This document shows, one piece after another, positions 1-64,000 of a stretch of DNA of 64,000 nt. Under the pieces are notes generated by a model. That model did not search any database. It was given only the letters and a program-made list of their open reading frames with translations, and had not been told where the DNA came from. Source of the stretch: Azospirillaceae bacterium (GTDB lineage: Bacteria; Pseudomonadota; Alphaproteobacteria; Azospirillales; Azospirillaceae); assembly GCA_028283825.1 (NCBI GenBank), contig JAPWJW010000003.1:868001-932000 (forward strand). Direction: 5' to 3'. The position numbers and the translations under genes are program-made. Every line of letters begins with the position of its first letter. The first letter of the stretch is position 1.

Positions 1-86
1 AGGGCCGTCTGCGCGACCGTGTATTGGGCCAGGCTTTGGGCCTGGGCATAGCCTGACGCGGACGCACCCGTGGTCGTGACCATCAT
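1..86 (-). CDS. Partial small protein, 5' end only
   Basis: Only the first 28 or so codons lie in the window; the gene runs off the left edge. The start is one of two tandem ATGs (86 or 83), preceded by a good GGGAACGG ribosome binding site. The visible peptide is rich in Thr, Ala, Gln and Ser (contains GYAQAQSLAQYTVAQTA). This composition loosely recalls small YjfB-type putative motility proteins, but too little is visible to name it. A palindrome lies about 25 bases upstream. Confidence 0.5.
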   Translation of the reverse strand, partial: MMVTTTGASASGYAQAQSLAQYTVAQTA

Positions 87-110
87 CCGTTCCCTTTTTG
101 GGCGTGGAGA

Positions 111-130
111 TGTTCGCATTCATGCGAACA
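111..130. promoter_or_regulatory. Perfect inverted repeat, operator candidate
   Basis: TGTTCGCA-TTCA-TGCGAACA is a perfect 8-bp inverted repeat with a 4-base spacer, 25 bases upstream of the leftward partial gene and 162 bases before the rightward DUF2867 gene. The position fits a repressor site for the leftward gene. No cognate regulator is visible. The rest of 131-292 shows no gene. Confidence 0.45.
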
Positions 131-292
131 GATGGACGATACGGGAATGCCACCAAATTTGCAATTAAACGGACGGATGAGGGGCGTGGCGCCGTCGCCT
201 GTTCATGACGCGGACATGGGCGTACGAAGTTGATTTCGGCCTTACCCGATCCGCCCTACACTCCGCCCCGTCTTCAGGAGTCCAGGGCCATC

Positions 293-781
293 ATGACCAT
301 CCAGGAAGTCACGCCACCAGCGGATGTCTGGGCCCTGCTGCCCGGCGCCCAGTTCGCCGACACCTTCCGCCTGACCTTGCCGGCAACCTCGCCCGTGGCG
401 GAACTGGACGCGCTGGACACCGCCCGGCGCATGATGGCGACCACCCCGCCGTGGGTCGCGCGCCTGACAGCACTACGCAACACCCTGGTGCGGCCTTTCG
501 GCCTGAAAGCACCGGAAACCGGCGGCACCCAGGGCCAGGTTCGGATCGGCATCTTCCCCCTCATCAGCCACACGGCCGACCGCGTGATCATGGGCATGCC
601 GGACAAGCACCTGGATTTCCGCGCGGTGATCGACGTGGCGACCACACCTGAGGGCCGGCAAGTCAGCACCACCACGGTGGTGCGCACCCACAACCTGCTG
701 GGCCGGACCTACCTGGCCACCATCCTGCCCTTCCACCGCCTGGTGGTGCGCGCCATGCTGGGCCAGTTGACGCCGCCTTAA
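293..781 (+). CDS. DUF2867 domain protein
   Basis: A 162-residue protein whose whole length matches the DUF2867 pattern as I recall it: an N-terminal LLPGAQFADTF segment, a middle WVARLTALRNTLVRPFGL segment, then HLDFR and a C-terminal HNLLGRTYLATILPFHRLVVR helix. The family's function is unknown; it often occurs as a small cytosolic protein or at the C-terminus of SDR proteins. The start at 293 is chosen because CAGGAG lies just upstream; a further in-frame ATG at 230 lacks a binding site. Its stop overlaps the stop of the convergent VOC gene (shared TTAA). Confidence 0.75.
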   Translation: MTIQEVTPPADVWALLPGAQFADTFRLTLPATSPVAELDALDTARRMMATTPPWVARLTALRNTLVRPFGLKAPETGGTQGQVRIGIFPLISHTADRVIMGMPDKHLDFRAVIDVATTPEGRQVSTTTVVRTHNLLGRTYLATILPFHRLVVRAMLGQLTPP

Positions 782-1182
782 GGCGCATCCCCGTCACCAC
801 CGTTCCCGAAGTCATAAAAGACGCGCAGCAGATTGCCATCCGGGTCGGCCGCCGTGAACTCGCGCAGCTTCCATGGCTTGTCCGCCGGCGGATCGACGAT
901 GCGGGCCTGGGCGGCGTCCCACACCCGATGCAGCGTGTCCACCGCCGCCCTGCTGTCCAGGTTCAGCCACACCACCACCGGCGCGTGATTGCCGGCGGCC
1001 TCGCGGAACCCTGTACCCGTCAGGAACAGGCGGCACGCCCCCTTGGAAATCCCGGCGATGCCGTCACTTGTCCCCCCGCCCCAGTCCAGGGTGAAGCCCA
1101 GGCGGGACTGGTAGTAGGCCACCGCCGCCGCAAGGTCGCGCACCGGTATCTCAGGCACGGCACCGGGAAAGGAACTGTCCAT
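778..1182 (-). CDS. VOC family (glyoxalase/bleomycin-resistance-like) protein
   Basis: A 134-residue single-module VOC protein. The start PEIPVRDLAAAVAYYQSRLG is the classic first beta-alpha unit (V-x-D-x2-A-x3-Y-Y-x2-LGF), and the end FTAADPDGNLLRVFYDF is the usual DPDGN strand. Such proteins bind metals or small ligands, and some are dioxygenases or resistance proteins; the substrate cannot be told. The gene is convergent with the DUF2867 gene and their stop codons overlap, so neither has room for its own terminator. Confidence 0.8.
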   Translation of the reverse strand: MDSSFPGAVPEIPVRDLAAAVAYYQSRLGFTLDWGGGTSDGIAGISKGACRLFLTGTGFREAAGNHAPVVVWLNLDSRAAVDTLHRVWDAAQARIVDPPADKPWKLREFTAADPDGNLLRVFYDFGNGGDGDAP

Positions 1183-1222
1183 GCGACGCCCCCGTCAGAC
1201 GAACCCATCGCCCATCATAGGT

Positions 1223-1747
1223 TCAGCGGCGCCTATCGTCAGCCGGCAGATCGTCCACGGCCTGCGCCAAATCCCGGGCGATGAAGTGTTCCATGCGCCG
1301 CCAGGCCTCGTCGTTGTCGCCCCGGAAGGACAGGAAACGATCAAACACCAGCTTGTTGGCCTGGAGGTCCAGCAGTTGCAGCTTGGTGCTGAGCAGCAAT
1401 GTGCTGGTCTTATGGACCGCCCCCAGCAACAACAGGCGGGCACCGGCCCGACGGGCGCCGTCCGCCAACGCCGCGGGGTCGCCATCCCGGCAGTCAGGCA
1501 AGGCGCAGGCCAGCGGCACCACCCGATACCGCGCGGCCGCGCCCAAATCGGCGCGCAAACCCTGGCTCAGGCCGGCCAGCCGGGCGTCATGCGCGGCCTG
1601 CTGGTCCTTCGCCTCGCCCGAGGAATCGATGAAATCGAAATCAGCGACGGCGATGGTAACCACCGTGCCGTCCGTCCGGGCATACACCGGCGACATCATC
1701 ACCAGGCCGGTCAGCAGGACGGCACCCCAGGCCCCGGTCAGACGCAT
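1223..1747 (-). CDS. DUF2380 family secreted protein
   Basis: A 174-residue protein with an N-terminal signal peptide (hydrophobic residues 5-20, cleavage near VYA-RT). The mature part starts TVVTIAVADFDFIDSSGE, typical of DUF2380, and contains a GARLLLLGAVHKTSTLL segment resembling the beta-strand core of periplasmic CsgG/curli-like or TolB-N-like folds. Function unknown. The start has a GGGGAGG binding site. Its 3' neighbour is the VOC gene, same strand, 40 bases away, so they may be co-transcribed. Confidence 0.65.
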   Translation of the reverse strand: MRLTGAWGAVLLTGLVMMSPVYARTDGTVVTIAVADFDFIDSSGEAKDQQAAHDARLAGLSQGLRADLGAAARYRVVPLACALPDCRDGDPAALADGARRAGARLLLLGAVHKTSTLLLSTKLQLLDLQANKLVFDRFLSFRGDNDEAWRRMEHFIARDLAQAVDDLPADDRRR

Positions 1748-1876
1748 CCCATCCTCCCCACCTTGTCCCCATCGGGGGCTTTCAGCCGAAGATAGGCCCG
1801 GCGGCCGGGCAAATCGACCGGCGCCGACCGGCCCGCGCCTAAAGAATGAGAGCGGGGACGGGAAGTGGCGGACATG

Positions 1877-1904
1877 GAAAAGGCGGACCGTCGCCGGCCC
1901 GCCT
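1877..1904 (-). terminator. Intrinsic terminator of recA
   Basis: On the minus strand AGGCGG and CCGCCT pair around a GC-rich loop, followed directly by TTTT. It lies about 37 bases beyond the recA stop, as expected for a leftward rho-independent terminator. Confidence 0.65.
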
Positions 1905-1940
1905 CTCCCTTTTAATCACGTGCCCTGGGATGCCGGAGCA

Positions 1941-3020
1941 TCACTCCGGGCTATCGGCGTCGCCTTCAGCCTCAGGGGAGCCCACCATCATGGCGCCGGC
2001 GACCAGGCCGGCGTTGGCGCGGACCTTGTCCTCGATGGCCTTGGCCATGCCGCCACGTTGGTGCGCAGGAACTGCTTGGCGTTCTCGCGGCCCTGGCCGA
2101 CGCGCTGGCCGTCGTAGGAGAACCAGGCGCCGGACTTCTCCACCACGCCGGCCTGAATGCCCAGGTCGATCAGCTCACCCACCTTGGACACACCCTCGCC
2201 ATACATGATGTCGAACTCGACCACGCGGAACGGCGGGGCCAGCTTGTTCTTCACCACCTTCACACGGGTCTGGTTGCCGACGACGTTGTCGCGGTCCTTG
2301 ATCGCGCCGATGCGGCGGATGTCCAGGCGGATGGAGGCGTAGAACTTCAGCGCGTTGCCGCCGGTGGTGGTTTCCGGGTTGCCGAACATCACGCCGATCT
2401 TCAGGCGGATCTGGTTGATGAAGATCACCAGGCAGTTCGACTTGGAGATGGATGAGGTCAGCTTGCGCAGCGCCTGGCTCATCAGGCGGGCCTGCAGGCC
2501 GACGTGGCTGTCGCCCATCTCGCCTTCCAGCTCGGCGCGCGGCACCAAGCGCCGCCACCGAGTCCACCACCAGCACGTCGATGGCGCCGGAGCGCACCAG
2601 CGTATCGGTGATTTCCAGCGCCTGTTCACCGGCGTCGGGCTGGGAGATCAGCAGTTCTTCCACGTTCACGCCCAGCTTGCGGGCGTAGGAGGGGTCCAGC
2701 GCGTGTTCGGCATCGACGAAGGCGCAGGTGCCGCCGCTCTTCTGGGCTTCGGCGATGGCGTGCAGCGCCAGCGTCGTCTTGCCCGAGCTTTCCGGCCCGT
2801 AGATTTCGACGATACGGCCGCGCGGCAAACCGCCGATGCCCAGCGCGATATCCAGCCCCAGCGAACCGGTGGAAATGGCGTCCACTTCCATCGACGCCTC
2901 CTTGGCGCCGAGCTTCATGATGGAACCCTTGCCGAACGCGCGTTCGATCTGGCCGAGAGCGGCGTCGAGGGCCTTTTGCTTATCCATGGGTGTTTCTACC
3001 AGACGAAGTGGTGCCGACAT
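1941..3020 (-). CDS. recA: RecA recombinase, two compensating frameshifts as written
   Basis: DNA-dependent ATPase for homologous recombination and SOS co-protease activity. Visible are the N-terminal [19 protein letters not shown], Walker [10 protein letters not shown], the Walker B strand [11 protein letters not shown], the L2/NQIR region ([19 protein letters not shown]) and the C-terminal [11 protein letters not shown]. The reading frame shifts at about 2547 (one extra base in an AA) and returns at about 2049 (one base missing, probably a G). After both corrections the ORF reads to the TGA at 1941 with normal length (about 359 residues from 3020). Start 3020 has GAGGGGG upstream; a second ATG at 2987 begins the family core. 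Because the two indels restore the frame and recA is rarely lost, sequencing error is the likelier explanation. Confidence 0.9.
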
Positions 3021-3128
3021 CTTGCTGTCCCCCTCTTGTCGCATACGGCCAACGGGCGTTCAACGGCGGTGATGGGGGAAACCGTACATGGTCTGTTCTC
3101 GTCTGAAAAGAAGATTTGTTGGCGATTT

Positions 3129-3142
3129 GTTCTTTTTTGTTC
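3129..3142 (-). promoter_or_regulatory. SOS (LexA) box candidate of recA, one base short
   Basis: GTTC-TTTTTT-GTTC (plus strand) lies 109 bases upstream of the recA start. Alphaproteobacterial LexA boxes are GTTC-N7-GTTC; here the spacer is six T residues. A lost T in the homopolymer would restore the consensus, in line with the indels inside recA. Confidence 0.5.
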
Positions 3143-3152
3143 TTGTTATGGT

Positions 3153-3250
3153 GCCCTCAAACGCCGGGCGGGCCATCCGGCCCTTGGCTTCCTGGCATTT
3201 CAGTCCGCTCACGCTCCCCGAAATGCTGCGGCGGCCGCGGTCGCGGCCTA
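3153..3250. repeat. Structured intergenic repeat, copy A
   Basis: About 98 bp, related to copies at 8212 and 27765. It starts CCCTCAAACGCCGGGCG and ends GGCCTA. Its stems are GGGCC/GGCCC, GCATTTC/GAAATGC and GGCCGCG/CGCGGCC. These differ in sequence from the other copies but keep pairing. The element lies between recA and the end of cckA, 49 bases beyond the cckA stop. Confidence 0.75.
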
Positions 3251-3298
3251 GTCGCTTCGCTCCAATATGTGCCCCGAGTCCAAATCCCTGGATCGGCC

Positions 3299-5839
3299 TC
3301 ACGCCCCCGTGCGCGGCGCCCCCTCCATCACTTCCTTCACCTTGGCGGCCAGCTGTTTCAGGCTGAAGGGTTTGGGCAGGAAGTCGACCACGGCGCCATC
3401 CTTGAGCGAGTGGCGGAAGCGATCCTCGGCGTAGCCGGAGATGAAGACGACCTTCACGTCGGGGCGGAAGCGGCGCACCTGGTCTATCATGGTGGGGCCG
3501 TCCATCTGGGGCATGACCACATCGCTGACGATCAGGTCCACGCTGCCCCCCTGGTCCCCCTGCAGCAGATCCAGCGCCTCTTCCCCGCTGCGCGCCTCCA
3601 GCACGGTATAGCCCTTGTTGCGCAGGGCGCGGGCGCCGAAGACACGCACGGCGTCCTCATCCTCCACCAGCAGGATGGTACCCATGCCGGTCAGATCGGC
3701 CGGGGCGCGATCCCGGGATTCCTCCGCCGGGGCGGCCTGGGCCAGCGCCGCCTCATCCAGGCGCGGCAGGTGGATGGAGAACTTGGCCCCCTCCCCCGGG
3801 CGGCTTTCCACGAAGACGAAGCCGCCGGTCTGGCGCACGATGCCGTAGACGGTGGACAGGCCCAGGCCGGTGCCGGACCCCACCTCCTTGGTGGAGAAGA
3901 ACGGCTCGAAGATGCGTTGCAGGTTTTCCGGCGGGATGCCGATGCCGGTGTCGATCACCTCCACCACCACATAGTCGCCGGGCGGCATCTCCTCCGTCTC
4001 ATGGCGGATGGGTTCGGTGGTGTGCAGGTTGCCGGTGATGATGGTCAGGCGCCCGCCCTTGGGCATGGCATCGCGGGCGTTGACCGCCAGGTTGATGATC
4101 ACCTGTTCCAGCTGCCCCTGGTCCACCCGCACCAGGCCGGTATCGCGGCCGTGCAGCATGCGCAGCTCGATATTCTCGCCGATCAGACGGCGCAGCAGGT
4201 TGGACAGCTCCGCCAGCACGTCGGTGATGCTGAGCACCCGGGGCTGCAAGGTCTGCTGGCGCGAGAAGGCCAGCAGCTGGCGCACCAGGTTGGCGGCGCG
4301 GTTGGCGTTCTGCTTGATCTGCATGATGTCGCTGAACGACTGGTCGCCCGGCTTGTGCCGCAGCAGCAGCAGGTCGCAGAAGCCGATCATGGCGGTCAGC
4401 AGGTTGTTGAAGTCGTGGGCCACGCCGCCGGCCAGCTGGCCGATGGCCTGCATCTTCTGTGACTGGACGAACTGCGCCTCCAGGTTCTTCTGGGTGGTCA
4501 TGTCCACCAGATGCAGGATCAGGCCGCGCTCATCCCCGTCGCCCTCACCATCGAAGCGGCGGGAATAGACGTGCACCACCGGGCCGGCGGCACCCCCCAG
4601 CCGCGCCTCCACCGGCGTGCCGGCGACGGGCGGGCGGCCATCCAGCACCTCGCCCAAACGGGCTAGCAGGTTGGCGCGGTGTTCCTTCTGGAACAGGCTG
4701 GCGATGGACTGCCCCTGCACGTCGGCCATGCCGGCACCCGCCATGGCCAGGAAGGTGGGGTTGCATTCCACCAGGCGGAATTCCCCGTCCAGGAAGGCGA
4801 AACCGGTGGGCGCGAACTGGAAGAAGCGCTGGAAGCGTTGCTCCACCCGGTGCAACTCCTCCTCCCGCGCGGCCTCGCGCGTGAGATCCCCCAGGAACAG
4901 CAGCGTGCCGCCGGAGGACGGCGCCACGTGCAGCACGCTGGCACGCAAGGGTGCCGCCCGGGCGGCGGCCAGCGCCACCTCCGCCATGCCGGCCAGACGC
5001 TCGGGGAATAGGTCGCCGGGCGGCGGGGCCGCCATCAGGTCGCGCAGATGGCGGCTGCCATCCTCCAGCATCTCGCGGGTGTGGCCCAGCCAGTCGGCCA
5101 AGGTCAGGTTCACGCGCAGCAGGGCACCGGCGCCATCCACCAGCAGCACGCCCAGGGGCGCCAAATCCCATAAATCACGCCAGGGATGGATGCCGGCCGC
5201 CGGCGCGGCGGCGCTGCGCACCCGCCATTCCACGAGGACGCCCGCCTCGCCCCCTGCGATAGGCCGGGCCGAGACCAGGCGTGGCGCCGCACGGCCTGGT
5301 CCGCTGCCGGGAACCCGGGTGGCCGTGCCCAGCGTGTCATCGACGAAAAAGACGAAGGCCTCGCCCCCCTCGCCTCGACGCACGGCGGCATCCAGGTCGC
5401 GCAGGCGCAGGGTGTCCGCCCCCTCGCGGCAATGGCTGGCCAGGATTTCGGCGACCCGCGTCTCCGTGGTCGTCGCGGACAGCGCCATGAAGGCGCTGTT
5501 GGCGGCCAGCAGCGTGCCCTCGGGCCCGGCGACGGCCAGGGCCTCGGGCAAGCCATCCATCACGGATTGCAGCAGCGTGGCATGGGCGGCGGCGCACACC
5601 GCGCGGCGGTGCCAGGAAAAGCCCAGCAGCGCCACCAGGGCCAAAGCGCCGGCGGCACCGGCCGCCGCCAGGTGCAGCGTCTGGTCCGGCCGTCCCCACC
5701 AGGCAACGGCCGCGGCACCGAACACGGCGGCCAGCGCCAGCGGCACCACCGCCACCACGGCCAGGCCACCCCACGCCGGGCCCGGCGGCGGGCGCGTGGG
5801 AACGACGGCGGACGGAAGGCGGAAGGGGGAAACGGCCAC
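3299..5839 (-). CDS. cckA: CckA hybrid histidine kinase
   Basis: Cell-cycle hybrid kinase/phosphatase that, in alphaproteobacteria, feeds ChpT and CtrA. The 846-residue protein has two N-terminal membrane segments (about residues 24-65), PAS-like sensor domains (about 85-450), a HisKA helix with the phospho-accepting His in GGVAHDFNNLL (His475), an HATPase domain (NLAVNARDAM, DTGIGIPPENL, GTGLGLSTVYGIV) and a C-terminal receiver with Asp773 in SDVVMPQMDGP. The start is GTG at 5839 with GAGGTG upstream. Its position next to recA is common in the class. Copy A of the intergenic repeat follows the stop. Confidence 0.93.
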   Translation of the reverse strand: MAVSPFRLPSAVVPTRPPPGPAWGGLAVVAVVPLALAAVFGAAAVAWWGRPDQTLHLAAAGAAGALALVALLGFSWHRRAVCAAAHATLLQSVMDGLPEALAVAGPEGTLLAANSAFMALSATTTETRVAEILASHCREGADTLRLRDLDAAVRRGEGGEAFVFFVDDTLGTATRVPGSGPGRAAPRLVSARPIAGGEAGVLVEWRVRSAAAPAAGIHPWRDLWDLAPLGVLLVDGAGALLRVNLTLADWLGHTREMLEDGSRHLRDLMAAPPPGDLFPERLAGMAEVALAAARAAPLRASVLHVAPSSGGTLLFLGDLTREAAREEELHRVEQRFQRFFQFAPTGFAFLDGEFRLVECNPTFLAMAGAGMADVQGQSIASLFQKEHRANLLARLGEVLDGRPPVAGTPVEARLGGAAGPVVHVYSRRFDGEGDGDERGLILHLVDMTTQKNLEAQFVQSQKMQAIGQLAGGVAHDFNNLLTAMIGFCDLLLLRHKPGDQSFSDIMQIKQNANRAANLVRQLLAFSRQQTLQPRVLSITDVLAELSNLLRRLIGENIELRMLHGRDTGLVRVDQGQLEQVIINLAVNARDAMPKGGRLTIITGNLHTTEPIRHETEEMPPGDYVVVEVIDTGIGIPPENLQRIFEPFFSTKEVGSGTGLGLSTVYGIVRQTGGFVFVESRPGEGAKFSIHLPRLDEAALAQAAPAEESRDRAPADLTGMGTILLVEDEDAVRVFGARALRNKGYTVLEARSGEEALDLLQGDQGGSVDLIVSDVVMPQMDGPTMIDQVRRFRPDVKVVFISGYAEDRFRHSLKDGAVVDFLPKPFSLKQLAAKVKEVMEGAPRTGA

Positions 5840-5977
5840 CGGCAGGCACCTCGAAATCAGGAGGCGCTGATCCTACCAGCGGGAACGGCGGCGGACGAGA
5901 TGGGATGAGCGAAATAAAACAGGGCCTGCCGGACGCGGTATACCGTCGGGCGGCGGCGGCGCTTACCCACAATGGCG

Positions 5978-7060
5978 TCAGCGTTTTGGGAAAGTCTTCT
6001 TCTTCAACTTGAAGACATAAGAGATGACCTGCGCCACCGCCTTGTAATGCTCCGCCGGGATCTCCTGGTCCACCTCGGCCGAGGCGTAGAGGGCGCGGGC
6101 CAACGGCGGGTTGGGCACCAGGGGAATGCCGTGCTCCTCCGCCATTTCACGGATGCGGGCCGCGATGAAATCGACGCCCTTGGCGATCACCATGGGCGCA
6201 CCCATGGACGCGGGATCGTATTTCAGCGCGATGGCGTAGTGGGTGGGGTTGGTCACCACCACGTCGGCCTTGGGCACGTTCTCCATCATGCGGCTGCGGG
6301 CGCGCTGCATGCGCAACTGGCGGATCTTGCCCTTGATCAGCGGGTCGCCTTCGGACTGCTTGTGCTCGTCCTTCACTTCCTGCTTGGTCATGCGCATGTC
6401 TTGATTGAACTTCCAGCGCTGGTACCACCAGTCGCCGCCGGCCAGCAGGCCCAGCGCGATCATGACGCGGAAGATCAGGCCGGCCGCCTGGGTCTTGGTC
6501 TCGCCCACCAGCCCCATCAGCGACATGCCGATGAAATGCTCCACCGCGCCGCCCAGCGGAAACAGGGCCGGCAGCACGATGACCGACACCACCGCCAGCT
6601 TCATCAGCGACTTGGCAAAGTCGACCAGGTTGCGGCCCTTGAACTTGTTCAACAAATTCTCAACTGGATTGAAGCGGTTGAGGTCGAAGTTGAACAGCCG
6701 TTCCGTGCTGAAGATGAAGCCGACCTGAAGGAAGGATGCCAGGAAGGCGGCGATGACCAGGATGACCAGGGGCACCGACATGGACAGCCCCACCTCCAGC
6801 AGCAGGGCCACCAGCAGGTGGCCCAGGCCGGCGCGGTCCACCGGCATGGTCTCCGGCCGTTCCACGAAAGGCTCCAGCACCGCCTGGATGCGGTGGAAGG
6901 ACCAGGGCAGCACCCCCATCACCAACACCAGGGCGGCCCCCAGCATGAACAGGTGCGGCATTTCCTGCGACTTGGCCACCTGGCCCTTGTCGCGCGCTTC
7001 CGACAGCCGTTTTCCGGTAGGGTCTTCTGTTTTGGAATCTGGATCCTGGTCTTCAGCCAC
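5978..7060 (-). CDS. flhB: Flagellar export switch protein FlhB
   Basis: Export-gate component of the flagellar type III apparatus that switches substrate class after autocleavage. It has four N-terminal membrane segments (about residues 37-210), a basic cytoplasmic linker, and the autocleavage motif NPTH at Asn271-Pro272, followed by YAIALKYD. Length 360 is usual. Last gene of flgBC-fliEQR-flhB; 22 bases separate it from fliR. A second, C-terminal-domain-only homologue is encoded at 10021. Confidence 0.97.
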   Translation of the reverse strand: MAEDQDPDSKTEDPTGKRLSEARDKGQVAKSQEMPHLFMLGAALVLVMGVLPWSFHRIQAVLEPFVERPETMPVDRAGLGHLLVALLLEVGLSMSVPLVILVIAAFLASFLQVGFIFSTERLFNFDLNRFNPVENLLNKFKGRNLVDFAKSLMKLAVVSVIVLPALFPLGGAVEHFIGMSLMGLVGETKTQAAGLIFRVMIALGLLAGGDWWYQRWKFNQDMRMTKQEVKDEHKQSEGDPLIKGKIRQLRMQRARSRMMENVPKADVVVTNPTHYAIALKYDPASMGAPMVIAKGVDFIAARIREMAEEHGIPLVPNPPLARALYASAEVDQEIPAEHYKAVAQVISYVFKLKKKTFPKR

Positions 7061-7082
7061 CCCTAATCCTCCCGCCGCCGCG

Positions 7083-7841
7083 TCACGACAGGAAGGGCAG
7101 CATCTGCCCCTGGAAGGATTTCAGCCAATAGACCATCAGCCCCGACAGGCTGCTGCCCAGCAGCAGCAGGCCCAGCCCGATCTGCAACGGCTGGGTCAGG
7201 AAGAACACCTGGACCTGCGGCACCAGCCGCGACACCAGCCCCATGCCCAGGAAGAACAGCAGGCCAATCACCACGAAGGGCGCCGACATCTGCAACCCGA
7301 TGGTGAAACTTTCGGTGAATATCCGGGTCATGTGCTCGGTGAAATCACCCAGCGGCAGGGCGGCACCCGGCGGGAACAGGGTGTAGCTGTGCACCGCCGC
7401 CAGGATCAGCATGTGGTGCATGTCGGTGGTGAACAGCAGCAGGATGCCCAGGATGCCCAGGACGGAGTTCACCACCGTCGTCTGCTGCGACGCGGCAGGG
7501 TTGAAGGCCTGGGCGGAACTGAGGCCCACCTGGTTGGCGATGATGCTGCCCGCCGTTTCCAACGCCGCCATCATCATGCGCGCAATGGTGCCGACGAACA
7601 GGCCGATCAACACCTCCCCGATCACCAGCACGGCCAGGTCGGCGGGCTGGGACGGCGGCGGCGGCAGCAGGCCCGCCACCGCCGGCATGGCCGCAATGGC
7701 GACCATCAGGCCGAACAGCAGGCGGATGCGCGTGGACACGAAGGTTTCGCCCACCGTGGGCATGACCAGGAAAGCCGCCCCCAGCCGGACGAACACCATC
7801 ATGTGGGTGTAGAACTGCCCGACCAGGATGGTTTGCAGCAT
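7083..7841 (-). CDS. fliR: Flagellar export protein FliR
   Basis: Inner-membrane component of the FliPQR export gate. The 252-residue, strongly hydrophobic protein has about six membrane segments; the core MMAALETAGSIIANQVGLSS and the end QPLQIGLGLLLLGSSLSGL are typical of FliR. The frame is open further upstream, but the start at 7841 (MLQTILVGQFY) is supported by family length and by TGATG overlap with the fliQ stop, indicating translational coupling. Confidence 0.95.
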   Translation of the reverse strand: MLQTILVGQFYTHMMVFVRLGAAFLVMPTVGETFVSTRIRLLFGLMVAIAAMPAVAGLLPPPPSQPADLAVLVIGEVLIGLFVGTIARMMMAALETAGSIIANQVGLSSAQAFNPAASQQTTVVNSVLGILGILLLFTTDMHHMLILAAVHSYTLFPPGAALPLGDFTEHMTRIFTESFTIGLQMSAPFVVIGLLFFLGMGLVSRLVPQVQVFFLTQPLQIGLGLLLLGSSLSGLMVYWLKSFQGQMLPFLS

Positions 7842-8119
7842 CAGTCGTCGCCCGACCCGACGCCCACGATCTTGTCCATGACGCTTTCCGTGAAGCTGAT
7901 CATGTGGCTCATCATGAAGGGGGCGAAGAACACCAGGGCCACGAACATGGCGATGATCTTGGGCACGAAGGTCAGGGTCTGTTCCTGGATCTGCGTCAGC
8001 GCCTGGAACAGCGAGATGGTCAGGCCCACCACCATGGACACCGCCATGATGGGCCCGCTGACGATGATGACCGTCAGCAGCGACTGGCGCACGATCTCGA
8101 TGACTTCCTGTTCGTTCAT
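7841..8119 (-). CDS. fliQ: Flagellar export protein FliQ
   Basis: A 92-residue protein with two membrane helices and the FliQ signature MAVSMVVGLTISLFQALTQI followed by QEQTLTFVPK. It forms the export gate with FliP and FliR. The start has GGATGG upstream. Unusually, a strong hairpin with a U-rich tail ends only about 11 bases before the start codon, which separates fliQRflhB from fliE. Confidence 0.96.
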   Translation of the reverse strand: MNEQEVIEIVRQSLLTVIIVSGPIMAVSMVVGLTISLFQALTQIQEQTLTFVPKIIAMFVALVFFAPFMMSHMISFTESVMDKIVGVGSGDD

Positions 8120-8130
8120 AGCGCCATCCG

Positions 8131-8175
8131 AAAAGCAAAAGGGCTAAGCCCCCCTTCGCGAGGCGAGCTTAGCCC
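8131..8175 (-). terminator. Intrinsic terminator or attenuator in the fliQ leader
   Basis: A perfect 9-bp stem, GGGCTAAGC/GCTTAGCCC, is followed on the minus strand by TTTTGCTTTT. It has all the marks of a leftward rho-independent terminator, yet the fliQ ATG lies at 8119, within the expected operon. It may stop fliE transcripts or act as an attenuator. Confidence 0.65.
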
Positions 8176-8211
8176 TTCGAACGCCCTTGCGACCAGGGTT
8201 TTCCCCTAACA

Positions 8212-8313
8212 CGCCCTCAAACGCCGGGCGCCAGCATCCGCTGGCTTGGCTCATCCTCCCTTTCCGGTCCACTTCGTTCCCCGGAAAGGTCCGGCGGCCC
8301 CAGTCGGGGCCTA
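8212..8313. repeat. Structured intergenic repeat, copy B
   Basis: About 102 bp, starting CCCTCAAACGCCGGGCG and ending GGGGCCTA. Stems: CCAGC/GCTGG, CCTTTCCGG/CCGGAAAGG and GGCCCC/GGGGCC, with an outer CGCCGG/CCGGCG pairing. It sits inside the flagellar cluster between fliE and fliQ. Confidence 0.8.
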
Positions 8314-8315
8314 CA

Positions 8316-8342
8316 GCGACATGAGGTGATACCTCATGTCGC
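8316..8342 (-). terminator. Hairpin after fliE
   Basis: GCGACATGAGGT-GAT-ACCTCATGTCGC is a perfect 12-bp stem with a 3-base loop, starting six bases after the fliE stop. There is no clear T run, so it may stabilise the fliE 3' end rather than terminate. It directly abuts repeat copy B. Confidence 0.5.
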
Positions 8343-8347
8343 CGCCC

Positions 8348-8653
8348 TCACATGGGCATGCGCATGATTTCCTGATAGGCGGAGACGACCTTGTCGCGCA
8401 CGGCGGTCACGGCCTGCAAGGTCACTTCAGCGTTGCTGACGGCGTTGACCACGTCGGTCAGGTCCGCCTTGCCGATCACGCCGGCGGCGGTCATCCGCTC
8501 ACCCTGGTGCATGGTGTCGATGGCGTCCACCGTCGCCTGCTTCATCAGTTCGCCGAAGCTGGGGCCGCTGGTGGGCGCGGCCATGCCGGGGCCGGAGCCC
8601 TGGCGGGCGGCATTGGCGTAGGCGGCGACCGCGCTGGGAATGGGAATGGCCAT
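8348..8653 (-). CDS. fliE: Flagellar hook-basal body protein FliE
   Basis: A 101-residue rod adaptor joining the MS ring and export gate to the rod. The C-terminal half (DVVNAVSNAEVTLQAVTAVR then DKVVSAYQEIMRMPM) is diagnostic. Exported by the flagellar apparatus without a signal peptide. It lies 29 bases after flgC in the same operon. Confidence 0.95.
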   Translation of the reverse strand: MAIPIPSAVAAYANAARQGSGPGMAAPTSGPSFGELMKQATVDAIDTMHQGERMTAAGVIGKADLTDVVNAVSNAEVTLQAVTAVRDKVVSAYQEIMRMPM

Positions 8654-8682
8654 CTTCGAGGGTGTCTCCTAGGTGCTGGCGA

Positions 8683-9093
8683 TCAGTTGCGCAGCAGGTC
8701 GATGGTCTTGGTCAGCATGGTGCGGGTGGCGTCGATGACGCCCAGGTTAGCCTCGTAGGACCGCTGCGCCTCGCGCATGTCCATCGATTCCACCAGGCCG
8801 TTGACGTTGGGCATCAGCACGTAGCCGTCGGCGTCGGCGCTGGGGTGGCCGGGGTCGAACTTGCGCTGGAAATCACCGCGGTCGACATCGACCTTCTTGA
8901 TGTTGACGGTGTCGATGCCCAGCGACTTGTCCAAGGTGTTGGCGAACAGCACCACCTTGCGGCGGTACGGCAGGTCGCCGGGGCTGGCGGCCGTGCTGTC
9001 GGTGTTGGCCAGGTTCTCCGCGATGACGCGCAGACGGGTGCCCTGCGCCTTCATGCCGGCGGTGGACAACGACAGGGCGTTCATCAAATCCAT
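8683..9093 (-). CDS. flgC: Flagellar proximal rod protein FlgC
   Basis: A 136-residue rod protein with the N-terminal flagellar rod motif (LSLSTAGMKAQGTRLRVIAENLANTD split over two helices), a central PYRRKVVLFAN segment and the C-terminal MREAQRSYEANLGVIDATRT. Typical length. Second gene of the flgBC-fliE run; a GC-rich hairpin lies between it and flgB. Confidence 0.96.
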   Translation of the reverse strand: MDLMNALSLSTAGMKAQGTRLRVIAENLANTDSTAASPGDLPYRRKVVLFANTLDKSLGIDTVNIKKVDVDRGDFQRKFDPGHPSADADGYVLMPNVNGLVESMDMREAQRSYEANLGVIDATRTMLTKTIDLLRN

Positions 9094-9172
9094 GGGAACC
9101 CGTCCTTTTCAAACCTGCGCCCCAACCTTGGGGACACCTGATACCACGCCAAACATCAAGAAGACGTTAACC

Positions 9173-9198
9173 ATAAACCCGCCCGGCAAACCGGGCGG
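9173..9198 (-). terminator. Hairpin between flgB and flgC
   Basis: CCGCCCGG-TTTG-CCGGGCGG (minus strand) is an 8-bp perfect stem followed by GTTTA. The T tract is weak, so partial termination or mRNA processing within the operon is possible. Confidence 0.4.
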
Positions 9199-9203
9199 AG
9201 CCA

Positions 9204-9614
9204 TCAAGTCCCGCTACCCTTGCCCAACGCCGTCTTCAGCATGCCGATCTGCTTGCGGTACAGGTTGGTAAGCGTCTGGAAGTCGATGGAGTTCTGGCCG
9301 ATCTTGTTCATCTGATCCTCAATCACCACCGCGTTGCCGGTGGGAGAGGTCTCATAGGCCGTACGTTCCTTGTCCGCGCGGAAACCGGCCTTGCCCGTGG
9401 TGCTGGCGGCCAGATGGGCGGGGTCGGTCGACACCAGGCCCAAATGCCCCATCTCCCGCATCTCATGCTTGAAGTCGAAGGGCACCAGATCCTGCGCCTG
9501 GTAATTGGGCGTGTCGGAGTTGGAGACGTTCTTGGCCAGCACCTCCTGGCGCTGGTTGTCCCAAGCCATCTTGTCCGACAGCAACCGGAATATGCCCAGG
9601 TTGTTCAGATCCAT
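9204..9614 (-). CDS. flgB: Flagellar proximal rod protein FlgB
   Basis: A 136-residue proximal rod subunit. The N-terminal motif RQEVLAKNVSNSDTPNYQAQ and the C-terminal IDFQTLTNLYRKQIGMLKTAL are characteristic. It is first in the leftward operon flgB-flgC-fliE-(fliQ-fliR-flhB). A sigma-54-type promoter candidate lies about 120 bases upstream. Confidence 0.96.
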   Translation of the reverse strand: MDLNNLGIFRLLSDKMAWDNQRQEVLAKNVSNSDTPNYQAQDLVPFDFKHEMREMGHLGLVSTDPAHLAASTTGKAGFRADKERTAYETSPTGNAVVIEDQMNKIGQNSIDFQTLTNLYRKQIGMLKTALGKGSGT

Positions 9615-10020
9615 GATCGCGCTCTGCCTTACCCCTTAGGGCCCAAGAAAACCGGGAAAATCCGCGTCGTCGCCCCCGAAGGGACAGGCCCAGGCATCCG
9701 TGGTGGTAGGTACCGTCTCCGCAATGGTCTATGCAATCTGCAAGCCATGGGGCGGAGAATCGCTCTAAACCGAATGGGATTCCAGCATTTTTTGCCTGGC
9801 CGCCGGGCCCCGCCGGGAATCATGCCGCGGAGTGGCTGACAAATCGGCACCGGATCCATGCATTTTTCATGCGTCGATTTCTCGCCATTTGCGTCAACCA
9901 GGGCGTTGGCGATACGCTGGCCCCTGCGATGCATAGCCATCTGAAACCCCATATGGGCACCGTGGCCGGACATTCAACCAAGGGCGCCCGGCCGCCATAG
10001 CCCAAAGGAAGCAACCGCCC
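9615..10020. other. Divergent promoter region between flgB and fhlB-like genes
   Basis: A 406-base gap with no credible gene. It holds the sigma-54 candidate for flgB at 9732-9747 (minus) and a weaker GG-N10-GC match at 9907-9921 (plus) ahead of the rightward operon. Confidence 0.6.
9732..9747 (-). promoter_or_regulatory. Sigma-54 (RpoN) promoter candidate for flgB operon
   Basis: Minus strand TGGCTTGCAGATTGCA matches the -24/-12 consensus TGGCACG-N4-TTGCA, with GG-N10-GC spacing exact and both TGGC and TTGCA present. The predicted start site is near 9720, about 105 bases before flgB. Sigma-54 control of rod and hook genes is known in Caulobacter. Confidence 0.7.
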
Positions 10021-10419
10021 TTGGCCCCCGCCGACGATAACAGCGACCAGCCCAAGCGCCAGGTGGCGGTGGCCCTGCAGCACGTGGCGGCGGGCCTGCC
10101 CCGCATCGTCGCCACCGGCCAGGGTGCTGTGGCCGAACAGATCCTGGAACTGGCCTTCGCCAACGGCGTCAAGGTGCGCCAGGATGCGGATCTGGCGGAA
10201 ATCCTGTCGGTGATCGATATCGACAGCGAAATCCCCATTGAGGCGCTGGCGGCGGTGGCGGAAATCCTGGCCCACGTATACCGTGCCAACGGCCGCCTGA
10301 GCAGCGGCACCGCCCCGGGCCAGGCCCCGCAAGGCCCCGCCCCCTATGGTTCGACGACCGGTCCGGCGACTGGTCCGACGCCCGGTTCAACGCCCTTTGG
10401 GACCCCGCCCGTACGATGA
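10021..10419 (+). CDS. FlhB C-terminal-like export switch homologue (FhlB type)
   Basis: A 132-residue protein with only the cytoplasmic EscU/YscU/FlhB C-terminal fold: VAVALQHVAAGLPRIVATG, AEQILELAFANGVKV and IPIEALAAVAEILAHVYR. The NPTH autocleavage motif of FlhB is absent. Such stand-alone domains occur beside flagellar genes in many bacteria and can replace or assist FlhB-C. The tail is Pro/Gly/Thr-rich. The start is TTG with AAAGGAAG upstream. Its stop overlaps the next gene (ATGA). Confidence 0.8.
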   Translation: MAPADDNSDQPKRQVAVALQHVAAGLPRIVATGQGAVAEQILELAFANGVKVRQDADLAEILSVIDIDSEIPIEALAAVAEILAHVYRANGRLSSGTAPGQAPQGPAPYGSTTGPATGPTPGSTPFGTPPVR

Positions 10420-10751
10420 GCACGCCCCCCCTTTCCCCCGAAGCCGAAGCCCTGTCCGGCGCCCTGGACGGCCTGCTGTCCATCCTGCGACAGACCGCCG
10501 ACCTGGTGGCCGCCGGCGACACGGTGGAATTCACCGGCCTGGAAGATGAGGCTACTGCATTATGCAATGCAGTTGTCCAACTGCCACCGCAGGAAGCAAG
10601 GGCCTTCTTGCCCCGACTGGAAGACGTGCTGGCGGCGCTGGAGCGGCTGGAGAATGTGGTGAAACGGTCGAACGACACGACGCAGGCCAAGTCCACGGTG
10701 GGCCGCGCGGCGGCGGCCTATCGCCGGGGCGAGGATCCGGATATCGTCTGA
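10416..10751 (+). CDS. Small helical flagellar-cluster protein
   Basis: A 111-residue, almost entirely alpha-helical acidic protein, translationally coupled to the fhlB-like gene (ATGA) and followed by fliO. Size, helical heptads (LDGLLSILRQTADLVAAGDT, RLEDVLAALERLENVVKR) and location would suit a FlgN/FliT-like export chaperone, but no signature proves it. I would annotate it as a flagellar-locus protein of unknown function. Confidence 0.65.
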   Translation: MSTPPLSPEAEALSGALDGLLSILRQTADLVAAGDTVEFTGLEDEATALCNAVVQLPPQEARAFLPRLEDVLAALERLENVVKRSNDTTQAKSTVGRAAAAYRRGEDPDIV

Positions 10752-10814
10752 CGCCTTCAGTCAGTCCTTCCCCCTGCCCGTTCCGGTTTCCCTGGAAGAA
10801 AAAACACCGCCCTC

Positions 10815-11171
10815 ATGAATTCCGCTGCCTATTACGTCTACGCCGTGCTGATGCTGGCCCTGGTGCTGGGCTTCATCCTGGTCACCGGTTGGCTGGTCCG
10901 CCGGTTCGGGGGTGGCGCGCTGCTGCGCCTGCAAGGCCGCTCGGAACGCCGCCTGGGGGTGGTGGAGGCCATGGCGCTGGACCCACGCCGCCGCCTGGTG
11001 CTGATCCGGCGTGATGGGGCGGAGCACTTGCTTTTGCTGGGCGGCACCCAGGACCTGCACCTGGAAGGTCCCATATGGCCGAACCGGCCAGCCACCCCAG
11101 TGCCCAGTTTCGAAACCGTCCTGAACGAGGCCGCCGCCCCGTCGGCACCCGCCCGGGGACCCGAGTTATGA
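10815..11171 (+). CDS. fliO: Flagellar biosynthesis protein FliO
   Basis: A 118-residue FliO-type assembly factor for FliP. One N-terminal membrane segment (about residues 6-28), a basic linker (RSERRLGVVEAMALDPRRR) and the hallmark beta segment RLVLIRRDGAEHLLLLGG. The stop overlaps the fliP start (ATGA), the conserved fliO-fliP order. Confidence 0.9.
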   Translation: MNSAAYYVYAVLMLALVLGFILVTGWLVRRFGGGALLRLQGRSERRLGVVEAMALDPRRRLVLIRRDGAEHLLLLGGTQDLHLEGPIWPNRPATPVPSFETVLNEAAAPSAPARGPEL

Positions 11172-11956
11172 CGACACCCGTTCCCGCCCCCGTTCCCAGG
11201 CCGCAATCGCGCCTGTTCCGCTGGGGCACGCCGCTGCTGGCCGTGCTGCTGACGGTGGCCGCCTGCCTGTTGGCCCAGGGCGCCTATGCCCAAAGCCTGA
11301 ACCTGGATCTGGGCTCCTCAGGCGGCAGTTCCACCAACCGCATCATCCAGCTGGTGGTGCTGATGACGGTGCTGTCGGTGGCGCCCAGCCTGCTGGTGAT
11401 GATGACCTGCTTCGTGCGCATCATCATCGTGCTGGGTTTCCTGCGCTCCGCCATGGGCACGCAGCAGGTGCCGCCCAACCAGGTGATGCTGAGCCTGGCG
11501 ATGTTCCTCACCTTCTTCATCATGGCGCCGACCTTCCAGGCCTCCTACGACGCCGGCATCAAGCCCATGATCGATGAGCAGGTGGATGAACTGACGGGCC
11601 TGAAGGCGGCCGTCGTGCCCTTCCAGGAATTCATGCTGAAGCACACGCGCGACCGCGACCTTCAGCTGTTCGTCGATATCGCCAAGATCGACAAGGTGAC
11701 CACACCCCAGGCCCTGCCCATCCAGGTGGTCATCCCGGCCTTCATGATCTCGGAACTCAAGCGCTCGTTCGAGATCGGCTTCCTGGTGTTCGTGCCCTTC
11801 CTGGTCATCGACATGGTGGTGTCGTCGGTGCTGCAGTCCATGGGCATGATGATGCTGCCCCCGGCCATGATCTCATTGCCGTTCAAGATCATCTTCTTCG
11901 TGCTGGTGGACGGCTGGTACCTGATCGTCGGCAGCCTGGTGAAGAGTTTCGGGTAG
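11168..11956 (+). CDS. fliP: Flagellar export gate protein FliP
   Basis: Core of the FliPQR export gate. It has an N-terminal signal peptide (about residues 20-41, cleavage near AYA-QS), as usual for FliP, then four membrane helices with the signatures MTCFVRIIIVLGFLRSAMGT, MFLTFFIMAPTF and IPAFMISELKRSFEIGF, and a VDMVVSSVLQSMGMMMLPP-like end. Length 262 is normal. The start at 11168 is fixed by overlap with fliO; the frame is open further upstream. Confidence 0.96.
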   Translation: MTTPVPAPVPRPQSRLFRWGTPLLAVLLTVAACLLAQGAYAQSLNLDLGSSGGSSTNRIIQLVVLMTVLSVAPSLLVMMTCFVRIIIVLGFLRSAMGTQQVPPNQVMLSLAMFLTFFIMAPTFQASYDAGIKPMIDEQVDELTGLKAAVVPFQEFMLKHTRDRDLQLFVDIAKIDKVTTPQALPIQVVIPAFMISELKRSFEIGFLVFVPFLVIDMVVSSVLQSMGMMMLPPAMISLPFKIIFFVLVDGWYLIVGSLVKSFG

Positions 11957-12068
11957 GAAGGCGCCCACCCGAGGCAGTTTGCCGCTGTACGTCAGGAGGC
12001 TTCAGGGATCTAAGTTCATTGCGGGCGTTTCACCGACGCCCCACCACACGAGCCCCGAGTGAGGGAAG

Positions 12069-12509
12069 ATGAAAAAGACTCTGATCAGCAGCGTGCTCGC
12101 TCTGTCCACCCTGGCCATCGCCGCCGGCGCCGCCGCCGAACCGATACCGCAGTGCCCCAAGACCCTGCCGGTTACCGAGACGGTCAAGGACGTGCCGTCC
12201 GGCTTCAAGGCCTATCAGGACGACAACCCGCCCAAGGCGCCGGATGGCAGCCCCATGCCCCTGCCGCTGGTCGCCATCCTGTTCTGGAATGGGGAGCCCA
12301 ACGGCCAACCACCCCTGCCCCCGGCCGGCCAGACCCGTGCCGCCCTGACCTGGAAATTCACCCCGGCGCAGACCCAGAACCTGTGGATGGCCTGCGCCTA
12401 TGACGCGACCGCCATCATGATCGCGTCCAAAATGCCGACCACCATCGGCAGCTGTACGGTGACGCTAACGCCCGATGGCCACATGGCCACCGGCGTCAGC
12501 TGCCAGTAA
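12069..12509 (+). CDS. Small secreted protein, possibly STY0301-like
   Basis: A 146-residue protein with a clear signal peptide (residues 1-23, cleavage AAA-EP) and four cysteines in the mature part, likely two disulfides. The C-terminal half LWMACAYDATAIMIA...GSCTVTLTPDG resembles STY0301-family proteins, whose role is unknown. The start has GAGTGAGGGAAG upstream. It stands alone between fliP and the convergent TPR gene; no link with motility is shown. Confidence 0.6.
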   Translation: MKKTLISSVLALSTLAIAAGAAAEPIPQCPKTLPVTETVKDVPSGFKAYQDDNPPKAPDGSPMPLPLVAILFWNGEPNGQPPLPPAGQTRAALTWKFTPAQTQNLWMACAYDATAIMIASKMPTTIGSCTVTLTPDGHMATGVSCQ

Positions 12510-12518
12510 ACCCGTTTC

Positions 12519-15500
12519 TTATCGTGGACGCTTCGCCGCCCCGCCAGCTGGCGCGGGCGGTGAAGCGGCGGGTTGAGCCGCTGGCTGGCCGCCGGCCGGC
12601 GCCGGCGTGGCGCTGGGCGCGCCCGCCCCTCCCGGCGCAGCGGGCACCGTCGGCGCCCCTTCCCCGGCCGGAGCGGCGGCGGGGGCTTCGCCGGGCACGG
12701 TGGCGCCCTGGGTCTGACGGGTGCGGTAGCTGTCCAGGAAGCCCTTGAACAGGTCGATTTCCTTGACCTGGTTCTGGATGGTGGCGGTGTCCAGCAGGCC
12801 GTTGGCCTCCGTCGGGCGGGTCATCACCTGGAACATGTTGGCATCCGGCCCCTTATCCATGGCCGGACCGAAATCGGCGCGCAGCTTCTGCAAACCCGTG
12901 ATGTCCTGGGCCAACGACAGGGCCACGGCCCGGTTCACCACCAGGCGCGAGGTGTTGGCGTCGATGATGCCCGGCGCGCCATTGGGCCCGGCTGCGGGCG
13001 GCGGGCCGATGACATCGGCCAGGGCCTGGGCCGCCAGGGGCCACTGCTTGGCGTGCCAGGCGATGTCGATGCGCATCAGGTTGGCCGGGCGCGTGTGATC
13101 GGCCGCCAGCAAGGCCACCGCCTCCGGCCCCTTGTCCTGGCGGGACAGGGCGCGGGCGCGCAGCAGGCGCCGTTCCGCCGCCATGGCGTCGGGAATGCCC
13201 GGCACCTCCGACTGGTCCAACGCCGTCAGCGCCTTGTCCGGCTGGTTGTTCAGCAGGCGGATCGCGGCCTCGCGCGTGCCGACCTGGGCCTTCTGTTCCC
13301 CTTGCAGGCGATACTGCACCTGTCGGTCCAGCAGTTCGGCGGCCCGGTCCAGCAGATCCACCTCCACCAGCCGCTCGGCCAGGACGCGGATGACGGTGTC
13401 GCCGTCGGCACCGGGGGGCGTCAGTTCCTTGTACTGCTCATACAGGGACAGGGCTTCCAGCGGCGACATCTTGTCGGCGCCGTTGTGCACGAACAGGCCG
13501 GTGAAGACGTCGGTCATCTGCTTGGTGATCTGCGGCGCCTCGGGACTGTTGGGGAACAGGGTCACCGCGCGCTTCATGGTGTCGAAGGCCTGGGGATATT
13601 CCTCCGCCTTGACGTGCAGGTCGGCCAGGTGCCGCAGGATGTGCAGTTCCAGATCGTCGCCCGTCCAGGCGAAACGCATCTTTTCCATCTGTTCCGCCGC
13701 CTTGGCGGGCGTCAGCTTGCCGGCGGCCAGTTCCTCATCCACCAGGGCCATGCGCGCCTTGGTGCGGTAGAGGCGGTCCGTCCCCTCCGTCGCCTGGTGG
13801 TAGGCCTCGATCGCCTTGTCATGCTCCCCGGCCAGGCGCGCCGCCTCGCCCCGCATGAACTGCACGGCCGTCTCGGCGGGCCCCTTCAGGGCGCCGCGCT
13901 TGGTCAGGCGGTCCAGCAGGCCATTGGCCGTCTCCACGTCCCCCTTGGCCAGCGCCGCCTCGGCCGCCGCCAGGTTGAACTTGGTGTTGAACGGCTCCGG
14001 ATATGTCCGCAGCAGGTCCTTGCGGCTCTGAAACAGCTTGTTGGCGGTGTCGTCGTCGCCGGTGTTGTGGGCGGCGTAGGCGCGCCACAGCGCCACGTCC
14101 GGCTCATTCTGCAAGGCCGGGGCGGACAGATCGTCCAGCCCGTCCTTGTCATCGCCGGTCAGGATGCGGGCGGTGCCGCGCACGGCCGCGAACTCGGCCC
14201 GCTTTTCCAGGTCGGGCTGATCCTTGCGCGCCATTTCCAGCAGGCCCAGCGCCTCATGCCCAAAGCCGTTGCCGGCATAGAAGCGCGCCAGATCCATGCG
14301 TAGCTTGGGCCGGTCGTCCGGCGCCGCCGACGCGACCTCGTTCATCACCTGCTGGCGCCCCTGGATGAAGGCGTTGGTGGCCCCCTTGGGCGCCACCTGG
14401 GTCCAATGCTGGAAATCGAAGAAGCGGTCGGGCTCCGCCACCGGAGGGGGCGGCGTGGCGGACGCGATGTCGGAGGCGGGCGACAGGCGCAGGCCGCCGG
14501 GCACCGTCAGTTCCGCCCCCTCCTTCGCCGGCTGGACCAGCAGCCGCTCATCGATGGGGCGGATGACGACACCCTGTGCCGTGGGCAGGAACTGCGCCTC
14601 GGCATAACCCATCGCCGTCGGCGTACCCTGGGGCGCCGGGCTCATGGGAATGACCTTGAGCGTGTCACCCACCACCGGGTCGGTGAAGGTGAAGACCTTC
14701 ACCGGCGTCGGCGTCTTCACCACTAGGCGCGGTCCCAATGCGAAGTCGGGATCGCTGGTCACCGGCACGGCCGGCGGACGTGGCGCCGGCACATGATCGA
14801 AGGTGATGCGATAGCCCGTGCCCTCGCTGGCCACCCGCGCCTCCAGCACCGTGGGCGCCGGCAGGCGGTAGCCCGAGCCGTTGGGGAAGGTCACCGGCTC
14901 CACCTGGCCCAGGAAGGCCTGCTGCGCGCCCGAGGTGGGCGCGGTGGTTGCCGGTACGGCCCGGTCGAACAGCACGTACAGCCAGCCGGCACGTGCGTAC
15001 ACCGCCACCGCCGCCGGCCCGCCTGGGTCGAACAGCAGCGATGGGCCGGGTGCGGCCGGCGTATCGCCTGCCGCAGGATCGGCCGGTGCTGCCGCGGGGG
15101 CGGCTGTTGGCGCGCCTTCGGGCACGGTCGTGACATTGGGCCGGGGCGCGGCGGCCGGCGGCGGCGCCACATCGTGCTTGCCAGCGTCGGCCGTCTTGGT
15201 TTCCGCCGGTTTGGTTTCGGGGGGCTTGATTTCAACCGGCTTGCCGCCCGCCTTGCCCTCAACGGGCTTGGTTTCAGCGGGCTTGGCCTCGGGGGGGGCT
15301 TCCGCCAGCTTACCTTCGGCCCCCTTGGCCTCGGGCGCCTTGGCTTCAGCGGCCTTGGGCGCCGGGGCAGGGCTTTCGCCGCCCTTGCCGTCCGGCGCCT
15401 TTCCGGCGGCGGCCTTCGCCGCAGCGGCTTCCTTGGCGGCGGCGGCCTCCTTTGCCGCCGCCTCCCGGGCGGCGACCTGCTGCGGCATCTGGTAGAGGGG

Positions 15501-16334
15501 CGGCCCCTCCTTCGCGGCGCGCGGATCGGCGGCCGGCGCCGTCACCGACGGCGGGCCGGCGCTGGTCGCCGGCGCGGGAGCCGTTGCGGCCGCGCCCTCC
15601 GGTTTACCCGCGGGGGGCTTGCCACCAGCCGTCTTATCCGGCGTGGGCTTATCAGCGGGGGCCTTGCCGCCCTCGGCAGGTTTGACCGGCGTCGTATCCC
15701 CTTTTCCGGCCTCCGGTTTCGCCGGCGGCTGGCCGGCCGCGGCCTTGGGGGCATCGCCCTTGTTTTCCGGCGTCGCGGCCGCCGGCGCGCCGGGCTTGCC
15801 ATCACCCACATCGATGACGACCTTGTCGCCCGAGCGCGACTGTTCCACCGTGGCGTTGGGGGCCAGGGTCATGGCGATGGTCAGGCCGGGGCCGCCCGCC
15901 ACCTCCTCCAGCTTGGAAACGCGGGGCACATCGGCCTTGCGGGCCGCCCCCAGTTCGGCCTTGGCCGGCTTGTCGAAATGGATCAGCAGCCGGTCGCCAT
16001 CGCGTTCCAGCGTCGCCTTGACCGGACTGTTCCAGTCGAACACCAGGCGGCTGCGCCCAGGATGCGTGCCGGCGCGCACCGTGACGTTGGGCAGGGCCGG
16101 TGCCGCCTTTTCCGGCGCCGATGGCTTGTCGGCAGCCGGTTTCTCAGCCGCAGGTTTGTCAGCCGCCGGTGTCGCGGTCGTCGGTTTCTCGGCGCCTGGC
16201 TTTTCAGGCGCGGCGGCCGGTTGTTCCGCCGGCGTCGCGGGCTTTTCCTGGGCGAAGGCGCCAGGGCTCCCCAGGGCCAGGACGGCCACCAGGGCGAGAT
16301 GGGGCAGGAAGGGAAAACGCGGACGGACGGTCAT
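12519..16334 (-). CDS. Large periplasmic TPR protein of the motor operon
   Basis: A 1271-residue exported protein, signal peptide to about residue 28 (GAFA-QE). Then come a Lys/Pro/Ala-rich low-complexity stretch, an AMIN-like beta domain (about 80-175, starting NVTVRAGTHPGRSRLVFDW), a second long Ala/Pro/Lys linker (about 175-430), a further beta region, TPR-type helical repeats (about 640-1180) and an Ala/Pro tail. It is the last gene of the fliM operon, overlapping the MotB-like gene by ATGA. With MotE upstream, a role as a MotC-like periplasmic stator partner is attractive, but this is inference; a general cell-envelope TPR role is possible. Confidence 0.75.
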   Translation of the reverse strand: MTVRPRFPFLPHLALVAVLALGSPGAFAQEKPATPAEQPAAAPEKPGAEKPTTATPAADKPAAEKPAADKPSAPEKAAPALPNVTVRAGTHPGRSRLVFDWNSPVKATLERDGDRLLIHFDKPAKAELGAARKADVPRVSKLEEVAGGPGLTIAMTLAPNATVEQSRSGDKVVIDVGDGKPGAPAAATPENKGDAPKAAAGQPPAKPEAGKGDTTPVKPAEGGKAPADKPTPDKTAGGKPPAGKPEGAAATAPAPATSAGPPSVTAPAADPRAAKEGPPLYQMPQQVAAREAAAKEAAAAKEAAAAKAAAGKAPDGKGGESPAPAPKAAEAKAPEAKGAEGKLAEAPPEAKPAETKPVEGKAGGKPVEIKPPETKPAETKTADAGKHDVAPPPAAAPRPNVTTVPEGAPTAAPAAAPADPAAGDTPAAPGPSLLFDPGGPAAVAVYARAGWLYVLFDRAVPATTAPTSGAQQAFLGQVEPVTFPNGSGYRLPAPTVLEARVASEGTGYRITFDHVPAPRPPAVPVTSDPDFALGPRLVVKTPTPVKVFTFTDPVVGDTLKVIPMSPAPQGTPTAMGYAEAQFLPTAQGVVIRPIDERLLVQPAKEGAELTVPGGLRLSPASDIASATPPPPVAEPDRFFDFQHWTQVAPKGATNAFIQGRQQVMNEVASAAPDDRPKLRMDLARFYAGNGFGHEALGLLEMARKDQPDLEKRAEFAAVRGTARILTGDDKDGLDDLSAPALQNEPDVALWRAYAAHNTGDDDTANKLFQSRKDLLRTYPEPFNTKFNLAAAEAALAKGDVETANGLLDRLTKRGALKGPAETAVQFMRGEAARLAGEHDKAIEAYHQATEGTDRLYRTKARMALVDEELAAGKLTPAKAAEQMEKMRFAWTGDDLELHILRHLADLHVKAEEYPQAFDTMKRAVTLFPNSPEAPQITKQMTDVFTGLFVHNGADKMSPLEALSLYEQYKELTPPGADGDTVIRVLAERLVEVDLLDRAAELLDRQVQYRLQGEQKAQVGTREAAIRLLNNQPDKALTALDQSEVPGIPDAMAAERRLLRARALSRQDKGPEAVALLAADHTRPANLMRIDIAWHAKQWPLAAQALADVIGPPPAAGPNGAPGIIDANTSRLVVNRAVALSLAQDITGLQKLRADFGPAMDKGPDANMFQVMTRPTEANGLLDTATIQNQVKEIDLFKGFLDSYRTRQTQGATVPGEAPAAAPAGEGAPTVPAAPGGAGAPSATPAPAGGQPAAQPAASPPAPAGGAAKRPR

Positions 16335-17068
16335 GGCTGGGCCTTTCCGTCCCGGGCGGCATGCTCACGGACGACGATGTCCACCCGGCGTTCGCGGCGG
16401 CGCGCGTCCTTGTCACCGGCCTGCATGGCGCCTTGGGGGCCGGTATCGTCGGCCTGGCCGCGCACGGTGATGGGCTCGGCATAACCGGCGCGGGCCAGCG
16501 CCAGGGCGATGGTGCGGCCGCGCGCCAGCGACAGTTCCCAATTGGACGGATATGTGGAATTGGCGATGAGTGCGGGGTCGGTATGGCCCACCACCTCCAC
16601 CGCGTTGGCGACGTTGCTGACCACGCCGCCCAGGGCGAACAGCACGGCGGAGCCCGCCGATGACAGGGTGGTGGAACCGGGGGCGAACAGCATTTCCTCC
16701 GGCAGGGCGGCGATCAGCCGGTCACCGGCGCGCGTGACGCGGATGGCCGCCAGCGCCGGGTCGGTACCCATCTGGGTTTCCAGCACGCGGCCCAGATATC
16801 CCAGGTCGGTGGCCCGGCCCCGGTCCAGATTGCCGTTGCCGTGCTGTTCGGTGGGCGCGCCGCCGAACAGGGCCTGCAACACCCGGTCGCGCTGCACGTC
16901 CGGCTCGGTCATCCCATACAGCATGACGAAGAACGACAGCATCAGGCAGACGAAATCGGTGAAGGAGATCAGCCAGATGCGCTTGGGCGGCGCGGAGACC
17001 CGCGCCAGCGCCGGCAGGAAGCCGGGCAGCGGGGCCGGCAGGAAATCGGCATCACGGTCGGAAGTCAT
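16331..17068 (-). CDS. MotB/OmpA-family stator protein with plug Asp
   Basis: A 245-residue MotB-type protein. It has one membrane helix (about residues 31-53) reading WLISFTDFVCLMLSFFVMLYG, in which Asp38 matches the proton-carrying Asp of MotB, and an OmpA-like peptidoglycan-binding domain (about 120-240; VEVVGHTDP, NWELSLARGRTIA, RRERRVDIVV). It overlaps both neighbours by ATGA. No motA lies in the window, so the A subunit must be encoded elsewhere. Confidence 0.82.
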   Translation of the reverse strand: MTSDRDADFLPAPLPGFLPALARVSAPPKRIWLISFTDFVCLMLSFFVMLYGMTEPDVQRDRVLQALFGGAPTEQHGNGNLDRGRATDLGYLGRVLETQMGTDPALAAIRVTRAGDRLIAALPEEMLFAPGSTTLSSAGSAVLFALGGVVSNVANAVEVVGHTDPALIANSTYPSNWELSLARGRTIALALARAGYAEPITVRGQADDTGPQGAMQAGDKDARRRERRVDIVVREHAARDGKAQP

Positions 17069-17811
17069 GGCCGCGGCTCCCCACTGGCGGGAAGCGTGGC
17101 GTCGTCCGCACGCCGCACCGGGATGGCCGGCGGCGCCCGGGTATCGCGCACCCGGGCGCGGAACAGGAACCGCACCTTGTCGGCCCCGCCGCTTTCCACC
17201 CCGACGGTCATGGCCGACACCGGCACCCCGGCGGAAACCAGGGTACGGGCCATGGCACCGGCCTGCAGCACCGGCAGGTCCGCACCGGCCTTGCCGCCGT
17301 CGCCCACCAGGAATTCCAGGCCGATCTCCACCCCATACTCCTCATCCGGGCTCAAGGCCTCGGCCATCTGGTGCCATACGCCCTCGCGCCCCGGCAGGAC
17401 GGAAACGGCGGTGGCTCCGCCCTCACCCGGCGTCACGGCGAACAGGCTGCCGGCCGGCATGGTGGCGACCAGGGTGCCGCCCTTGCCGCCCTTGTCGATG
17501 ACAACGTCCGGCATCACGGCCACCAGCCGCTTGCCGACGGCGCCCAGCCGTTCATCCGCCCGGGCCAATGCCGCCTGCGCCTCAGGTCCCGGCAGCACGG
17601 TGACGCCGAAGGCGTCCTGGACCCCCTGGATCACGGCGTCGAACCTGCGATGTTCGAACGTGGACAGCGAGGTAAGCAGGATAAAAAAGGCCAGCAGCAG
17701 GAAAAACACGGACAGATACAAGACGAAGACCCCGCCCTCTTCCTGGACGATCCTGCCCCCCCCGAAACCGAGCCTACCCAAGGGCCCGGGCCTTGATGCC
17801 CCTGCCGTCAT
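17065..17811 (-). CDS. MotB-like membrane protein lacking the plug Asp
   Basis: A 248-residue protein with a single N-terminal helix (about residues 27-47, VFVLYLSVFFLLLAFFILLTS) that aligns with the MotB helix, but Ser34 stands where the proton-binding Asp would be. The periplasmic part is about 200 residues and looks like a weak OmpA/MotB-type domain; typical peptidoglycan-binding motifs are not obvious. It is coupled to the next MotB-like gene (ATGA). It could be a non-conducting stator partner or scaffold. Confidence 0.7.
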   Translation of the reverse strand: MTAGASRPGPLGRLGFGGGRIVQEEGGVFVLYLSVFFLLLAFFILLTSLSTFEHRRFDAVIQGVQDAFGVTVLPGPEAQAALARADERLGAVGKRLVAVMPDVVIDKGGKGGTLVATMPAGSLFAVTPGEGGATAVSVLPGREGVWHQMAEALSPDEEYGVEIGLEFLVGDGGKAGADLPVLQAGAMARTLVSAGVPVSAMTVGVESGGADKVRFLFRARVRDTRAPPAIPVRRADDATLPASGEPRP

Positions 17812-17822
17812 GGCCGCCAGCG

Positions 17823-18485
17823 TCAGTCAAAGCTGGCGAGCAGGCGGTCGATCTCATCCTGGTCGATGGCGCGGCCGGGAAGCTGCGGACCGTGCAGCAG
17901 GAAATCGTCGTCGCTGGCGCCGCCGGCCTGGGTGTCGGCCGCAGGCGGACCGTCGGGATGACGGCGCTGCACATTCTCGCCGAAGGCGACCAGCATGGCC
18001 TCCACCTTCGCCTCGATGTGCTTCAGGGCCCGCACCACCTTGCTGATGCGCTGGCCGGTGATGTCCTGGAAGTTGCAGGCCTCATAGATGCCGGTGGTGA
18101 TGTCCATGATCTTGGACGAAACCTCGGGCGTCACGTCACCGGCCATGCCCATCAGCTGGTCGCAGGCATCCATGATGCGGTTGGTCGCGTCCTCGGTGGC
18201 GCCCACCACGGCGTCCAGTTCATCCGTCGCCCGCGGAATGTGTTCGGCGTGGATGTCGCTGGGCTGCAGCGCCGCGATTTCCTTCTTGGCGTTATGGATG
18301 AAACGGGCCAACCCCTCCAGCTCGCCATACAGCTTGATGTCGTGCTGGTTGACGTCACCGCCCATCGAGGCAACGACGGTGGACACGATCTGGGCCACCT
18401 CTTCCCGCGACAGCGGCTGGCGGGCCTGGGTGCGGGCGGCGTCCAGCCGGTCCTGCAGGATCGGGTCGGCGGCGGGGCGGATCAT
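17823..18485 (-). CDS. cheZ: CheY-P phosphatase CheZ (first copy)
   Basis: A 220-residue, mostly helical protein of the CheZ family. The catalytic D-x3-Q motif is present as Asp141-ITG-Gln145 in EACNFQDITGQRI. The C-terminal tail DQDEIDRLLASFD is the CheY-binding peptide type also found at the E. coli CheZ end. It dephosphorylates CheY-P to control motor switching. It lies between motE and the MotB-like genes. A second family member is at 35771. Confidence 0.88.
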   Translation of the reverse strand: MIRPAADPILQDRLDAARTQARQPLSREEVAQIVSTVVASMGGDVNQHDIKLYGELEGLARFIHNAKKEIAALQPSDIHAEHIPRATDELDAVVGATEDATNRIMDACDQLMGMAGDVTPEVSSKIMDITTGIYEACNFQDITGQRISKVVRALKHIEAKVEAMLVAFGENVQRRHPDGPPAADTQAGGASDDDFLLHGPQLPGRAIDQDEIDRLLASFD

Positions 18486-18560
18486 GGCTGCTCTCGTCTC
18501 GTCTCATAAGGCCCGGCCGGGGCCGGAGGCGGGTTCAGTGGAACGGGGCGACGGACGCCC

Positions 18561-19433
18561 CTATTGCGGCACGGTGGGGATACGCTTGCGCTCGGCCAGC
18601 ATGGTGGTCACCTGCTCCGCCCGCTTGGGCGTCATGGCGGCCAGCACGGGCGCTGTCTTGGCTTCCTTCATGCGGCTGATGACGTTCAGCAGCACCTTGT
18701 CGTCCATGGCCTCGAAAATGCGGGCGGCATCGACCGGCTTCATGGCCTCATAAATCTTGACCAGGCTGTCCAGCTGCGCCGCCTGATCGGCGTTGACCTG
18801 GTTGACCAGGCCGTCCAGCTGCTTTTTCAGCGCCTGCATCTCCGCCAGCTTCTGGTCCAGGCGCTGGGTCGCCACCTGCAGCATGGCCTCGCGCTGGTCC
18901 AGGTCGCGCTCACGTCCGTCCAGCGCCTCGCGCCGTTCGGCCAGGCGCTGCAGCAGTTCCACATCCTTGGGCGTGAAGCTCTGCCCATCGGTCGGGCTGC
19001 CCGACGGTTCGGGCTTGCCACCCGTTGCCTGGCCTCCTTCAGCCTTACCGCCCTCCGGCGCCTTGGCGTCCGCCGCCGGGGCCTTGCCCTCCGCCGGCTT
19101 TGCCGGCGCGGGCGCCGCGGGCGCGTTATTCGCGGGGGTTTGAGCCCTGGCCGCCGGCACGTCCGGCGGGGCGGCGCCCACGGTCAGCGTCCACCACACG
19201 TCGCCGGCGCGGGCGCCCAGCAACAGCACGGCGGCGAAGATGGTCGCGGGCAACAGGCGCACGCGCAGGCGGCGCCAAAACGGCACCTTTCCCTTCACCG
19301 GGGCGCGGCCCGCCTTGGCGCCCACACCTTGTGCACTTGGCACGCGGGCGCCAGCCGGCCGGGACCGCGCCGCCTGCGGGGCGGCGGCCGGCGCGGTCCT
19401 GCCTTGCCGGGGAACCAGAGGATCGGCCGTCAT
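18561..19433 (-). CDS. motE: MotE-family flagellar motor protein
   Basis: A 290-residue protein with a membrane anchor (about residues 55-75), a Pro/Ala/Lys linker, a long coiled coil (about 155-225, LLQRLAERREALDGRERDLD onward) and a C-terminal MgtE-N/FliG-like domain (LVKIYEAMKPVDAARIFEAM, ISRMKEAKTAPVLAAM). In Sinorhizobium, MotE is a periplasmic chaperone for MotC. Coupled to the DUF6468 gene (ATGA). Confidence 0.82.
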   Translation of the reverse strand: MTADPLVPRQGRTAPAAAPQAARSRPAGARVPSAQGVGAKAGRAPVKGKVPFWRRLRVRLLPATIFAAVLLLGARAGDVWWTLTVGAAPPDVPAARAQTPANNAPAAPAPAKPAEGKAPAADAKAPEGGKAEGGQATGGKPEPSGSPTDGQSFTPKDVELLQRLAERREALDGRERDLDQREAMLQVATQRLDQKLAEMQALKKQLDGLVNQVNADQAAQLDSLVKIYEAMKPVDAARIFEAMDDKVLLNVISRMKEAKTAPVLAAMTPKRAEQVTTMLAERKRIPTVPQ

Positions 19434-20293
19434 TGCCGCATGTTCTCCAAAGCCTGCAGCAGTTCACGCTCGGCGCGCGAGCGCGCTTCCGGCATCGCCT
19501 GCCCACCCTGCTGGCCCGATGGCGACGCACCCTGTTGCGGCCCCGGCTGCTGGCCGGCCCCCTCGCCGTTGGTGGCCAACCGGGCCGGCGCGGCGCGCGG
19601 CGCCATGGGCTGCGCGGTGGCACGGGGCTCATCCAGCCCGGACTCGGTGCCGAAGCGGTCGTCAGCCGGCCGGGTGGGGTTCCGGTCGGGACGCGGCGCC
19701 CGGTCCGGCGCGCGATCCCCGTTCATGCGATCGGACTCCAGGCGCTCCTGCCCGGCCCGCGCCGCGCGGGGCGCCCGTTCGGCCGCCTGCTCCGCCTCCA
19801 GCCGGGCCGGCAGGGACCGGGGTTCCGGCCGCACGCCCTGGGAAACGGCGGCACGACCGTTCATCTGGGACGCGGCCCCGCGCAGGGCCTCGGCCCGCGG
19901 CAACTCGCGCGGTTCAGCGCGCCCTTGATCCGAGCGGCCCTGATCCGCACGCCCGGCACCCCGCGCCTGGCCGGCGGCGGCCTCCAGCCGGCCCGCCAGC
20001 GCGTCGGCCGTCTGGACGATCAGTTCCAGTTCTTCCTTCATCTTGTCGGAGCGGCCGATCAGATATTGCAGCGCCTCGCCGGATTCGGCGGCGGCCTTGC
20101 GCATGCCCTTCACGCCGGCGTCCGCCTGGGCGGTGGCCTCGCTGAATTCCCGCACCAGGGCCTCCATCTCACCCCGGCTGTCGCGCAGCTGGGCGATCTG
20201 GCGGTTCAGGCGCCGGGCGTAGACGATGGTGGCGACCAGCAGGCCGCCCACCACCACATCCAAACCCAGGGAGAGTAGCAGGGTCATGCTCAT
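19430..20293 (-). CDS. DUF6468 motor-operon protein
   Basis: A 287-residue protein with an N-terminal membrane anchor (about residues 5-25), a conserved helical segment (LNRQIAQLRDSRGEMEALVR, then EFSEATAQADAGVKGMR, to about residue 110) matching DUF6468, and a long Arg/Ala/Pro/Gly-rich disordered tail. It sits between fliM and motE with ATGA overlaps on both sides. Function unknown; the context suggests a motor or switch accessory. Confidence 0.75.
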   Translation of the reverse strand: MSMTLLLSLGLDVVVGGLLVATIVYARRLNRQIAQLRDSRGEMEALVREFSEATAQADAGVKGMRKAAAESGEALQYLIGRSDKMKEELELIVQTADALAGRLEAAAGQARGAGRADQGRSDQGRAEPRELPRAEALRGAASQMNGRAAVSQGVRPEPRSLPARLEAEQAAERAPRAARAGQERLESDRMNGDRAPDRAPRPDRNPTRPADDRFGTESGLDEPRATAQPMAPRAAPARLATNGEGAGQQPGPQQGASPSGQQGGQAMPEARSRAERELLQALENMRQ

Positions 20294-21369
20294 GTCGGCG
20301 CGCTCTCCGGCTTGGGCGCCTCACGGTCGATGCGGACGGCGATGTTGCCGCCCTTGCGCCCCATGCGGCCCAGGAACATGGGCACGTCGCCGCACCGCAA
20401 CTCGATGGTGTCGTCCGGCGCCACGTTCAGCAGCACGCGCGACCCCACCTTCCAGTTCAGCACGTCGTACAGCGACAGCGTGATCTCATCCAGCACCGCC
20501 GACAGGTGCACATCGGTCATCCACAGCTCACTGGCCAAGTGGGTTTCCCAGATGCTGTCGCGGCCGAACTTCTCACCCATGAACATCTGCAGCAACAGTT
20601 CGCGCACAGGCTCCAGGGTGGCGTAGGGGATCAGCAGTTCCAGCCGGCCGCCGCGATCCTCCATGTCGATGCGCAGCTTCACCAGCACGGCGGCGTTGGC
20701 CTGGCGGGCGATGGTGGCGAACCGCGGATTGGTTTCCAGCCGGTCGAAACGGAAGGTCACGGGCGACAGCGGGTCGAACGCCGCCGACAGGTCGGACAGC
20801 ACCACGTGCACCATGCGCTCCACCAGGTTGCGCTCGATGGTGGTGTAGGGCCGGCCCTCGATGCGCATGGCCGCCGTACCGCGCCGGCCGCCCAGCAGCA
20901 CGTCCACGATGGAATAGATCAGCGCCGAATCGATGACCATCAGGCCGTAATTGTCCCATTCCTCCGCCTTGCACACGGCCAGCATGGCGGGCAGCGGGAT
21001 GGAGTTCAGGTAGTCGCCGAAACGCACGGACGAAATCTGGTCCAGGCTCACCTCGACGTTGTCGGAGGTGAAGTTGCGCAAGGAGGTCGACATCATGCGG
21101 ACAAGGCGGTCGAACACCACCTCCAGCATGGGCAGGCGTTCGTAGTTGACCAGCGCCGAGTTGACCAGCGCCATGATGCCGGAATTGTCGCCGTCGCCGG
21201 CGCCATCCTTGTCGAAGCCCAGCAGGCTGTCGATTTCATCCTGGTTCAGGACACGGGTCGCCCCGCCGCCCATGTCGCCGAAGCCACCATCGCCCGCGCC
21301 CTCATCCGCCAGGGCCGCCCATTCGGCGGCCATGCGTTCCTCTTCACTCAGCTCCTGCGGATCCGGCAT
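20290..21369 (-). CDS. fliM: Flagellar motor switch protein FliM
   Basis: C-ring switch protein. A 40-residue acidic extension precedes the CheY-P binding peptide NQDEIDSLLG (residues 42-51). The middle domain includes RLVRMMSTSLRNFTSDNVEV and the GGRRGTAAMRIEGRPYTTIE region; the C-terminal SpoA domain carries VAPDDTIELRCGDVPMFLGR. 359 residues. First gene of a seven-gene coupled operon; a sigma-54 candidate lies about 155 bases upstream. Confidence 0.96.
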   Translation of the reverse strand: MPDPQELSEEERMAAEWAALADEGAGDGGFGDMGGGATRVLNQDEIDSLLGFDKDGAGDGDNSGIMALVNSALVNYERLPMLEVVFDRLVRMMSTSLRNFTSDNVEVSLDQISSVRFGDYLNSIPLPAMLAVCKAEEWDNYGLMVIDSALIYSIVDVLLGGRRGTAAMRIEGRPYTTIERNLVERMVHVVLSDLSAAFDPLSPVTFRFDRLETNPRFATIARQANAAVLVKLRIDMEDRGGRLELLIPYATLEPVRELLLQMFMGEKFGRDSIWETHLASELWMTDVHLSAVLDEITLSLYDVLNWKVGSRVLLNVAPDDTIELRCGDVPMFLGRMGRKGGNIAVRIDREAPKPESAPT

Positions 21370-21524
21370 CGATCAGCGCTCCAGCCTCAAATCACGGCCC
21401 TGGATCCAGGGACAGAACATCCAGGGACAGCACACGGGCGAAAAACCAAAACCCCCGGTGCGGCGAATGGTTGCGGGACGGGAATTCGCCACCCCGGGCG
21501 CAGGATACGCCAACGCCGGGATCA

Positions 21525-21540
21525 TGCACTTACCAGGCCA
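21525..21540 (-). promoter_or_regulatory. Sigma-54 promoter candidate for the fliM operon
   Basis: Minus strand TGGCCTGGTAAGTGCA has TGGC at -24 and GTGCA at -12 with GG-N10-GC spacing. It lies in the 287-base fliL-fliM gap and predicts a leader of about 140 bases. The rest of that gap shows no convincing gene. Confidence 0.55.
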
Positions 21541-21656
21541 ACCCCTGTCGTCCCGCCGCCGCCGGACCCGGCCCCCTGCCGATCCGTCCCCCAGCGCCGT
21601 GACGACACCTAACCCCACCCCAATGATAACAGGCCCCCTTAACGATCAGGGGCATC

Positions 21657-22193
21657 TTACTGTGATTGTACCAGAATTTCCTCAAACAGCACGTCCCTCA
21701 CCCGCACCGGGGCGGCGGCCGCATTGACCCGCTGCAGCAATTCCTCGCGCAGGCGGTAGATACCGGCCGACCCCTTCAGGTCGTCCAGACGCAATTCGCG
21801 CAGATAGGTCTGGAAGGTGTCGATGATACGCGGCATCGCGGCCGTGAACTTGGGCGTATCCTCGGCCTTGTACAGTTCCACCTGGATTTTCAGCTTCAGG
21901 AAAGCCGGTCGGCGTTCATTGGTCTGCAGGTTGATCAGCAGTTCGCCGATGGAGGCGAAGACCGGCGGCGCCTTGGGGTCGTACGCCTCCTCCGCCGGAG
22001 CGGGCGTTTCCACCGCTTCTTCAGCCTTCTTCTTTCCCAGAAGGCCATCCAGCAGCCCGCTGAAGATCAGGCCACCGGCGATCAGGGCGATAAGCAGCAG
22101 CGGCACGACCACGAACATGACGATCTTTTTGCCGCTGAACTTCTTTCGCGGCAGTTCCTGCTCGCTACCACCATCCGTTTCGATGGCCGTCAT
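21657..22193 (-). CDS. fliL: Flagellar basal body protein FliL
   Basis: A 178-residue stator-associated single-pass protein. It has a basic N-terminus, a membrane helix (about residues 24-46, IVMFVVVPLLLIALIAGGLI), an acidic linker and a periplasmic stomatin-like domain ending YRLREELLQRVNAAAAPVRV and then DVLFEEILVQ. Start 22193 (ATG, GGGG upstream) is preferred over an in-frame TTG at 22205. It precedes fliM but is separated by 287 bases that carry a separate promoter candidate. Confidence 0.93.
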   Translation of the reverse strand: MTAIETDGGSEQELPRKKFSGKKIVMFVVVPLLLIALIAGGLIFSGLLDGLLGKKKAEEAVETPAPAEEAYDPKAPPVFASIGELLINLQTNERRPAFLKLKIQVELYKAEDTPKFTAAMPRIIDTFQTYLRELRLDDLKGSAGIYRLREELLQRVNAAAAPVRVRDVLFEEILVQSQ

Positions 22194-22384
22194 GCTACCC
22201 CGCAACCCTTGCCACGGACCCGATCCAGGAAGGGCCCACCGTCCCGCCCATTTTTGGGCAGGCTTATATAATCATGAAGGCGTTAACCCTTCCTTTCAAC
22301 TAAATCGGCGACCGGCGGGCGCCAGCAGGCGTCCATCCTATCCTTCATCGTTTCCAATATCGTTTCGGAACGGTGACGATCCGC

Positions 22385-23782
22385 CTATGAGGGCAGCGCC
22401 AGCACCCGCGCGGCGGCGGCCACGCCGGTCTCATAAGCGCCGGGCAACCAGCCCGGCCAGTTGAGGGAGCAGGCCTCGCCCGCGAAGCACAGCCGGTCGC
22501 CGACCGGTTCGGACAAGACGCGCCGTGCCTCAGCGTGCCCCGGCTTGGCCGCGGTCATCGAGCCCAGGGAATAGGGGTCGGCGCCCCAATTGCTGACGTG
22601 CCAGGCGGTGGCCTGGCGACGGGTGAGCGAGCCGAAGACATCGGCCACCGCGTCGCGCACCAGGGCCACGGCATCCTGTTCCTTGGCCTGTGCCAGCTGG
22701 CGGGCCAGGTCGCCGCCCACGGTGGCGATGGCCAGATCCCGGCCGAAGGGGCGCAGGCACAGATCCAGCACGCGGCCGTCGGCCCGTACCTGGTCCAGCG
22801 CGGTGAAGGGATCGCAATCCAGGCTGTCGGGCTTGAAGCCCAGGGCGATGCGGTTGACCAGGCCGGTGGTCAAGCCGCCGAAGGCCGAGCGCACGGTGTC
22901 CGGCAGGGGCGGATCGAAGGTCACGCCGCCTGCGGCCAGCACGGCCACCGGGATGGTGATGATGGCGGCATCGGCGCTGACCACGCCCTTGGACGTGGTG
23001 ACACGCACCCCCGTGCCCGACCAGTCGATCCGGCTGACCGGGCTGGACAGGGTGATCTTGACGTCGCGCGCCATTTCCTTGGCCAGGGAGGCCACGGCGG
23101 TGCCGATGCCGCGCGGGAACCACAGCGCCGCCTCCGCATCCGGGCGGCGGGCGGCGTCCAGGCTGGACAGGTCCTTCAGTTCCACGCCGAAGTCCAGCGG
23201 CCCCACCAGGGCGGCGGCCAACTGTCCCAGATCGCCCAGATCCGGCACCAGTTCGGCGGCGGAGCGGTCAACCTGCGCCCGGCCCGCGTCCTTCACCGCC
23301 CGTTCCAGCCGGTCGATGGCGTCGGCCGATGCCGACGCGGTGTCGGGCTCAACCTCCTGGTCGCCGAAATACAGCAGGTCGTCGGCGCCATCGTCGGGCA
23401 CCGTCTCCATGCCCCGCTCATCCAGCAGGCGACGCAACGGGTTCTCCGCCGTCGCCTCCAGCGAGCCGCAGCCGATGTCATAGGGAAAGCCGAAGGGGCG
23501 GGATTCCGTCCAGGCACGGCCGCCGACACGGGCGCGCGCCTCCAGCACGGTGACCTCGGCCCCCGCCTGGCGCAGGGCGGCGGCGGCGGCCAAACCGGCC
23601 AGGCCGGCGCCGATGACCACCACGGTGCGGCCGGGACGGACGGGCGCCGGACGGGCGGCAACCGCCCCCGCGCGCCCGGACAGCAGCGCGCCGGACAGCC
23701 CGGTCAGCCACGGGGCCAAAGCCAGCCCGCCGACCAGACCACGCCGCGACAGCAAATCCCGCTTACGGGAATGACCCGCCAT
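22385..23782 (-). CDS. Exported flavin monoamine oxidase-type oxidoreductase
   Basis: A 465-residue protein with a twin-Arg-like N-terminus (SRRGLVGGLALAPWLTGLS) suggesting Tat export of a folded flavoprotein. The FAD-binding Rossmann motif VVVIGAGLAGLAAAAALR ends in VTVLEARARVGGR. The C-terminal FAD contact region is RLCFAGEACSLNWPGWLPGA. Such enzymes oxidise amines or amino acids to imines with H2O2 release; the substrate is unknown. Alone on its strand between fliL and prfC; no operon partner. Confidence 0.82.
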   Translation of the reverse strand: MAGHSRKRDLLSRRGLVGGLALAPWLTGLSGALLSGRAGAVAARPAPVRPGRTVVVIGAGLAGLAAAAALRQAGAEVTVLEARARVGGRAWTESRPFGFPYDIGCGSLEATAENPLRRLLDERGMETVPDDGADDLLYFGDQEVEPDTASASADAIDRLERAVKDAGRAQVDRSAAELVPDLGDLGQLAAALVGPLDFGVELKDLSSLDAARRPDAEAALWFPRGIGTAVASLAKEMARDVKITLSSPVSRIDWSGTGVRVTTSKGVVSADAAIITIPVAVLAAGGVTFDPPLPDTVRSAFGGLTTGLVNRIALGFKPDSLDCDPFTALDQVRADGRVLDLCLRPFGRDLAIATVGGDLARQLAQAKEQDAVALVRDAVADVFGSLTRRQATAWHVSNWGADPYSLGSMTAAKPGHAEARRVLSEPVGDRLCFAGEACSLNWPGWLPGAYETGVAAAARVLALPS

Positions 23783-23942
23783 CTTAAACGCCCCTCACCG
23801 GATGTTCCGGCCATCAGAAGTACCGGCCGCGATGATACCGCCCGCGACCGGCCCCTGTCACCGCGCCATCCGGCCGATGCGCCATTTCGCCCTTATGACG
23901 TAAGGGCTTCGCACCCATTTACCAATGGGCGGCATGCCGGAA

Positions 23943-25556
23943 TCACCCCAGCGCGGAGGTGGTGACCGCCCGGTTCTGCTCCCGCGTTTTCTGGAAGCGG
24001 ATCTCGGGATAGTCCTCCTGCGCGCGATTCAACTGCCAGGCGTTGCGCGCCAGGAACACCAGGGCACCGTCGTGATCCTCCGCCAGGCTGGAACGGTTGC
24101 TGTCCAGGAAGGACTTCAGCCGCACCGGGTCGTCGCATTCGATCCAGCGGGCCGAATCGTAGCCGCAGGATTCGAACTTGGCCTTGATGTCGTATTCGGC
24201 GTCGATGCGCGCGGCCAGCACTTCGAACTGCAGCGGGCCCACGACGCCAACCACCCAGTCGGCGCCGATCAGCGGCTTGAACACCTGGCTGGCGCCCTCT
24301 TCCGCGAAGTGCTCCAGCGCCTTGCGCAGGTGCTTCATCCTCATCGGGTCGTCCAGCTTCACGCGCTGCAACAGTTCCGGCGCGAAGCTGGGCACGCCGG
24401 TGTAGCGCAACTCCTCCCCCTCGGTCAGCGTGTCGCCGATGCGCAGCGTGCCGTGGTTGGGAATGCCGATGATGTCGCCGGGGTAGGCGTCCTCCGCCAG
24501 TTCCCGGTCACGCGCCAGGAACAGCACGGCGTTGTTGACCGCCAGCAGCTTGCCCGAACGCATGTGCTTCAGCTTCACGCCCCGGCGGAAATGGCCGGAG
24601 CACAGGCGGAAGAAGGCGATGCGGTCGCGGTGGTTGGGGTCCATGTTGGCCTGGACCTTGAAGACGAAGCCCGTGACCTTGGGCTCCTCCGGCTGCACCA
24701 CGCGGCCGTCGGCCTGCTGCGGCCGGGGCGACGGCGCATAGGCCGCCAGGCCCAGCAGCAGCTCGCGCACGCCGAAGTTATTGATGGCGCTGCCGAAGAA
24801 CACCGGGGTCTGGTGGCCTTCGCGATAGGTTTCCAGGTCGAAGGGCGGGCACAGTTCCCGCACCATCGCCACGTCCTCACGCAGCTTGGCCACCTGGTCG
24901 GCGGGCAGCAGTTCGTCCAGCTTGGGATCGTCCAGGCCGTCGCACTGGATGCCCTCGCTGGCGACGTCGCCCTGGCGGCGGTCCAGCAGGACCAGCCGGT
25001 CGCGGATCAGGTCGTAGCAGCCGCGGAAATCGGAACCGGAACCGATGGGCCAGGACCCGGGCGTCACCTCCAGCTGCAGGTCGCGCTCCACCTCGTCCAT
25101 CAGGTCGAAGGGGTCGCGGGCCTCACGGTCCATCTTGTTGATGAAGGTGATGATGGGCACGTTGCGCAGGCGGCAGACCTCAAACAGCTTGCGGGTCTGC
25201 GCCTCGATGCCCTTGGCGGCGTCGATGACCATGACCGCGCTGTCGACCGCCGTCAGCGTGCGGTAGGTGTCTTCGGAGAAGTCTTCGTGGCCCGGCGTGT
25301 CCACCAGGTTGAAGGTGCGGTCGGCATAGTCGAAGTTCATCACCGACGCGGTGACGGAGATACCGCGTTCCCGTTCCACCTTCATCCAGTCCGACCGGGC
25401 ACGCCGCTGTTCGCCGCGCGCCTTCACCGCACCCGCCATCTGGATGGCGCCGCCGAACAGCAGCAGCTTTTCCGTCAACGTGGTCTTGCCGGCGTCGGGG
25501 TGCGCGATGATCGCGAAGGTCCGGCGGTTATGGACTTCCTGGGGGAGCGCGCTCAT
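23943..25556 (-). CDS. prfC: Peptide chain release factor 3
   Basis: GTPase that recycles RF1/RF2 from the ribosome after termination. G1 AHPDAGKTT, switch region RERGISVTASVM, G3 DTPGHEDF, G4 NKMDREARD. Domain III ends HVLVFLARN-like (DHDGALVFLARNAWQL). 537 residues, normal. A 7-bp hairpin (23889-23907) without a T run lies beyond the stop. The next gene upstream (DEAD-box helicase) is separated by a terminator. Confidence 0.96.
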   Translation of the reverse strand: MSALPQEVHNRRTFAIIAHPDAGKTTLTEKLLLFGGAIQMAGAVKARGEQRRARSDWMKVERERGISVTASVMNFDYADRTFNLVDTPGHEDFSEDTYRTLTAVDSAVMVIDAAKGIEAQTRKLFEVCRLRNVPIITFINKMDREARDPFDLMDEVERDLQLEVTPGSWPIGSGSDFRGCYDLIRDRLVLLDRRQGDVASEGIQCDGLDDPKLDELLPADQVAKLREDVAMVRELCPPFDLETYREGHQTPVFFGSAINNFGVRELLLGLAAYAPSPRPQQADGRVVQPEEPKVTGFVFKVQANMDPNHRDRIAFFRLCSGHFRRGVKLKHMRSGKLLAVNNAVLFLARDRELAEDAYPGDIIGIPNHGTLRIGDTLTEGEELRYTGVPSFAPELLQRVKLDDPMRMKHLRKALEHFAEEGASQVFKPLIGADWVVGVVGPLQFEVLAARIDAEYDIKAKFESCGYDSARWIECDDPVRLKSFLDSNRSSLAEDHDGALVFLARNAWQLNRAQEDYPEIRFQKTREQNRAVTTSALG

Positions 25557-25591
25557 GGAACCTGGTGCTTCTGAAACGAAAAGGCCGTCGT

Positions 25592-25625
25592 GAAACGGGG
25601 CCGCCGGTGAGGGCGACCCCGCTTT
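25592..25625 (-). terminator. Terminator of the DEAD-box helicase gene
   Basis: Minus strand AAGCGGGG-tCGCC pairs with GGCG-gCCCCGTTT just after the helicase stop, with a further TTTT a few bases on. It isolates the helicase from prfC. Confidence 0.5.
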
Positions 25626-25637
25626 CAGGATGGATGC

Positions 25638-27389
25638 TTAATTGGCCGAAGAACGCGGCCGGCGCAAGCCCCCGGCGCCACCGTCGTTCTGCACGCGGGC
25701 CGGACGGGGGCCGCCCTGGCCGCCGCCGCCGTTGTTCTGGCCGCGGTGACCTTCGCGGGCCGGCTTGGCGCCGTCCAGCGGATGGTAACCACCGCCGTTG
25801 CCGTGGCCCTGGCCACCGCCATGGGCGCGGGCCGGACGGGCCTGGCCGTCACGGGCCGGACCGTCGCGATGCTGGCCCTCGGCACGGGGGCCGCCGAACT
25901 TGCCGCCCTTGAAGCCGCCTTCCGGACGATCGCCACGCGGGGCGTCGGCGCGGAAGCCGTCACCACGCGGGCCTTCGCTGCGGAAGCCACCTTCCGGCTT
26001 GCCGGCGCCGTAGCCGCCCTGCTTGAAGCCGCCCTTGAAGCCACCACCATTGTTGTGATGACCGCCGAAGGACTTGCGCGGACGGCCGCCGGGCGCACCA
26101 CCGGGGCCGCCGGCGGGACGCTTGGGCATCTCACGCGGCTCCAGGCCCGGGATCACGTGTTCCACGGCGCGGGTCTGGGTGTAACCCTCAATGCCGCGCA
26201 CCAGGCCCCATTCATGACGGGTGTACAGGCTGTAGGCGTTGCCGGTGTTGCCGGCGCGGCCGGTGCGGCCGATGCGGTGCACATAGTCCTCGGCCTGGCG
26301 CGGCAGGTCGAAGTTGATGACGTGGGTCACGTCCGGCACGTCGATGCCGCGGGCGGCGACGTCGGTCGCCACCAGCAGGCGGACGCGGCCGCTGCGCAGG
26401 GCCTGGACCGTGCGGTTGCGTTCCTGCTGGCGCATGTCGCCGTGCAGGGGGGCGGCGGCGTAGCCGGCCTCCGACAGGCTTTCGGCCAGGCGGTCGGCGT
26501 CGCGCTTGGTGGCGGCGAAGACGATGCCCTTGTTCATGGCCGGATCGGCCACCAGGTGGGCCAGCAGCTTTTCCTTATGCTCCAGGCCGTCGGCCCGCAG
26601 GAAGCGCTGCTCGATGGCGCTGACGTTGACGCTGCCGCCGGCCACGTCAACCCGCTCCGGGTTCTTCAGCAGGTTGCCGGCCAGGCGCACCATGGCCTTG
26701 TCCACCGTGGCGGTGAACAGCAGGGTCTGGCGGTCGGCGGGGCAGGCGTTGGCGATCATCTCCACAGGCTCCAGGAAGCCCATGTCCAGCATGCGGTCGG
26801 CCTCGTCCAGCACCAGCATCTCGACCGCGGACAGGTCCAGGCGGCCACGCTCCAGATGGTCGATCAGACGGCCGGGGGTGGCGACCACCAGGTCGACCCG
26901 GCGGCGCAGCATCTCCAGCTGCTGGCGGTAGGGCATGCCGCCCAGGATGGCCAGCGTGTGGACGCGGCTGTACTTGGAATAGGCGCGGACGGCCTCCATC
27001 ACCTGGGTGGCCAGCTCACGGGTGGGGGTCAGCACCAGCAGGCGCGGACCGAAGGTCTGCAGGCCCTCGGCGCTCAGCGCACGGGGAGTGGTGGCCATGC
27101 GGTGCAGCGCCGGCAGCACGAAGGCCGCGGTCTTGCCGGTGCCGGTGTTGGCGGACGCGATCAGGTCGCGGCCTTCCAGGGCGACGGGGATGGCCCGCTC
27201 CTGGATGGGGGTGGGGAACTGGTAGCCGATCTCTTCCAGCGCCTTGGTCAGGGCGGAGGCCAGGCCGAGGTCGGCGAAGGTGGTGCGGCCGTCATTGTTG
27301 ACGGCGTCGGTGGCCTCAGCGGCGCCCTCAACCGGGGCCACGTCAACGGTATCGATCACTTCATTCTCAACGGAAACGGGGTGTTCCAA
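25638..27389 (-). CDS. DEAD-box RNA helicase with Gly/Arg-rich tail
   Basis: ATP-dependent RNA helicase of the RhlE/DeaD type. Q-motif YQFPTPIQERAIP, Walker A ASANTGTGKT, PTRELA, DEAD box VLDEADRML, SAT-like FTAT, and C-terminal VATDVAARGIDVPDV and HRIGRTGRAG. After the core (about residue 430) comes a 150-residue Gly/Arg/Asn-rich tail, an RGG-like RNA-binding extension. I chose the TTG at 27389 because AAGGAAC lies six bases upstream and the product then starts close to the family core; the open frame extends to 27659. The long leader with a repeat element may matter for regulation. Confidence 0.9.
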   Translation of the reverse strand: MEHPVSVENEVIDTVDVAPVEGAAEATDAVNNDGRTTFADLGLASALTKALEEIGYQFPTPIQERAIPVALEGRDLIASANTGTGKTAAFVLPALHRMATTPRALSAEGLQTFGPRLLVLTPTRELATQVMEAVRAYSKYSRVHTLAILGGMPYRQQLEMLRRRVDLVVATPGRLIDHLERGRLDLSAVEMLVLDEADRMLDMGFLEPVEMIANACPADRQTLLFTATVDKAMVRLAGNLLKNPERVDVAGGSVNVSAIEQRFLRADGLEHKEKLLAHLVADPAMNKGIVFAATKRDADRLAESLSEAGYAAAPLHGDMRQQERNRTVQALRSGRVRLLVATDVAARGIDVPDVTHVINFDLPRQAEDYVHRIGRTGRAGNTGNAYSLYTRHEWGLVRGIEGYTQTRAVEHVIPGLEPREMPKRPAGGPGGAPGGRPRKSFGGHHNNGGGFKGGFKQGGYGAGKPEGGFRSEGPRGDGFRADAPRGDRPEGGFKGGKFGGPRAEGQHRDGPARDGQARPARAHGGGQGHGNGGGYHPLDGAKPAREGHRGQNNGGGGQGGPRPARVQNDGGAGGLRRPRSSAN

Positions 27390-27764
27390 GGAACGTTCCT
27401 TCACGAAATAAAACAGCGCCGCGCCCCTCCCGCCCGGGAAAGGCACGCGAACAAACAAGCCAACGCGCGGCCGGCCGAATGAACGGCGGCGCGGCATCAG
27501 CCGACGAAAGAGCGGCGCAACGGTCGGAACGTGTGGAAAGCCGGACCATTCCGGCAGACACAACCCCGAAAGAAGCGGGGCTATGGAAGCGGTGCAGGCC
27601 CCGTACCGTGATGAACCGGCGAACGGAAAGCGACATGCACCAGGGGGCCCCTCGGCCACTCAGGCGGGGCGGACCATACGGGCAACGCCGGCAAAAGCCA
27701 AGGTTCCCGTAAGCCCCGGACGCGCAACGCTGTGTGGCGTCCGGCGCACGGGGACTCCTGACGC
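27390..27764. other. Leader region of the helicase gene
   Basis: About 375 bases with no supportable gene, between the helicase start and repeat copy C. It must contain the helicase promoter, but I could not pick one with confidence. Confidence 0.4.
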
Positions 27765-27863
27765 TCCCTCAATCGCCGGGCGCCAGCATCCGCTGGCTTG
27801 GGCTTCCTCGCCTTTCAGTCCGCTGCGCTCCCCAAAAGGCTCCGGCGGCCCCGTCGGGGCCTA
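27765..27863. repeat. Structured intergenic repeat, copy C
   Basis: About 99 bp, starting CCCTCAATCGCCGGGCG and ending GGGGCCTA. Stems CCAGC/GCTGG, GCCTTT/AAAGGC and GGCCCCG/CGGGGCC, and an outer CGCCGG/CCGGCG pairing. It lies 33 bases beyond the serine hydrolase stop. Confidence 0.8.
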
Positions 27864-27866
27864 TGA

Positions 27867-27890
27867 CGGCGCGAGGCCGGCCTCGCGCCG
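27867..27890 (-). terminator. Perfect palindrome after the serine hydrolase gene
   Basis: CGGCGCGAGGCC-GGCCTCGCGCCG is a 24-base perfect palindrome six bases beyond the stop at 27896. It abuts repeat copy C. No T run, so termination strength is uncertain. Confidence 0.5.
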
Positions 27891-27895
27891 CTTAA

Positions 27896-29047
27896 TTATC
27901 GCACCCCCTCACGCAGCAGCAGGGCCGCCACCTGCTTCACCGCCGCCTTGATGGGGTCGGTGGCGGTGGCGTTGGTCAGGATGGTCACACCCTGGCGCCG
28001 TTCCGGGTCGAGATAGGCCACGGTGAAGATGCCTTCCGACCCGCCCCAATGCTCCCACCGGTCGACACCGTCCAGCGGCCCCATCATCCAGCCCAGCCCC
28101 TGGCCCGTCAGCCAGCCGGGCAAGCCCGCCACGGGCTGGCGCGCCAGCATGGCCGCCATGGTGGAGGATTGCAGCAGGCGCACGCCGCCCGCCTCCCCCG
28201 CATTGGCGCAGGCCCCGACATAACGGGTGAAGTCGGCGACGGAGGATTGCAGCATGCCGGCCCCCCAGTCGGGGAAGCCCATGGTCGCCACCCGCCGGGG
28301 CCGGCCATCAACCATGTCGTAGGGCGTGGCGGCCAAGGCCGCCGGCACCTCCGCCAGGGTCCAATAGCTGTGCCCCATGCCCAATGGCGCCATCAGGAAC
28401 CGGCGTATGTCCATGCGCGCGTCCATGCCGCCGATGCGGCCGGCCAGATAGCCCAGCAGGCCGAAACCGACGTTGCAGTAGTCCCAGGCGGCCTCGGGCG
28501 CGCCGGCGGCATAACAGGTGTCGGCATCATAATAGGTGCCGCCCGGCACCAGATAACCCACCAGCATGTCGCGCAGAGCCAGCGGCGTGTCCCCACCCCA
28601 GTGGCGAAAATCCACCGCGTAATATTTCTCATCCGAAATGCTGGAGCTGTGGGTCAGAAGCTGGCGAAAGGTGATGGGCAGGTCCGGGTGATGGGGATTG
28701 ACCACCGGGAAATCCAGGAAGGGCCCCACCGGATCGTCCAGCCCGAACCGCCCCTGTTCCACCAGGCGCAGGATGGCCAGCGCCGTCACCGTCTTGGTGA
28801 TGGAGGCGATGGGGAACACCGTGTCGCGGGTGACCGCCGTCCGGCGCGCCAGATCGGCATGGCCGTAGCCGCGCGCGAGCAGCACCCGGCCGTCGCGGGC
28901 ATAGCCTACCGCCGCGCCGGGAACGCCGGCACCACTGAAGATTCGCCGGATGCGTCCGTCCAGGTCCGCCGTGGCCCGCGCCGGCCGGGATAGGGCCAGG
29001 GCACCGGCCCCCACCAACACATGCCGCCGCGTCAGATTCGTTTCCAT
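27896..29047 (-). CDS. Exported serine hydrolase, beta-lactamase/PBP-like
   Basis: A 383-residue beta-lactamase-fold (class C/esterase EstB-like) hydrolase. Tat-like signal (TRRHVLVGAGALALSRPARA), catalytic S-x-x-K as SITK within VFPIASITKTVTAL, Y-x-N as YCN in WDYCNVGFGLLGYL, and a third motif HWGGSEG near the C-terminus in place of KTG. The substrate could be an ester or peptide; true beta-lactamase activity is not implied. Start 29047 has GGGGGAGG upstream. Divergent from a marR gene that may control it. Confidence 0.85.
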   Translation of the reverse strand: METNLTRRHVLVGAGALALSRPARATADLDGRIRRIFSGAGVPGAAVGYARDGRVLLARGYGHADLARRTAVTRDTVFPIASITKTVTALAILRLVEQGRFGLDDPVGPFLDFPVVNPHHPDLPITFRQLLTHSSSISDEKYYAVDFRHWGGDTPLALRDMLVGYLVPGGTYYDADTCYAAGAPEAAWDYCNVGFGLLGYLAGRIGGMDARMDIRRFLMAPLGMGHSYWTLAEVPAALAATPYDMVDGRPRRVATMGFPDWGAGMLQSSVADFTRYVGACANAGEAGGVRLLQSSTMAAMLARQPVAGLPGWLTGQGLGWMMGPLDGVDRWEHWGGSEGIFTVAYLDPERRQGVTILTNATATDPIKAAVKQVAALLLREGVR

Positions 29048-29102
29048 ACCCACGCCTCCCCCACCGCTTCGCTGGACATCGGTGCCCAGCCGCGCCACAG
29101 TC

Positions 29103-29116
29103 TGTAGGTACCTACA
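29103..29116. promoter_or_regulatory. Palindromic operator candidate for MarR protein
   Basis: TGTAGGTACCTACA is a perfect 14-base palindrome in the 91-base gap between the divergent serine hydrolase and marR genes. Size and symmetry fit a MarR dimer site that could repress both genes. Confidence 0.6.
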
Positions 29117-29138
29117 TATCTGTCAAGAGATCTGAAGC

Positions 29139-29648
29139 ATGGATGAGACATCGACGGACAAGGCGGGGGATGATTACTCCCGCCGCCTGGGCGGGGCCGC
29201 CCTGGGCGCCCGCCTGCGACGTTTGTCGGAGGCGATGGACGGCGACGCCACCCGGGTCTACGCCTCATTGGGCATCAATTTCGAACAGCGCTGGTTCGGC
29301 GTGCTGAACCAGGTGGCGCTGAACGGCCCGCTGACGGTGGGTGAATTGGCGAGCCGCCTGCGCATCACCCACGTGTCCGTCAGCCAGACGCGGCAATCGC
29401 TGGAAAAGGCGGGGCTGGCCGTCACCCAGGCCGATCCGGAGGATGCCCGGCGCCGGCGCCTGACCCTGACCCCGGCGGGCGAGGCGCTGGTGGCCCAGTT
29501 GAAACCGCTGTGGCGGGCGTTCGAGGCGGCGGCACTGGAGGTGAACGCGGAGGCCCTGGACGTGGCGGCGGCGCTGGACCGCCTGGACGACGCGCTGGCG
29601 CGCCACCCCCTGCACCAGCGCATCCTGGATCGGCTGGGCGCGCAATAG
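29139..29648 (+). CDS. MarR-family transcriptional regulator
   Basis: A 169-residue winged-helix regulator. The HTH is LTVGELASRLRITHVSVSQT followed by RQSLEKAGLAV, and the wing is DPEDARRRRLTLTPAGEALV. Long helices on both sides form the dimer interface. Divergent from the exported serine hydrolase, with a palindrome between them, the usual layout for a repressor of its neighbour. The ligand is unknown. Confidence 0.88.
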   Translation: MDETSTDKAGDDYSRRLGGAALGARLRRLSEAMDGDATRVYASLGINFEQRWFGVLNQVALNGPLTVGELASRLRITHVSVSQTRQSLEKAGLAVTQADPEDARRRRLTLTPAGEALVAQLKPLWRAFEAAALEVNAEALDVAAALDRLDDALARHPLHQRILDRLGAQ

Positions 29649-29726
29649 CCGGCGGCGTACCTCTTGTGACAGGCGCCCGCCATGGGTCTTGCCTCCACCG
29701 GGGGCGTTCGTCCATGGTCCGCCGCC

Positions 29727-30815
29727 ATGAAACGCCGCCGCCGTCCCACCCAACCCATCCTGACGCTGGGGCCCCTGCTGCTGGCCCGGGGCGCCCAGGG
29801 CGACCGCTGGCGCGTCACCGTCGTCATCGTCACGCCGAATGCGGCATCGGCGGCGGAGGAGCCGCCGGACCTGACCGTGGCCGGCGTGGGCCTGCCGGTG
29901 CCGCCGCGCTGGCTTGGCCTGCTGCCCCAGGGCAATACCGCCTGGCGTTATGACTTCGCCGTGCCCCGGGGCGCGCAGGATGGGCGGGCCGACTATGGCT
30001 TCCTGGACCTGGGCACGCCGTGGACGTTCGCCGTGCCTGGCCTGGCGGTGCCGCCCCGCGTGGCGCTGGCGGATGCCGGCGGCGACGGGGCGGCACCCGG
30101 CCCCTCCCCCTGGTCGGCCCTGCTATCACGCCACCGGGCACAGCCTTTTCATATGCTGGCGTTGAGCGGCCTGGTGCCGCACGGCGTCGGGCCGGACGGA
30201 GCCCCCACCGGTGGCGCCCTGGCGGAACGGCGCGCCCTCATGGCCAGCGTGCCCCACCTGATGGCCTGGGGCGGCCCGGGCCACGGCCCCGGCCACAACG
30301 GGCCCGGCCGCGCCCTGCATCGCCTGTTGGCCATGGGCCTGGGCGCGGATGAGCCGGCGGAAAACGCCTGGGGCCGTCCCAACGACCTGGTCCAGGGGCT
30401 GACCTTGAACCGACTGGGCCTGCTGGCCCTGGACCATGCCGCCACCGCCGACAGCCTGGCCGAACGGCTGGACCGGCTGCGCGGCTGCCGCGCCGTGCTG
30501 GTGCTGGCGCCGGCAGTGCCCGTCGCCACCGGGTGGCGCGGACGCCTGGCCCGCCTGCGTCCCGGCACCGGCGCCGCCTTCGAGACGGCACTCGACAACG
30601 CCTTGGCGCACTTTCGCCAGGACAGCGGCGTGAAGGTCGTGCGCCTGGGCGCGGTCGAGGACAGGGAAAGCACCCGACCCCTGCCCAGTCTCACCACCGA
30701 CGGCCAATGGCTGGAGGCGCGATTGGGCGCCACCGGGCTGGATCTCTTGGCCCAGGGCGCACGGCCTCTGGTCCTCACCGACACGCCCGCAGACACCGAC
30801 GGCACCGGCCGGTAG
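29727..30815 (+). CDS. PhoD-like protein without metal-binding residues
   Basis: A 362-residue protein following the order of PhoD-type alkaline phosphatase relatives: ILTLGPLLLARGAQGDRWRV, AWRYDFAVP, a SRHRAQPFHMLALSGLVPHG stretch, PHLMAWGGPGHG and LLALDHAATADSLAERL. Where active members, as I recall them, carry GDQxYxD and WDDHD, this one has SGLVPHG and WGGPG, so the metal ligands are gone. It is probably a pseudo-enzyme; the homology call is from memory and should be tested. An upstream ATG at 29682 is possible. It follows marR by 78 bases on the same strand. Confidence 0.5.
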   Translation: MKRRRRPTQPILTLGPLLLARGAQGDRWRVTVVIVTPNAASAAEEPPDLTVAGVGLPVPPRWLGLLPQGNTAWRYDFAVPRGAQDGRADYGFLDLGTPWTFAVPGLAVPPRVALADAGGDGAAPGPSPWSALLSRHRAQPFHMLALSGLVPHGVGPDGAPTGGALAERRALMASVPHLMAWGGPGHGPGHNGPGRALHRLLAMGLGADEPAENAWGRPNDLVQGLTLNRLGLLALDHAATADSLAERLDRLRGCRAVLVLAPAVPVATGWRGRLARLRPGTGAAFETALDNALAHFRQDSGVKVVRLGAVEDRESTRPLPSLTTDGQWLEARLGATGLDLLAQGARPLVLTDTPADTDGTGR

Positions 30816-30976
30816 AAACCGATGTGGCCGGGGGGATGCTGACGCGACAGGACACCCCCGCGCGCCACACCCGTTGACCGCAACATCATTCTCGGGCCAG
30901 CCTGCCCGGCAATAAGCCACATCCACCAACCCACCGCGTCAGGCCTTTCGGGGATTCCCTCCGGAAGCCGCCTCAC

Positions 30977-31438
30977 ATGACGGAGTCTGCCATGGTCGGT
31001 GCCCTCGCCACGCTGGTGGTTTGCCAATTGATCGGGGAAATACTGGTGCATGCCCTGCACCTGCCCGTCCCCGGGCCCGTGCTGGGCCTGTTGCTGCTGG
31101 TGGGCGTCTTCGCCCTGCGCGGGGGCCCCAGCAAGGTGATGTCCAGCACCGCGGACGGCATCCTCAGCAACCTGTCGCTGCTGTTCGTGCCGGCCGGCGT
31201 GGGCATCGTGCAGCACGGCCAGCGCTTCCTGACCCAGGGGCCGGCCATCGTGCTGTCGCTGCTCGGCAGTTCGCTGCTGGCCATCGCGGTGACGGCGGGC
31301 GCCTTCGTATGGGCCGACCGCCGCTTCGGTGGCCGGGTGCCCCAGGGGACGCCTGTACCGCCGCCCGATGAGGCGCCCGGCACCGATCCGTTCGATACGG
31401 ATGCCACCGACAGCCCCTCGGCTGGCGGCGTGCTGTGA
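30977..31438 (+). CDS. CidA/LrgA-family membrane protein
   Basis: A 153-residue integral membrane protein with four hydrophobic segments and the family signatures PGPVLGLLLLVGVFALRGG and LSLLFVPAGVGIVQHG. In Gram-positive bacteria these holin-like proteins modulate murein hydrolase activity or carry small metabolites; in proteobacteria the AB pair is linked to organic acid transport. Its stop overlaps the following LrgB-type gene (TGATG). Charged C-terminal tail of about 40 residues. Confidence 0.9.
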   Translation: MTESAMVGALATLVVCQLIGEILVHALHLPVPGPVLGLLLLVGVFALRGGPSKVMSSTADGILSNLSLLFVPAGVGIVQHGQRFLTQGPAIVLSLLGSSLLAIAVTAGAFVWADRRFGGRVPQGTPVPPPDEAPGTDPFDTDATDSPSAGGVL

Positions 31439-32163
31439 TGGGCGGCGTCGGGCATCTGAACGAAGTCTGGGTCTATCTCTCGGCCAGCCCGTTGTGGTGG
31501 CTGGGCGCCACGCTGATCGCCTATCTGGTGGGCGTGGAGATCTACAACCGCACCAACCGCAGCCCCTTCGCCAACCCGGTGGCGCTGGCGGCCCTGTTCG
31601 TCATCATCCTGCTGGTGGCGACGGACACGCCCTACACCACCTATTTCAATGGCGCGCAGTTCATCCATTTCCTGCTGGGCCCCGCCACCGTGGCCCTGGC
31701 CGTGCCGCTGTGGCGCCATCGCGCCGACGTGCGCCGGGGGGCCCTGCCGCTGACCATCGCCCTGCTGGCGGGGTCGGCCACCGCCGTGGTGTCGGCCGTG
31801 GGCATCGCCGAGTTGCTGGGCGCCGACAGGCAGACCGTGCTGTCGCTGGCGCCCAAGTCGGTCACCACCCCCATCGCCATGGGCATATCGGAACGTATCG
31901 GCGGCATCCCGTCGCTGACCGCCGCCATGGTCATGGTCACGGGCATGGTGGGCGCCATCTTCGGCCCGCTGTTGCTGCGCTGGCTGAAAATCCGGGACGA
32001 GCGGGCCCGGGGCCTGTCCATGGGGCTGGCCGCGCACGGCGTGGGCACCGCCATGTCCTATACCATGAGCCCCCTGTCCGGCAGCTTCGCCGGCATCGCC
32101 ATGGCGCTGAACGGCCTGGTCACCGCCCTGCTGGTACCGCTGCTGCTGGCCCTGCTGATGTGA
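31438..32163 (+). CDS. LrgB/CidB-family membrane protein
   Basis: A 241-residue polytopic protein. Signatures: VGVEIYNRTNRSPFANPV, YFNGAQFIHFLLGPATVALA, SLAPKSVTTPIAMGISE and AAHGVGTAMSYTMSP. Partner of the upstream LrgA-type protein. The start ATG at 31438 overlaps the lrgA-type stop; an in-frame GTG directly precedes it. Convergent with the methyltransferase gene, six bases apart. Confidence 0.92.
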   Translation: MGGVGHLNEVWVYLSASPLWWLGATLIAYLVGVEIYNRTNRSPFANPVALAALFVIILLVATDTPYTTYFNGAQFIHFLLGPATVALAVPLWRHRADVRRGALPLTIALLAGSATAVVSAVGIAELLGADRQTVLSLAPKSVTTPIAMGISERIGGIPSLTAAMVMVTGMVGAIFGPLLLRWLKIRDERARGLSMGLAAHGVGTAMSYTMSPLSGSFAGIAMALNGLVTALLVPLLLALLM

Positions 32164-32169
32164 CCCCCA

Positions 32170-33511
32170 TCAGTCCTTTTTCAGGATGAACAGCAGGCCG
32201 TCCACCGGGCGGCCCTTTTCCCATCGGGGCGCCACGCCGGCCAGATGCTCGACGGCAAGGCCCGCCCCCCGCGCCGCCGCCTCGACATGCGCCTGGGCAT
32301 GGGCATAGCGGCGGCTTTCGCGCAGGATGTGATCGCCCTCGCCCGTCCAGCGCTCCACCGTGGCGGCAAAGCGGCCACCGGGCCGCAACGCCCGGGCCAC
32401 CGCCTGGAATACCGGCGCCAAATCGCCCAGGTAGACCAGCACGTCGGCCGCCAGCACCAGATCCCAGGCGGCGTCGGCCTCGGCCAGCGCGCCCATCAGG
32501 TCGGCGTCCCACAGCCGGTCGTACAGCCCTCGGGCGCGGGCGTGCTCCACCATGCGGGGCGACAGATCGACACCCGCCAGATGCCGCGCCAACGGCTTCA
32601 CCACCACGCCGCCCAGGCCCGTGCCGCAGCCGATATCCAGGATGTCCAAGCCGGTGCGCCCGCCCAGCACCCCGTCCAGCGCCTGCCGCAACAGGTCTGG
32701 CGCCTGGTAGCGCAGCTTGCGCGTCAGATCGGCGTCGAAACGGTCGGCGTAGCGGTCGAACAGCGCCTTCACATAGGTGGGTGTGAGGTCCGCCGCCCCG
32801 CCGGCGGCCTGTGCGGCCTCCAGCATGGCCAGCAGGCGGGCGGCGCCACCGGCATCCTCTGGGTCAACCTCCAGCGCCTGGCGCCAGCAACGGGCGGCCT
32901 TTTCCACCTCCGCCAGCGCGGCCCAGGCCCGGCCCTGCAGCACCAGGGCGTGGGCCAAGGCCGGATCGGCCGGATGGGCGTGGGCCAGCAGCGGCTCCAG
33001 CATCTCGGCGGCCCCCAGCGGATCGCCGGCATCCACCAGCACCTGGCCCACCTGCCACCGCGCCCTCCAGATCGCCCGGCGCCAGGAAGCGCGCCTCGCG
33101 GGCATGGGCCAGGGCCTTTTCAGTATCGCCGCGCGCCAGCAGCAGGCGGGCGGCCAGGCGGTGCAGCCCGGCGTCGTCGGCGCGTTGCCCCAATGCCGCC
33201 GCCACCAGCACCCAGGCGGCATCGCCGTGCCCGGCCTCTTCCAGGCAAGCGGCCTGTTCCACCACCCACAGCGCCCGGCCAGGCTCCAGCCGAGCCGCCT
33301 GCGCGAAGTGGGGCGTGGCCTCCGCCGCGCGGCCCTGGCGCCGCAGCAAGGCACCCAACTGACCCCGCGACTCCGCGTCATCCGGCCAGCCGGCCACGAC
33401 GGCGGACAACGCGCGCTCGGCCGCCGCCTCGTCGCCCGCGCCCAGCGCGTCATAGGCCTGCCCCATCAGGGTCTCATGGTCGGGAAACGGCATCTTGGGA
33501 CTCAGTTCCAT
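32170..33511 (-). CDS. TPR-methyltransferase fusion, frameshifted as written
   Basis: N-terminal TPR-like repeats (about 230 residues) fused to a class I SAM methyltransferase: motif I LDILDIGCGTGLGG, then HLAGVDLSPRMVEHA and LAADVLVYLGDL, the arrangement of NNMT-like or TPR-linked methyltransferases. The N-terminal part (start 33511) and the C-terminal part lie in different frames. An extra G in a GGG run at 33063-33065 causes the shift; removing it gives PGDLEARWQVGQ and one continuous protein of about 446 residues. The substrate is unknown. Homopolymer sequencing error is likely. Confidence 0.78.
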
Positions 33512-33963
33512 GGGGGCGGTCGGTGCGCCCTGTTATGGCCCGTCCATTCCTGGGGGGCAACCGGCGGGAACGCACTAGGCGTAGCGTCGGATTCGGTTAA
33601 CGCCCGGGCATCATGCCGCACCATAAGCCCTTGGATTCGCTGACCGCATGGGGCATGGTGCCCCTGCCTGACAGGGTGTGGCGTGGCAGCGCCGCCACAC
33701 TCCGGCCTTATTTTTTGTTGACCCGCTGCGTTTTGTCTGCGATTGCTATGCGGTCGTTGCATGGATATAGGCCTTCCGGCTGGTCCCGCGACGACAGACT
33801 GACCCATTTGGTAAGGGAGCGGCCACCGCACTGAAGTATCGGTGGCCTGATCGGAATACCCCGCCCGCGAGCGGGGACGTGCGATGGGGAACCCCGCACA
33901 ACACGGCAGATGGACATCGCGACACGGGGTCGCCGATGCCAGTGACGACGATGGAGGACTCTT
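33512..33963. other. Non-coding region before the lytic transglycosylase
   Basis: A 452-base gap. It holds a short GC hairpin near 33861-33880 (CCCCGC/GCGGGG) and a less GC-rich stretch around 33712-33770 that may carry a promoter. I recognise no gene, riboswitch or RNA in it. Confidence 0.4.
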
Positions 33964-34686
33964 ATGCAGATCGCGCGCCGCCACAGCGACGCCCTTCTAG
34001 GCAAGGAGTCCGAATCCGAATCGGTCAATGCCTCCGCCCCTGGCTGGTCCTTCAAGTCCTTCTCGATCAAGACGCTGTTCACGGGCCTGCTGGTTGCCGC
34101 CGGCCTTGCCGGTGCGGCGCCTGCCCACGCCGCCTGCCTCGACCATATCCTTCAGGCGGAGAAAGAGGCCGGCGTGCCGTCCGGCCTGCTGCTGGCCGTG
34201 GCGCTGGTGGAAAGCGGCCAGTCCATCTCTTCCGAGGCGTACGCCGTCAACGTGAAGGGCAATGTCCACTTCGCCCCGACGCCCAGCGCCGCCGCCAAGT
34301 ATCTGCGCGATCCCAAGGGCAATCTGCGCCAGGACGTGACCGCCGGCTGCATGCAGCTGTCGCTGTCCGACCACAAGGCCGCGTTCCGCCCGGTGGAAAA
34401 GATCGTCGACCCTAAGGAAAATGTTGAGTACGCGGCCCGCATGCTGGCCCGCCTGCGCGCCACCGCCGGCAGCTGGGCGGCCGCCGTCGCCCGCTACAAC
34501 GGCGGCACCGGCAAGACGGCCCACGCCTATGCCTGCAAGGTGCGCAGCAACCTGGTCAGCCTGAACTCGGTCAACGCCTCGCTGATCGACGGCAGCGGTT
34601 GCAGCGACGACGCGCCCACGGCCGTCACCCCGCGCACCCGCCGCGTCTATGAGCAGGACACCACCACCGGCACGCCGGTGGGCTGA
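33964..34686 (+). CDS. Lytic transglycosylase (SLT fold)
   Basis: A 240-residue exported murein-cleaving enzyme. An atypically long N-region precedes the signal helix (about residues 35-57, cleavage AHA-AC). The SLT core has the catalytic Glu in LLLAVALVESGQ, then GCMQLSLSDHKAAF, ENVEYAARMLARLR and AVARYNGG. Such small enzymes cut peptidoglycan for appendage assembly or turnover. It stands alone with its own terminator; a flagellar role is possible but not shown. Confidence 0.85.
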   Translation: MQIARRHSDALLGKESESESVNASAPGWSFKSFSIKTLFTGLLVAAGLAGAAPAHAACLDHILQAEKEAGVPSGLLLAVALVESGQSISSEAYAVNVKGNVHFAPTPSAAAKYLRDPKGNLRQDVTAGCMQLSLSDHKAAFRPVEKIVDPKENVEYAARMLARLRATAGSWAAAVARYNGGTGKTAHAYACKVRSNLVSLNSVNASLIDGSGCSDDAPTAVTPRTRRVYEQDTTTGTPVG

Positions 34687-34715
34687 GCCCTTCGGTTCCT
34701 GTTACCGCTTTCGTG

Positions 34716-34749
34716 AAAGGCCGTCCCGTCGGGGCGGCCTTTCCTTTTT
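34716..34749 (+). terminator. Intrinsic terminator after the lytic transglycosylase gene
   Basis: AAAGGCCG-CCC/GGG-CGGCCTTT with a short loop, followed by CCTTTTTA. Strong rho-independent terminator, 30 bases after the stop. Confidence 0.85.
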
Positions 34750-34813
34750 AGCGCGGGACGGATGGTGTGTCGGCGTTGCCGGTTTGATGCCTTTGCTGGC
34801 ATGCTCCGCCCCC

Positions 34814-35698
34814 ATGAACTACCGCCACGCTTTCCACGCCGGCAACCCGGCCGATGTCATGAAGCACGCCATCCTGGCGCTGCTGCTGACCCGGTTGACG
34901 GCCAAACCGACGCCCTTCGCCGTGCTGGACACCCACGCCGGCATCGGCCGTTATGACCTGACCAGCGATGCCGCCACCCGTACGGGCGAGGCCGCATTGG
35001 GCATCCAGCAACTGCTGAGCGCCACGGCGGCCGGAACCTTGACCGGCGAAGGTGCCGATGCCCTGGCGCCCTACCTTGCCGCGGTGCGGACCATCGCCGG
35101 CGTGGACCCGCACGCCGCTGGGGCCCCCATCAGCCTCTACCCCGGTTCCCCCGTCCTGGCCCGTGCCTTCCTACGCCCCAACGACCGCCTGATCCTGGCT
35201 GAACTGCACCCGGAAGACGCGCAAACCCTGAAGGGTGTCTTCCGCGGCGATGGCCAGGTGGCGGTGCACCACATGGACGGCTGGACGGCGCTGAAGGCCC
35301 ACCTGCCCCCTAAGGAAAAGCGCGGCCTGGTGCTGATCGATCCGCCGTTCGAGGCGCCGGACGATTTCGACCGCCTGGTTGCCGGCCTGGCCCTGGCCCA
35401 TGGCCGCTGGCCCACCGGCATCTACGCCCTGTGGTACCCCGTCAAGGACCGCGCCGTGGCCTGGCGCCTGCACCAGCGGCTGGAAGACAGCGGCATTCCC
35501 AAGATATTGGCCGCTGAACTGACCTGGAACGATGACGGCCGGGTCGACCGTCTGAACGGCTCGGGCATGATTATCGTCAATCCGCCCTGGCAGCTTGACC
35601 AATCCTTAAGACAAATGCTGCTAGCCTTGCATCAGGGCCTTGGCTTCACCCAAGGCATAGCCCATGTTGAATGGGTCGCCGGCGAAATTACCCCCTAA
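34814..35698 (+). CDS. rlmJ: 23S rRNA A2030 N6-methyltransferase RlmJ
   Basis: A 294-residue rRNA methyltransferase. The N-terminal signature MNYRHAFHAGNPADVMKHA is diagnostic, VLDTHAGIGRYDL is SAM motif I, and LVLIDPPFEAPDD is the catalytic DPPF motif IV. The start is set by this signature; the open frame extends further upstream. It acts on the large-subunit rRNA in the cytoplasm. Single gene; loss is usually mild. Confidence 0.95.
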   Translation: MNYRHAFHAGNPADVMKHAILALLLTRLTAKPTPFAVLDTHAGIGRYDLTSDAATRTGEAALGIQQLLSATAAGTLTGEGADALAPYLAAVRTIAGVDPHAAGAPISLYPGSPVLARAFLRPNDRLILAELHPEDAQTLKGVFRGDGQVAVHHMDGWTALKAHLPPKEKRGLVLIDPPFEAPDDFDRLVAGLALAHGRWPTGIYALWYPVKDRAVAWRLHQRLEDSGIPKILAAELTWNDDGRVDRLNGSGMIIVNPPWQLDQSLRQMLLALHQGLGFTQGIAHVEWVAGEITP

Positions 35699-35770
35699 AG
35701 ACATATACTTTAGGGTAGGTGATGCCGTGACGGTGCATCGAAGCGACGGTTGAGCTAAGGGGTTCCAGGG

Positions 35771-36517
35771 ATGGCGCAGGACGGTCAGCGGCCTTTCATG
35801 GCGGAGATTCAACGGCATCGGCGGGCGCAGGATCGGCCCGGCGTCGTCGAATTGCTGTCACTACCAACGGCAACGGCCGCAGCACTGACCCCGCTGACAC
35901 CCGCCCAGGAGATCCGCCTGGACACGTCCGAGGTGATGGAGGCCATCCAGCATCTCGGCAGCAAGCTGGACCGGTTCCTCAGCACCGACCATACCCAGAT
36001 CGAGGCGATCCATGTGGAGATCGCCGACATCGCCGGCCGCATCAAGGCCACCAAGCTGGAAATGGCGGCCCTGCGCCATCCCTTGGCCAAGGACGACACG
36101 TTCATGGAGGCCAGCCAGCAGCTGAGCGCCGTGGTCGCGTCCACCGAAGTGGCCACCAACAGCATCATCCAGGCGGCCGAGGAAGTTGACGACATCGTCA
36201 ACGAGGTCCGGGCCCAGTTGCCGGAAGGCTATCAGAACTCCCGCCTCAAGGACCTGAACGAAGTCACCCTGCGTATCTTCGAGGCCTGTAACTTTCAGGA
36301 CCTCACCGGCCAGCGAATCACCAAGGTGGTCCAGGCACTGGCCTTCATTGAAGAGCGGGTGGAAGCGATGATGGGGCTGTGGAACTCCAAGGAGTTCGAA
36401 ACCATGCCCCTGCCCCCCTCCATCCATAAGAGTGACGAAGGGCTGGAACTGCACGGCCCCGTCAAGGACGGCGGCCAGACCATTTCCCAGGCCGACATCG
36501 ACGCTTTGTTCGACTAG
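35771..36517 (+). CDS. CheZ-family phosphatase (second copy)
   Basis: A 248-residue helical protein. It shares with the first CheZ the block EACNFQDLTGQRITKVVQAL, including the catalytic D-x3-Q (Asp177, Gln181), and ends in the CheY-binding-type peptide ISQADIDALFD. An N-terminal extension of about 40 residues and a long helical bundle (residues 50-215) precede the tail. It is not in a motility operon, so it may serve another CheY or a second chemosensory pathway. Confidence 0.8.
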   Translation: MAQDGQRPFMAEIQRHRRAQDRPGVVELLSLPTATAAALTPLTPAQEIRLDTSEVMEAIQHLGSKLDRFLSTDHTQIEAIHVEIADIAGRIKATKLEMAALRHPLAKDDTFMEASQQLSAVVASTEVATNSIIQAAEEVDDIVNEVRAQLPEGYQNSRLKDLNEVTLRIFEACNFQDLTGQRITKVVQALAFIEERVEAMMGLWNSKEFETMPLPPSIHKSDEGLELHGPVKDGGQTISQADIDALFD

Positions 36518-36541
36518 CGCCAGGCGTGGGCGTCCTACTTC

Positions 36542-36578
36542 CCAAGAGGGCGTGAGGGCAATCCTTACGCCCTCTTGG
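36542..36578 (+). terminator. Hairpin after the second cheZ
   Basis: CCAAGAGGGCGT pairs with ACGCCCTCTTGG (12 bp) 25 bases after the stop; no long T run follows. A second hairpin (GCAGGGGCCCC/GGGGCCCCTGC, about 36605-36630) may end the leftward regulator gene. Confidence 0.6.
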
Positions 36579-36675
36579 TAGGCAACACCGACGCCCGAAA
36601 CGACAGCAGGGGCCCCCAAGGGGCCCCTGCGTCGGAATTCATCCTGCCGCGCACCGAAGGCGCGGCGGCGATGGA

Positions 36676-37473
36676 TCAATTGGTAAGCGTGCCCATGAAA
36701 GCCATGCTGCCAAAGCCGCTACGGGCGGCGGCCACCGCAACCTGCGTGCGGTTCTTGGCGCCCAGCTTCTGCATCACCGCCCGGACGTGAACCTTTACCG
36801 TGCCTTCCAGCACGCCCAGTTCCCGCGCGATTTCCTTGTTGGAGCAACCGGCCAGGATCAGCCGGAAGATATCCTGCTGACGTTCCGTCAGGCGGTCCGC
36901 CAGCGCGGCCTCCCGATTGGCCGGCACCTGGCCCATGGCGGGACCCGAGGCGCCACGCACCCCCGCCAGGGCGGCGGTCAGCGCCTGGCGCGGCATGGCC
37001 ACATAATTCTCACCCGACAGGATCAGGGTCAGCGTGCGTTCCAGCACCTCCGTCGGGCCGGTCTTCAGCACGTAGGCACGAGCCCCGGCGCGGATAGAGG
37101 CGATGACCTCGTCCCCTTCCTGCACGGCCGAAACGACCACGACGGGGACATTGCCAAGCGCCGACGTCAGTTGGGAGATCGCCTCGACCCGGCTGCCGGA
37201 CAGGCTGTCCAGGTCCAGCATGACAAGGTCGATGCCGGGGGCGGACATGGCCTGAACCAACGCCTCCTCCACGGTGCCGGCCTCAAGCGCCGACGATCCC
37301 GGGAATTGGGAGGTCAGCATCAGGGCGGCCCCACGGCGCACCAGCGCCTGGCCATCCACGACAAGAAATGTGCGGTGGCGGGGCGAGGCGCCCACGCCGG
37401 CGTTTCCGTTTTCCAAACCATCCTCGGCTAGACTGCTGACGGTCCCGGGAAAACGCGCGGTCATGCTCATCAT
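36676..37473 (-). CDS. LuxR/NarL-type response regulator
   Basis: A 265-residue receiver plus LuxR-type HTH. Receiver: FLVVDGQALVRRGAALML, phospho-acceptor Asp in LVMLDLDSLSG, and Lys in ARAYVLKTGP. HTH: LTERQQDIFRLILAGCSNKE then IARELGVLEGTVKVHVRAVM. The usual acidic pair after the first strand is reduced to a single Asp. Start 37473 has GAGG six bases upstream. No kinase gene is near. Divergent from a related regulator at 37998, the two sharing the block KIGAQNRTQ/KLGAKNRTQ. Confidence 0.85.
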   Translation of the reverse strand: MMSMTARFPGTVSSLAEDGLENGNAGVGASPRHRTFLVVDGQALVRRGAALMLTSQFPGSSALEAGTVEEALVQAMSAPGIDLVMLDLDSLSGSRVEAISQLTSALGNVPVVVVSAVQEGDEVIASIRAGARAYVLKTGPTEVLERTLTLILSGENYVAMPRQALTAALAGVRGASGPAMGQVPANREAALADRLTERQQDIFRLILAGCSNKEIARELGVLEGTVKVHVRAVMQKLGAKNRTQVAVAAARSGFGSMAFMGTLTN

Positions 37474-37997
37474 CTGGAACCTCACGTTTGAGTCCGGCCA
37501 CTTCCGGCCCAGGCCATCCAAAACGCCTTCATCCGGCATCGGGCCCCCTGACGGCGGCCCCTTCCGTGATCGCCAAGCTATGGATGGTGCCAGCTGGCCC
37601 CGTCCTAAGCCTGATGGATGAATGCGCCGCCCTGGCTGTTAAGCGACTTGTTCCCCATTGTGACCATCCGAACACGGCCAAAATGGGGCACGCCTAACCT
37701 TTTTTCCCGGGAACCCCATCGCCGCGGGATTAACCCGCAGCTGTCATTTCCCGGGACGGAACAAACGATCCACCACACGATGTGATAGACTGTGACCCGT
37801 TTTCAGATATGCCGCAACAGAAACATGGCGTTCCTGGACGCTTTCCCATAGGATTGTCGCAATAGAACTGGCGATCTATTACCTGGCCCGGACTCGAATA
37901 AGCCGTTAACAGGTTAGTACGGTGTGTTCTCGAGTATCGGGACAATGTTAGTAAAATTTTTTATAAACGGTCGCCAAAGGGGGAGACCGCAATCACG
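37474..37997. other. Long divergent control region between two regulators
   Basis: A 524-base gap, AT-richer than the surroundings in its right third (around 37900-37970, including GTAAAATTTTTTATAAAC). It must hold promoters for both regulators. I see no gene in it. Confidence 0.5.
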
Positions 37998-38675
37998 ATG
38001 GGGAAAATGATAATGACAAGCCGCAGCGTTCTTCTGATCGACCAGGATCAGTTGTTCGGAGCGGCGCTGGGTACATTGATCGGCGAGGACAGCTTCCAGC
38101 TGTTTCCCCCGCTACCCACCGTTGAGGAAGCACTGAAGGTGCTGCGGGACGGCCCAGCGCCTGATTTGATCATGGTCGATCCCTGGGGCATCGATCCGCC
38201 CCGGGTGGCCAGCGAGTTGCGCCGCCTGCGCGCCGCCGCCCCCCATTCCCGCATCACCGTCCTGACCTCCGACAACGGTGATTCGGTGCTGAAGGCCAGT
38301 CTGTTCGCCGGCCTGGACGGTCATCTGTCCAAATCCTCCGGCGTTGCCACCCTGCGCGACGCGCTGGAACTGATCCTGGCCGGCGACGCCGTCTTCCCGC
38401 CCCGCGCCGCCACCCTGGTGGCACAGGCGCAAGCACCGCAAGGCCCCACCCCTGCCGACCTGGTCGCCGCCACCGCCGACCTGTCGCGGCGCGAAATTCA
38501 GATCCTAGGTTGCCTGCTGGCGGGGCAGTCCAATAAATCCATCGCCCGCCGGCTGGAAATCACCGAGTCCACGGTGAAGATGCACTTCAAGAACGTGATG
38601 CGCAAAATCGGCGCGCAGAACCGCACCCAAGCGGCCGTCTGGGCGATCCAGCGCGGCATCGGCCCGCTGACCTGA
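37998..38675 (+). CDS. LuxR-type response regulator (divergent partner)
   Basis: A 225-residue receiver-HTH protein. Receiver: SVLLIDQDQLFGAALGTLIG, Asp in LIMVDPWGIDPP, Lys in LDGHLSKSS. HTH: LSRREIQILGCLLAGQSNKS then IARRLEITESTVKMHFKNVM. The acceptor loop VDPWG is unlike the usual MDLxMP, so phosphorylation may be weak or absent. An orphan: no histidine kinase gene in the window. Followed by a cluster of strong hairpins. Confidence 0.85.
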   Translation: MGKMIMTSRSVLLIDQDQLFGAALGTLIGEDSFQLFPPLPTVEEALKVLRDGPAPDLIMVDPWGIDPPRVASELRRLRAAAPHSRITVLTSDNGDSVLKASLFAGLDGHLSKSSGVATLRDALELILAGDAVFPPRAATLVAQAQAPQGPTPADLVAATADLSRREIQILGCLLAGQSNKSIARRLEITESTVKMHFKNVMRKIGAQNRTQAAVWAIQRGIGPLT

Positions 38676-38719
38676 TCCATTTCGGGCAGCCTTTCAGCAC
38701 CACCGTATTTGAAAATGAA

Positions 38720-38764
38720 ATATGACAACGGCGGCCCGGTCACCCGGAGCCGCCGTTGTCATAT
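38720..38764 (+). terminator. 16-bp perfect stem-loop after the regulator
   Basis: ATATGACAACGGCGGC and its exact complement flank a 13-base loop. It lies 45 bases after the regulator stop. No T run, so this is either a bidirectional transcription block or an RNA stability element. Confidence 0.6.
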
Positions 38765-38766
38765 GC

Positions 38767-38800
38767 GCCTTGATCAGCGGGCGTACCCGCCGATCAAGGC
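38767..38800. repeat. Second strong inverted repeat
   Basis: GCCTTGATC-a-GCGGG-cgta-CCCGC-c-GATCAAGGC, an almost perfect 15-bp stem, two bases beyond the first stem-loop. On the plus strand it is followed by AAAAAG, so it is not a plus-strand terminator. Confidence 0.55.
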
Positions 38801-38802
38801 AA

Positions 38803-38838
38803 AAAGAAAGGGGCGCCGCGGGTTAGGCGGCACCCCTT
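38803..38838 (-). terminator. Terminator of the OmpA porin gene
   Basis: Minus strand AAGGGG-GCCGC pairs with GCGGC-CCCCTT and is followed by TCTTTTTG, a normal leftward intrinsic terminator about 105 bases beyond the ompA-type stop. It is the third hairpin in this cluster. Confidence 0.65.
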
Positions 38839-38943
38839 CCTTTCTGTCGCCGTCCGGCACCCTTAACGAATGCCGGCCGGCGCCTTCATCATCCGGAGAC
38901 GATGACCTGGCTTGTGGCCCGGTCATCGCCCGCCCTGATCAGA

Positions 38944-40029
38944 TCAGGGGAAAATGATGACGGCGCGACGGTTCGACGGCTCGCGCACACCGTCCGCGGT
39001 CGGGACCAGCGGATCGGTCTCGCCCTTGCCGTCGGTGGCGATGGAGGCGCCGACGCCCTTGGACGCCAGGTAAGCCTTCACCGCTTCGGCGCGGCGCACG
39101 GAGAGCTTCAGGTTGTAGGCATCCGTACCGGAACGGTCGGTATAGCCGGTGACCTGAATCTTGGTGATGTGGCCGGTGGCAGCGTCCTTGGCGGCGTTGT
39201 CCAGCACGGTGCGGGCATCAGCCGACAGATCCGTCTTATCCCAGTCGAAGAAGACCGTGAAGTTACGGGAGATGGACGGCGCCGGGGGCGGCGGGGGCGG
39301 GGGCACGGGCTTGGCCACCGGCGGCGGGGGCGGAGGCGGCGGGGCCGGGGGAGCCGGCGGCTCGGACGCGGCACCGAAGGTGTAGCGCAGGCCAACCAGG
39401 ACCGAGTGGCTCTGGTAAGCGGCCTTGAAGCTGGGCGCACCCGACGGATCGTAGGTGGTTTCCGGCGTGCCCATGAAGCGGTAGCCGACCGTGAATTCCA
39501 GGTTCGGGCTCATGGCGTACGCCACGCCGGCTTCAGCCTGGTAGGTGAAGGCGGTCGTGGAGGTCTCAACCACGTTGCCGGGGGTGTACAGGTCACCCAC
39601 GCCATCGAACTTGTAGCGGCCGAAACCGATGCCCACGCCCACGTACGGGCGCAGCGGGCCGTCGACCTTGAAGTCGTAGTAGGTGTTGGCCATGAACGTG
39701 AAGGCCGTCACCTCACCGGCACCACCAGCGCGGCCCGGACCCGGGCCGGTGATGTCACCGACGGTGCTGCCGCCGTAGCCGACTTCGACGCCGACGCGCA
39801 CGCCGTTGCCGAACTTGTAGCCGCCATCGATGATGCCGGTCGGCGAGCTCTGGAACGAGGCATGGTCGGTGCCGGCCGTGCTCTTCAGATCGGTCTTGTC
39901 AGCCCAATCAACGCCAGCCTGGGCGCCGATGTAGTAACCCTGGTCAACGGTGGCCTGCGCCAGCGCAACCGCCGGCGTACCGAGCGCGATGGCCGCAGCC
40001 GCGCACAGTAAAGAGTGATGGAGTTTCAT
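38944..40029 (-). CDS. OmpA-family outer membrane protein
   Basis: A 361-residue outer-membrane protein. Signal peptide (residues 1-24, cleavage ALA-QA); an eight-strand beta-barrel (about 25-225; alternating segments such as YYIGAQAGVDW, LRPYVGVGIGFGRYKF, HSVLVGLRYTF); a Pro-rich hinge with runs of prolines (about 230-260); and a C-terminal OmpA peptidoglycan-binding domain (FFDWDKTDLSADA, VTGYTDRSGTDAYNLKLSVRR, EPSNRRAVIIF). Anchors the envelope to the wall. Monocistronic, with a 350-base upstream region. Confidence 0.93.
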   Translation of the reverse strand: MKLHHSLLCAAAAIALGTPAVALAQATVDQGYYIGAQAGVDWADKTDLKSTAGTDHASFQSSPTGIIDGGYKFGNGVRVGVEVGYGGSTVGDITGPGPGRAGGAGEVTAFTFMANTYYDFKVDGPLRPYVGVGIGFGRYKFDGVGDLYTPGNVVETSTTAFTYQAEAGVAYAMSPNLEFTVGYRFMGTPETTYDPSGAPSFKAAYQSHSVLVGLRYTFGAASEPPAPPAPPPPPPPPVAKPVPPPPPPPAPSISRNFTVFFDWDKTDLSADARTVLDNAAKDAATGHITKIQVTGYTDRSGTDAYNLKLSVRRAEAVKAYLASKGVGASIATDGKGETDPLVPTADGVREPSNRRAVIIFP

Positions 40030-40378
40030 TTTTCGCTTCTCCTCCTTCGGACCGAGGGGTTTGTCTCCCCAACGGAACCCTCGGTTGAATTAAGACTACC
40101 CTTCGCGCCGTCACACGACGCTTTTGCTTGTCCCGCCTAAAGGCAGGGTTAGACAACGTGCTGAGTTAATTCAATCCTTCAACATCGAACGGGGAGCAAC
40201 CCAGCCTTGTGAGCTACGCCGTTCGGTCCGTCAGGACGTCACGTTGATGGCCGTCAATTAAGGTTAAACTTTGACGGATTTTTTCAAGACCCCCGATTGG
40301 GGGCATATTTGGAAAGTAGCCGACGGCCAGCCTGCCTATTCCATATTTCCCAGTGGTAAGGCTTTAGTTAGGTCCGCG
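40030..40378. other. Upstream region of the OmpA gene
   Basis: About 349 bases, less GC-rich than average (for example TTAATTCAATCCTTCAAC near 40165). It should hold the porin promoter and a long leader; I could not place a promoter firmly. No gene seen. Confidence 0.4.
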
Positions 40379-40669
40379 TCAATCGCGACCATAAAAAGCT
40401 GATTCCGCCGCGTTGCGCGCGGCGGCGGCATCCGCGAAGACTTGTCCGTCCAGGGCCTGGGCGCGCAGGTGCACGGCATGGAAAGCCATGCCCTGGGGAT
40501 GCGCCGTCACCAGCCCGATGGCCTCGTCATCGACCTCGATCACATATCCCGCGGGATCGGGGAGAACCGGCCTCGCGCCGCCTGGACCGTCCAGTCCAAA
40601 GGACTCGTCCCCACGCCTGGAGCCCGCCAAAATATCCAGCGGCGCGCGAAGGCCTATTCTATTGGGCAT
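40379..40669 (-). CDS. Small hypothetical protein
   Basis: 96 residues, starting MPNRIGLRAPLDILAGSR, with an excellent AAAGGAG binding site before the ATG at 40669. No membrane segment or signal. The sequence is a mix of short beta and helical stretches ending DAAAARNAAESAFYGRD. I do not recognise the family. The frame is open to 40765 but lacks a better start. Confidence 0.6.
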   Translation of the reverse strand: MPNRIGLRAPLDILAGSRRGDESFGLDGPGGARPVLPDPAGYVIEVDDEAIGLVTAHPQGMAFHAVHLRAQALDGQVFADAAAARNAAESAFYGRD

Positions 40670-40952
40670 AACCCGGTCTCCTTTATTGAAGCGCGAACCC
40701 GCGAAGGGCGCGCTTTCTTGTAGGCGGATTAAATAACCCCAGGCTTTTCGATTGCTAGCACGCAAATGGGACTAGCGTTACTTAGCCACCCATCCCTTTG
40801 TCAGAGCCTGGGCCCCGCCCCTTAGGACCTTAGGCCTTCTTAATGGACGGCCCTGTGACCCGCCTCACTTCATACGTGGGGCCGCCCATGCCAGCCGATG
40901 CGGCAGGGGCGGCCAAGCACCTCATCCGCGCGGCCCCATGCCGCGCATATCA

Positions 40953-41660
40953 TCAATGCGACGCGCCCTTGGCGGCACCCGCGTCCTTGGCATCGACCGG
41001 CGCCGACGCGGCGGCCGGCGTCAGGCCGGTAACGCGGTCGGCGGCGGTCGACGCGGTGACGGTGGGGCGCGGCAGGTCACACCGCGGCAATTCCGACACC
41101 CGGATGACGGCATCGTTCGTGACGGTCTTCACCACGTCCGCGTCGCTCATCAATTCGGCCGCAGCCAGGCTGTCGGCATGGGCGGCGCAGAACACATCGG
41201 TGGAAACGGCCGTGATGTGCTGCGACATCTCGTTGGCCAGGTGCGTGCGCAGGGTGTCGAGCGCCCGGTTGGGGTTGGCCTTGGACGTGCGGCGATAGCG
41301 CGCGATCAGCTCATCTTCCCAGGCGATGATCTGCGTCTTGTGCGCCAGGGTGAACTTCTTGTAGCGGACGTACAGGCCTTCGTAATTGCCGCCCAGCTGC
41401 TGGCAGGTCAGGCCGATCACCATCAGGCGGGTGTGGAAGCGGATGGCCTGTTCGGCATCGAATTCGGACTTCGTGTAGCACGGCCCCTCATCCTTGGGGG
41501 TCTTGGCGACCGGCGTCTTCGCCTTCTTGGGCGTGGCGGCGGCCTTGGTGGCGGTGCTTTTCTTGGCCGTCGAGGCATCGGCGGCGAAGGCCGGGCCACC
41601 GGCGAGCCCGACCAGCATGAGGGACAGGAGCGGGGCAGCAAACAAACGGGCACGCGTCAT
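40953..41660 (-). CDS. Secreted hypothetical protein
   Basis: A 235-residue exported protein. Signal peptide about residues 1-26 (cleavage AFA-AD), then a Lys/Thr/Ala-rich spacer (AKKSTATKAAATPKKAKTP), then a helical domain with four cysteines (PCYTKSEF, LTCQQLGG, DVFCAAHAD, LPRCDLPR) that could form disulfides. I do not recognise a family. Start 41660 is chosen at the signal peptide; the open frame extends upstream to 41723. Confidence 0.65.
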   Translation of the reverse strand: MTRARLFAAPLLSLMLVGLAGGPAFAADASTAKKSTATKAAATPKKAKTPVAKTPKDEGPCYTKSEFDAEQAIRFHTRLMVIGLTCQQLGGNYEGLYVRYKKFTLAHKTQIIAWEDELIARYRRTSKANPNRALDTLRTHLANEMSQHITAVSTDVFCAAHADSLAAAELMSDADVVKTVTNDAVIRVSELPRCDLPRPTVTASTAADRVTGLTPAAASAPVDAKDAGAAKGASH

Positions 41661-41925
41661 GGCGCGGGATTCCATCTTCAGTGAAAAGCAAGCGTCCGTG
41701 GCGGCGGCGCGGCACATCCCCATGAAGACATCCCCCGGGAGATCGAAACCCTGGGGGAACGCCCGCGATCAGGCCCCCGCATCCACCACATCTTGTACTT
41801 TTAGACCCACGTGCCCACCATGAGCAAGAGTCCGGGTGGCATTCGCGTCCGCTTGACGCGGTTCTTTGGAGGCAGACCTTCGTTATGCCGCCCTGATTTG
41901 CACATGAACGGATGGGGAGACGGCC

Positions 41926-42858
41926 ATGGCCCGCATCGGCATCGACCTGGGCGGCACCAAAATCGAAGGCCTGGCGCTGGATGCCGACGGTGCGGAAATC
42001 GCGCGCCGGCGCGTTCCGGCACCACGCGGCGATTATGGCGCAACCCTGGCCGCCGTTGCCAGCCTGGTTGCCTGGCTGGACGGGCGGATCGGCGCCGGAT
42101 CGGCCGCCCCGGTGGGCGTGGGCATTCCCGGCGTGCTGTCGCCCCGTACCGGCCTGATTAAGAACGCCAATTCCACCTGGCTGATCGGCCGCCCGCTGGA
42201 CCGCGACCTGGCCGCCGCCGTCGGTCGCCCCGTGCGGCTTGAGAACGATGCCAACTGCCTGGCGCTGTCGGAGGCGGCCGATGGCGCCGGCGCCGATTGC
42301 CGCACCGTGTTCGCCGCCATCCTGGGTACCGGTTGCGGTGGCGGCATCGTCGTGGACGGCCGCATCGTCACCGGCCGCCATGCCGCCGCCGGGGAATGGG
42401 GCCACAGCCCCCTGCCCTGGCCCCAGCCGGCCGGCAAAATGCTGGGCGCTGAAGATGAGCGCCCAGGCCCCGCCTGCTATTGCGGGCGGCACGGGTGCCT
42501 GGAAACCTGGCTGTCGGGCCCCGGATTGGCCGACGACCATGCGCGCGCCACCGGACGCCGGCTGGCCGCGGTGGAGGTCGCGGCCCTGGCGGCGGCAGGC
42601 GATGCCGGCGCGCACGCCGCCCTGGAGCGGCATCTGGACCGGCTGGCCCGCGGCCTGGCCGGCGTCGTCAACCTTCTGGACCCGGACGTGATCGTGCTGG
42701 GCGGGGGCCTGTCCAACCTGGCGCATTTGTATGGCGCGCTGCCGGCCCGCCTGGCCGCCTGGTGTTTTTCACCCGACGTGGACACGCCCATCCGCCCCGC
42801 CCGCCACGGCGATTCCAGCGGCGTACGGGGGGCCGCCTGGCTGTGGCCGGAGTCGTGA
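41926..42858 (+). CDS. ROK-family sugar kinase (fructokinase-like)
   Basis: A 310-residue ATP-dependent hexose kinase. Phosphate-binding motif GIDLGGTKIEGLALD, catalytic Asp region LENDANCLALSEA, second phosphate loop ILGTGCGGGIVVDG, and the ROK zinc site with CYCGRHGCLETWLSG plus the upstream GEWGH. This cluster fits the Mak/fructokinase or NagK branch. No sugar transport genes adjoin it. Confidence 0.9.
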   Translation: MARIGIDLGGTKIEGLALDADGAEIARRRVPAPRGDYGATLAAVASLVAWLDGRIGAGSAAPVGVGIPGVLSPRTGLIKNANSTWLIGRPLDRDLAAAVGRPVRLENDANCLALSEAADGAGADCRTVFAAILGTGCGGGIVVDGRIVTGRHAAAGEWGHSPLPWPQPAGKMLGAEDERPGPACYCGRHGCLETWLSGPGLADDHARATGRRLAAVEVAALAAAGDAGAHAALERHLDRLARGLAGVVNLLDPDVIVLGGGLSNLAHLYGALPARLAAWCFSPDVDTPIRPARHGDSSGVRGAAWLWPES

Positions 42859-43407
42859 TTGATTACGGCCGGCGGCATTTCATCAATTTTAAAAACACTT
42901 AACCGGGGAAACCGTATGGAAGGCCGGCCGCTGCCGTTCCGCCCAGGGCATGGTCATGATCCCGACATAGGCCACGAGTCGGGGAAGGCTTATTTTAAAA
43001 AAAGCGCACACCCCGGAATCAGCGCTTGCAGTCCCCGGATTTTCTTTTAAATAAAGGTCAGGACTTGATTGTCATTGCCTAGCCTCGGCGGACATGCCCG
43101 GCGGCGGGTCGGCAATGAAGTTCTGACAGATTTTCACAAACCTCGCGCCGCCGTCAAAAGGCGGTCCCTCGCATCGGCCGGCGCGTGTATTCAATGGTCT
43201 TTTAATTATAAAGATGCACGAATACTTAGGGTTTTGAATATCGCTTTTTAAAGTGCGCGCCCCACAAGCCGGACTCTCGGCTAAAGGGACAAGCAGGGGA
43301 TGCCGCCCGCCGAGCCCAGGCTCGCGTGACCGGCACCCCCGCCGCATACAGTCCGTGACCGCCGGGTCAGCCCCCCATCGTTCGGCTGCCGGCCCTTTGA
43401 ATGATGT
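42859..43407. other. AT-rich intergenic island
   Basis: 549 bases with several A/T runs (TTTTAAAAACAC, TATTTTAAAAAAAGC, TCTTTTAAATAAAGG, TTTTAATTATAAAG, TTTTTAAAG), unlike the GC-rich surroundings. No gene supported. An imperfect TATTC/GAATA repeat around 43189-43228 could fold into a hairpin. It may contain promoters or a small RNA. Confidence 0.45.
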
Positions 43408-44556
43408 GTGACAGACATGACCCAAGAGCCCCTGTGGCAGCCCAGCGATATTCAAATCCAGGAAGGCGTCGAGAAGGAAGTCGACGGCGACGCGCCGAAG
43501 CGGCGCGGCCGCATTCCCCAGTCCGCCTGGCCCTCCATCCTGGAACGCTATCGCGCCGGCGCCACGCTGTCGGCGATCGCGCGGGAGTTCGACTGCACGC
43601 CCAGCGCCATTTCCTACATCGTCCGCAAGGCGGAGACCAGCGGCGCCCCGGAGGCAGAAGGTACCGACGCCCCCGTTTCGGCCACACCGCCTGAAGCCAC
43701 ACCGGTCGCGGCCGCACCGGTGGTAGACGTGGCCCCGACGGACGCCGCCACGGGCGAAGCCGTCACGCCCCCCGCGCCGGCGCCCAGGGCGCCGCGGGCC
43801 CCCAAGGTTGAAGCCCCCCTGGCACCCGCGCTGCCGCTGGAACAGCCGGCGGTCACCGTGGCCGCCGCTCCGGTCGAGGCCCCGCAGCCTTCCGTCGCCC
43901 CTCCCCCGGCCGGCCGGCCGCCGCGCGCCGCCGGCGAACGTGGCCCCCGCACCGAACGCGGGCCGCGTTCTGCCGAAGGTCGTGAGCCGCGCGAACAGCG
44001 CACCCAGGAGCCGCGCCCCGAGGGTGAGCAGCCGCGCCAGGGCGAAGGCCGCGCCGCCGACGGCAACCGCTTCGGCGGCGACCGTCCGCGGGGCGAGCGC
44101 CGCACCCTGACCGGTGCCGCCGTGGCCAACGCCGCCCAGGAACGCAGCCAGCCGCCGGCCGTCAGCCAGGGCCAGCGCGCCTTCGGCGACCGTCAGCCAT
44201 CCCTGGGTCAGCCCACGGAATCGATGGAGCAGATGCTGGATCGCCCGTACGGCGATCGGCCGGTGGGCACCGAATATCCCTACCGCCAGCAGCAGCGCAA
44301 CCCGGCCCGCCTGGAAGCGGCCGAGACGCCGACGGAGCCGGCGGACCAGCGGATGGCCGGGGCCGCCCAGCGCAGCGCCGAAGCCTACGCCGCCTGGAAG
44401 GCCAACCCGGAAGGCGGCATGCAGGGATTGACCGACGCGCTGCATGAACTGCGCAAGGTCATCGCCCGCATGGAGATCGAGATGTCGGCCAGCCGCAAGG
44501 AAGAAAACGCGGCCCGCCCCATCCCCATCCCCTACCACCGCGCCCAGCGCCGCTGA
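43408..44556 (+). CDS. HTH protein with long disordered body
   Basis: A 382-residue protein. The N-terminal helix-turn-helix (about residues 32-72; PQSAWPSILERYRAGATLSA then IAREFDCTPSAISYIVRKAE) resembles homeodomain-like resolvase/Hin HTHs. The centre (about 80-260) is Pro/Ala then Arg/Glu/Gly-rich and surely disordered; a short helical C-terminus (LTDALHELRKVIARMEIEMS) may mediate oligomerisation. Probably a DNA-binding, perhaps nucleoid-associated or regulatory protein. The start could be GTG 43408 or ATG 43417; neither has a strong binding site. Confidence 0.75.
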   Translation: MTDMTQEPLWQPSDIQIQEGVEKEVDGDAPKRRGRIPQSAWPSILERYRAGATLSAIAREFDCTPSAISYIVRKAETSGAPEAEGTDAPVSATPPEATPVAAAPVVDVAPTDAATGEAVTPPAPAPRAPRAPKVEAPLAPALPLEQPAVTVAAAPVEAPQPSVAPPPAGRPPRAAGERGPRTERGPRSAEGREPREQRTQEPRPEGEQPRQGEGRAADGNRFGGDRPRGERRTLTGAAVANAAQERSQPPAVSQGQRAFGDRQPSLGQPTESMEQMLDRPYGDRPVGTEYPYRQQQRNPARLEAAETPTEPADQRMAGAAQRSAEAYAAWKANPEGGMQGLTDALHELRKVIARMEIEMSASRKEENAARPIPIPYHRAQRR

Positions 44557-44591
44557 CCCGCGGCGGCCTTCCTGGGACAGGATGGGCAGGT

Positions 44592-44637
44592 AAAGAAAAG
44601 CCCCGCCGGATCGCGCATCCGACGGGGCTTTTCTTTT
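44592..44637 (+). terminator. Strong bidirectional terminator
   Basis: AAAGAAAAGCCCCG..CGG and its complement form a long stem with T runs on both sides (CTTTTCTTTT on plus, CTTTTCTTTA on minus). It ends both the rightward HTH gene and the leftward small membrane gene. Confidence 0.9.
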
Positions 44638-44658
44638 AAAGGCTAAAGCTTCGGGGTC

Positions 44659-44853
44659 CTACGACCCCATGGCGGCGCCCAGAATGACGACGGCGCCATA
44701 GAGCGTGGCGAACAGGCTGGCCAGCGCGAGGAAATCCCGTACCAGGCGGCCGCCATTGGCGCCGGCCTGGATCAGCGCACGGCGGCGCAACAGGTTGGTT
44801 TTCGGGGAAAAGCTGATCCCACGCATCGGATGGTCGACCGCGATGTACGCCAT
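44659..44853 (-). CDS. 64-residue single-pass membrane protein, SOS candidate
   Basis: A short protein with a basic N-terminal half (ISFSPKTNLLRRRALIQAG) and one C-terminal membrane helix (about residues 40-61, DFLALASLFATLYGAVVILG), so probably N-in. The ribosome binding site GGAGGGG before the ATG is excellent, and it has its own terminator. Two GTTC-N7-GTTC-type LexA-box candidates lie 71 and 99 bases upstream. I know no family for it. By analogy with small SOS-induced membrane proteins such as Caulobacter SidA it may slow division or alter the membrane after DNA damage; this is inference. Confidence 0.7.
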   Translation of the reverse strand: MAYIAVDHPMRGISFSPKTNLLRRRALIQAGANGGRLVRDFLALASLFATLYGAVVILGAAMGS

Positions 44854-44924
44854 TTACCCCTCCACCTTGCCTGTTCCGGCATCGGGACTGTTCCGCCCAG
44901 CCGTTCATGGGCTTAGTGTTGCCA

Positions 44925-44939
44925 GAACGTTCCGGGAAC
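44925..44939 (-). promoter_or_regulatory. SOS box candidate, proximal
   Basis: Read leftward, GTTCCCGGAACGTTC fits GTTC-N7-GTTC exactly (alphaproteobacterial LexA consensus). 71 bases upstream of the small membrane protein start. Confidence 0.6.
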
Positions 44940-44952
44940 TACAAGAACAAAT

Positions 44953-44967
44953 GTTCTCATCCTGTTC
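44953..44967 (-). promoter_or_regulatory. SOS box candidate, distal
   Basis: On the plus strand GTTCTCATCCTGTTC fits GTTC-N7-GTTC exactly. It lies 13 bases from the proximal box and in the opposite orientation. Further GTTC half-sites follow at 44976 and 44982. Confidence 0.6.
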
Positions 44968-45100
44968 CTTTTTCCGTTCCCGTTCCGGCTCCATCTATTC
45001 CTGGGGGGTCAGGGCGACCTGAGCCCCCAGGCGTGCCCGCACGACTGTTCTTCGTTAGGAACAGCCGCGCGCCGGCAAGGCAGACTCGGGAAGGTGGGCT

Positions 45101-45460
45101 TCAGAGCCCCGCCGCCGCGAACGCGGCCTCATAGCGCTCCGGCTTGAAGCCGGCCATCAGTTGGCCATCCAGATCGAGGATGGGGCGCTTGATCATGGAG
45201 GGCTGGGCCAGCATCAGGGTGATCGCCCTGGGCACGTCCAGATCCTGCCGCTCCGCCTCCGGCAGGGCGCGGAAAGTGGTACCGGCGCGGTTCAGCACCG
45301 TCTCCCAACCCAGCGCGTCACACCAGGCCGCCAGCCGGTCGTGGTCGATGCCCACCGCCTTGTAGTCGTGGAACGCATGGGGGACGCCGCGCGCGGCCAG
45401 CCAGTCGCGGGCCTTGCGCATGGTGTCGCAATTCTTGATTCCGTAAATCGTGATGGTCAC
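45101..45460 (-). CDS. ArsC-family reductase-like protein (YffB/Spx type)
   Basis: A 119-residue thioredoxin-fold protein: ITIYGIKNCDTMRKARDWLA with the single active-site Cys in NCDT, then GVPHAFHDYKAVGID, and the family end MIKRPILDLDGQLMAGFKPE. YffB-like proteins are glutathione-dependent reductases of unclear substrate; arsenate reduction is not implied. The start is GTG 45460 with AAGGGAAG upstream; the frame extends a little further. It follows the NTF2-like gene closely, same strand. Confidence 0.85.
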   Translation of the reverse strand: MTITIYGIKNCDTMRKARDWLAARGVPHAFHDYKAVGIDHDRLAAWCDALGWETVLNRAGTTFRALPEAERQDLDVPRAITLMLAQPSMIKRPILDLDGQLMAGFKPERYEAAFAAAGL

Positions 45461-45473
45461 GGGGGTGCTTCCC

Positions 45474-45857
45474 TTATCCAGCGTGTGTATCGTCAAGCTT
45501 GTCCAGTACAGGGGCGCCGGTGACGAACCAGGCGCGGGTGATGCGTTCGCCCGTCACCTCATAGATCGCCAGCACGTCCAGGGTGCCGGTACCTTCCGGG
45601 AAGGTGCGGGTCACCACCTCGCGGTCCACCACGGTGTTGCCCACGCAGAGACGCTGCACCAGATGGCCGTGCAGGTTGGGCTCCTGGAACCGCGTCACGT
45701 GCCGCGCCCGGATCTCCGCCGCCCCCGACGCCAGCAGCGTGTCGGGATGCTGGTAGATGCGGGCATCGGTTGCCCAATAGGTCATGAAGGTGTCGATGTC
45801 CTTGGCGTTGTAGGCCTGCAACTGGCCGTCGGCGACCTGGTCGGGGGTAAGGGGCAT
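45474..45857 (-). CDS. NTF2-like (SnoaL-type) protein
   Basis: A 127-residue cone-fold protein: ADGQLQAYNAKDIDTFMTYW then ATDARIYQHPDTLLASG, and strands VVDREVVTRTFPEGTGTLDV and LAIYEVTGERITRAWFVTG. Such proteins are small-molecule binders or isomerases with no fixed activity. 13 bases before the ArsC-like gene, so likely co-transcribed. ATG 45872 is an alternative start. Confidence 0.8.
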   Translation of the reverse strand: MPLTPDQVADGQLQAYNAKDIDTFMTYWATDARIYQHPDTLLASGAAEIRARHVTRFQEPNLHGHLVQRLCVGNTVVDREVVTRTFPEGTGTLDVLAIYEVTGERITRAWFVTGAPVLDKLDDTHAG

Positions 45858-45928
45858 CACGCGGGGTCCCATGCAGGAAAAACGATGTCGCGCCCCTTAT
45901 GCGGCAACCGTTCCCCATCGCGCCGCCA

Positions 45929-46762
45929 TCATTCGGCATGGCGCCCATTCGCGATGCCGGCCCGTTGGTCATCCAGCCAACCCGCGGCCCGCACGGCGGC
46001 CACGCTGGTGCGCGCCACCGGCGCCTCCAGCCCCGTGACCAGGCGCAGGCGCAGGTTCCGCCCGTCGCGCACCAGCCCCGCCACGGCGGCCCGCGCCACC
46101 CACCAGGAGCGATGCACCCTCATGCCCGGCACATCGTCCAGTTCGGCGACGGCCTGGTGCAGGGGGATCAACACCAGGGCGGAGCCCAGCGGCGTGTGGG
46201 CGCGCACGTAGTGATCCTCCATGCTGAGCGCCAGCAGATCGCGGCCCAGCGCCGCCGGCAGGCGGGCGAGGAAAGAGGAGGCAGGCGTGCCGGCGGTTTG
46301 CGATTCCGGCGACCCTTCCTGGCCGGCCGGCGACCGGCGCAAATGCCCGGCCACCGCGCCATAGCCGTACGCGCTGCACAGCGCCATCAGCAGCGTCTGG
46401 CCATACCACAGCGGCCAGCCGATGCGGGCGATGGGCCCCGGCCACAGGGTCAACGCCAACAGGCGGCAGGCGATCGCCAAAGGAAGGGCGGCCAGGACGG
46501 CGACCAGTGCCGCCAGGCCCATTCTTTTCCGCCAATCCCAGCCTCGGGCATTAACGAAGGCCAGGCGCAGGACAACCCCCAGGATGGCCGTTCCCAGCCA
46601 CTGCGCCGCCACCCAATAGGCCAGCAGCAGGATCAGCGAGTCGTTATAGAAACTGCCGAACGGGCCGATCAGACCCAGCGCCACGCCCACGACGCTCGCC
46701 AGCGCGAACGCCCGCACCCAGGACCGCCCGTCCCCGAAAACCTGCCGCCAGACGCCGTCCAT
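45929..46762 (-). CDS. Membrane-bound LytTR regulator
   Basis: A 277-residue protein with four membrane helices (about residues 18-150) followed by a cytoplasmic LytTR DNA-binding domain (about 165-265; DLLALSMEDHYVRAHTPLG, VHRSWWVARAAVAGLVRDGR, LRLRLVTGLEAPVART). No receiver domain, so signals are probably sensed in the membrane. Divergent from the hydrolase gene at 46945, which could be a target. Confidence 0.85.
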   Translation of the reverse strand: MDGVWRQVFGDGRSWVRAFALASVVGVALGLIGPFGSFYNDSLILLLAYWVAAQWLGTAILGVVLRLAFVNARGWDWRKRMGLAALVAVLAALPLAIACRLLALTLWPGPIARIGWPLWYGQTLLMALCSAYGYGAVAGHLRRSPAGQEGSPESQTAGTPASSFLARLPAALGRDLLALSMEDHYVRAHTPLGSALVLIPLHQAVAELDDVPGMRVHRSWWVARAAVAGLVRDGRNLRLRLVTGLEAPVARTSVAAVRAAGWLDDQRAGIANGRHAE

Positions 46763-46944
46763 GCCCCCGCCCCGTTCGGGCCACCGTCACGAGTGCCTTC
46801 ATAACACGGATGGCCGCCCACCGGCGAACGGCCACGTCGCCAACTGCCCCCTCGCCCATCCGCGAACCCGTTCGCCCGTTCGCGCACGAGCGGCGGATTC
46901 CCTGGGGAAATCCGCCGATAACGCCAGGATCGCCCTTCACCATC

Positions 46945-47949
46945 ATGGATGTGAACCCCATGCGCCGCCTGATCATGGCCCTATCGTTCTGCCTTGTCCT
47001 GTCCGCCCCCCTGTTGCCCGTCCAGGCCCAGGCCGCCGTGGGCTTCCGCTGGCTGTCCATGCCGGACGGCAGCAACCCACCGGTGGAGGTCGCCATCTGG
47101 TACCCCACCGACGCACCGGCCCAGCCCACCGCCGTGGGCCCGCTGGTACAAACGGTGGCGCCCGACGCGCCGGTGCGCGGCACCGGCCTGCCCTTGGTGG
47201 TCGTGTCCCACGGCAACGGCGGCAACGCCACCGGCCATGCCGACACCGCCTGGGCCCTGGCCGATGCCGGTTTCGTCGTGGCGGCCCTGACCCATACCGG
47301 CGACAATGTGAAGGACCAGAGCCGGGCCACCGACCTGCCCAACCGGCCGCGACAGTTGCGCCTGCTGATCAGCCATATCACCGCCACCTGGGCGGATGTC
47401 GTGGACGGCCATCGGGTGGGCGCCTTCGGTTTTTCCGCCGGTGGGTTCACCGTGCTGGCGGCGGCGGGCGGACAATTGGACCTGGCCGCGATCGGCCCCC
47501 ATTGCGCCGCCCATCCGGATTTCTTCGATTGCCGGCTGATGGCCGCTCGCCCGCCGGCCGGCATGTCGTCCGGCCATCCCATGGGCCGGCCGCGCGTCAC
47601 CCCCGACCCGCGCATCCGCGCCCTGGTCGTGGCCGCCCCCGCCCTGGGTTTCGCCTTCACCGGCGGCGGACTGAAGGACGTGACCGCGCCGGTACAGTTG
47701 TGGCGGGCGGCGGATGACGAGATCCTGCCCCACCCCTATTATGCCGAGGCCGTGCGCCTGGCCCTGCCCACCCCGCCGGAAAGCCATGTGGTGGACCATG
47801 CCCGCCATTTCGACTTCCTGGTCCCGTGCTCCGCCACCCTGGAACAGGCGGTCCCCGCCCTCTGCCAGAGCGAACCCGGCTTCGACCGCGCCGCCTTCCA
47901 CCGCGACTTCAACGCCGCTGTCGTGGCCTTTTTCCAAAGGACGCTATGA
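46945..47949 (+). CDS. Exported alpha/beta hydrolase
   Basis: A 334-residue secreted hydrolase with a signal peptide (about residues 7-30, VQAQA-AV). The core resembles dienelactone or PAF-acetylhydrolase relatives: LPLVVVSHGNGGNATGHAD holds the oxyanion-hole strand, VGAFGFSAGGFTVLAA is the nucleophile elbow (GFSAGG), and HARHFDFLVP carries a likely catalytic His. Substrate unknown. Start ATG 46945 or ATG 46960; both lack a strong binding site. Its stop lies three bases from the convergent HxlR stop. Confidence 0.78.
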   Translation: MDVNPMRRLIMALSFCLVLSAPLLPVQAQAAVGFRWLSMPDGSNPPVEVAIWYPTDAPAQPTAVGPLVQTVAPDAPVRGTGLPLVVVSHGNGGNATGHADTAWALADAGFVVAALTHTGDNVKDQSRATDLPNRPRQLRLLISHITATWADVVDGHRVGAFGFSAGGFTVLAAAGGQLDLAAIGPHCAAHPDFFDCRLMAARPPAGMSSGHPMGRPRVTPDPRIRALVVAAPALGFAFTGGGLKDVTAPVQLWRAADDEILPHPYYAEAVRLALPTPPESHVVDHARHFDFLVPCSATLEQAVPALCQSEPGFDRAAFHRDFNAAVVAFFQRTL

Positions 47950-47952
47950 TGG

Positions 47953-48348
47953 TCACTCGGACGGCGGCGACCGCCGGCGCGAGGTGACGCGGGGCTTCAG
48001 CGCGTCCAGGGCATCGGCGTTGCGGCGCCCCCAGTCGTACAGCATCTCGACCGGTTCGATGAAGCGCTGGCCCAGGGGCGTCAGGCCGTAATCCACGCTG
48101 GGCGGCAGGGTGTCGTGCACGCGGCGTTCCACCAGTCCGCTCTCCTCCATCTCCCGCAGGGTCTGGGTCAGCATCTTCTTGGAGATGCCGGGCAGGCTGC
48201 GGTGCAGGACGCCGGCACGGCAGCGGCCACCATGCAGGGCGTGCAGCGCATGCAGGATCATGCTGGTCCACTTGGCGGTGAAGATCTCAAGCACGCGGCG
48301 GGGGGCGCAATCCTCCCGCCAGTCGTCATCCGGGCTGCCGCTGATCAT
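47953..48348 (-). CDS. HxlR-family transcriptional regulator
   Basis: A 131-residue winged-helix regulator: VLEIFTAKWTSMILHALH, then RAGVLHRSLPGISKKMLTQT with LREMEESGLVERRV as recognition helix and wing start. One cysteine, in CAPRR near the N-terminus, at the position often used for redox or quinone sensing. Divergent from the PRISE-type reductase, so a reductase-controlling role is likely. Confidence 0.9.
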   Translation of the reverse strand: MISGSPDDDWREDCAPRRVLEIFTAKWTSMILHALHALHGGRCRAGVLHRSLPGISKKMLTQTLREMEESGLVERRVHDTLPPSVDYGLTPLGQRFIEPVEMLYDWGRRNADALDALKPRVTSRRRSPPSE

Positions 48349-48354
48349 TGGCTG

Positions 48355-48370
48355 GATACCTTTTGGTGCC
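48355..48370. promoter_or_regulatory. HxlR operator candidate
   Basis: GATACC-TTTT-GGTGCC is an imperfect inverted repeat in the divergent promoter region, close to the GTAYC/GRTAC pattern known for HxlR proteins. It lies seven bases before the hxlR start. Confidence 0.4.
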
Positions 48371-48449
48371 TATGTCCCAAACTGGTGCCGTCTGGACCCG
48401 ACGCCCTGCTTACCTCTAGCCTCCCCCCATCAACAAGGAGCAATGAGTG

Positions 48450-49523
48450 ATGACCGAGACAGCCTTGGTGGTGGGCGCCACCGGTATCGTGGGCCGCGCG
48501 ACGGCCGCACTGCTGGTGGAACAGGGATGGCGGGTGGCGGGACTGTCGCGCACACCGACAACGCAGGCCGGCGTGGCGCCCGTCTCCGCCGACCTTCAGG
48601 ACCCGGCCGCCGTGGCCCTGGCCCTGGCCGACGTGCGCCCCACCCACATCTTCCTGACGACCTGGAGCCGCCAGGCGACGGAGGCGGAGAACATCCGCGT
48701 CAACGCCGCCATGGTGCGCAACGTGCTGGATGCCGTGCGCGCGGCTGCAACGCTGCGCCACGTGGCCCTGGTCACCGGGCTGAAGCACTATCTCGGGCCG
48801 TTCGAAGCCTATGGCAAGGGCAGCCTGCCCCAAACCCCGTTCCGGGAAGACCAGGGCCGGCTGGACGTCGATAACTTCTATTACGCGCAGGAGGACGCGG
48901 TGTTCGCCACCGCCGCCCGCGACGGCTTCCGCTGGAGCGTCCACCGCCCCCACACCATCATCGGCCAGGCGGTGGGCAACGCCATGAACATGGGCACGAC
49001 GCTGGCGGCCTATGCCACCCTGTGCCGGGAGACGGGCCGGCCCTTCCACTTCCCCGGTTCGCCTGCGCAATGGCACGGCCTGACCGACATGACGGACGCG
49101 CGCCTGCTGGCCCGGCACCTGCTGTGGGCCGCCACCACGCCGGCCGCCGCCGATGAGGCGTTCAACGTGGTGAACGGCGACATCTTCCGCTGGAAATGGA
49201 TGTGGGGCCGCATCGCCGACTGGTTCGGGGTGCAGGCCGCCCCGTTCACCGCCACGGACGCGACCGGCATCCTGCCGCTGGAACAACAGATGGCCGGGGA
49301 CGACGCGGCCTGGGCCGCCATCGCCGCCAAGCACAGCCTGGTGGAACCCGACCTGCGCCGCCTGGCCAGCCCCTGGCACACCGACGCCGACCTGGGCCGT
49401 CCCATCGAGGTGGTGACCGACATGTCCAAAAGCCGGCGCCTGGGCTTCACCACCTATCAGGCCACGGACGAGGCCTTTTTCGACCTGTTCCGGGAACTGC
49501 GGGCGAACCGCCTGATCCCTTGA
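48450..49523 (+). CDS. PRISE-like SDR enone reductase
   Basis: A 357-residue extended SDR. NAD(P)-binding TALVVGATGIVGRATAALLV; the PRISE hallmarks TGLKHYLGPFE (Lys) and NFYYAQEDAVF (catalytic Tyr), and a SVHRPHTIIGQAVGNAMNMG stretch. Family members reduce activated C=C bonds (progesterone 5-beta-reductase/iridoid synthase-like). The start ATG 48450 has AAGGAG upstream; a GTG directly precedes it. Divergent from hxlR, which probably controls it. Confidence 0.87.
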   Translation: MTETALVVGATGIVGRATAALLVEQGWRVAGLSRTPTTQAGVAPVSADLQDPAAVALALADVRPTHIFLTTWSRQATEAENIRVNAAMVRNVLDAVRAAATLRHVALVTGLKHYLGPFEAYGKGSLPQTPFREDQGRLDVDNFYYAQEDAVFATAARDGFRWSVHRPHTIIGQAVGNAMNMGTTLAAYATLCRETGRPFHFPGSPAQWHGLTDMTDARLLARHLLWAATTPAAADEAFNVVNGDIFRWKWMWGRIADWFGVQAAPFTATDATGILPLEQQMAGDDAAWAAIAAKHSLVEPDLRRLASPWHTDADLGRPIEVVTDMSKSRRLGFTTYQATDEAFFDLFRELRANRLIP

Positions 49524-49536
49524 GGTTGTTGTGCGT

Positions 49537-49560
49537 CCCTCAGGCGCCGGTCGGAGCCTA
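49537..49560. repeat. Reduced copy D of the structured repeat
   Basis: Begins CCCTCAGGCGCCGG and ends GAGCCTA, matching both ends of the full element without its two internal stem-loops. Like the others it abuts a gene-specific hairpin after a leftward gene. Confidence 0.5.
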
Positions 49561-49583
49561 GCGGCATGAGAAATTCATGCCGC
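49561..49583 (-). terminator. Hairpin containing the AraC-gene stop codon
   Basis: GCGGCATGA-ATTTC-TCATGCCGC (minus strand), a perfect 9-bp stem; the TGA in its first arm is the stop codon of the AraC-type gene. No T run follows. Confidence 0.5.
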
Positions 49584-50366
49584 GGGTGTGGCGTTAGCCG
49601 CTCCCAAATATTCCGTGGGTGACAGGCCCAGGGTGCGGCGGAACATGGCGGTGAAGGCGCTGGGGCTGTCGTAGCCATGCTCCAGCGCCACCTCCAGCAC
49701 GCTGGCGCCGGCCGCCAGGCGCGGCAGGCTGAGCAGCAGGCGCATGCGGCGGCGCCAGTCGCCGAAACCCATGCCGACCTCTCGCTGGAACAGGCGGGCC
49801 AGGGTGCGGCCGCTCATGTGCGCCGATACCGCCAGGCCTTCCAGCGTATCCGGCGCCGACGGGTCGGCGATCATGCGCTGGCACAGGCGCAACAGGCGCG
49901 GATCGCGCGGCAACGGCACGTGCAGATCCAGGCGGGGTGCGGCCAGCAGTTCATCCAGGATCAGGTCCATCACCCGCTGGTCGCGCCCGCCCGCGTCGTA
50001 ATCCAGCGGGATGGCCGTGGCGGCGATGATGGCCTCGCGCAACAGTGGGCTGACGGCGATGACGGCGCAGGCGTCGGGCAGACCACCCCTCGCGTCCGGC
50101 CGCACGAAAACGGTGCGCATGGCGACCGCCCCGGCGATGCGGATTTCATGTTCCACCCCCGCCGGCATCCACACCGCCCGGCCGGTGGGCACCACCCAGC
50201 TGCCGCCGGCGCTGACCACCGTCATCACCCCGGTCAGGGCATGGATCAGTTGGGCGCGATCATGGTCATGGGCCGGGATGTCCTGGCCGTGCGCATAGTC
50301 CCACGCCAGGGCGGCGATGGGCCGGACCGTCGCGTGGCAATCGTGATGGGTGCGGATATTGTCCAT
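49575..50366 (-). CDS. AraC-family regulator with cupin domain
   Basis: A 263-residue protein. N-terminal cupin-like sensor (DIPAHDHDRAQLIHALTGVM, WVVPTGRAVWMPAGVEHEIR) and C-terminal double HTH (LEGLAVSAHMSGRTLARLFQ with REVGMGFGDWRRRMRLL; SVLEVALEHGYDSPSAFTAM with FRRTLGLSPTEYLG). The start at 50366 is set by the cupin; the open frame runs far upstream. Divergent from an efflux operon it probably regulates. Confidence 0.9.
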   Translation of the reverse strand: MDNIRTHHDCHATVRPIAALAWDYAHGQDIPAHDHDRAQLIHALTGVMTVVSAGGSWVVPTGRAVWMPAGVEHEIRIAGAVAMRTVFVRPDARGGLPDACAVIAVSPLLREAIIAATAIPLDYDAGGRDQRVMDLILDELLAAPRLDLHVPLPRDPRLLRLCQRMIADPSAPDTLEGLAVSAHMSGRTLARLFQREVGMGFGDWRRRMRLLLSLPRLAAGASVLEVALEHGYDSPSAFTAMFRRTLGLSPTEYLGAANATPAA

Positions 50367-50385
50367 ATCGCGATGATTGTTGTCC
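50359..50385. promoter_or_regulatory. AraC direct-repeat operator candidate
   Basis: TTGTCC occurs at 50359 and again at 50380, 21 bases apart (two helical turns), the geometry typical of AraC-type sites. It covers the AraC start codon and lies about 80 bases before the efflux operon. Confidence 0.4.
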
Positions 50386-50463
50386 AATGCGCGAGAGAAA
50401 GACAAGAGCCGTTGTGGCTGGATGGGGCCCCTTGGTTCGTCCTTCAACCGGTTGCCCCGCCTC

Positions 50464-51918
50464 ATGTCCCTTGCCCGCTTCCCCCTGTCATGCCTGCTGG
50501 CCCCGCTGGCCCTGGCTGGCTGCACACTGGGCCCGGCCCAGCCGCCACCACCGACGATCAACATCCCCAACGCCCCGCTCGCGGACGCCACCCCGCCGGT
50601 GCCGGATGCCTGGTGGCGCCTGTACGCCGACCCGGCCCTGGACGGGTTGGTCGCCCAGGCGCTGGAGCGCAACCGCGATCTGCGCGCCGGTGCTGCCGCG
50701 GTGCTGGAGGCGCGGGCCCTGTTGGGCGCCCGTGAGGATGAGCGGCAACCGCAAACCGCCCTGACCGCCGGCGCCGGTTATGGCAGCACCGCCACCGACC
50801 AGTTGGCCGCCGCCCTGGCCCAAACGCCGGTGCGCACCGGTCCACGTTACGACCTGGGTTTCCAACTGGGGTGGGAGGTCGACCTGGTCGGCCGCCTGCG
50901 CCAGGGCGTGGCGGCGGCAACAGCGGATGTGGCGGCCGCGCAAGCCGTGGCGGACGGCCTGCGCGTGGTGGTGGCCGCCGCTACCACCCGCGCCTATGCC
51001 GACGCCTGCGCCTATGCCGCCCGCCTGGCCATGGCCCGACGGTCGGTGGCCCTGCTGGACCAGGGGTTGGATGTGCGCTGGCGCCTGCGCGACGCCGGGG
51101 CCGCCACGCCGCTGGACGTGGCACGGGCGGCGGCCCTGCTGGACCAGGCACGGGCGGCCCTGCCGCCGCTGGAGGCCGGCCGGCGCAACGCGCTGTATGA
51201 GCTGGCGGCGCTGACCGGCCAACCGCCGGACGCCGTGCCGGACGCCGCCGCCCGCTGCGAAGCCCCGCCGCGGCTGGCCGGTCCCCTGCCGCTGGGCGAT
51301 GTCACCGGCCTGCTGCGCCGCCGCCCCGACGTGCGCGCGGCGGAACGGCGCCTGGCCGCCAGCACCGCGCGCATCGGGGTGGCCATGGCCGACCTGTATC
51401 CCCGCGTCACCCTGGGCGCCGGCGTCGCCGACTCCGCCCCGGGCATCAACGGCCTCAGTCAATCGCAGAACGTGGTGTGGAGCGTCGGCCCCCTGCTGTC
51501 CTGGCGCTTCCCCAACGTCGGCGCCGCCCGGGCCGCCATCGCCGGGGCGCAGGCGCACCAGGCCGGCGACCTGGCGCGTTTCGACGCCGCCATCCTGACC
51601 GCGTTGAAGGAAGTGCGGCAGGCCCTGGCCCTCTATGAGGCAGCGGAAGCCCGACGCACCGCGCTGGCCCAGGCGACGGCGCACGCCGATGAAGCCTTGC
51701 GCCTGGCCCGGTTGGGCCGCCGGTCGGGTGCCGCCACGGCGCTGGAGGTGCTGGACGCCGAACGCGGTGCCGTCACCGCCGACACCGACCTGGCCACGGC
51801 CGACGCCGCCGTGACGGACGCCGAAATCACCCTGTTCAAGGCCCTGGGCGGCGGCTGGGCGGAAGCGCCGGCCGTCACGCCCGCCGCCACTGACCACACG
51901 CGAGTATCCCCGTCATGA
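50464..51918 (+). CDS. Outer-membrane efflux channel lipoprotein (NodT/OprM type)
   Basis: A 484-residue TolC-like channel. Lipoprotein signal LLAPLALAGC with the lipobox Cys about residue 21; then two OEP repeats, with WWRLYADPALDGLVAQALER, RYDLGFQLGWEVDLVGRLR and LRRRPDVRAAERRLAASTAR characteristic of the NodT family. It completes the tripartite pump with the two genes that follow (ATGA overlap). The start at 50464 is set by the lipoprotein signal; the frame is open further upstream. Confidence 0.92.
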   Translation: MSLARFPLSCLLAPLALAGCTLGPAQPPPPTINIPNAPLADATPPVPDAWWRLYADPALDGLVAQALERNRDLRAGAAAVLEARALLGAREDERQPQTALTAGAGYGSTATDQLAAALAQTPVRTGPRYDLGFQLGWEVDLVGRLRQGVAAATADVAAAQAVADGLRVVVAAATTRAYADACAYAARLAMARRSVALLDQGLDVRWRLRDAGAATPLDVARAAALLDQARAALPPLEAGRRNALYELAALTGQPPDAVPDAAARCEAPPRLAGPLPLGDVTGLLRRRPDVRAAERRLAASTARIGVAMADLYPRVTLGAGVADSAPGINGLSQSQNVVWSVGPLLSWRFPNVGAARAAIAGAQAHQAGDLARFDAAILTALKEVRQALALYEAAEARRTALAQATAHADEALRLARLGRRSGAATALEVLDAERGAVTADTDLATADAAVTDAEITLFKALGGGWAEAPAVTPAATDHTRVSPS

Positions 51919-53033
51919 CCACGCAAGACCCCGCCATCGCGGCCCCCACACCGTCCCGCAAGGCCCTGGTCATCGGGGCCGGCGGATTGGCCGGCATCGC
52001 CCTGGCCACCACCGGCGCCTATTGGTGGACCACCGGCCGCTTCCTGGAATCCACCGACGACGCCTATGTCCGCGCCGATGTCATCGCCATCAGCCCGCGC
52101 GTCGCCGGCCTGGTGACCGAGGTCGCGGTGGCCGACAACCAGCGGGTCGCGGCCGGCGACGTGCTGGCCCGCATCGAGGATCGCGACTATCGCGCCCACC
52201 TGGCCCTGGCCGACGGCACGGTGGCCGCGGCGCAAGCGGACATCGCGGCGGATGAGGCGGCAATCGCCAGCCTGGCGGCACAGCTGCAACAGCAACACAG
52301 CCAGATCGCCGCCGCGACCGCCGAAGTGGCTGCCCGTCAGGCCGACGACCATCGGGCCGGTCTGGACTACCGTCGTCAGCAGCTGTTGACCCAACAGCAG
52401 GTCACCAGCGCCCAATTGCTGGAAACCGCCGACGCCGACGCCCGTCGGGCCCAAGCGGCCGTCGCCGCGGCACGGGCCGCCGCGCAAGCGGCCAAGGATC
52501 GCCTGGCCGTCCTGGACTCCGAAACCCAGCGGGCCACAGCCACGCTGGCAAAGGCTCACGCCCAATTGGCGGAGGCCGAGGCGCAACGCGACCTGGCCCG
52601 CATCGACCTGGACCGCACCATCATCCGCGCACCCGCCGCCGGCACGGTGGGCCAGCGCACCCTGCGCCCTGGCCAGGGGGTGGAGGTGGGCACGCCCCTG
52701 ATGGCCCTGGTGCCGGCCGACGCCTACATCGTCGCCAACTACAAGGAAACCCAGTTGGACCAGGTGGCGCCGGGCCAGCCCGTGACCATCATTGTGGACG
52801 CCTTCGGCGGTGCGGTGCTGACCGGCCATGTCGACAGTTTCGCCCCGGCGTCGGGCGCGCAATTCGCGTTGCTGCCGCCGGACAACGCCACCGGCAACTT
52901 CACCAAGATCGTGCAGCGCATGCCGGTGCGCATCCGGGTGGATCCGGGCCAGCCCCGCGCCGGTGACCTGCGCCCCGGCCTGTCGGTGGTCACCCGCATC
53001 GACACGCGGCCCGGCGCCGGGGCCGTGCAATGA
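51915..53033 (+). CDS. Periplasmic adaptor (HlyD/EmrA type)
   Basis: A 372-residue membrane fusion protein. N-terminal membrane helix (about residues 17-38), lipoyl halves STDDAYVRADVIAISPRVAG and LDRTIIRAPAAGTVGQRTLR, a long Ala/Gln-rich coiled coil (about 105-215), and the beta-barrel VGTPLMALVPADAYIVANYK. Links the MFS pump to the outer-membrane channel. ATGA overlaps at both ends. Confidence 0.93.
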   Translation: MTTQDPAIAAPTPSRKALVIGAGGLAGIALATTGAYWWTTGRFLESTDDAYVRADVIAISPRVAGLVTEVAVADNQRVAAGDVLARIEDRDYRAHLALADGTVAAAQADIAADEAAIASLAAQLQQQHSQIAAATAEVAARQADDHRAGLDYRRQQLLTQQQVTSAQLLETADADARRAQAAVAAARAAAQAAKDRLAVLDSETQRATATLAKAHAQLAEAEAQRDLARIDLDRTIIRAPAAGTVGQRTLRPGQGVEVGTPLMALVPADAYIVANYKETQLDQVAPGQPVTIIVDAFGGAVLTGHVDSFAPASGAQFALLPPDNATGNFTKIVQRMPVRIRVDPGQPRAGDLRPGLSVVTRIDTRPGAGAVQ

Positions 53034-54590
53034 GCGCGCAGGACGAGACGGTATCCCTCCGCGCCTGGGTGGCGGTGATCGGCGGGGCCGTCGGCTGCTT
53101 CATGGCCGGCATGAACGTGCACGTCACCAACGCCTCCTTGCCCGACGTGCGCGGATCGCTGGGCGCCAGTTTCGAGGAAGGGTCGTGGATCACCACCGCC
53201 TATCTGGTGGCGGAAATCATCATCATTCCCCTGACCGCCTGGCTGGTCAGCGTCTTCTCGGCGCGCCGGGTGCTGATGGTGGGTTGCGGCGGCTTCGTGC
53301 TGTTTTCCATGGCCTGTTCGCTGGCCCCCACTATCGGCACCATGATCGCGGCCCGTACCCTGCAAGGGGCGTTCGGCGGCGTGCTGATCCCGCTGTCCTT
53401 CCAGCTGATCGTGACCGAGCTGCCAGCCAGCCGCCACCCGCTGGGCATGGCCCTGTTCGCCATTTCCAACAACGTCGCCCAGGCGGCCGGGCCCTCGCTG
53501 GGCGGCTGGCTGACCGACGCCTATTCCTGGCGCTGGATCTTTTATCTGCAGATACCCGCCCGGCCTGCTGCTGCTGGCTGCCATCGGCTGGTCCATCCGG
53601 CCGCAGCCGGTGGCGCTGGAAAAACTGCGCAACGGCGATTGGGGTGGCATCATCGCCATGGCGGTCGGCCTGTCGGCCCTGCAAATCCTGCTGGAGGAAG
53701 GTGGGCGCAAGGACTGGTTTTCCTCCGCCTTCATTGTCGAGGCCGCCATCGTCGCCGCCGTCGGCCTGGCCGCCTTCGTGATCATCGAGCTTGGGCGGAC
53801 ACAGCCCTTCATCAACCTGCGCCTGCTGGGCCGCTATAATTTCGGGCTGGCCAGCCTGATGCAGTTCACCTTCGGCGCCGCCGTGTTCGGCGTCGTCTTC
53901 CTGGTGCCCAATTATTTCGCCGACGCCCAGGGCTATAACGCCCGGCAGATCGGCCTGACCATGATCCCCTATGGCGCGGTGCAACTGGTCATGTCCTTCG
54001 CCACGCCGCCGCTGATGCGGCGCATCGGCGTGCGCCTGGCCATCGCCCTGGGTTTCGTCATCATGGCGGCGGGCTGCCTGATGAACATCCACCTGGATGC
54101 CGACGCCGCGCGCAACGTCATCGTGCCGTCGCTGGTGGTGCGCGGCATCGGCCAGTCGCTGATCGTGGTGGCGCTGGGCGTCATGGCGGTGCAGGGCCTG
54201 GAAAAGGCGGAGATGGGCTCCGCCTCCGGCGTGTTTTCCATGGTGCGCAACGTGGGCGGCGCCATCGGCATCGCCATCGCCGGCCAGTTCGTGGTGGACC
54301 GCGAAAAGCTGCACGCCGTCCATATCGGCGAAGCGGTGACCCCCTATGCCCTGGCCACCCGCGACCGCATGGTCGATCTGGTCCGCCTGCTGGCCCAGCA
54401 CCCGGTGGATCGCGCGACCGCCCTCTACAGCAGTGCCACGGCGCCGCTGCGTCAGCGGGCCCTGGCGCTGCTGGACCAGGACGTGCACCGCCAGGCGCTG
54501 CTGATGTCCTACAGCGACGCCTTCCTGATCGCCGGCCTGGCCATGCTGGCCTGCGCCGGGGCCAGCCTGCTGCTGCGGGGCAAACGTTAG
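53030..54590 (+). CDS. DHA2-family MFS efflux pump (EmrB type), frameshifted as written
   Basis: Fourteen-helix drug:H+ antiporter. Family motifs include MNVHVTNASLPDVRGSLGAS, FISTAYLV-like WITTAYLVAEIIIIPLTAWL and the helix-5 segment GPSLGGWLTDAYSWRWIFYL. The frame breaks at the CCC run 53559-53561: dropping one C restores IPAGLLLLAAIGWSIRP and joins the two parts into one protein of about 519 residues. The C-terminal part has the rest of the helices. Third gene of the pump operon. Probably a homopolymer sequencing error. Confidence 0.85.
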
Positions 54591-57500
54591 CTACTTGACC
54601 GTAACCCGCCCCACCACGCGCACGCCATCCTCCCCCGGTTTCAGTTCCACCTGGAACACCTGGCCCTCCTCCGACCCGCGCTCATAATTGCGGTAGAGGT
54701 GGGCGCGGATGGTGATGGGGCCGTTGGGGTTCAGGCGATCACTGGCGTAGATGTTGGCGCGGATGGTGTATTCGCCCGACGGCGCCCGGCGCAGCAGGTA
54801 TTCCTCCGGCCCATAACCCTGGGTCATGTCGTGCGACAGCCGGCCGCCGATGCTGGTGCGCGGGTGGCTGTAGATGGCACGCTCGCCCGAGGGCTCATCC
54901 ACCCACAGATCCATGTCGGTGGCGTCCACGTTCCATTCCAGGACGACACGCATGTCCACGTCCAGCTGCGCCCACAGGCGCGGGTCCAGCGGGATGTCGC
55001 GCGCACCCAGCTTTTGCAGGCGGGGCAGGATGCGGTTGGCCTCCATCAGGGCCACCAGTTCGATGCCGGTGAAGGCCGGCGCCCAGGTGCGGGTGACCAC
55101 CTCATTCAGCAGCCGCAGGGCGCGTTCATAGTCCGCGCGCTGTGCCGCCACCGGGCCGCCGTGCTTGGCCGCCCGTTCCGCCCGCTCGATCAGGGCCAGC
55201 GCCAGGCTGCGGCGCGGCTGCGGCCGGTCGTCATCCAGGTACAGCACCTTCTCATACAGCCAGACGGCCCGTGTCTCCTGCCCGAAACGCATCAGATCGT
55301 CGGCCACGATGATCAGCGTGCCGGTGTCGGTGGTGGGCAGTTCCAGGGCGTTCAGCGCCATGGACGCCGCGGCGTCCGCCTGGCCGTCACGGAACAGCAG
55401 TTCCGCCACATCCAGGTAGAAGGCCGGCAGGGCGCCATAGCGCGCCGCCTGCTGGTCCAGCGCGGCATGGAAGCCCTCGGCATCGCCCAGATGCGCCTTC
55501 AATTCCCGCAGGTAGGGCCGGTCGGGGTTCCACGGCTCCGCCTCCACCTGGATGGCGGTGACTGAGCTGGTGGTGTCCATTTTGCCACCGATCGGGGCGA
55601 CCGGCGCGTGGGCAACCCGGCTAGGACCAGCGGGGGGAGGCCCGCCGGAAGCCGGTGGGGGCGTTTCGATTTGCACCTCCACCTGCGGCATAAAGGGCGG
55701 CGGCTGCACCGCCTGCATCGGCGGTGGCGGGGGCGGCGCGGCCATGATGGGGGCCGGTGGCGGTGCAATTGGCCGAGGTGCCTGCGTCGGTGGCGCCACC
55801 ACGGGCGGCCGGGCCTGCGTGGTCGGCGCGATGGGCGGTGGTGGGGGAACGGCAGCCGATTGGGTAGTCGCCGACTGGGCTGCGGCCGAAACCTTGCGCG
55901 GCTCCGGCTTCTTGCCGGCCCACCAGTCCTTTTCCTCCTGCCATTCCTGGACGACCATGTCCAGGCGCTGGTCCTGGGCCTGCCGCTTGGCCCGGGCCGT
56001 GTTCTCCACCCAGGCGGCATACTGGTTCTGCATCACCTTGTCGGCGCTGTCGGGCGGCGTGATGCCGGCGTCCACATAGTCCTGCAGGCGTTCCAGCACC
56101 AGGAACACGGCACCGCCGGCAGCCACGCTGTAGCGCCTGGCGAAACCGATGGCGGCGTCGCGGTCCGGCCGGTCGGTCGCCGTCATCTCCGCCAGCCGGT
56201 CGGCGGCCCACAGGGCGCCAGGCGCGTCCTCCGCCACCACGGCCGCGTCGGCCAGGTCGAATTTCAAGGCGCGCCCGTCAGCCAGGGCCAGGCGCACGGT
56301 ACCCAGCGACGGCGGCGCGCGGCCGATCACGCGCACCTGGTCGGCCGCCGACGGCAGGAGGGTGAAGTCCAGCGCCGTTCCATCCGCCGCCTTCAGGTCG
56401 ATGGCGCGGACGCCGGTGGCGGTCAGGCGGGCCAGCACGGCGTCCGCCCCCCGCGCCCTCAGGTCCAGATGCTCACCCCCCGACTTGTGCGCCAGCGCCG
56501 TCAGGAAGCCGTGGTCGGCCTCCGCCCCGCTGGACAGGGTGAACAGCGGGCAGGACGCCCGTTCCAACTGATAGGCGTCCAGGGTCACCGTGCCGTCACC
56601 GAAGAACAGGCAGGCGGCGGCGGGCGACGGGGCCGCCTTCAACACCCCGGCCAGGGAGGTGGCGCCGCCGTAGTCCAAGGCCTTCACCGCCGCGACCACG
56701 TCATCGGCCACTGGGCCTTTATCAAAGGTCAGGACGCGGGGTGCGGTATCGGCGAACAGCACCAGATCCACCGCCTGGGGCGCCGTGGCCGCCAGGTAGC
56801 GGGCCAGCAGATCCGTCTCCGCCGCCAAATCCGCCCGCTTGTGCGACAAGGACCGGTCCCAATAGATCCGGACACGGCCGCCGACACTCGCGGCCGGTGC
56901 CGCGGCCGGCGACACCCGGGCGTTGATCTCAAAGAAGGTGTCGCCCCCCTTGTGGCGGGTCAGCACCACCGGGGCCGCCGCCGGGGCCGCACCGATGGTC
57001 AGTGCGCCCGACAGGATAAGGCTGTCGGCATTGAGGCGCGCCTCCTGCCCCTGCGCGCCGGGGGTCCAGCGCAGGTCGGTGCCGTCCGGGCCGGTCAGCG
57101 CCGGCTGGGCCGCCGCGTCGGTGTCGATGACCAGCAGGCTGAACTTCGTCACCGGGTCCAGGGTCGCCAGGGGCAGGACATAAGGCTGGCCATCGCCGAT
57201 GGGGCTGGCGAATTCCAGCCGGATGGTGCGCCCCCGGTTGGGGAAGATGGGGAAGACATGGGTGCGGAAGGCGTTGTCGTGCGTCACCTCCGCCAGGCCG
57301 GGATCGACGCCGCGCCGCACCTGTTTCTGATAGGCCAGGGTGGCGGCGCGCTTGGCCGCCAGTACCCCGTCGGCCATGGCCCCGTTCACGTCCAGGGCAT
57401 AGCCGGTGACGGCAGCACCGGCGGGCAGATCCAGGGTGAAGTCCCCCTCCACCGCCACGTTGGTTGGGTTGGCGAAGATCGCCAGCAGCGTGGTGTGCGC

Positions 57501-57752
57501 CACCCCGCCGACGATTTTGACCGTGATGTCCAGTTTGCCGATGGTCAGGCCGTGGGTGGGCTGGCCGTTGCCGCCGGGGCCGGTGTAGTTGCGCGCCACC
57601 AGTTCCGGGCTATAGGCCCGCGCCGGCGCCGACAGCGCCTGGGCGTTGGCGTCCCCGCACCGTGCCCAGAACAGCACAGCGAGGAAAAAGATCAGCGAGA
57701 CGAAAACCCAAACCGCGCGCCCGAAACCCCAGCCCACCAGCCTGTCCCGCAT
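54591..57752 (-). CDS. VIT-VWA-DUF2135 exported protein
   Basis: A 1053-residue envelope protein. Signal or anchor helix (about residues 8-30), VIT domain (about 55-180; PTHGLTIGKLDITVKIVGGV, AYQKQVRRGVDPGLAEVTHD), VWA-like domain with an intact D-x-S-x-S metal site (WDRSLSH) and GGATSL, a Pro-rich linker (about 620-720), a helical TPR-like region and a C-terminal DUF2135 domain (LEWNVDATDMDLWVDEPSGE). Likely an adhesion or protein-interaction scaffold. Start 57752 has GGGGGGATGGG upstream; the frame extends to 57890. It meets the pump operon tail to tail with no gap. Confidence 0.82.
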   Translation of the reverse strand: MRDRLVGWGFGRAVWVFVSLIFFLAVLFWARCGDANAQALSAPARAYSPELVARNYTGPGGNGQPTHGLTIGKLDITVKIVGGVAHTTLLAIFANPTNVAVEGDFTLDLPAGAAVTGYALDVNGAMADGVLAAKRAATLAYQKQVRRGVDPGLAEVTHDNAFRTHVFPIFPNRGRTIRLEFASPIGDGQPYVLPLATLDPVTKFSLLVIDTDAAAQPALTGPDGTDLRWTPGAQGQEARLNADSLILSGALTIGAAPAAAPVVLTRHKGGDTFFEINARVSPAAAPAASVGGRVRIYWDRSLSHKRADLAAETDLLARYLAATAPQAVDLVLFADTAPRVLTFDKGPVADDVVAAVKALDYGGATSLAGVLKAAPSPAAACLFFGDGTVTLDAYQLERASCPLFTLSSGAEADHGFLTALAHKSGGEHLDLRARGADAVLARLTATGVRAIDLKAADGTALDFTLLPSAADQVRVIGRAPPSLGTVRLALADGRALKFDLADAAVVAEDAPGALWAADRLAEMTATDRPDRDAAIGFARRYSVAAGGAVFLVLERLQDYVDAGITPPDSADKVMQNQYAAWVENTARAKRQAQDQRLDMVVQEWQEEKDWWAGKKPEPRKVSAAAQSATTQSAAVPPPPPIAPTTQARPPVVAPPTQAPRPIAPPPAPIMAAPPPPPPMQAVQPPPFMPQVEVQIETPPPASGGPPPAGPSRVAHAPVAPIGGKMDTTSSVTAIQVEAEPWNPDRPYLRELKAHLGDAEGFHAALDQQAARYGALPAFYLDVAELLFRDGQADAAASMALNALELPTTDTGTLIIVADDLMRFGQETRAVWLYEKVLYLDDDRPQPRRSLALALIERAERAAKHGGPVAAQRADYERALRLLNEVVTRTWAPAFTGIELVALMEANRILPRLQKLGARDIPLDPRLWAQLDVDMRVVLEWNVDATDMDLWVDEPSGERAIYSHPRTSIGGRLSHDMTQGYGPEEYLLRRAPSGEYTIRANIYASDRLNPNGPITIRAHLYRNYERGSEEGQVFQVELKPGEDGVRVVGRVTVK

Positions 57753-57901
57753 CCCATCCCCCCGGATTGTCGCACGAATGTAGGGTGCCTGCGCCCCATC
57801 GCGCAATGCCGGCACCCCTGCAATCGAACAAGAATGCGACAGATTGGCCGGCGGATTATGGCGGGCGTAAGGCTGCGATAATGCACGCATGGGGCGCGCT
57901 C

Positions 57902-57938
57902 AAAAGAAAACCGGCCGGGAGAGGCCCCCGGCCGGTTT
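57902..57938 (-). terminator. Terminator of the S10 peptidase gene
   Basis: Minus strand AAACCGGCCGGG/CCCGGCCGGTTT with TTCTTTTG after it, 29 bases beyond the stop. Strong intrinsic terminator. Confidence 0.85.
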
Positions 57939-57966
57939 CCATCACAACCCACGTGGCGGGCGCGTA

Positions 57967-59475
57967 TTACTTGGCGTCGTACATCGCCATGATGTCCTTG
58001 CGGAAGGCGGCACCGCTGTCGGGGCGGGCGTAGAACATGTGGCCGCCGGGGTACATGCGCAGCTTCACCCGTTCCGGCACGCCGTAGGTCGGCATCTGGT
58101 CGATCAGCAGGCGCGAGCCGAAGTACGGGCAGGACAGGTCGTTCCAGCCGTGGACGATGGTCACCGCCATCTTGGGATCGTTGGCGATGGCCTTGCGCAG
58201 GTCGGTGACCGGTGCGTCCTTGTGATCACGCGTCCAGGCCTCGTTCACCTCATACGACAGGGCGTTGTAGCGCGCCTCCACCTTCCAGCCGACCTGGTTG
58301 GTGACGAAGTCCGCCATGGCCGAGGTGGTGGGGGCGATCAGGCCGTCCAGCAGCGGGTCGTTGTAGCGCGCCTCCGCACTGGCGGGGAACGGGTCGAAGG
58401 CGGTGACGTTGCTGTCATAGACCGAGCCCACCTTGCCGTCGGCGCGGTGGATTTCCCGCAGGTAGGTCTCGATATCCACGCGGCCGTTCATGCGGCGCAC
58501 CAGCTTGGGATCCAGGCCGGTCAGGTCTGCGACCTTGGCCGACAGTCGGTCGGCCGCGGCCTTGTCGCGCGGGCCGGCCAGCAGGTCCTGCAGGAATTCC
58601 GTGCGGTCGTACTTCTCGACGGCACCCATGGTGCTCTCGTTCAGGGGTTTGCCCTGGCGTTCGAAGTTGCCGGCCGCCATGGCGGTCAGGTTGATCATCC
58701 ACGGCAGGGGGGACAGCGCGTCCTCTTCCCCGATGGCGGGCGGGTCCAGGTAGGGCGACACCAGGGTCATGCCCGAGACACCGACACCGATGCGGCTTTG
58801 CAGGTAGTAGGCCAGGCGCGGCAGGCGGTAGCCGCCATAGCTTTCGCCCACCAGGTACTTCTTGCTGGTCAGGCGGTTGTTGGTCAGCAGCCAGTCATAA
58901 ACGATGCGGCTGAGGTAATGGATGTCGGTGTCGGCGGTGAAGAACGCCTTCTTGGTCTGTTCCTCGTCCACCCGGGTGCGGCTGAAGCCGGTGCCGATGG
59001 GATCGATGAACACCAGGTCGGTGAAGTCCAGCCAGCTGTTGGGGTTGTCCTTCAGCACGGCACTGTCGGACGGGCTGTCGCCGGCCTTGCCGAACGCCAC
59101 CTGCTTCGGGCCGATGGCGCCCAGGTTCAGGTAGACCGACGAAGCGCCAGGGCCGCCGTTGAAGGCGAAGGTCACAGGGCGGGTGGCGGGGTCGCGGCCG
59201 GCCACGGTGTAGGCGGTGTACACCACCTCGCCAATCGTCTTGCCCTTCTCATCCTTCACCGGCAGGGAGCCGACGGTGGCCGTGTATTCCACGTGCTTGC
59301 CGCCGATGACGGCCGACTGCTTCACGGACTTGGGCGCCGGGAACGGGGCCAGGTCGCTGTCGTCCTTCGGCGCCGCCGCCTTGGCGTCCGGCTTGGCCGG
59401 CTGGTCGGCCGCGAAGGTGGGTGAGCCCAGCGCCATCAGCAGCGCGAAGCACGAGGCGAAGGTGGTGATGCGCAT
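57967..59475 (-). CDS. Secreted serine carboxypeptidase-like protein (S10)
   Basis: A 502-residue peptidase S10-fold protein. Signal peptide residues 1-22 (TFA-AD). Oxyanion motif FAFNGGPGASSVYLNLG, nucleophile Ser in YLVGESYGGYRLPRLAYYLQ, Asp region VHGWNDLSCPY and His in YPGGHMFYARP. Carboxypeptidase or acyltransferase in the periplasm or outside. Monocistronic, with own terminator. Confidence 0.92.
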   Translation of the reverse strand: MRITTFASCFALLMALGSPTFAADQPAKPDAKAAAPKDDSDLAPFPAPKSVKQSAVIGGKHVEYTATVGSLPVKDEKGKTIGEVVYTAYTVAGRDPATRPVTFAFNGGPGASSVYLNLGAIGPKQVAFGKAGDSPSDSAVLKDNPNSWLDFTDLVFIDPIGTGFSRTRVDEEQTKKAFFTADTDIHYLSRIVYDWLLTNNRLTSKKYLVGESYGGYRLPRLAYYLQSRIGVGVSGMTLVSPYLDPPAIGEEDALSPLPWMINLTAMAAGNFERQGKPLNESTMGAVEKYDRTEFLQDLLAGPRDKAAADRLSAKVADLTGLDPKLVRRMNGRVDIETYLREIHRADGKVGSVYDSNVTAFDPFPASAEARYNDPLLDGLIAPTTSAMADFVTNQVGWKVEARYNALSYEVNEAWTRDHKDAPVTDLRKAIANDPKMAVTIVHGWNDLSCPYFGSRLLIDQMPTYGVPERVKLRMYPGGHMFYARPDSGAAFRKDIMAMYDAK

Positions 59476-59963
59476 TTAGGAAAGGTCCCCCTGGTCGGTC
59501 GGCATCTAAAAATGTGCCTGGATGACCCATTTTAGATCATGGCGCCTTAGGCCCCCGCAAGCCCGGGACGGCGATTGTGACGCTTGGGGCCACTTCGGCG
59601 GGCATCGCCGGTTGAATTGGCCCTTTTCCACCACCAATCCGCAACCTTCGGGCCGTCCATCTTGGATACAATATGCGCAGGAACCTCAAGACTCGCCGCC
59701 CAGGCGCCCGCCAATGGCCGTCACCGCCTGCACGCTCAGGCATAGGGACGCCGGTCGATCCGCAGACAACTGTGCCGCACGGCCGCCCCATCGTTCCACT
59801 ACCGGGGCGCCCGATTCAGGCTGGGCAAACCCGATATCCTTCAAGCGGTTAACATGCTGTATACAATCTATTATATTTGAGAATTATCCATTAAGTATCC
59901 TTGTGGTTGTATTTCAGTGCCGCCATAGTGCGCCCCGAAGATCCGTTCCAAGGGGCACCCGCC
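59476..59963. other. Divergent region before the tyrosinase gene
   Basis: 488 bases without a supportable gene. The right part (59845-59935) is AT-rich and carries the promoter candidate for tyrosinase; the S10 promoter should lie in the left part. Confidence 0.5.
59849..59877 (+). promoter_or_regulatory. Sigma-70 promoter candidate for tyrosinase
   Basis: TTAACA-N17-TATATT, close to TTGACA/TATAAT with ideal spacing. The start site would be near 59884, about 80 bases before the tyrosinase ATG. Confidence 0.6.
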
Positions 59964-61553
59964 ATGCGTGTCAGCACTCCGTTCCACCTCAGCCGTCGCG
60001 CCTTCCTGGCCTCCACGGCCGTCACCGCCGGCCTGTCGGCTCTGCCGTTCCGGCCGGCGCGCGCCGCCGCCAAGTATCGGCGCTACAACGTCGCCAGCGC
60101 TGAGGGGCAGAAGGCGCTGGCCAGCTACGCCAAGGGGGTGGAGGCCATGCTGAACCTGCCGGCGGACAGCCCGCAGAACTGGTTCCGCAATGCCTTCATC
60201 CACCTGCTGGACTGCCCGCACGGCAACTGGTGGTTCTTCGTCTGGCACCGGGGCTACCTGGGCTATTTCGAACAGACCATCCGCACGCTGAGCAAGGACG
60301 ACACCTTCGCCCTGCCCTATTGGGACTGGACACAGTCGCCGCAGATTCCGGCCGGCATGTTCGACGGCGTGCTGGACCCGACCTTCAAGGCGTATGAGCC
60401 CTATACCGGCACGTTCGACGCCTTCAGCGGCTTCATCAAGCCGACCATGGAAAAGTACTGGGCGTCGCTGTCGACCGCGCAGCAGGCGCAACAGCGCGCC
60501 CGCGGCAACAAGACCTTCCAGGATTTCTGGAACATGGTGACCGGCAACGGCGTCGCGGGCGACGAGGCCTTCGCCGTCACCGCCAGGGCCCGTTACCTGT
60601 CGCGCGACAACCCCAAGCTGGACGCCGACACGACCAAGGCGGTGTCGCCGGACACGGTCCGCGACGGCCTGGCCGTCACCGACTTCTACAATGAGGACGT
60701 GACCAAAAGCTTCACCAGTTCCAAGACCACCTCACACAACTCGCCGCCGGCCAAATTCTCCATCCTGGAGCATTACCCCCACAATCTGGTGCACAACTGC
60801 ATCGGCGGTGTCGGCCCGTGGGATAACGGCCCCTATGGCAACATGACCAACTTCCTGTCGCCGGTGGACCCCATCTTCTTCCTGCACCACGCCAACATGG
60901 ATCGGCTGTGGGATGTGTGGACCAACAAACAGCAGGCCGCCGGCTTGCCCATCCTGCCCCCGGCGGACCTTCTGGCCACCCTGTCGAAGCAGCCCTTCCT
61001 GTTTTATGTCGATGGCGGCGGCAACTACGTCGGCGACAGTAGCAAGGCGGGCGATTACCTCAGCACCGACCGCTTCGGTTATGATTATGAGCCGGGCTTC
61101 GGTTCGGACATCAAAGCGGGCACGGCGGTGGCGTCCAACGCGGTGCCTCGGACCTTCAAGGGTAGCCTGAAGAACAAGGCCGTCACCCTGGCCCTGCCGC
61201 ACGCGGCGGTGGAGAACCACCAGGCCGCCCCCCTGGCCCGCCTGGTGGCGGAGATCACCGTGGCGCGGCCTGACAAGGGCGGGCGGGAATTCACCGTGCT
61301 GGTCAACGCCCCGCCAGGCGTGACGGAGGCCGCACCCGACAGCCCTTATTACGGCGGCATCATCGCCTTCTTCGGGCCGGCGATGCCGGGCATGGCCATG
61401 GACATGACCTTCACCGTGCCCCTGCCCAAGACGCTACAGGCCTTCACCCAGTTGGGGGCCGGCAACGCCGACCTGAACATCCGGCTGGTTCCGGCCCACG
61501 GCAAGGCCGGCCCCGTCCCCACCCTCAAGGCCCTGACCGTCAAGTCGCTGTGA
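59964..61553 (+). CDS. Exported tyrosinase/polyphenol oxidase
   Basis: A 529-residue type 3 copper enzyme. Tat signal (SRRAFLASTAVTAGLSALPF). CuA ligands in NAFIHLLDCPHGN and FFVWHRGYLGYFE, and CuB in HYPHNLVHNCIGG and FFLHHANMDRLWDVW. Cys in HLLDCPH sits near a CuA His, as in enzymes with a Cys-His thioether. A C-terminal beta domain (about 390-525) may shield the active site, as in latent polyphenol oxidases. Oxidises phenols to quinones. Start has AAGGGG upstream. Followed after four bases by a small secreted gene. Confidence 0.93.
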   Translation: MRVSTPFHLSRRAFLASTAVTAGLSALPFRPARAAAKYRRYNVASAEGQKALASYAKGVEAMLNLPADSPQNWFRNAFIHLLDCPHGNWWFFVWHRGYLGYFEQTIRTLSKDDTFALPYWDWTQSPQIPAGMFDGVLDPTFKAYEPYTGTFDAFSGFIKPTMEKYWASLSTAQQAQQRARGNKTFQDFWNMVTGNGVAGDEAFAVTARARYLSRDNPKLDADTTKAVSPDTVRDGLAVTDFYNEDVTKSFTSSKTTSHNSPPAKFSILEHYPHNLVHNCIGGVGPWDNGPYGNMTNFLSPVDPIFFLHHANMDRLWDVWTNKQQAAGLPILPPADLLATLSKQPFLFYVDGGGNYVGDSSKAGDYLSTDRFGYDYEPGFGSDIKAGTAVASNAVPRTFKGSLKNKAVTLALPHAAVENHQAAPLARLVAEITVARPDKGGREFTVLVNAPPGVTEAAPDSPYYGGIIAFFGPAMPGMAMDMTFTVPLPKTLQAFTQLGAGNADLNIRLVPAHGKAGPVPTLKALTVKSL

Positions 61554-61557
61554 CCCC

Positions 61558-62028
61558 ATGCGCCGGATCGCCGTTTGCCTCACCCTGCTCACCCTCGCCC
61601 AACTGGCGTGCGGCCTGGTCCTGATCCGGGAGGGGGCGGCGGCTGATCCGATGACGGATGACGACACGGGCCGGGACAACGCGGCAAGCGGCGGCGCGCG
61701 GGAAATCACCCTGACGCTGCCGCATCCGCCGACGGCGGGGGAGCGGGTATGGCTGCTGGTCCGCCTGGGCCCCGTCCAGCACGGGCAGGTGATCCAGGTC
61801 TCCACCCCCGCAGGGCGACGATTGGGTGTCGTTTCACCCTTCGGCGTCCGCGCGGGCCAGGACGCCGGGACCTATCCCCTGCCCCTGCCCGGCGACGCCG
61901 TGGAGGGGCAGCACCTGACCCTGCGCCTGGCGATCACCCAGGGCAATGGTCCGCCCCGGGCCCCGACGCTGGCCGAGGTGCCGGAGGTCAGCCTGACCGT
62001 CAGCCAGACACCGCCGCAGCCGGGATGA
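61558..62028 (+). CDS. Small secreted protein coupled to tyrosinase
   Basis: A 156-residue protein with a hydrophobic signal (residues 3-22) and a mature beta-rich domain (REITLTLPHPPTAGERVWLL, GQVIQVSTPAGRRLGVVSPF, GQHLTLRLAITQGNG). Four bases after tyrosinase, so surely co-transcribed. It has few His or Cys, so a MelC1-type copper donor is unlikely on sequence. A stabilising or substrate-access partner is possible; I do not recognise the family. Confidence 0.7.
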   Translation: MRRIAVCLTLLTLAQLACGLVLIREGAAADPMTDDDTGRDNAASGGAREITLTLPHPPTAGERVWLLVRLGPVQHGQVIQVSTPAGRRLGVVSPFGVRAGQDAGTYPLPLPGDAVEGQHLTLRLAITQGNGPPRAPTLAEVPEVSLTVSQTPPQPG

Positions 62029-62036
62029 TTTTCCAT

Positions 62037-62067
62037 GAACAAGTGTTGATATCGTCAACGCTTGTTC
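62037..62067. promoter_or_regulatory. Large inverted repeat, operator candidate for psuK-psuG
   Basis: GAACAAG-t-GTTGA-tatcg-TCAAC-g-CTTGTTC: both half-sites pair (12 of 13 bases per arm). Directly downstream of the tyrosinase operon and 43 bases before the psuK start. Fits a repressor site for the pseudouridine genes. Confidence 0.6.
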
Positions 62068-62069
62068 TA

Positions 62070-62100
62070 TACCTGGAGAGGATTACCCTCTCTCCAGGTA
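62070..62100 (+). terminator. Stem-loop in the psuK leader
   Basis: TACCTGGAGAG-gattaccct-CTCTCCAGGTA is a perfect 11-bp stem. It ends nine bases before the psuK ATG and could mask the translation start, act as a terminator for the tyrosinase operon, or be a second operator. Confidence 0.4.
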
Positions 62101-62109
62101 TTCTCCCGC

Positions 62110-63240
62110 ATGACCAACCTTGGCGATCAGGAACGCGCGGTGCTGGCCGCCATCCGGGCCAACCCCTTCGTCAGCCAGCAGGAAATGGCGGATGCCCTGG
62201 GGCTGGCCCGCTCCACCATCGCGGCGCACGTCGCCAGCCTGACGCAGAAGGGGCGCCTGCTGGGCCGTGGCTACATCCTGCCGGCGGCCGGACGGGTGGT
62301 GTGCCTGGGCGGCGCCGTGCTGGACCGCAAGTACCATGCCCCCGCCCCGCTGGTGGCCGGCACCTCCAACCCTGTCAACGGCGTGCGCAGCCCCGGCGGC
62401 GTGGCGCGCAACGTGGCGGAGAACCTGGCCCTGCTGGGCGTGCCCACCGCCTTCATCTCCCTCGTGGGGGAGGATGAGGCCGGCCGCGAAATCCTGGCCC
62501 AACTGCGCGGCCGCGGGGTGGATGTCAGCCAGGTGGCGGTGACAACGTCGGCCCCGACGGCGGAGTACGCGGCCATCCTGGGACCGGATGGCGACCTGGC
62601 CCTGGCCGCCGCCGACATGCGCATCTTCGACCTGTTCACGCCCGACCTGCTGGACCGCGCCTGGCCCCATCTGGCGGGCGCGCAGTGGGTCTTCGCCGAC
62701 TGCAACCTGCCGGCCGCGACGCTGGCGCTGCTGGTGGAGCGGGCACGCGCAACGGGTTTGAACCTGGCCATCGACGCCGTCTCCATCCCCAAGCTGGCCC
62801 GCCTGCCGCCGGACCTGACCGGCATCAGCCTGCTGTTCATGAACCTGGATGAGGCCAACGCCCTGCTGGGCCGCGCGCCCGGCGACGGGGATGGCGACGA
62901 CGCCCTGGCGGCGGCCCAGGCCCTGCGCGGCCGGGGGACGGCCGGCGCCATCGTCACCCTGGGTGCACGGGGTGTCGCGGTGGCGACGGCGGACACCGCC
63001 CTGCATCTGCCGGCGGTCGTGGTGCGGCCGGTGGACACCACCGGCGCCGGCGACGCCATGATCGCCGGCACGCTGCACCGCCTGACCGCCGGCGACGGCA
63101 TCACCGCGGCCGCGCGCATCGGCACGCTGGTCGGCGCACTGACCACCGAGACCGGCGCCAGCGTCCATCCCGGCCTGTCACCCGACCTGATCGCCGCCAA
63201 CCTGCATCGCCTGAAGGAAGCGCCCCATGTCCCCGCTTAA
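62110..63240 (+). CDS. psuK: Pseudouridine kinase (PfkB) with N-terminal HTH
   Basis: A 376-residue protein. N-terminal winged HTH (about residues 1-58; FVSQQEMADALGLARSTIAA then HVASLTQKGRLLGRGY) fused to a PfkB kinase core: VVCLGGAVLDRKYHAPAPLV, SPGGVARNVAENLALLG, and the catalytic Asp in VDTTGAGDAMIAGTLH. Phosphorylates pseudouridine to its 5'-phosphate, the substrate of PsuG encoded next. The HTH suggests the enzyme may also regulate its operon. Start ATG 62110; an upstream TTG is less likely. Confidence 0.88.
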   Translation: MTNLGDQERAVLAAIRANPFVSQQEMADALGLARSTIAAHVASLTQKGRLLGRGYILPAAGRVVCLGGAVLDRKYHAPAPLVAGTSNPVNGVRSPGGVARNVAENLALLGVPTAFISLVGEDEAGREILAQLRGRGVDVSQVAVTTSAPTAEYAAILGPDGDLALAAADMRIFDLFTPDLLDRAWPHLAGAQWVFADCNLPAATLALLVERARATGLNLAIDAVSIPKLARLPPDLTGISLLFMNLDEANALLGRAPGDGDGDDALAAAQALRGRGTAGAIVTLGARGVAVATADTALHLPAVVVRPVDTTGAGDAMIAGTLHRLTAGDGITAAARIGTLVGALTTETGASVHPGLSPDLIAANLHRLKEAPHVPA

Positions 63241-64000
63241 GCCCCGCCTCAGCCCTGAGATCGCCGACGCCCTGGCCGCCGGCCGACCGGTGGTGGCCCT
63301 GGAATCCACCATCATCACCCACGGCATGCCCTTCCCCGCCAACCTGGAGACGGCGCTGGCGGTGGAGGATGTGGTGCGGGCCAACGGCGCGGTGCCGGCC
63401 ACCATCGCCTTGATGGACGGCGAAGTGCGGGCGGGCCTGGACCGGGCCGACCTTCAGGCCCTGGCTGAGGCGAAGGGCGTTGTGAAAGCATCCAGCCGCG
63501 ACCTGGCGGCCGTGATGGTGCGCCGGGGCGCCGCCGGCACCACCGTGTCGGCCACCATGCGCATCGCCGACCTGGCCGGCATTCCCCTGTTCGCCACCGG
63601 CGGCGTGGGGGGCGTGCACCGGGGGGCGGAGACCACGTTCGACATCTCCGCCGACCTGACGGAACTGGGCCGCACGCCCACCACCGTGGTCTGCGCCGGG
63701 GTGAAGTCCATCCTGGACATCCCCAAGACCCTGGAGTTCCTGGAAACCCAACGGGTGCCGGTCATCGCCTTTGGTGCCGACGACTTCCCCGCCTTCTTCA
63801 CCCGCTCCAGCGGCCACAAGGCCGACCACCGCCTGGACAGCGCGGATGAGATCGCCCAGGCCATGCGCCTGCACCAGGCGTTGGGCTGCGGCACCGGCAT
63901 CATGATCGCCAACCCCATCCCGGAAGCCGACGCCCTGGACCCCGCCTTCATCGACGGCACCATCCAGGACGCGGTGGCGGAGGCTGAGGCGCGCGGCATC
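63227..64000 (+). CDS. psuG: Pseudouridine-5'-phosphate glycosidase, 3' truncated
   Basis: First 258 codons of PsuG, which splits pseudouridine 5'-phosphate to uracil and ribose 5-phosphate. Signatures: ALESTIITHGMPFPANLETA, the Lys region ASSRDLAAVMVRRGAAGTTV, ATGGVGGVHRGAE and VVCAGVKSILDIPKTLEFL. Overlaps psuK by 14 bases with AAGGAAG before the ATG, so translation is coupled. The stop lies beyond the window. Confidence 0.95.
   Translation, partial: MSPLKPRLSPEIADALAAGRPVVALESTIITHGMPFPANLETALAVEDVVRANGAVPATIALMDGEVRAGLDRADLQALAEAKGVVKASSRDLAAVMVRRGAAGTTVSATMRIADLAGIPLFATGGVGGVHRGAETTFDISADLTELGRTPTTVVCAGVKSILDIPKTLEFLETQRVPVIAFGADDFPAFFTRSSGHKADHRLDSADEIAQAMRLHQALGCGTGIMIANPIPEADALDPAFIDGTIQDAVAEAEARGI

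Follow-up and report, generated by a model that had tools for sequence, protein, structure and literature searches.

Short predicted membrane peptides behind multiple LexA boxes in Azospirillaceae and other alphaproteobacteria

The 64-residue open reading frame (ORF) found behind two LexA boxes in the window (the whole stretch of 64,000 nucleotides that was analyzed) belongs, as an N-terminally extended form, to a widespread SOS peptide family, which occurs in many soil alphaproteobacteria and which we detected in 74 of the 82 Azospirillaceae genomes searched. In our assessment, which draws on sequence evidence, control of the peptide gene by LexA is nearly certain. An earlier sequence-only reading of this DNA had described a 64-residue membrane protein; the finding holds up and extends further than first described, and the protein itself, although real, turned out to be the long form of a peptide that usually counts 32 residues.

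RESULTS

Organization of the locus. The single-pass ORF of 64 residues and the two exact GTTC-N7-GTTC boxes that the sequence-only reading had pointed out were confirmed at the positions given in Table 1, and the ribosome-binding site upstream of the ORF is conserved in the six copies available from the genus Nitrospirillum. The terminator attributed to the gene corresponds to a real hairpin with a 20-bp stem and a 5-nt loop, but it is a two-way element shared with the convergent HTH gene; it is absent from the list returned by a simple terminator scanner. Two additional GTTC half-sites (44976 and 44982) exist as described, without being conserved across Nitrospirillum.

Table 1. Features of the peptide locus and of recA in the window
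Feature	Position	Strand	Remarks
64-aa single-pass protein	44659..44853	-	ATG start, stop codon included; form taken by the 32-aa SOS peptides in Nitrospirillum
Conserved 32-residue family core, residues 33-64	44662..44757	-	Alignments A3-A6 with peptides of other genera
Predicted membrane span, residues 41-59	44677..44733	-	19-residue Kyte-Doolittle mean of 2.16
N-terminal extension, residues 1-32, basic	44758..44853	-	Missing in 32-aa forms; low-confidence tail, then helix
Shine-Dalgarno GGTGGAGGGG	44857..44866	-	Same in six genus copies
Predicted extended -10 region after box 2	44916..44924	-	Poor consensus match in Nitrospirillum
LexA box 2, GTTCCCGGAACGTTC	44925..44939	-	Between predicted -35 and -10
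TTG of predicted -35	44942..44944	-	2 bp ahead of box 2
LexA box 1, GAACAGGATGAGAAC in gene direction	44953..44967	+	Directly upstream of predicted -35
Bidirectional terminator hairpin, common to convergent HTH gene	44592..44636	.	Fold, -36.3 kcal/mol
Convergent HTH-type protein, synteny anchor	43408..44556	+	Pfam best E 0.0004, matches below cut-off
ArsC-family gene upstream, synteny anchor	45101..45496	-	Same strand as peptide gene; Pfam ArsC 1.1e-20
recA	2178..3020	-	Pfam RecA 3.4e-75

The alignment of 63 family promoters revealed a TTG located 2 bp ahead of the second box in 62 of them; downstream of this box, every promoter has A at +5, 56 have T at +1, and 51 have G at +2. This pattern fits a putative promoter in which a -35 element, abutted by box 1, is followed by a spacer of 17 bp, which box 2 fills, and then by an extended -10. 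A simple promoter scan listed no promoter in the window region of the peptide gene.

The LexA motif of the source genome. The window contains six exact GTTC-N7-GTTC matches versus 1.17 expected, a number reached by none of 100 shuffles. Apart from the pair upstream of the peptide gene, the matches lie at 2923-2937, 16674, 35516, and 49494, the first of them within the recA coding sequence. The region upstream of recA has no exact N7 box and presents a GAAC-N6-GAAC sequence and two boxes matching at seven of the eight positions. In the whole genome, we counted 132 exact boxes versus 88 matches of the pattern read backwards; among the matches listed (100 of the 132), the pair at 44925/44953 is the only one closer than about 500 bp, the next being spaced 523 bp. 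By arithmetic, about 0.12 pairs within 50 bp are expected in the whole genome.

The lexA promoter carries the box GAACCAAAATAGAAC 76 bases 5' of the start codon in all seven Nitrospirillum genomes, a count that leaves out the second lexA-like locus of genome G062. Furthermore, we read 20 other box sites of the source genome, picked by eye and mostly for AT-rich spacers; six adjoin genes of repair or SOS type according to NCBIfam (uvrA with a divergent ssb, imuA, dinB, recQ, a PA0069-type radical SAM protein, and a RarA-type ATPase), with imuA, the RarA-type protein, and the locus-truncated uvrA scoring under the curated cut-offs, and the other 14 are hypothetical, unclear, or intragenic. Since the same motif occurs at lexA and at several repair genes, GTTC-N7-GTTC is, on these sequence grounds, the LexA motif of the source genome, in line with the initial assignment.

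Some minor observations concern other box-bearing loci. In the assembly, the lexA gene of the source genome (L059, contig C3, 474000-478000) shows two extra bases near its 3' end compared to a relative, and its frame runs far beyond the usual VGLFRRY end. In the g7, g12, and g11 genomes that we read (L118, L125, and L126), the lexA promoter itself carries a convergent double box with an 11-bp gap, which is listed as 10 to 11 bp in the g11 genomes. Moreover, three hypothetical proteins that look alike by eye (L008, L047, and L055) are each encoded behind a LexA-type box; L008 and L055 have no NCBIfam match.

Conservation within Nitrospirillum. The sequence-only reading had named a lack of conservation of the ORF or its boxes in related genomes as a result that would speak against it; what we observed is clearly the opposite. 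The 64-residue ORF was found in six of the seven Nitrospirillum genomes (75 to 83% identity), and both boxes are exact in all six promoters, with the eight fixed bases of each box invariant; in the upstream flank of the same promoters, 18 of 53 columns are invariant. The seventh genome, G063, is split into 730 contigs, and the gene was matched there neither by the single sequence nor by either profile, a result in which loss and assembly gap are indistinguishable. Over the 15 pairs of ORFs, the mean dN is 0.073 and the mean dS is 0.48, and the dN/dS ratios obtained from the means are about 0.15 for the whole ORF, about 0.10 for the C-terminal half, and about 0.20 for the N-terminal half. The peptide ORF is under purifying selection.

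The short form in the Azospirillaceae. The single-sequence search, positive in 6 of the 82 family genomes, had pointed to a gene confined to one genus, an idea that was dropped when profile and double-box searches revealed short forms elsewhere. A profile of the six 64-residue proteins gave weak matches (E values of 1e-4 to 1e-2) in 12 additional Azospirillaceae, and 10 of the 12 are short peptides behind LexA boxes; the weak matches at L075 and L076 lie within long frames and were discarded. The double-box pattern GAAC-N7-GAAC-N10-16-GTTC-N7-GTTC occurs in 65 of the 82 genomes, and the reversed control occurs in none of the 82. For 64 of the 65, the box pair is located 5' of the peptide gene; the one of G055 is the lexA promoter, as is a second pair read in one g11 genome and one g12 genome. 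A 32-position profile retrieved the gene from 10 more genomes without an exact pair of that kind, raising the total to 74; no match came from G031, G047, G049, G050, G051, G056, and G063, nor from G055, which the 32-position profile did not cover.

As regards the arrangement of the boxes, 64 of the 74 genomes have two convergent ones, spaced 26 to 28 bp, that surround and enter the promoter. The 260 bp upstream of the gene contain two or more exact boxes in 66 genomes and a single one in seven, and G057 presents near-matches only, two of which are 27 bp apart. Three exact boxes occur in 24 genomes; in 20 of these, plus the two-box genome G003, one box is placed about 28 bases ahead of the start codon. 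What the first reading had seen at one promoter, namely, a double box before a small gene, accompanies the peptide as a double or triple box across the family and, as described below, beyond it.

The peptide is 32 residues long in 71 of the 86 tabulated loci and 64 residues long in Nitrospirillum, the table leaving out G054, G405, G468, and G473, whose starts are extended or unclear. N-terminal extensions were also noticed in g12, g6, and at least one genome of family f16, and C-terminal ones were noticed in g5. With such a size, the gene may be short enough for gene callers to skip.

The peptide gene has a homologue of the convergent HTH gene nearby in g12, g13, and g6 and at loci L074, L167, and L173, and a homologue of the ArsC neighbor at six g11-type loci (L073, L120, L121, L157, L178, and L180). 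Since these homologues adjoin, the 64-residue protein of Nitrospirillum is tied by position to the 32-residue peptides of those genera. In the g3 (Azospirillum-type) loci, neither homologue was found, so it is the peptide profile and the boxes that provide the link to the g3 peptides. By eye, no recurrent neighbor was recognized in the translations of ten loci, neither a division gene nor a membrane protein.

Distribution beyond the family. A tightened 19-base promoter pattern, searched in a class-wide sample of 385 genomes, hit five, which are the five family members sampled, and none of the 380 others. When this pattern was run over 84,980 species, 48 loci were retrieved, 43 of which encode the peptide, as called with a profile partly built from the same genomes and with L197 cut by the locus end. 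These 43 loci come from Azospirillum, Nitrospirillum, Niveispirillum, Skermanella, Oleisolibacter, Aerophototrophica, and two alphaproteobacteria with less precise names. The five loci without the peptide (Gulosibacter, Sporosarcina, Corynebacterium, a Phocaeicola metagenome-assembled genome [MAG], and a MAG named only as "bacterium") look like chance, about four chance loci being estimated.

In the class sample, convincing members were found in three families only, i.e., the Azospirillaceae (f1), f16, and f64. Family f16 carries the gene in 15 of 17 genomes, 14 detected with the peptide profile and one with a broader profile. Its promoter could be read in 14 genomes, one other lying at a contig end; 12 of these promoters show two exact boxes or more, and 2 show one. 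In most cases, one box occupies the promoter spacer, and the other overlaps the Shine-Dalgarno region; at most of the f16 loci that we read (L203 to L215), the second LexA box and the ribosome site have bases in common. In the one positive genome of f64, two tandem boxes stand 15 bp apart, and the only other genome searched from its order, 68% complete, gave no match. The occurrence of differing box layouts on one gene suggests repeated selection for more than one operator.

In 18 weak loci (L138 to L142 and L219 to L231), none of which was counted, the 400 bases on either side of the middle contained no exact box; most of the class-level matches that were read (L138 to L142, L219, L221, L223, L227, and L229) lie within longer frames. 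One of them, L142, from the Azospirillum-type genome G012, is a family-like match (E value of 9.3e-4) in a 100-residue frame without an exact box and could be a box-less relative. No match was obtained in a scan of genome contigs with the consensus protein, in plasmid records searched with one 32-residue peptide at E values up to 1, or in viral contigs searched with the promoter pattern. A literature search, conducted mostly without subscription papers, found no report of the peptide.

A spurious ORF, or boxes placed by chance, would be conceivable for a short ORF in GC-rich DNA, given the 1.17 exact boxes that chance alone would supply per 64-kb window. We regard this explanation as scarcely credible in view of the purifying selection, the near-constant length over three bacterial families, the conserved boxes, and the zero matches of the control.

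Features of the peptides. The window protein has seven basic residues before the span and none after it, so its N terminus is probably located inside. AlphaFold models it as one helix (residues 17 to 63) with a mean pLDDT of 75.8, based on six sequences; the mean is 96 for residues 41 to 50 and 94 for residues 51 to 60, and values below 50 at residues 1 to 3 and 5 to 14 indicate a disordered start. A 19-residue Kyte-Doolittle mean of 1.6 is attained by 52 of the 67 distinct peptides, and in 43 of the 67 the side before the hydrophobic stretch is more basic than the side after it. All 56 distinct peptides of 31 to 33 residues have an acidic residue at position 9; 54 have G at position 27, 54 have Y or F at position 21, and 44 have W at position 23. 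Nitrospirillum features an alanine in place of the common W, with a one-residue shift. G or A occupies positions 15, 18, and 22 in 30, 48, and 40 of these 56, respectively. The net charge of the 53 distinct 32-residue peptides is 0 in 30, +1 in 17, -1 in 5, and +2 in 1. A conserved helical face was tested as proof of a docking partner; the periodicity is not significant (permutation P value of 0.21) and does not discriminate between the mechanisms discussed below.

The family is without a name in Pfam, NCBIfam, PHROGs, and the PDB. In particular, when 35 members were compared to NCBIfam, Pfam, and PHROGs, the best E values were 0.0079 (two members), 0.015 (one member), and 0.013 (one member), respectively, scattered matches at chance level and none of them convincing; PDB sequences gave no match at E values up to 1, and the window protein had no Pfam match. 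In these four databases, no sequence match to any known division inhibitor was observed.

DISCUSSION

Relation to known SOS-induced membrane proteins. The closest functional model is SidA of Caulobacter crescentus, described in the available part of the source as a 29-residue SOS-induced inner-membrane division inhibitor that is repressed by LexA and acts on FtsW (PMC4211646); it resembles our peptides in its comparable size and single span. The accessible portion of another paper reports that a Caulobacter lexA deletion strain filaments through constitutive sidA and that about 97% of the Caulobacter SOS promoters carry a single LexA box (PMC12700426), different from the peptide family, which usually has two or three. 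DidA, a 71-residue single-span damage-induced division inhibitor of Caulobacter, is close in length to the 64-residue form but, according to the same partial text that covers SidA, is SOS independent, is activated by DriD, and binds FtsN (PMC4211646). YneA, SosA, and ChiZ appear in the available sections of a further source as damage-induced small membrane division inhibitors with late-division targets (PMC13396833); different from the peptide family, YneA and ChiZ carry a LysM domain, which was absent from the Pfam matches of the 35 members.

Proposed mechanism. We consider, with moderate confidence, a division-inhibiting action like that of SidA to be the most likely. In undamaged cells, LexA dimers would occupy both boxes; LexA on box 2, which fills the space between -35 and -10, would block the polymerase directly, and box 1, abutting the -35, would double the lock. 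Upon DNA damage, RecA-stimulated self-cleavage of LexA would free the promoter, and a short one-gene message would be translated into a tiny single-span inner-membrane protein, whose helix could bind a late division component, either FtsW alone or among FtsW, FtsI, and FtsN, so that constriction would be held off until repair is done, as with SidA in Caulobacter.

A double lock fits this proposal because a leaky division brake would be costly, and colicin promoters with two LexA sites offer a precedent. In the available text on the cea8 promoter, two LexA sites are associated with delayed induction, and silencing also needs AsnC (PMC4482635), a requirement that, together with the nature of colicins as plasmid-borne antibiotics, sets them apart from the peptide gene. 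It is possible to infer, as the sequence-only reading did, that the product may be harmful if made by mistake.

In this proposal, the sequence supports the boxes, the motif shared with lexA and repair genes, the conservation, the coding constraint, and the hydrophobic span; LexA occupancy, induction, membrane insertion with the N terminus inside, the one-gene message, and the division target are inferred. Against the proposal stand the lack of a sequence match to a known division inhibitor, the lack of a recurrent division-gene neighbor recognized by eye at ten loci, the N-terminal position of the basic residues in only 43 of 67 peptides, and the nonsignificant helical face; we also count against it the alanine of Nitrospirillum at the common W, the failure to find the gene in 8 of the 82 family genomes, including one of Nitrospirillum, and the box-less L142.

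The main rival draws on type I toxins. TisB is a tiny SOS-induced single-span peptide that acts as a type I toxin with an antisense RNA. DinQ is likewise a toxic single-span SOS peptide of type I with an antisense RNA, as stated in the accessible part of its description (PMC3567139). On this model, the hydrophobic peptide would depolarize the membrane and slow growth or make persisters, perhaps under an antisense-RNA antitoxin. Size, single span, and LexA control fit this alternative equally well, and the multiple boxes suggest a harmful product. Type I toxin systems have a structured leader, for which little room is left at several g11 and f16 loci, since the spacer box ends about 32 to 36 nt before the ATG; leaders are short in many genomes of the peptide family. 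Moreover, the 32-residue peptides are not cationic, with a net charge of 0 in 30 of 53. With these points weighed, we consider the toxin explanation possible but unlikely.

It may also be that the peptide is an SOS-induced regulator of another membrane protein, such as a protease, a transporter, a respiratory enzyme, or an envelope sensor, and does not act on the divisome. Modulation of larger membrane proteins is common among single-span microproteins, and the G or A residues at positions 15, 18, and 22 would suit helix packing. We hold this explanation to be about as unlikely as the toxin one: no recurrent membrane-protein neighbor was recognized by eye at the ten loci, and the small SOS membrane proteins covered in the available sections of the review act on division (PMC13396833).

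Returning to division inhibition, the data allow a broader proposal, to which we assign roughly even chances. The peptides would represent an undescribed 32-residue SOS checkpoint family, present in at least three alphaproteobacterial families, on which two or three LexA operators would have been placed independently in several lineages (on both sides of the -35, within the promoter spacer, one behind the other, or over the Shine-Dalgarno region); the multiplicity of the operators, rather than their strength, would mark the one SOS product whose leakage the cell cannot afford, and in Azospirillum-like bacteria the peptide would serve as the main SOS brake on division. To our knowledge, a damage-induced protein that stops division is known for few alphaproteobacteria, and the peptide offers a small, testable candidate in 74 of 82 family genomes, including culturable strains of Azospirillum and Nitrospirillum. 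Furthermore, the natural series of promoters with one, two, and three LexA boxes would show what extra operators buy, i.e., tighter basal repression, later induction, or both.

A last observation concerns the neighborhood of the gene. In Caulobacter, the available part of a report describes HigX as a transmembrane LytTR regulator linked to the SOS response (PMC13384398). Three genes upstream of the peptide gene, at 45929-46762 on the minus strand, the window encodes a LytTR-domain protein (Pfam) whose N-terminal half is hydrophobic by eye.
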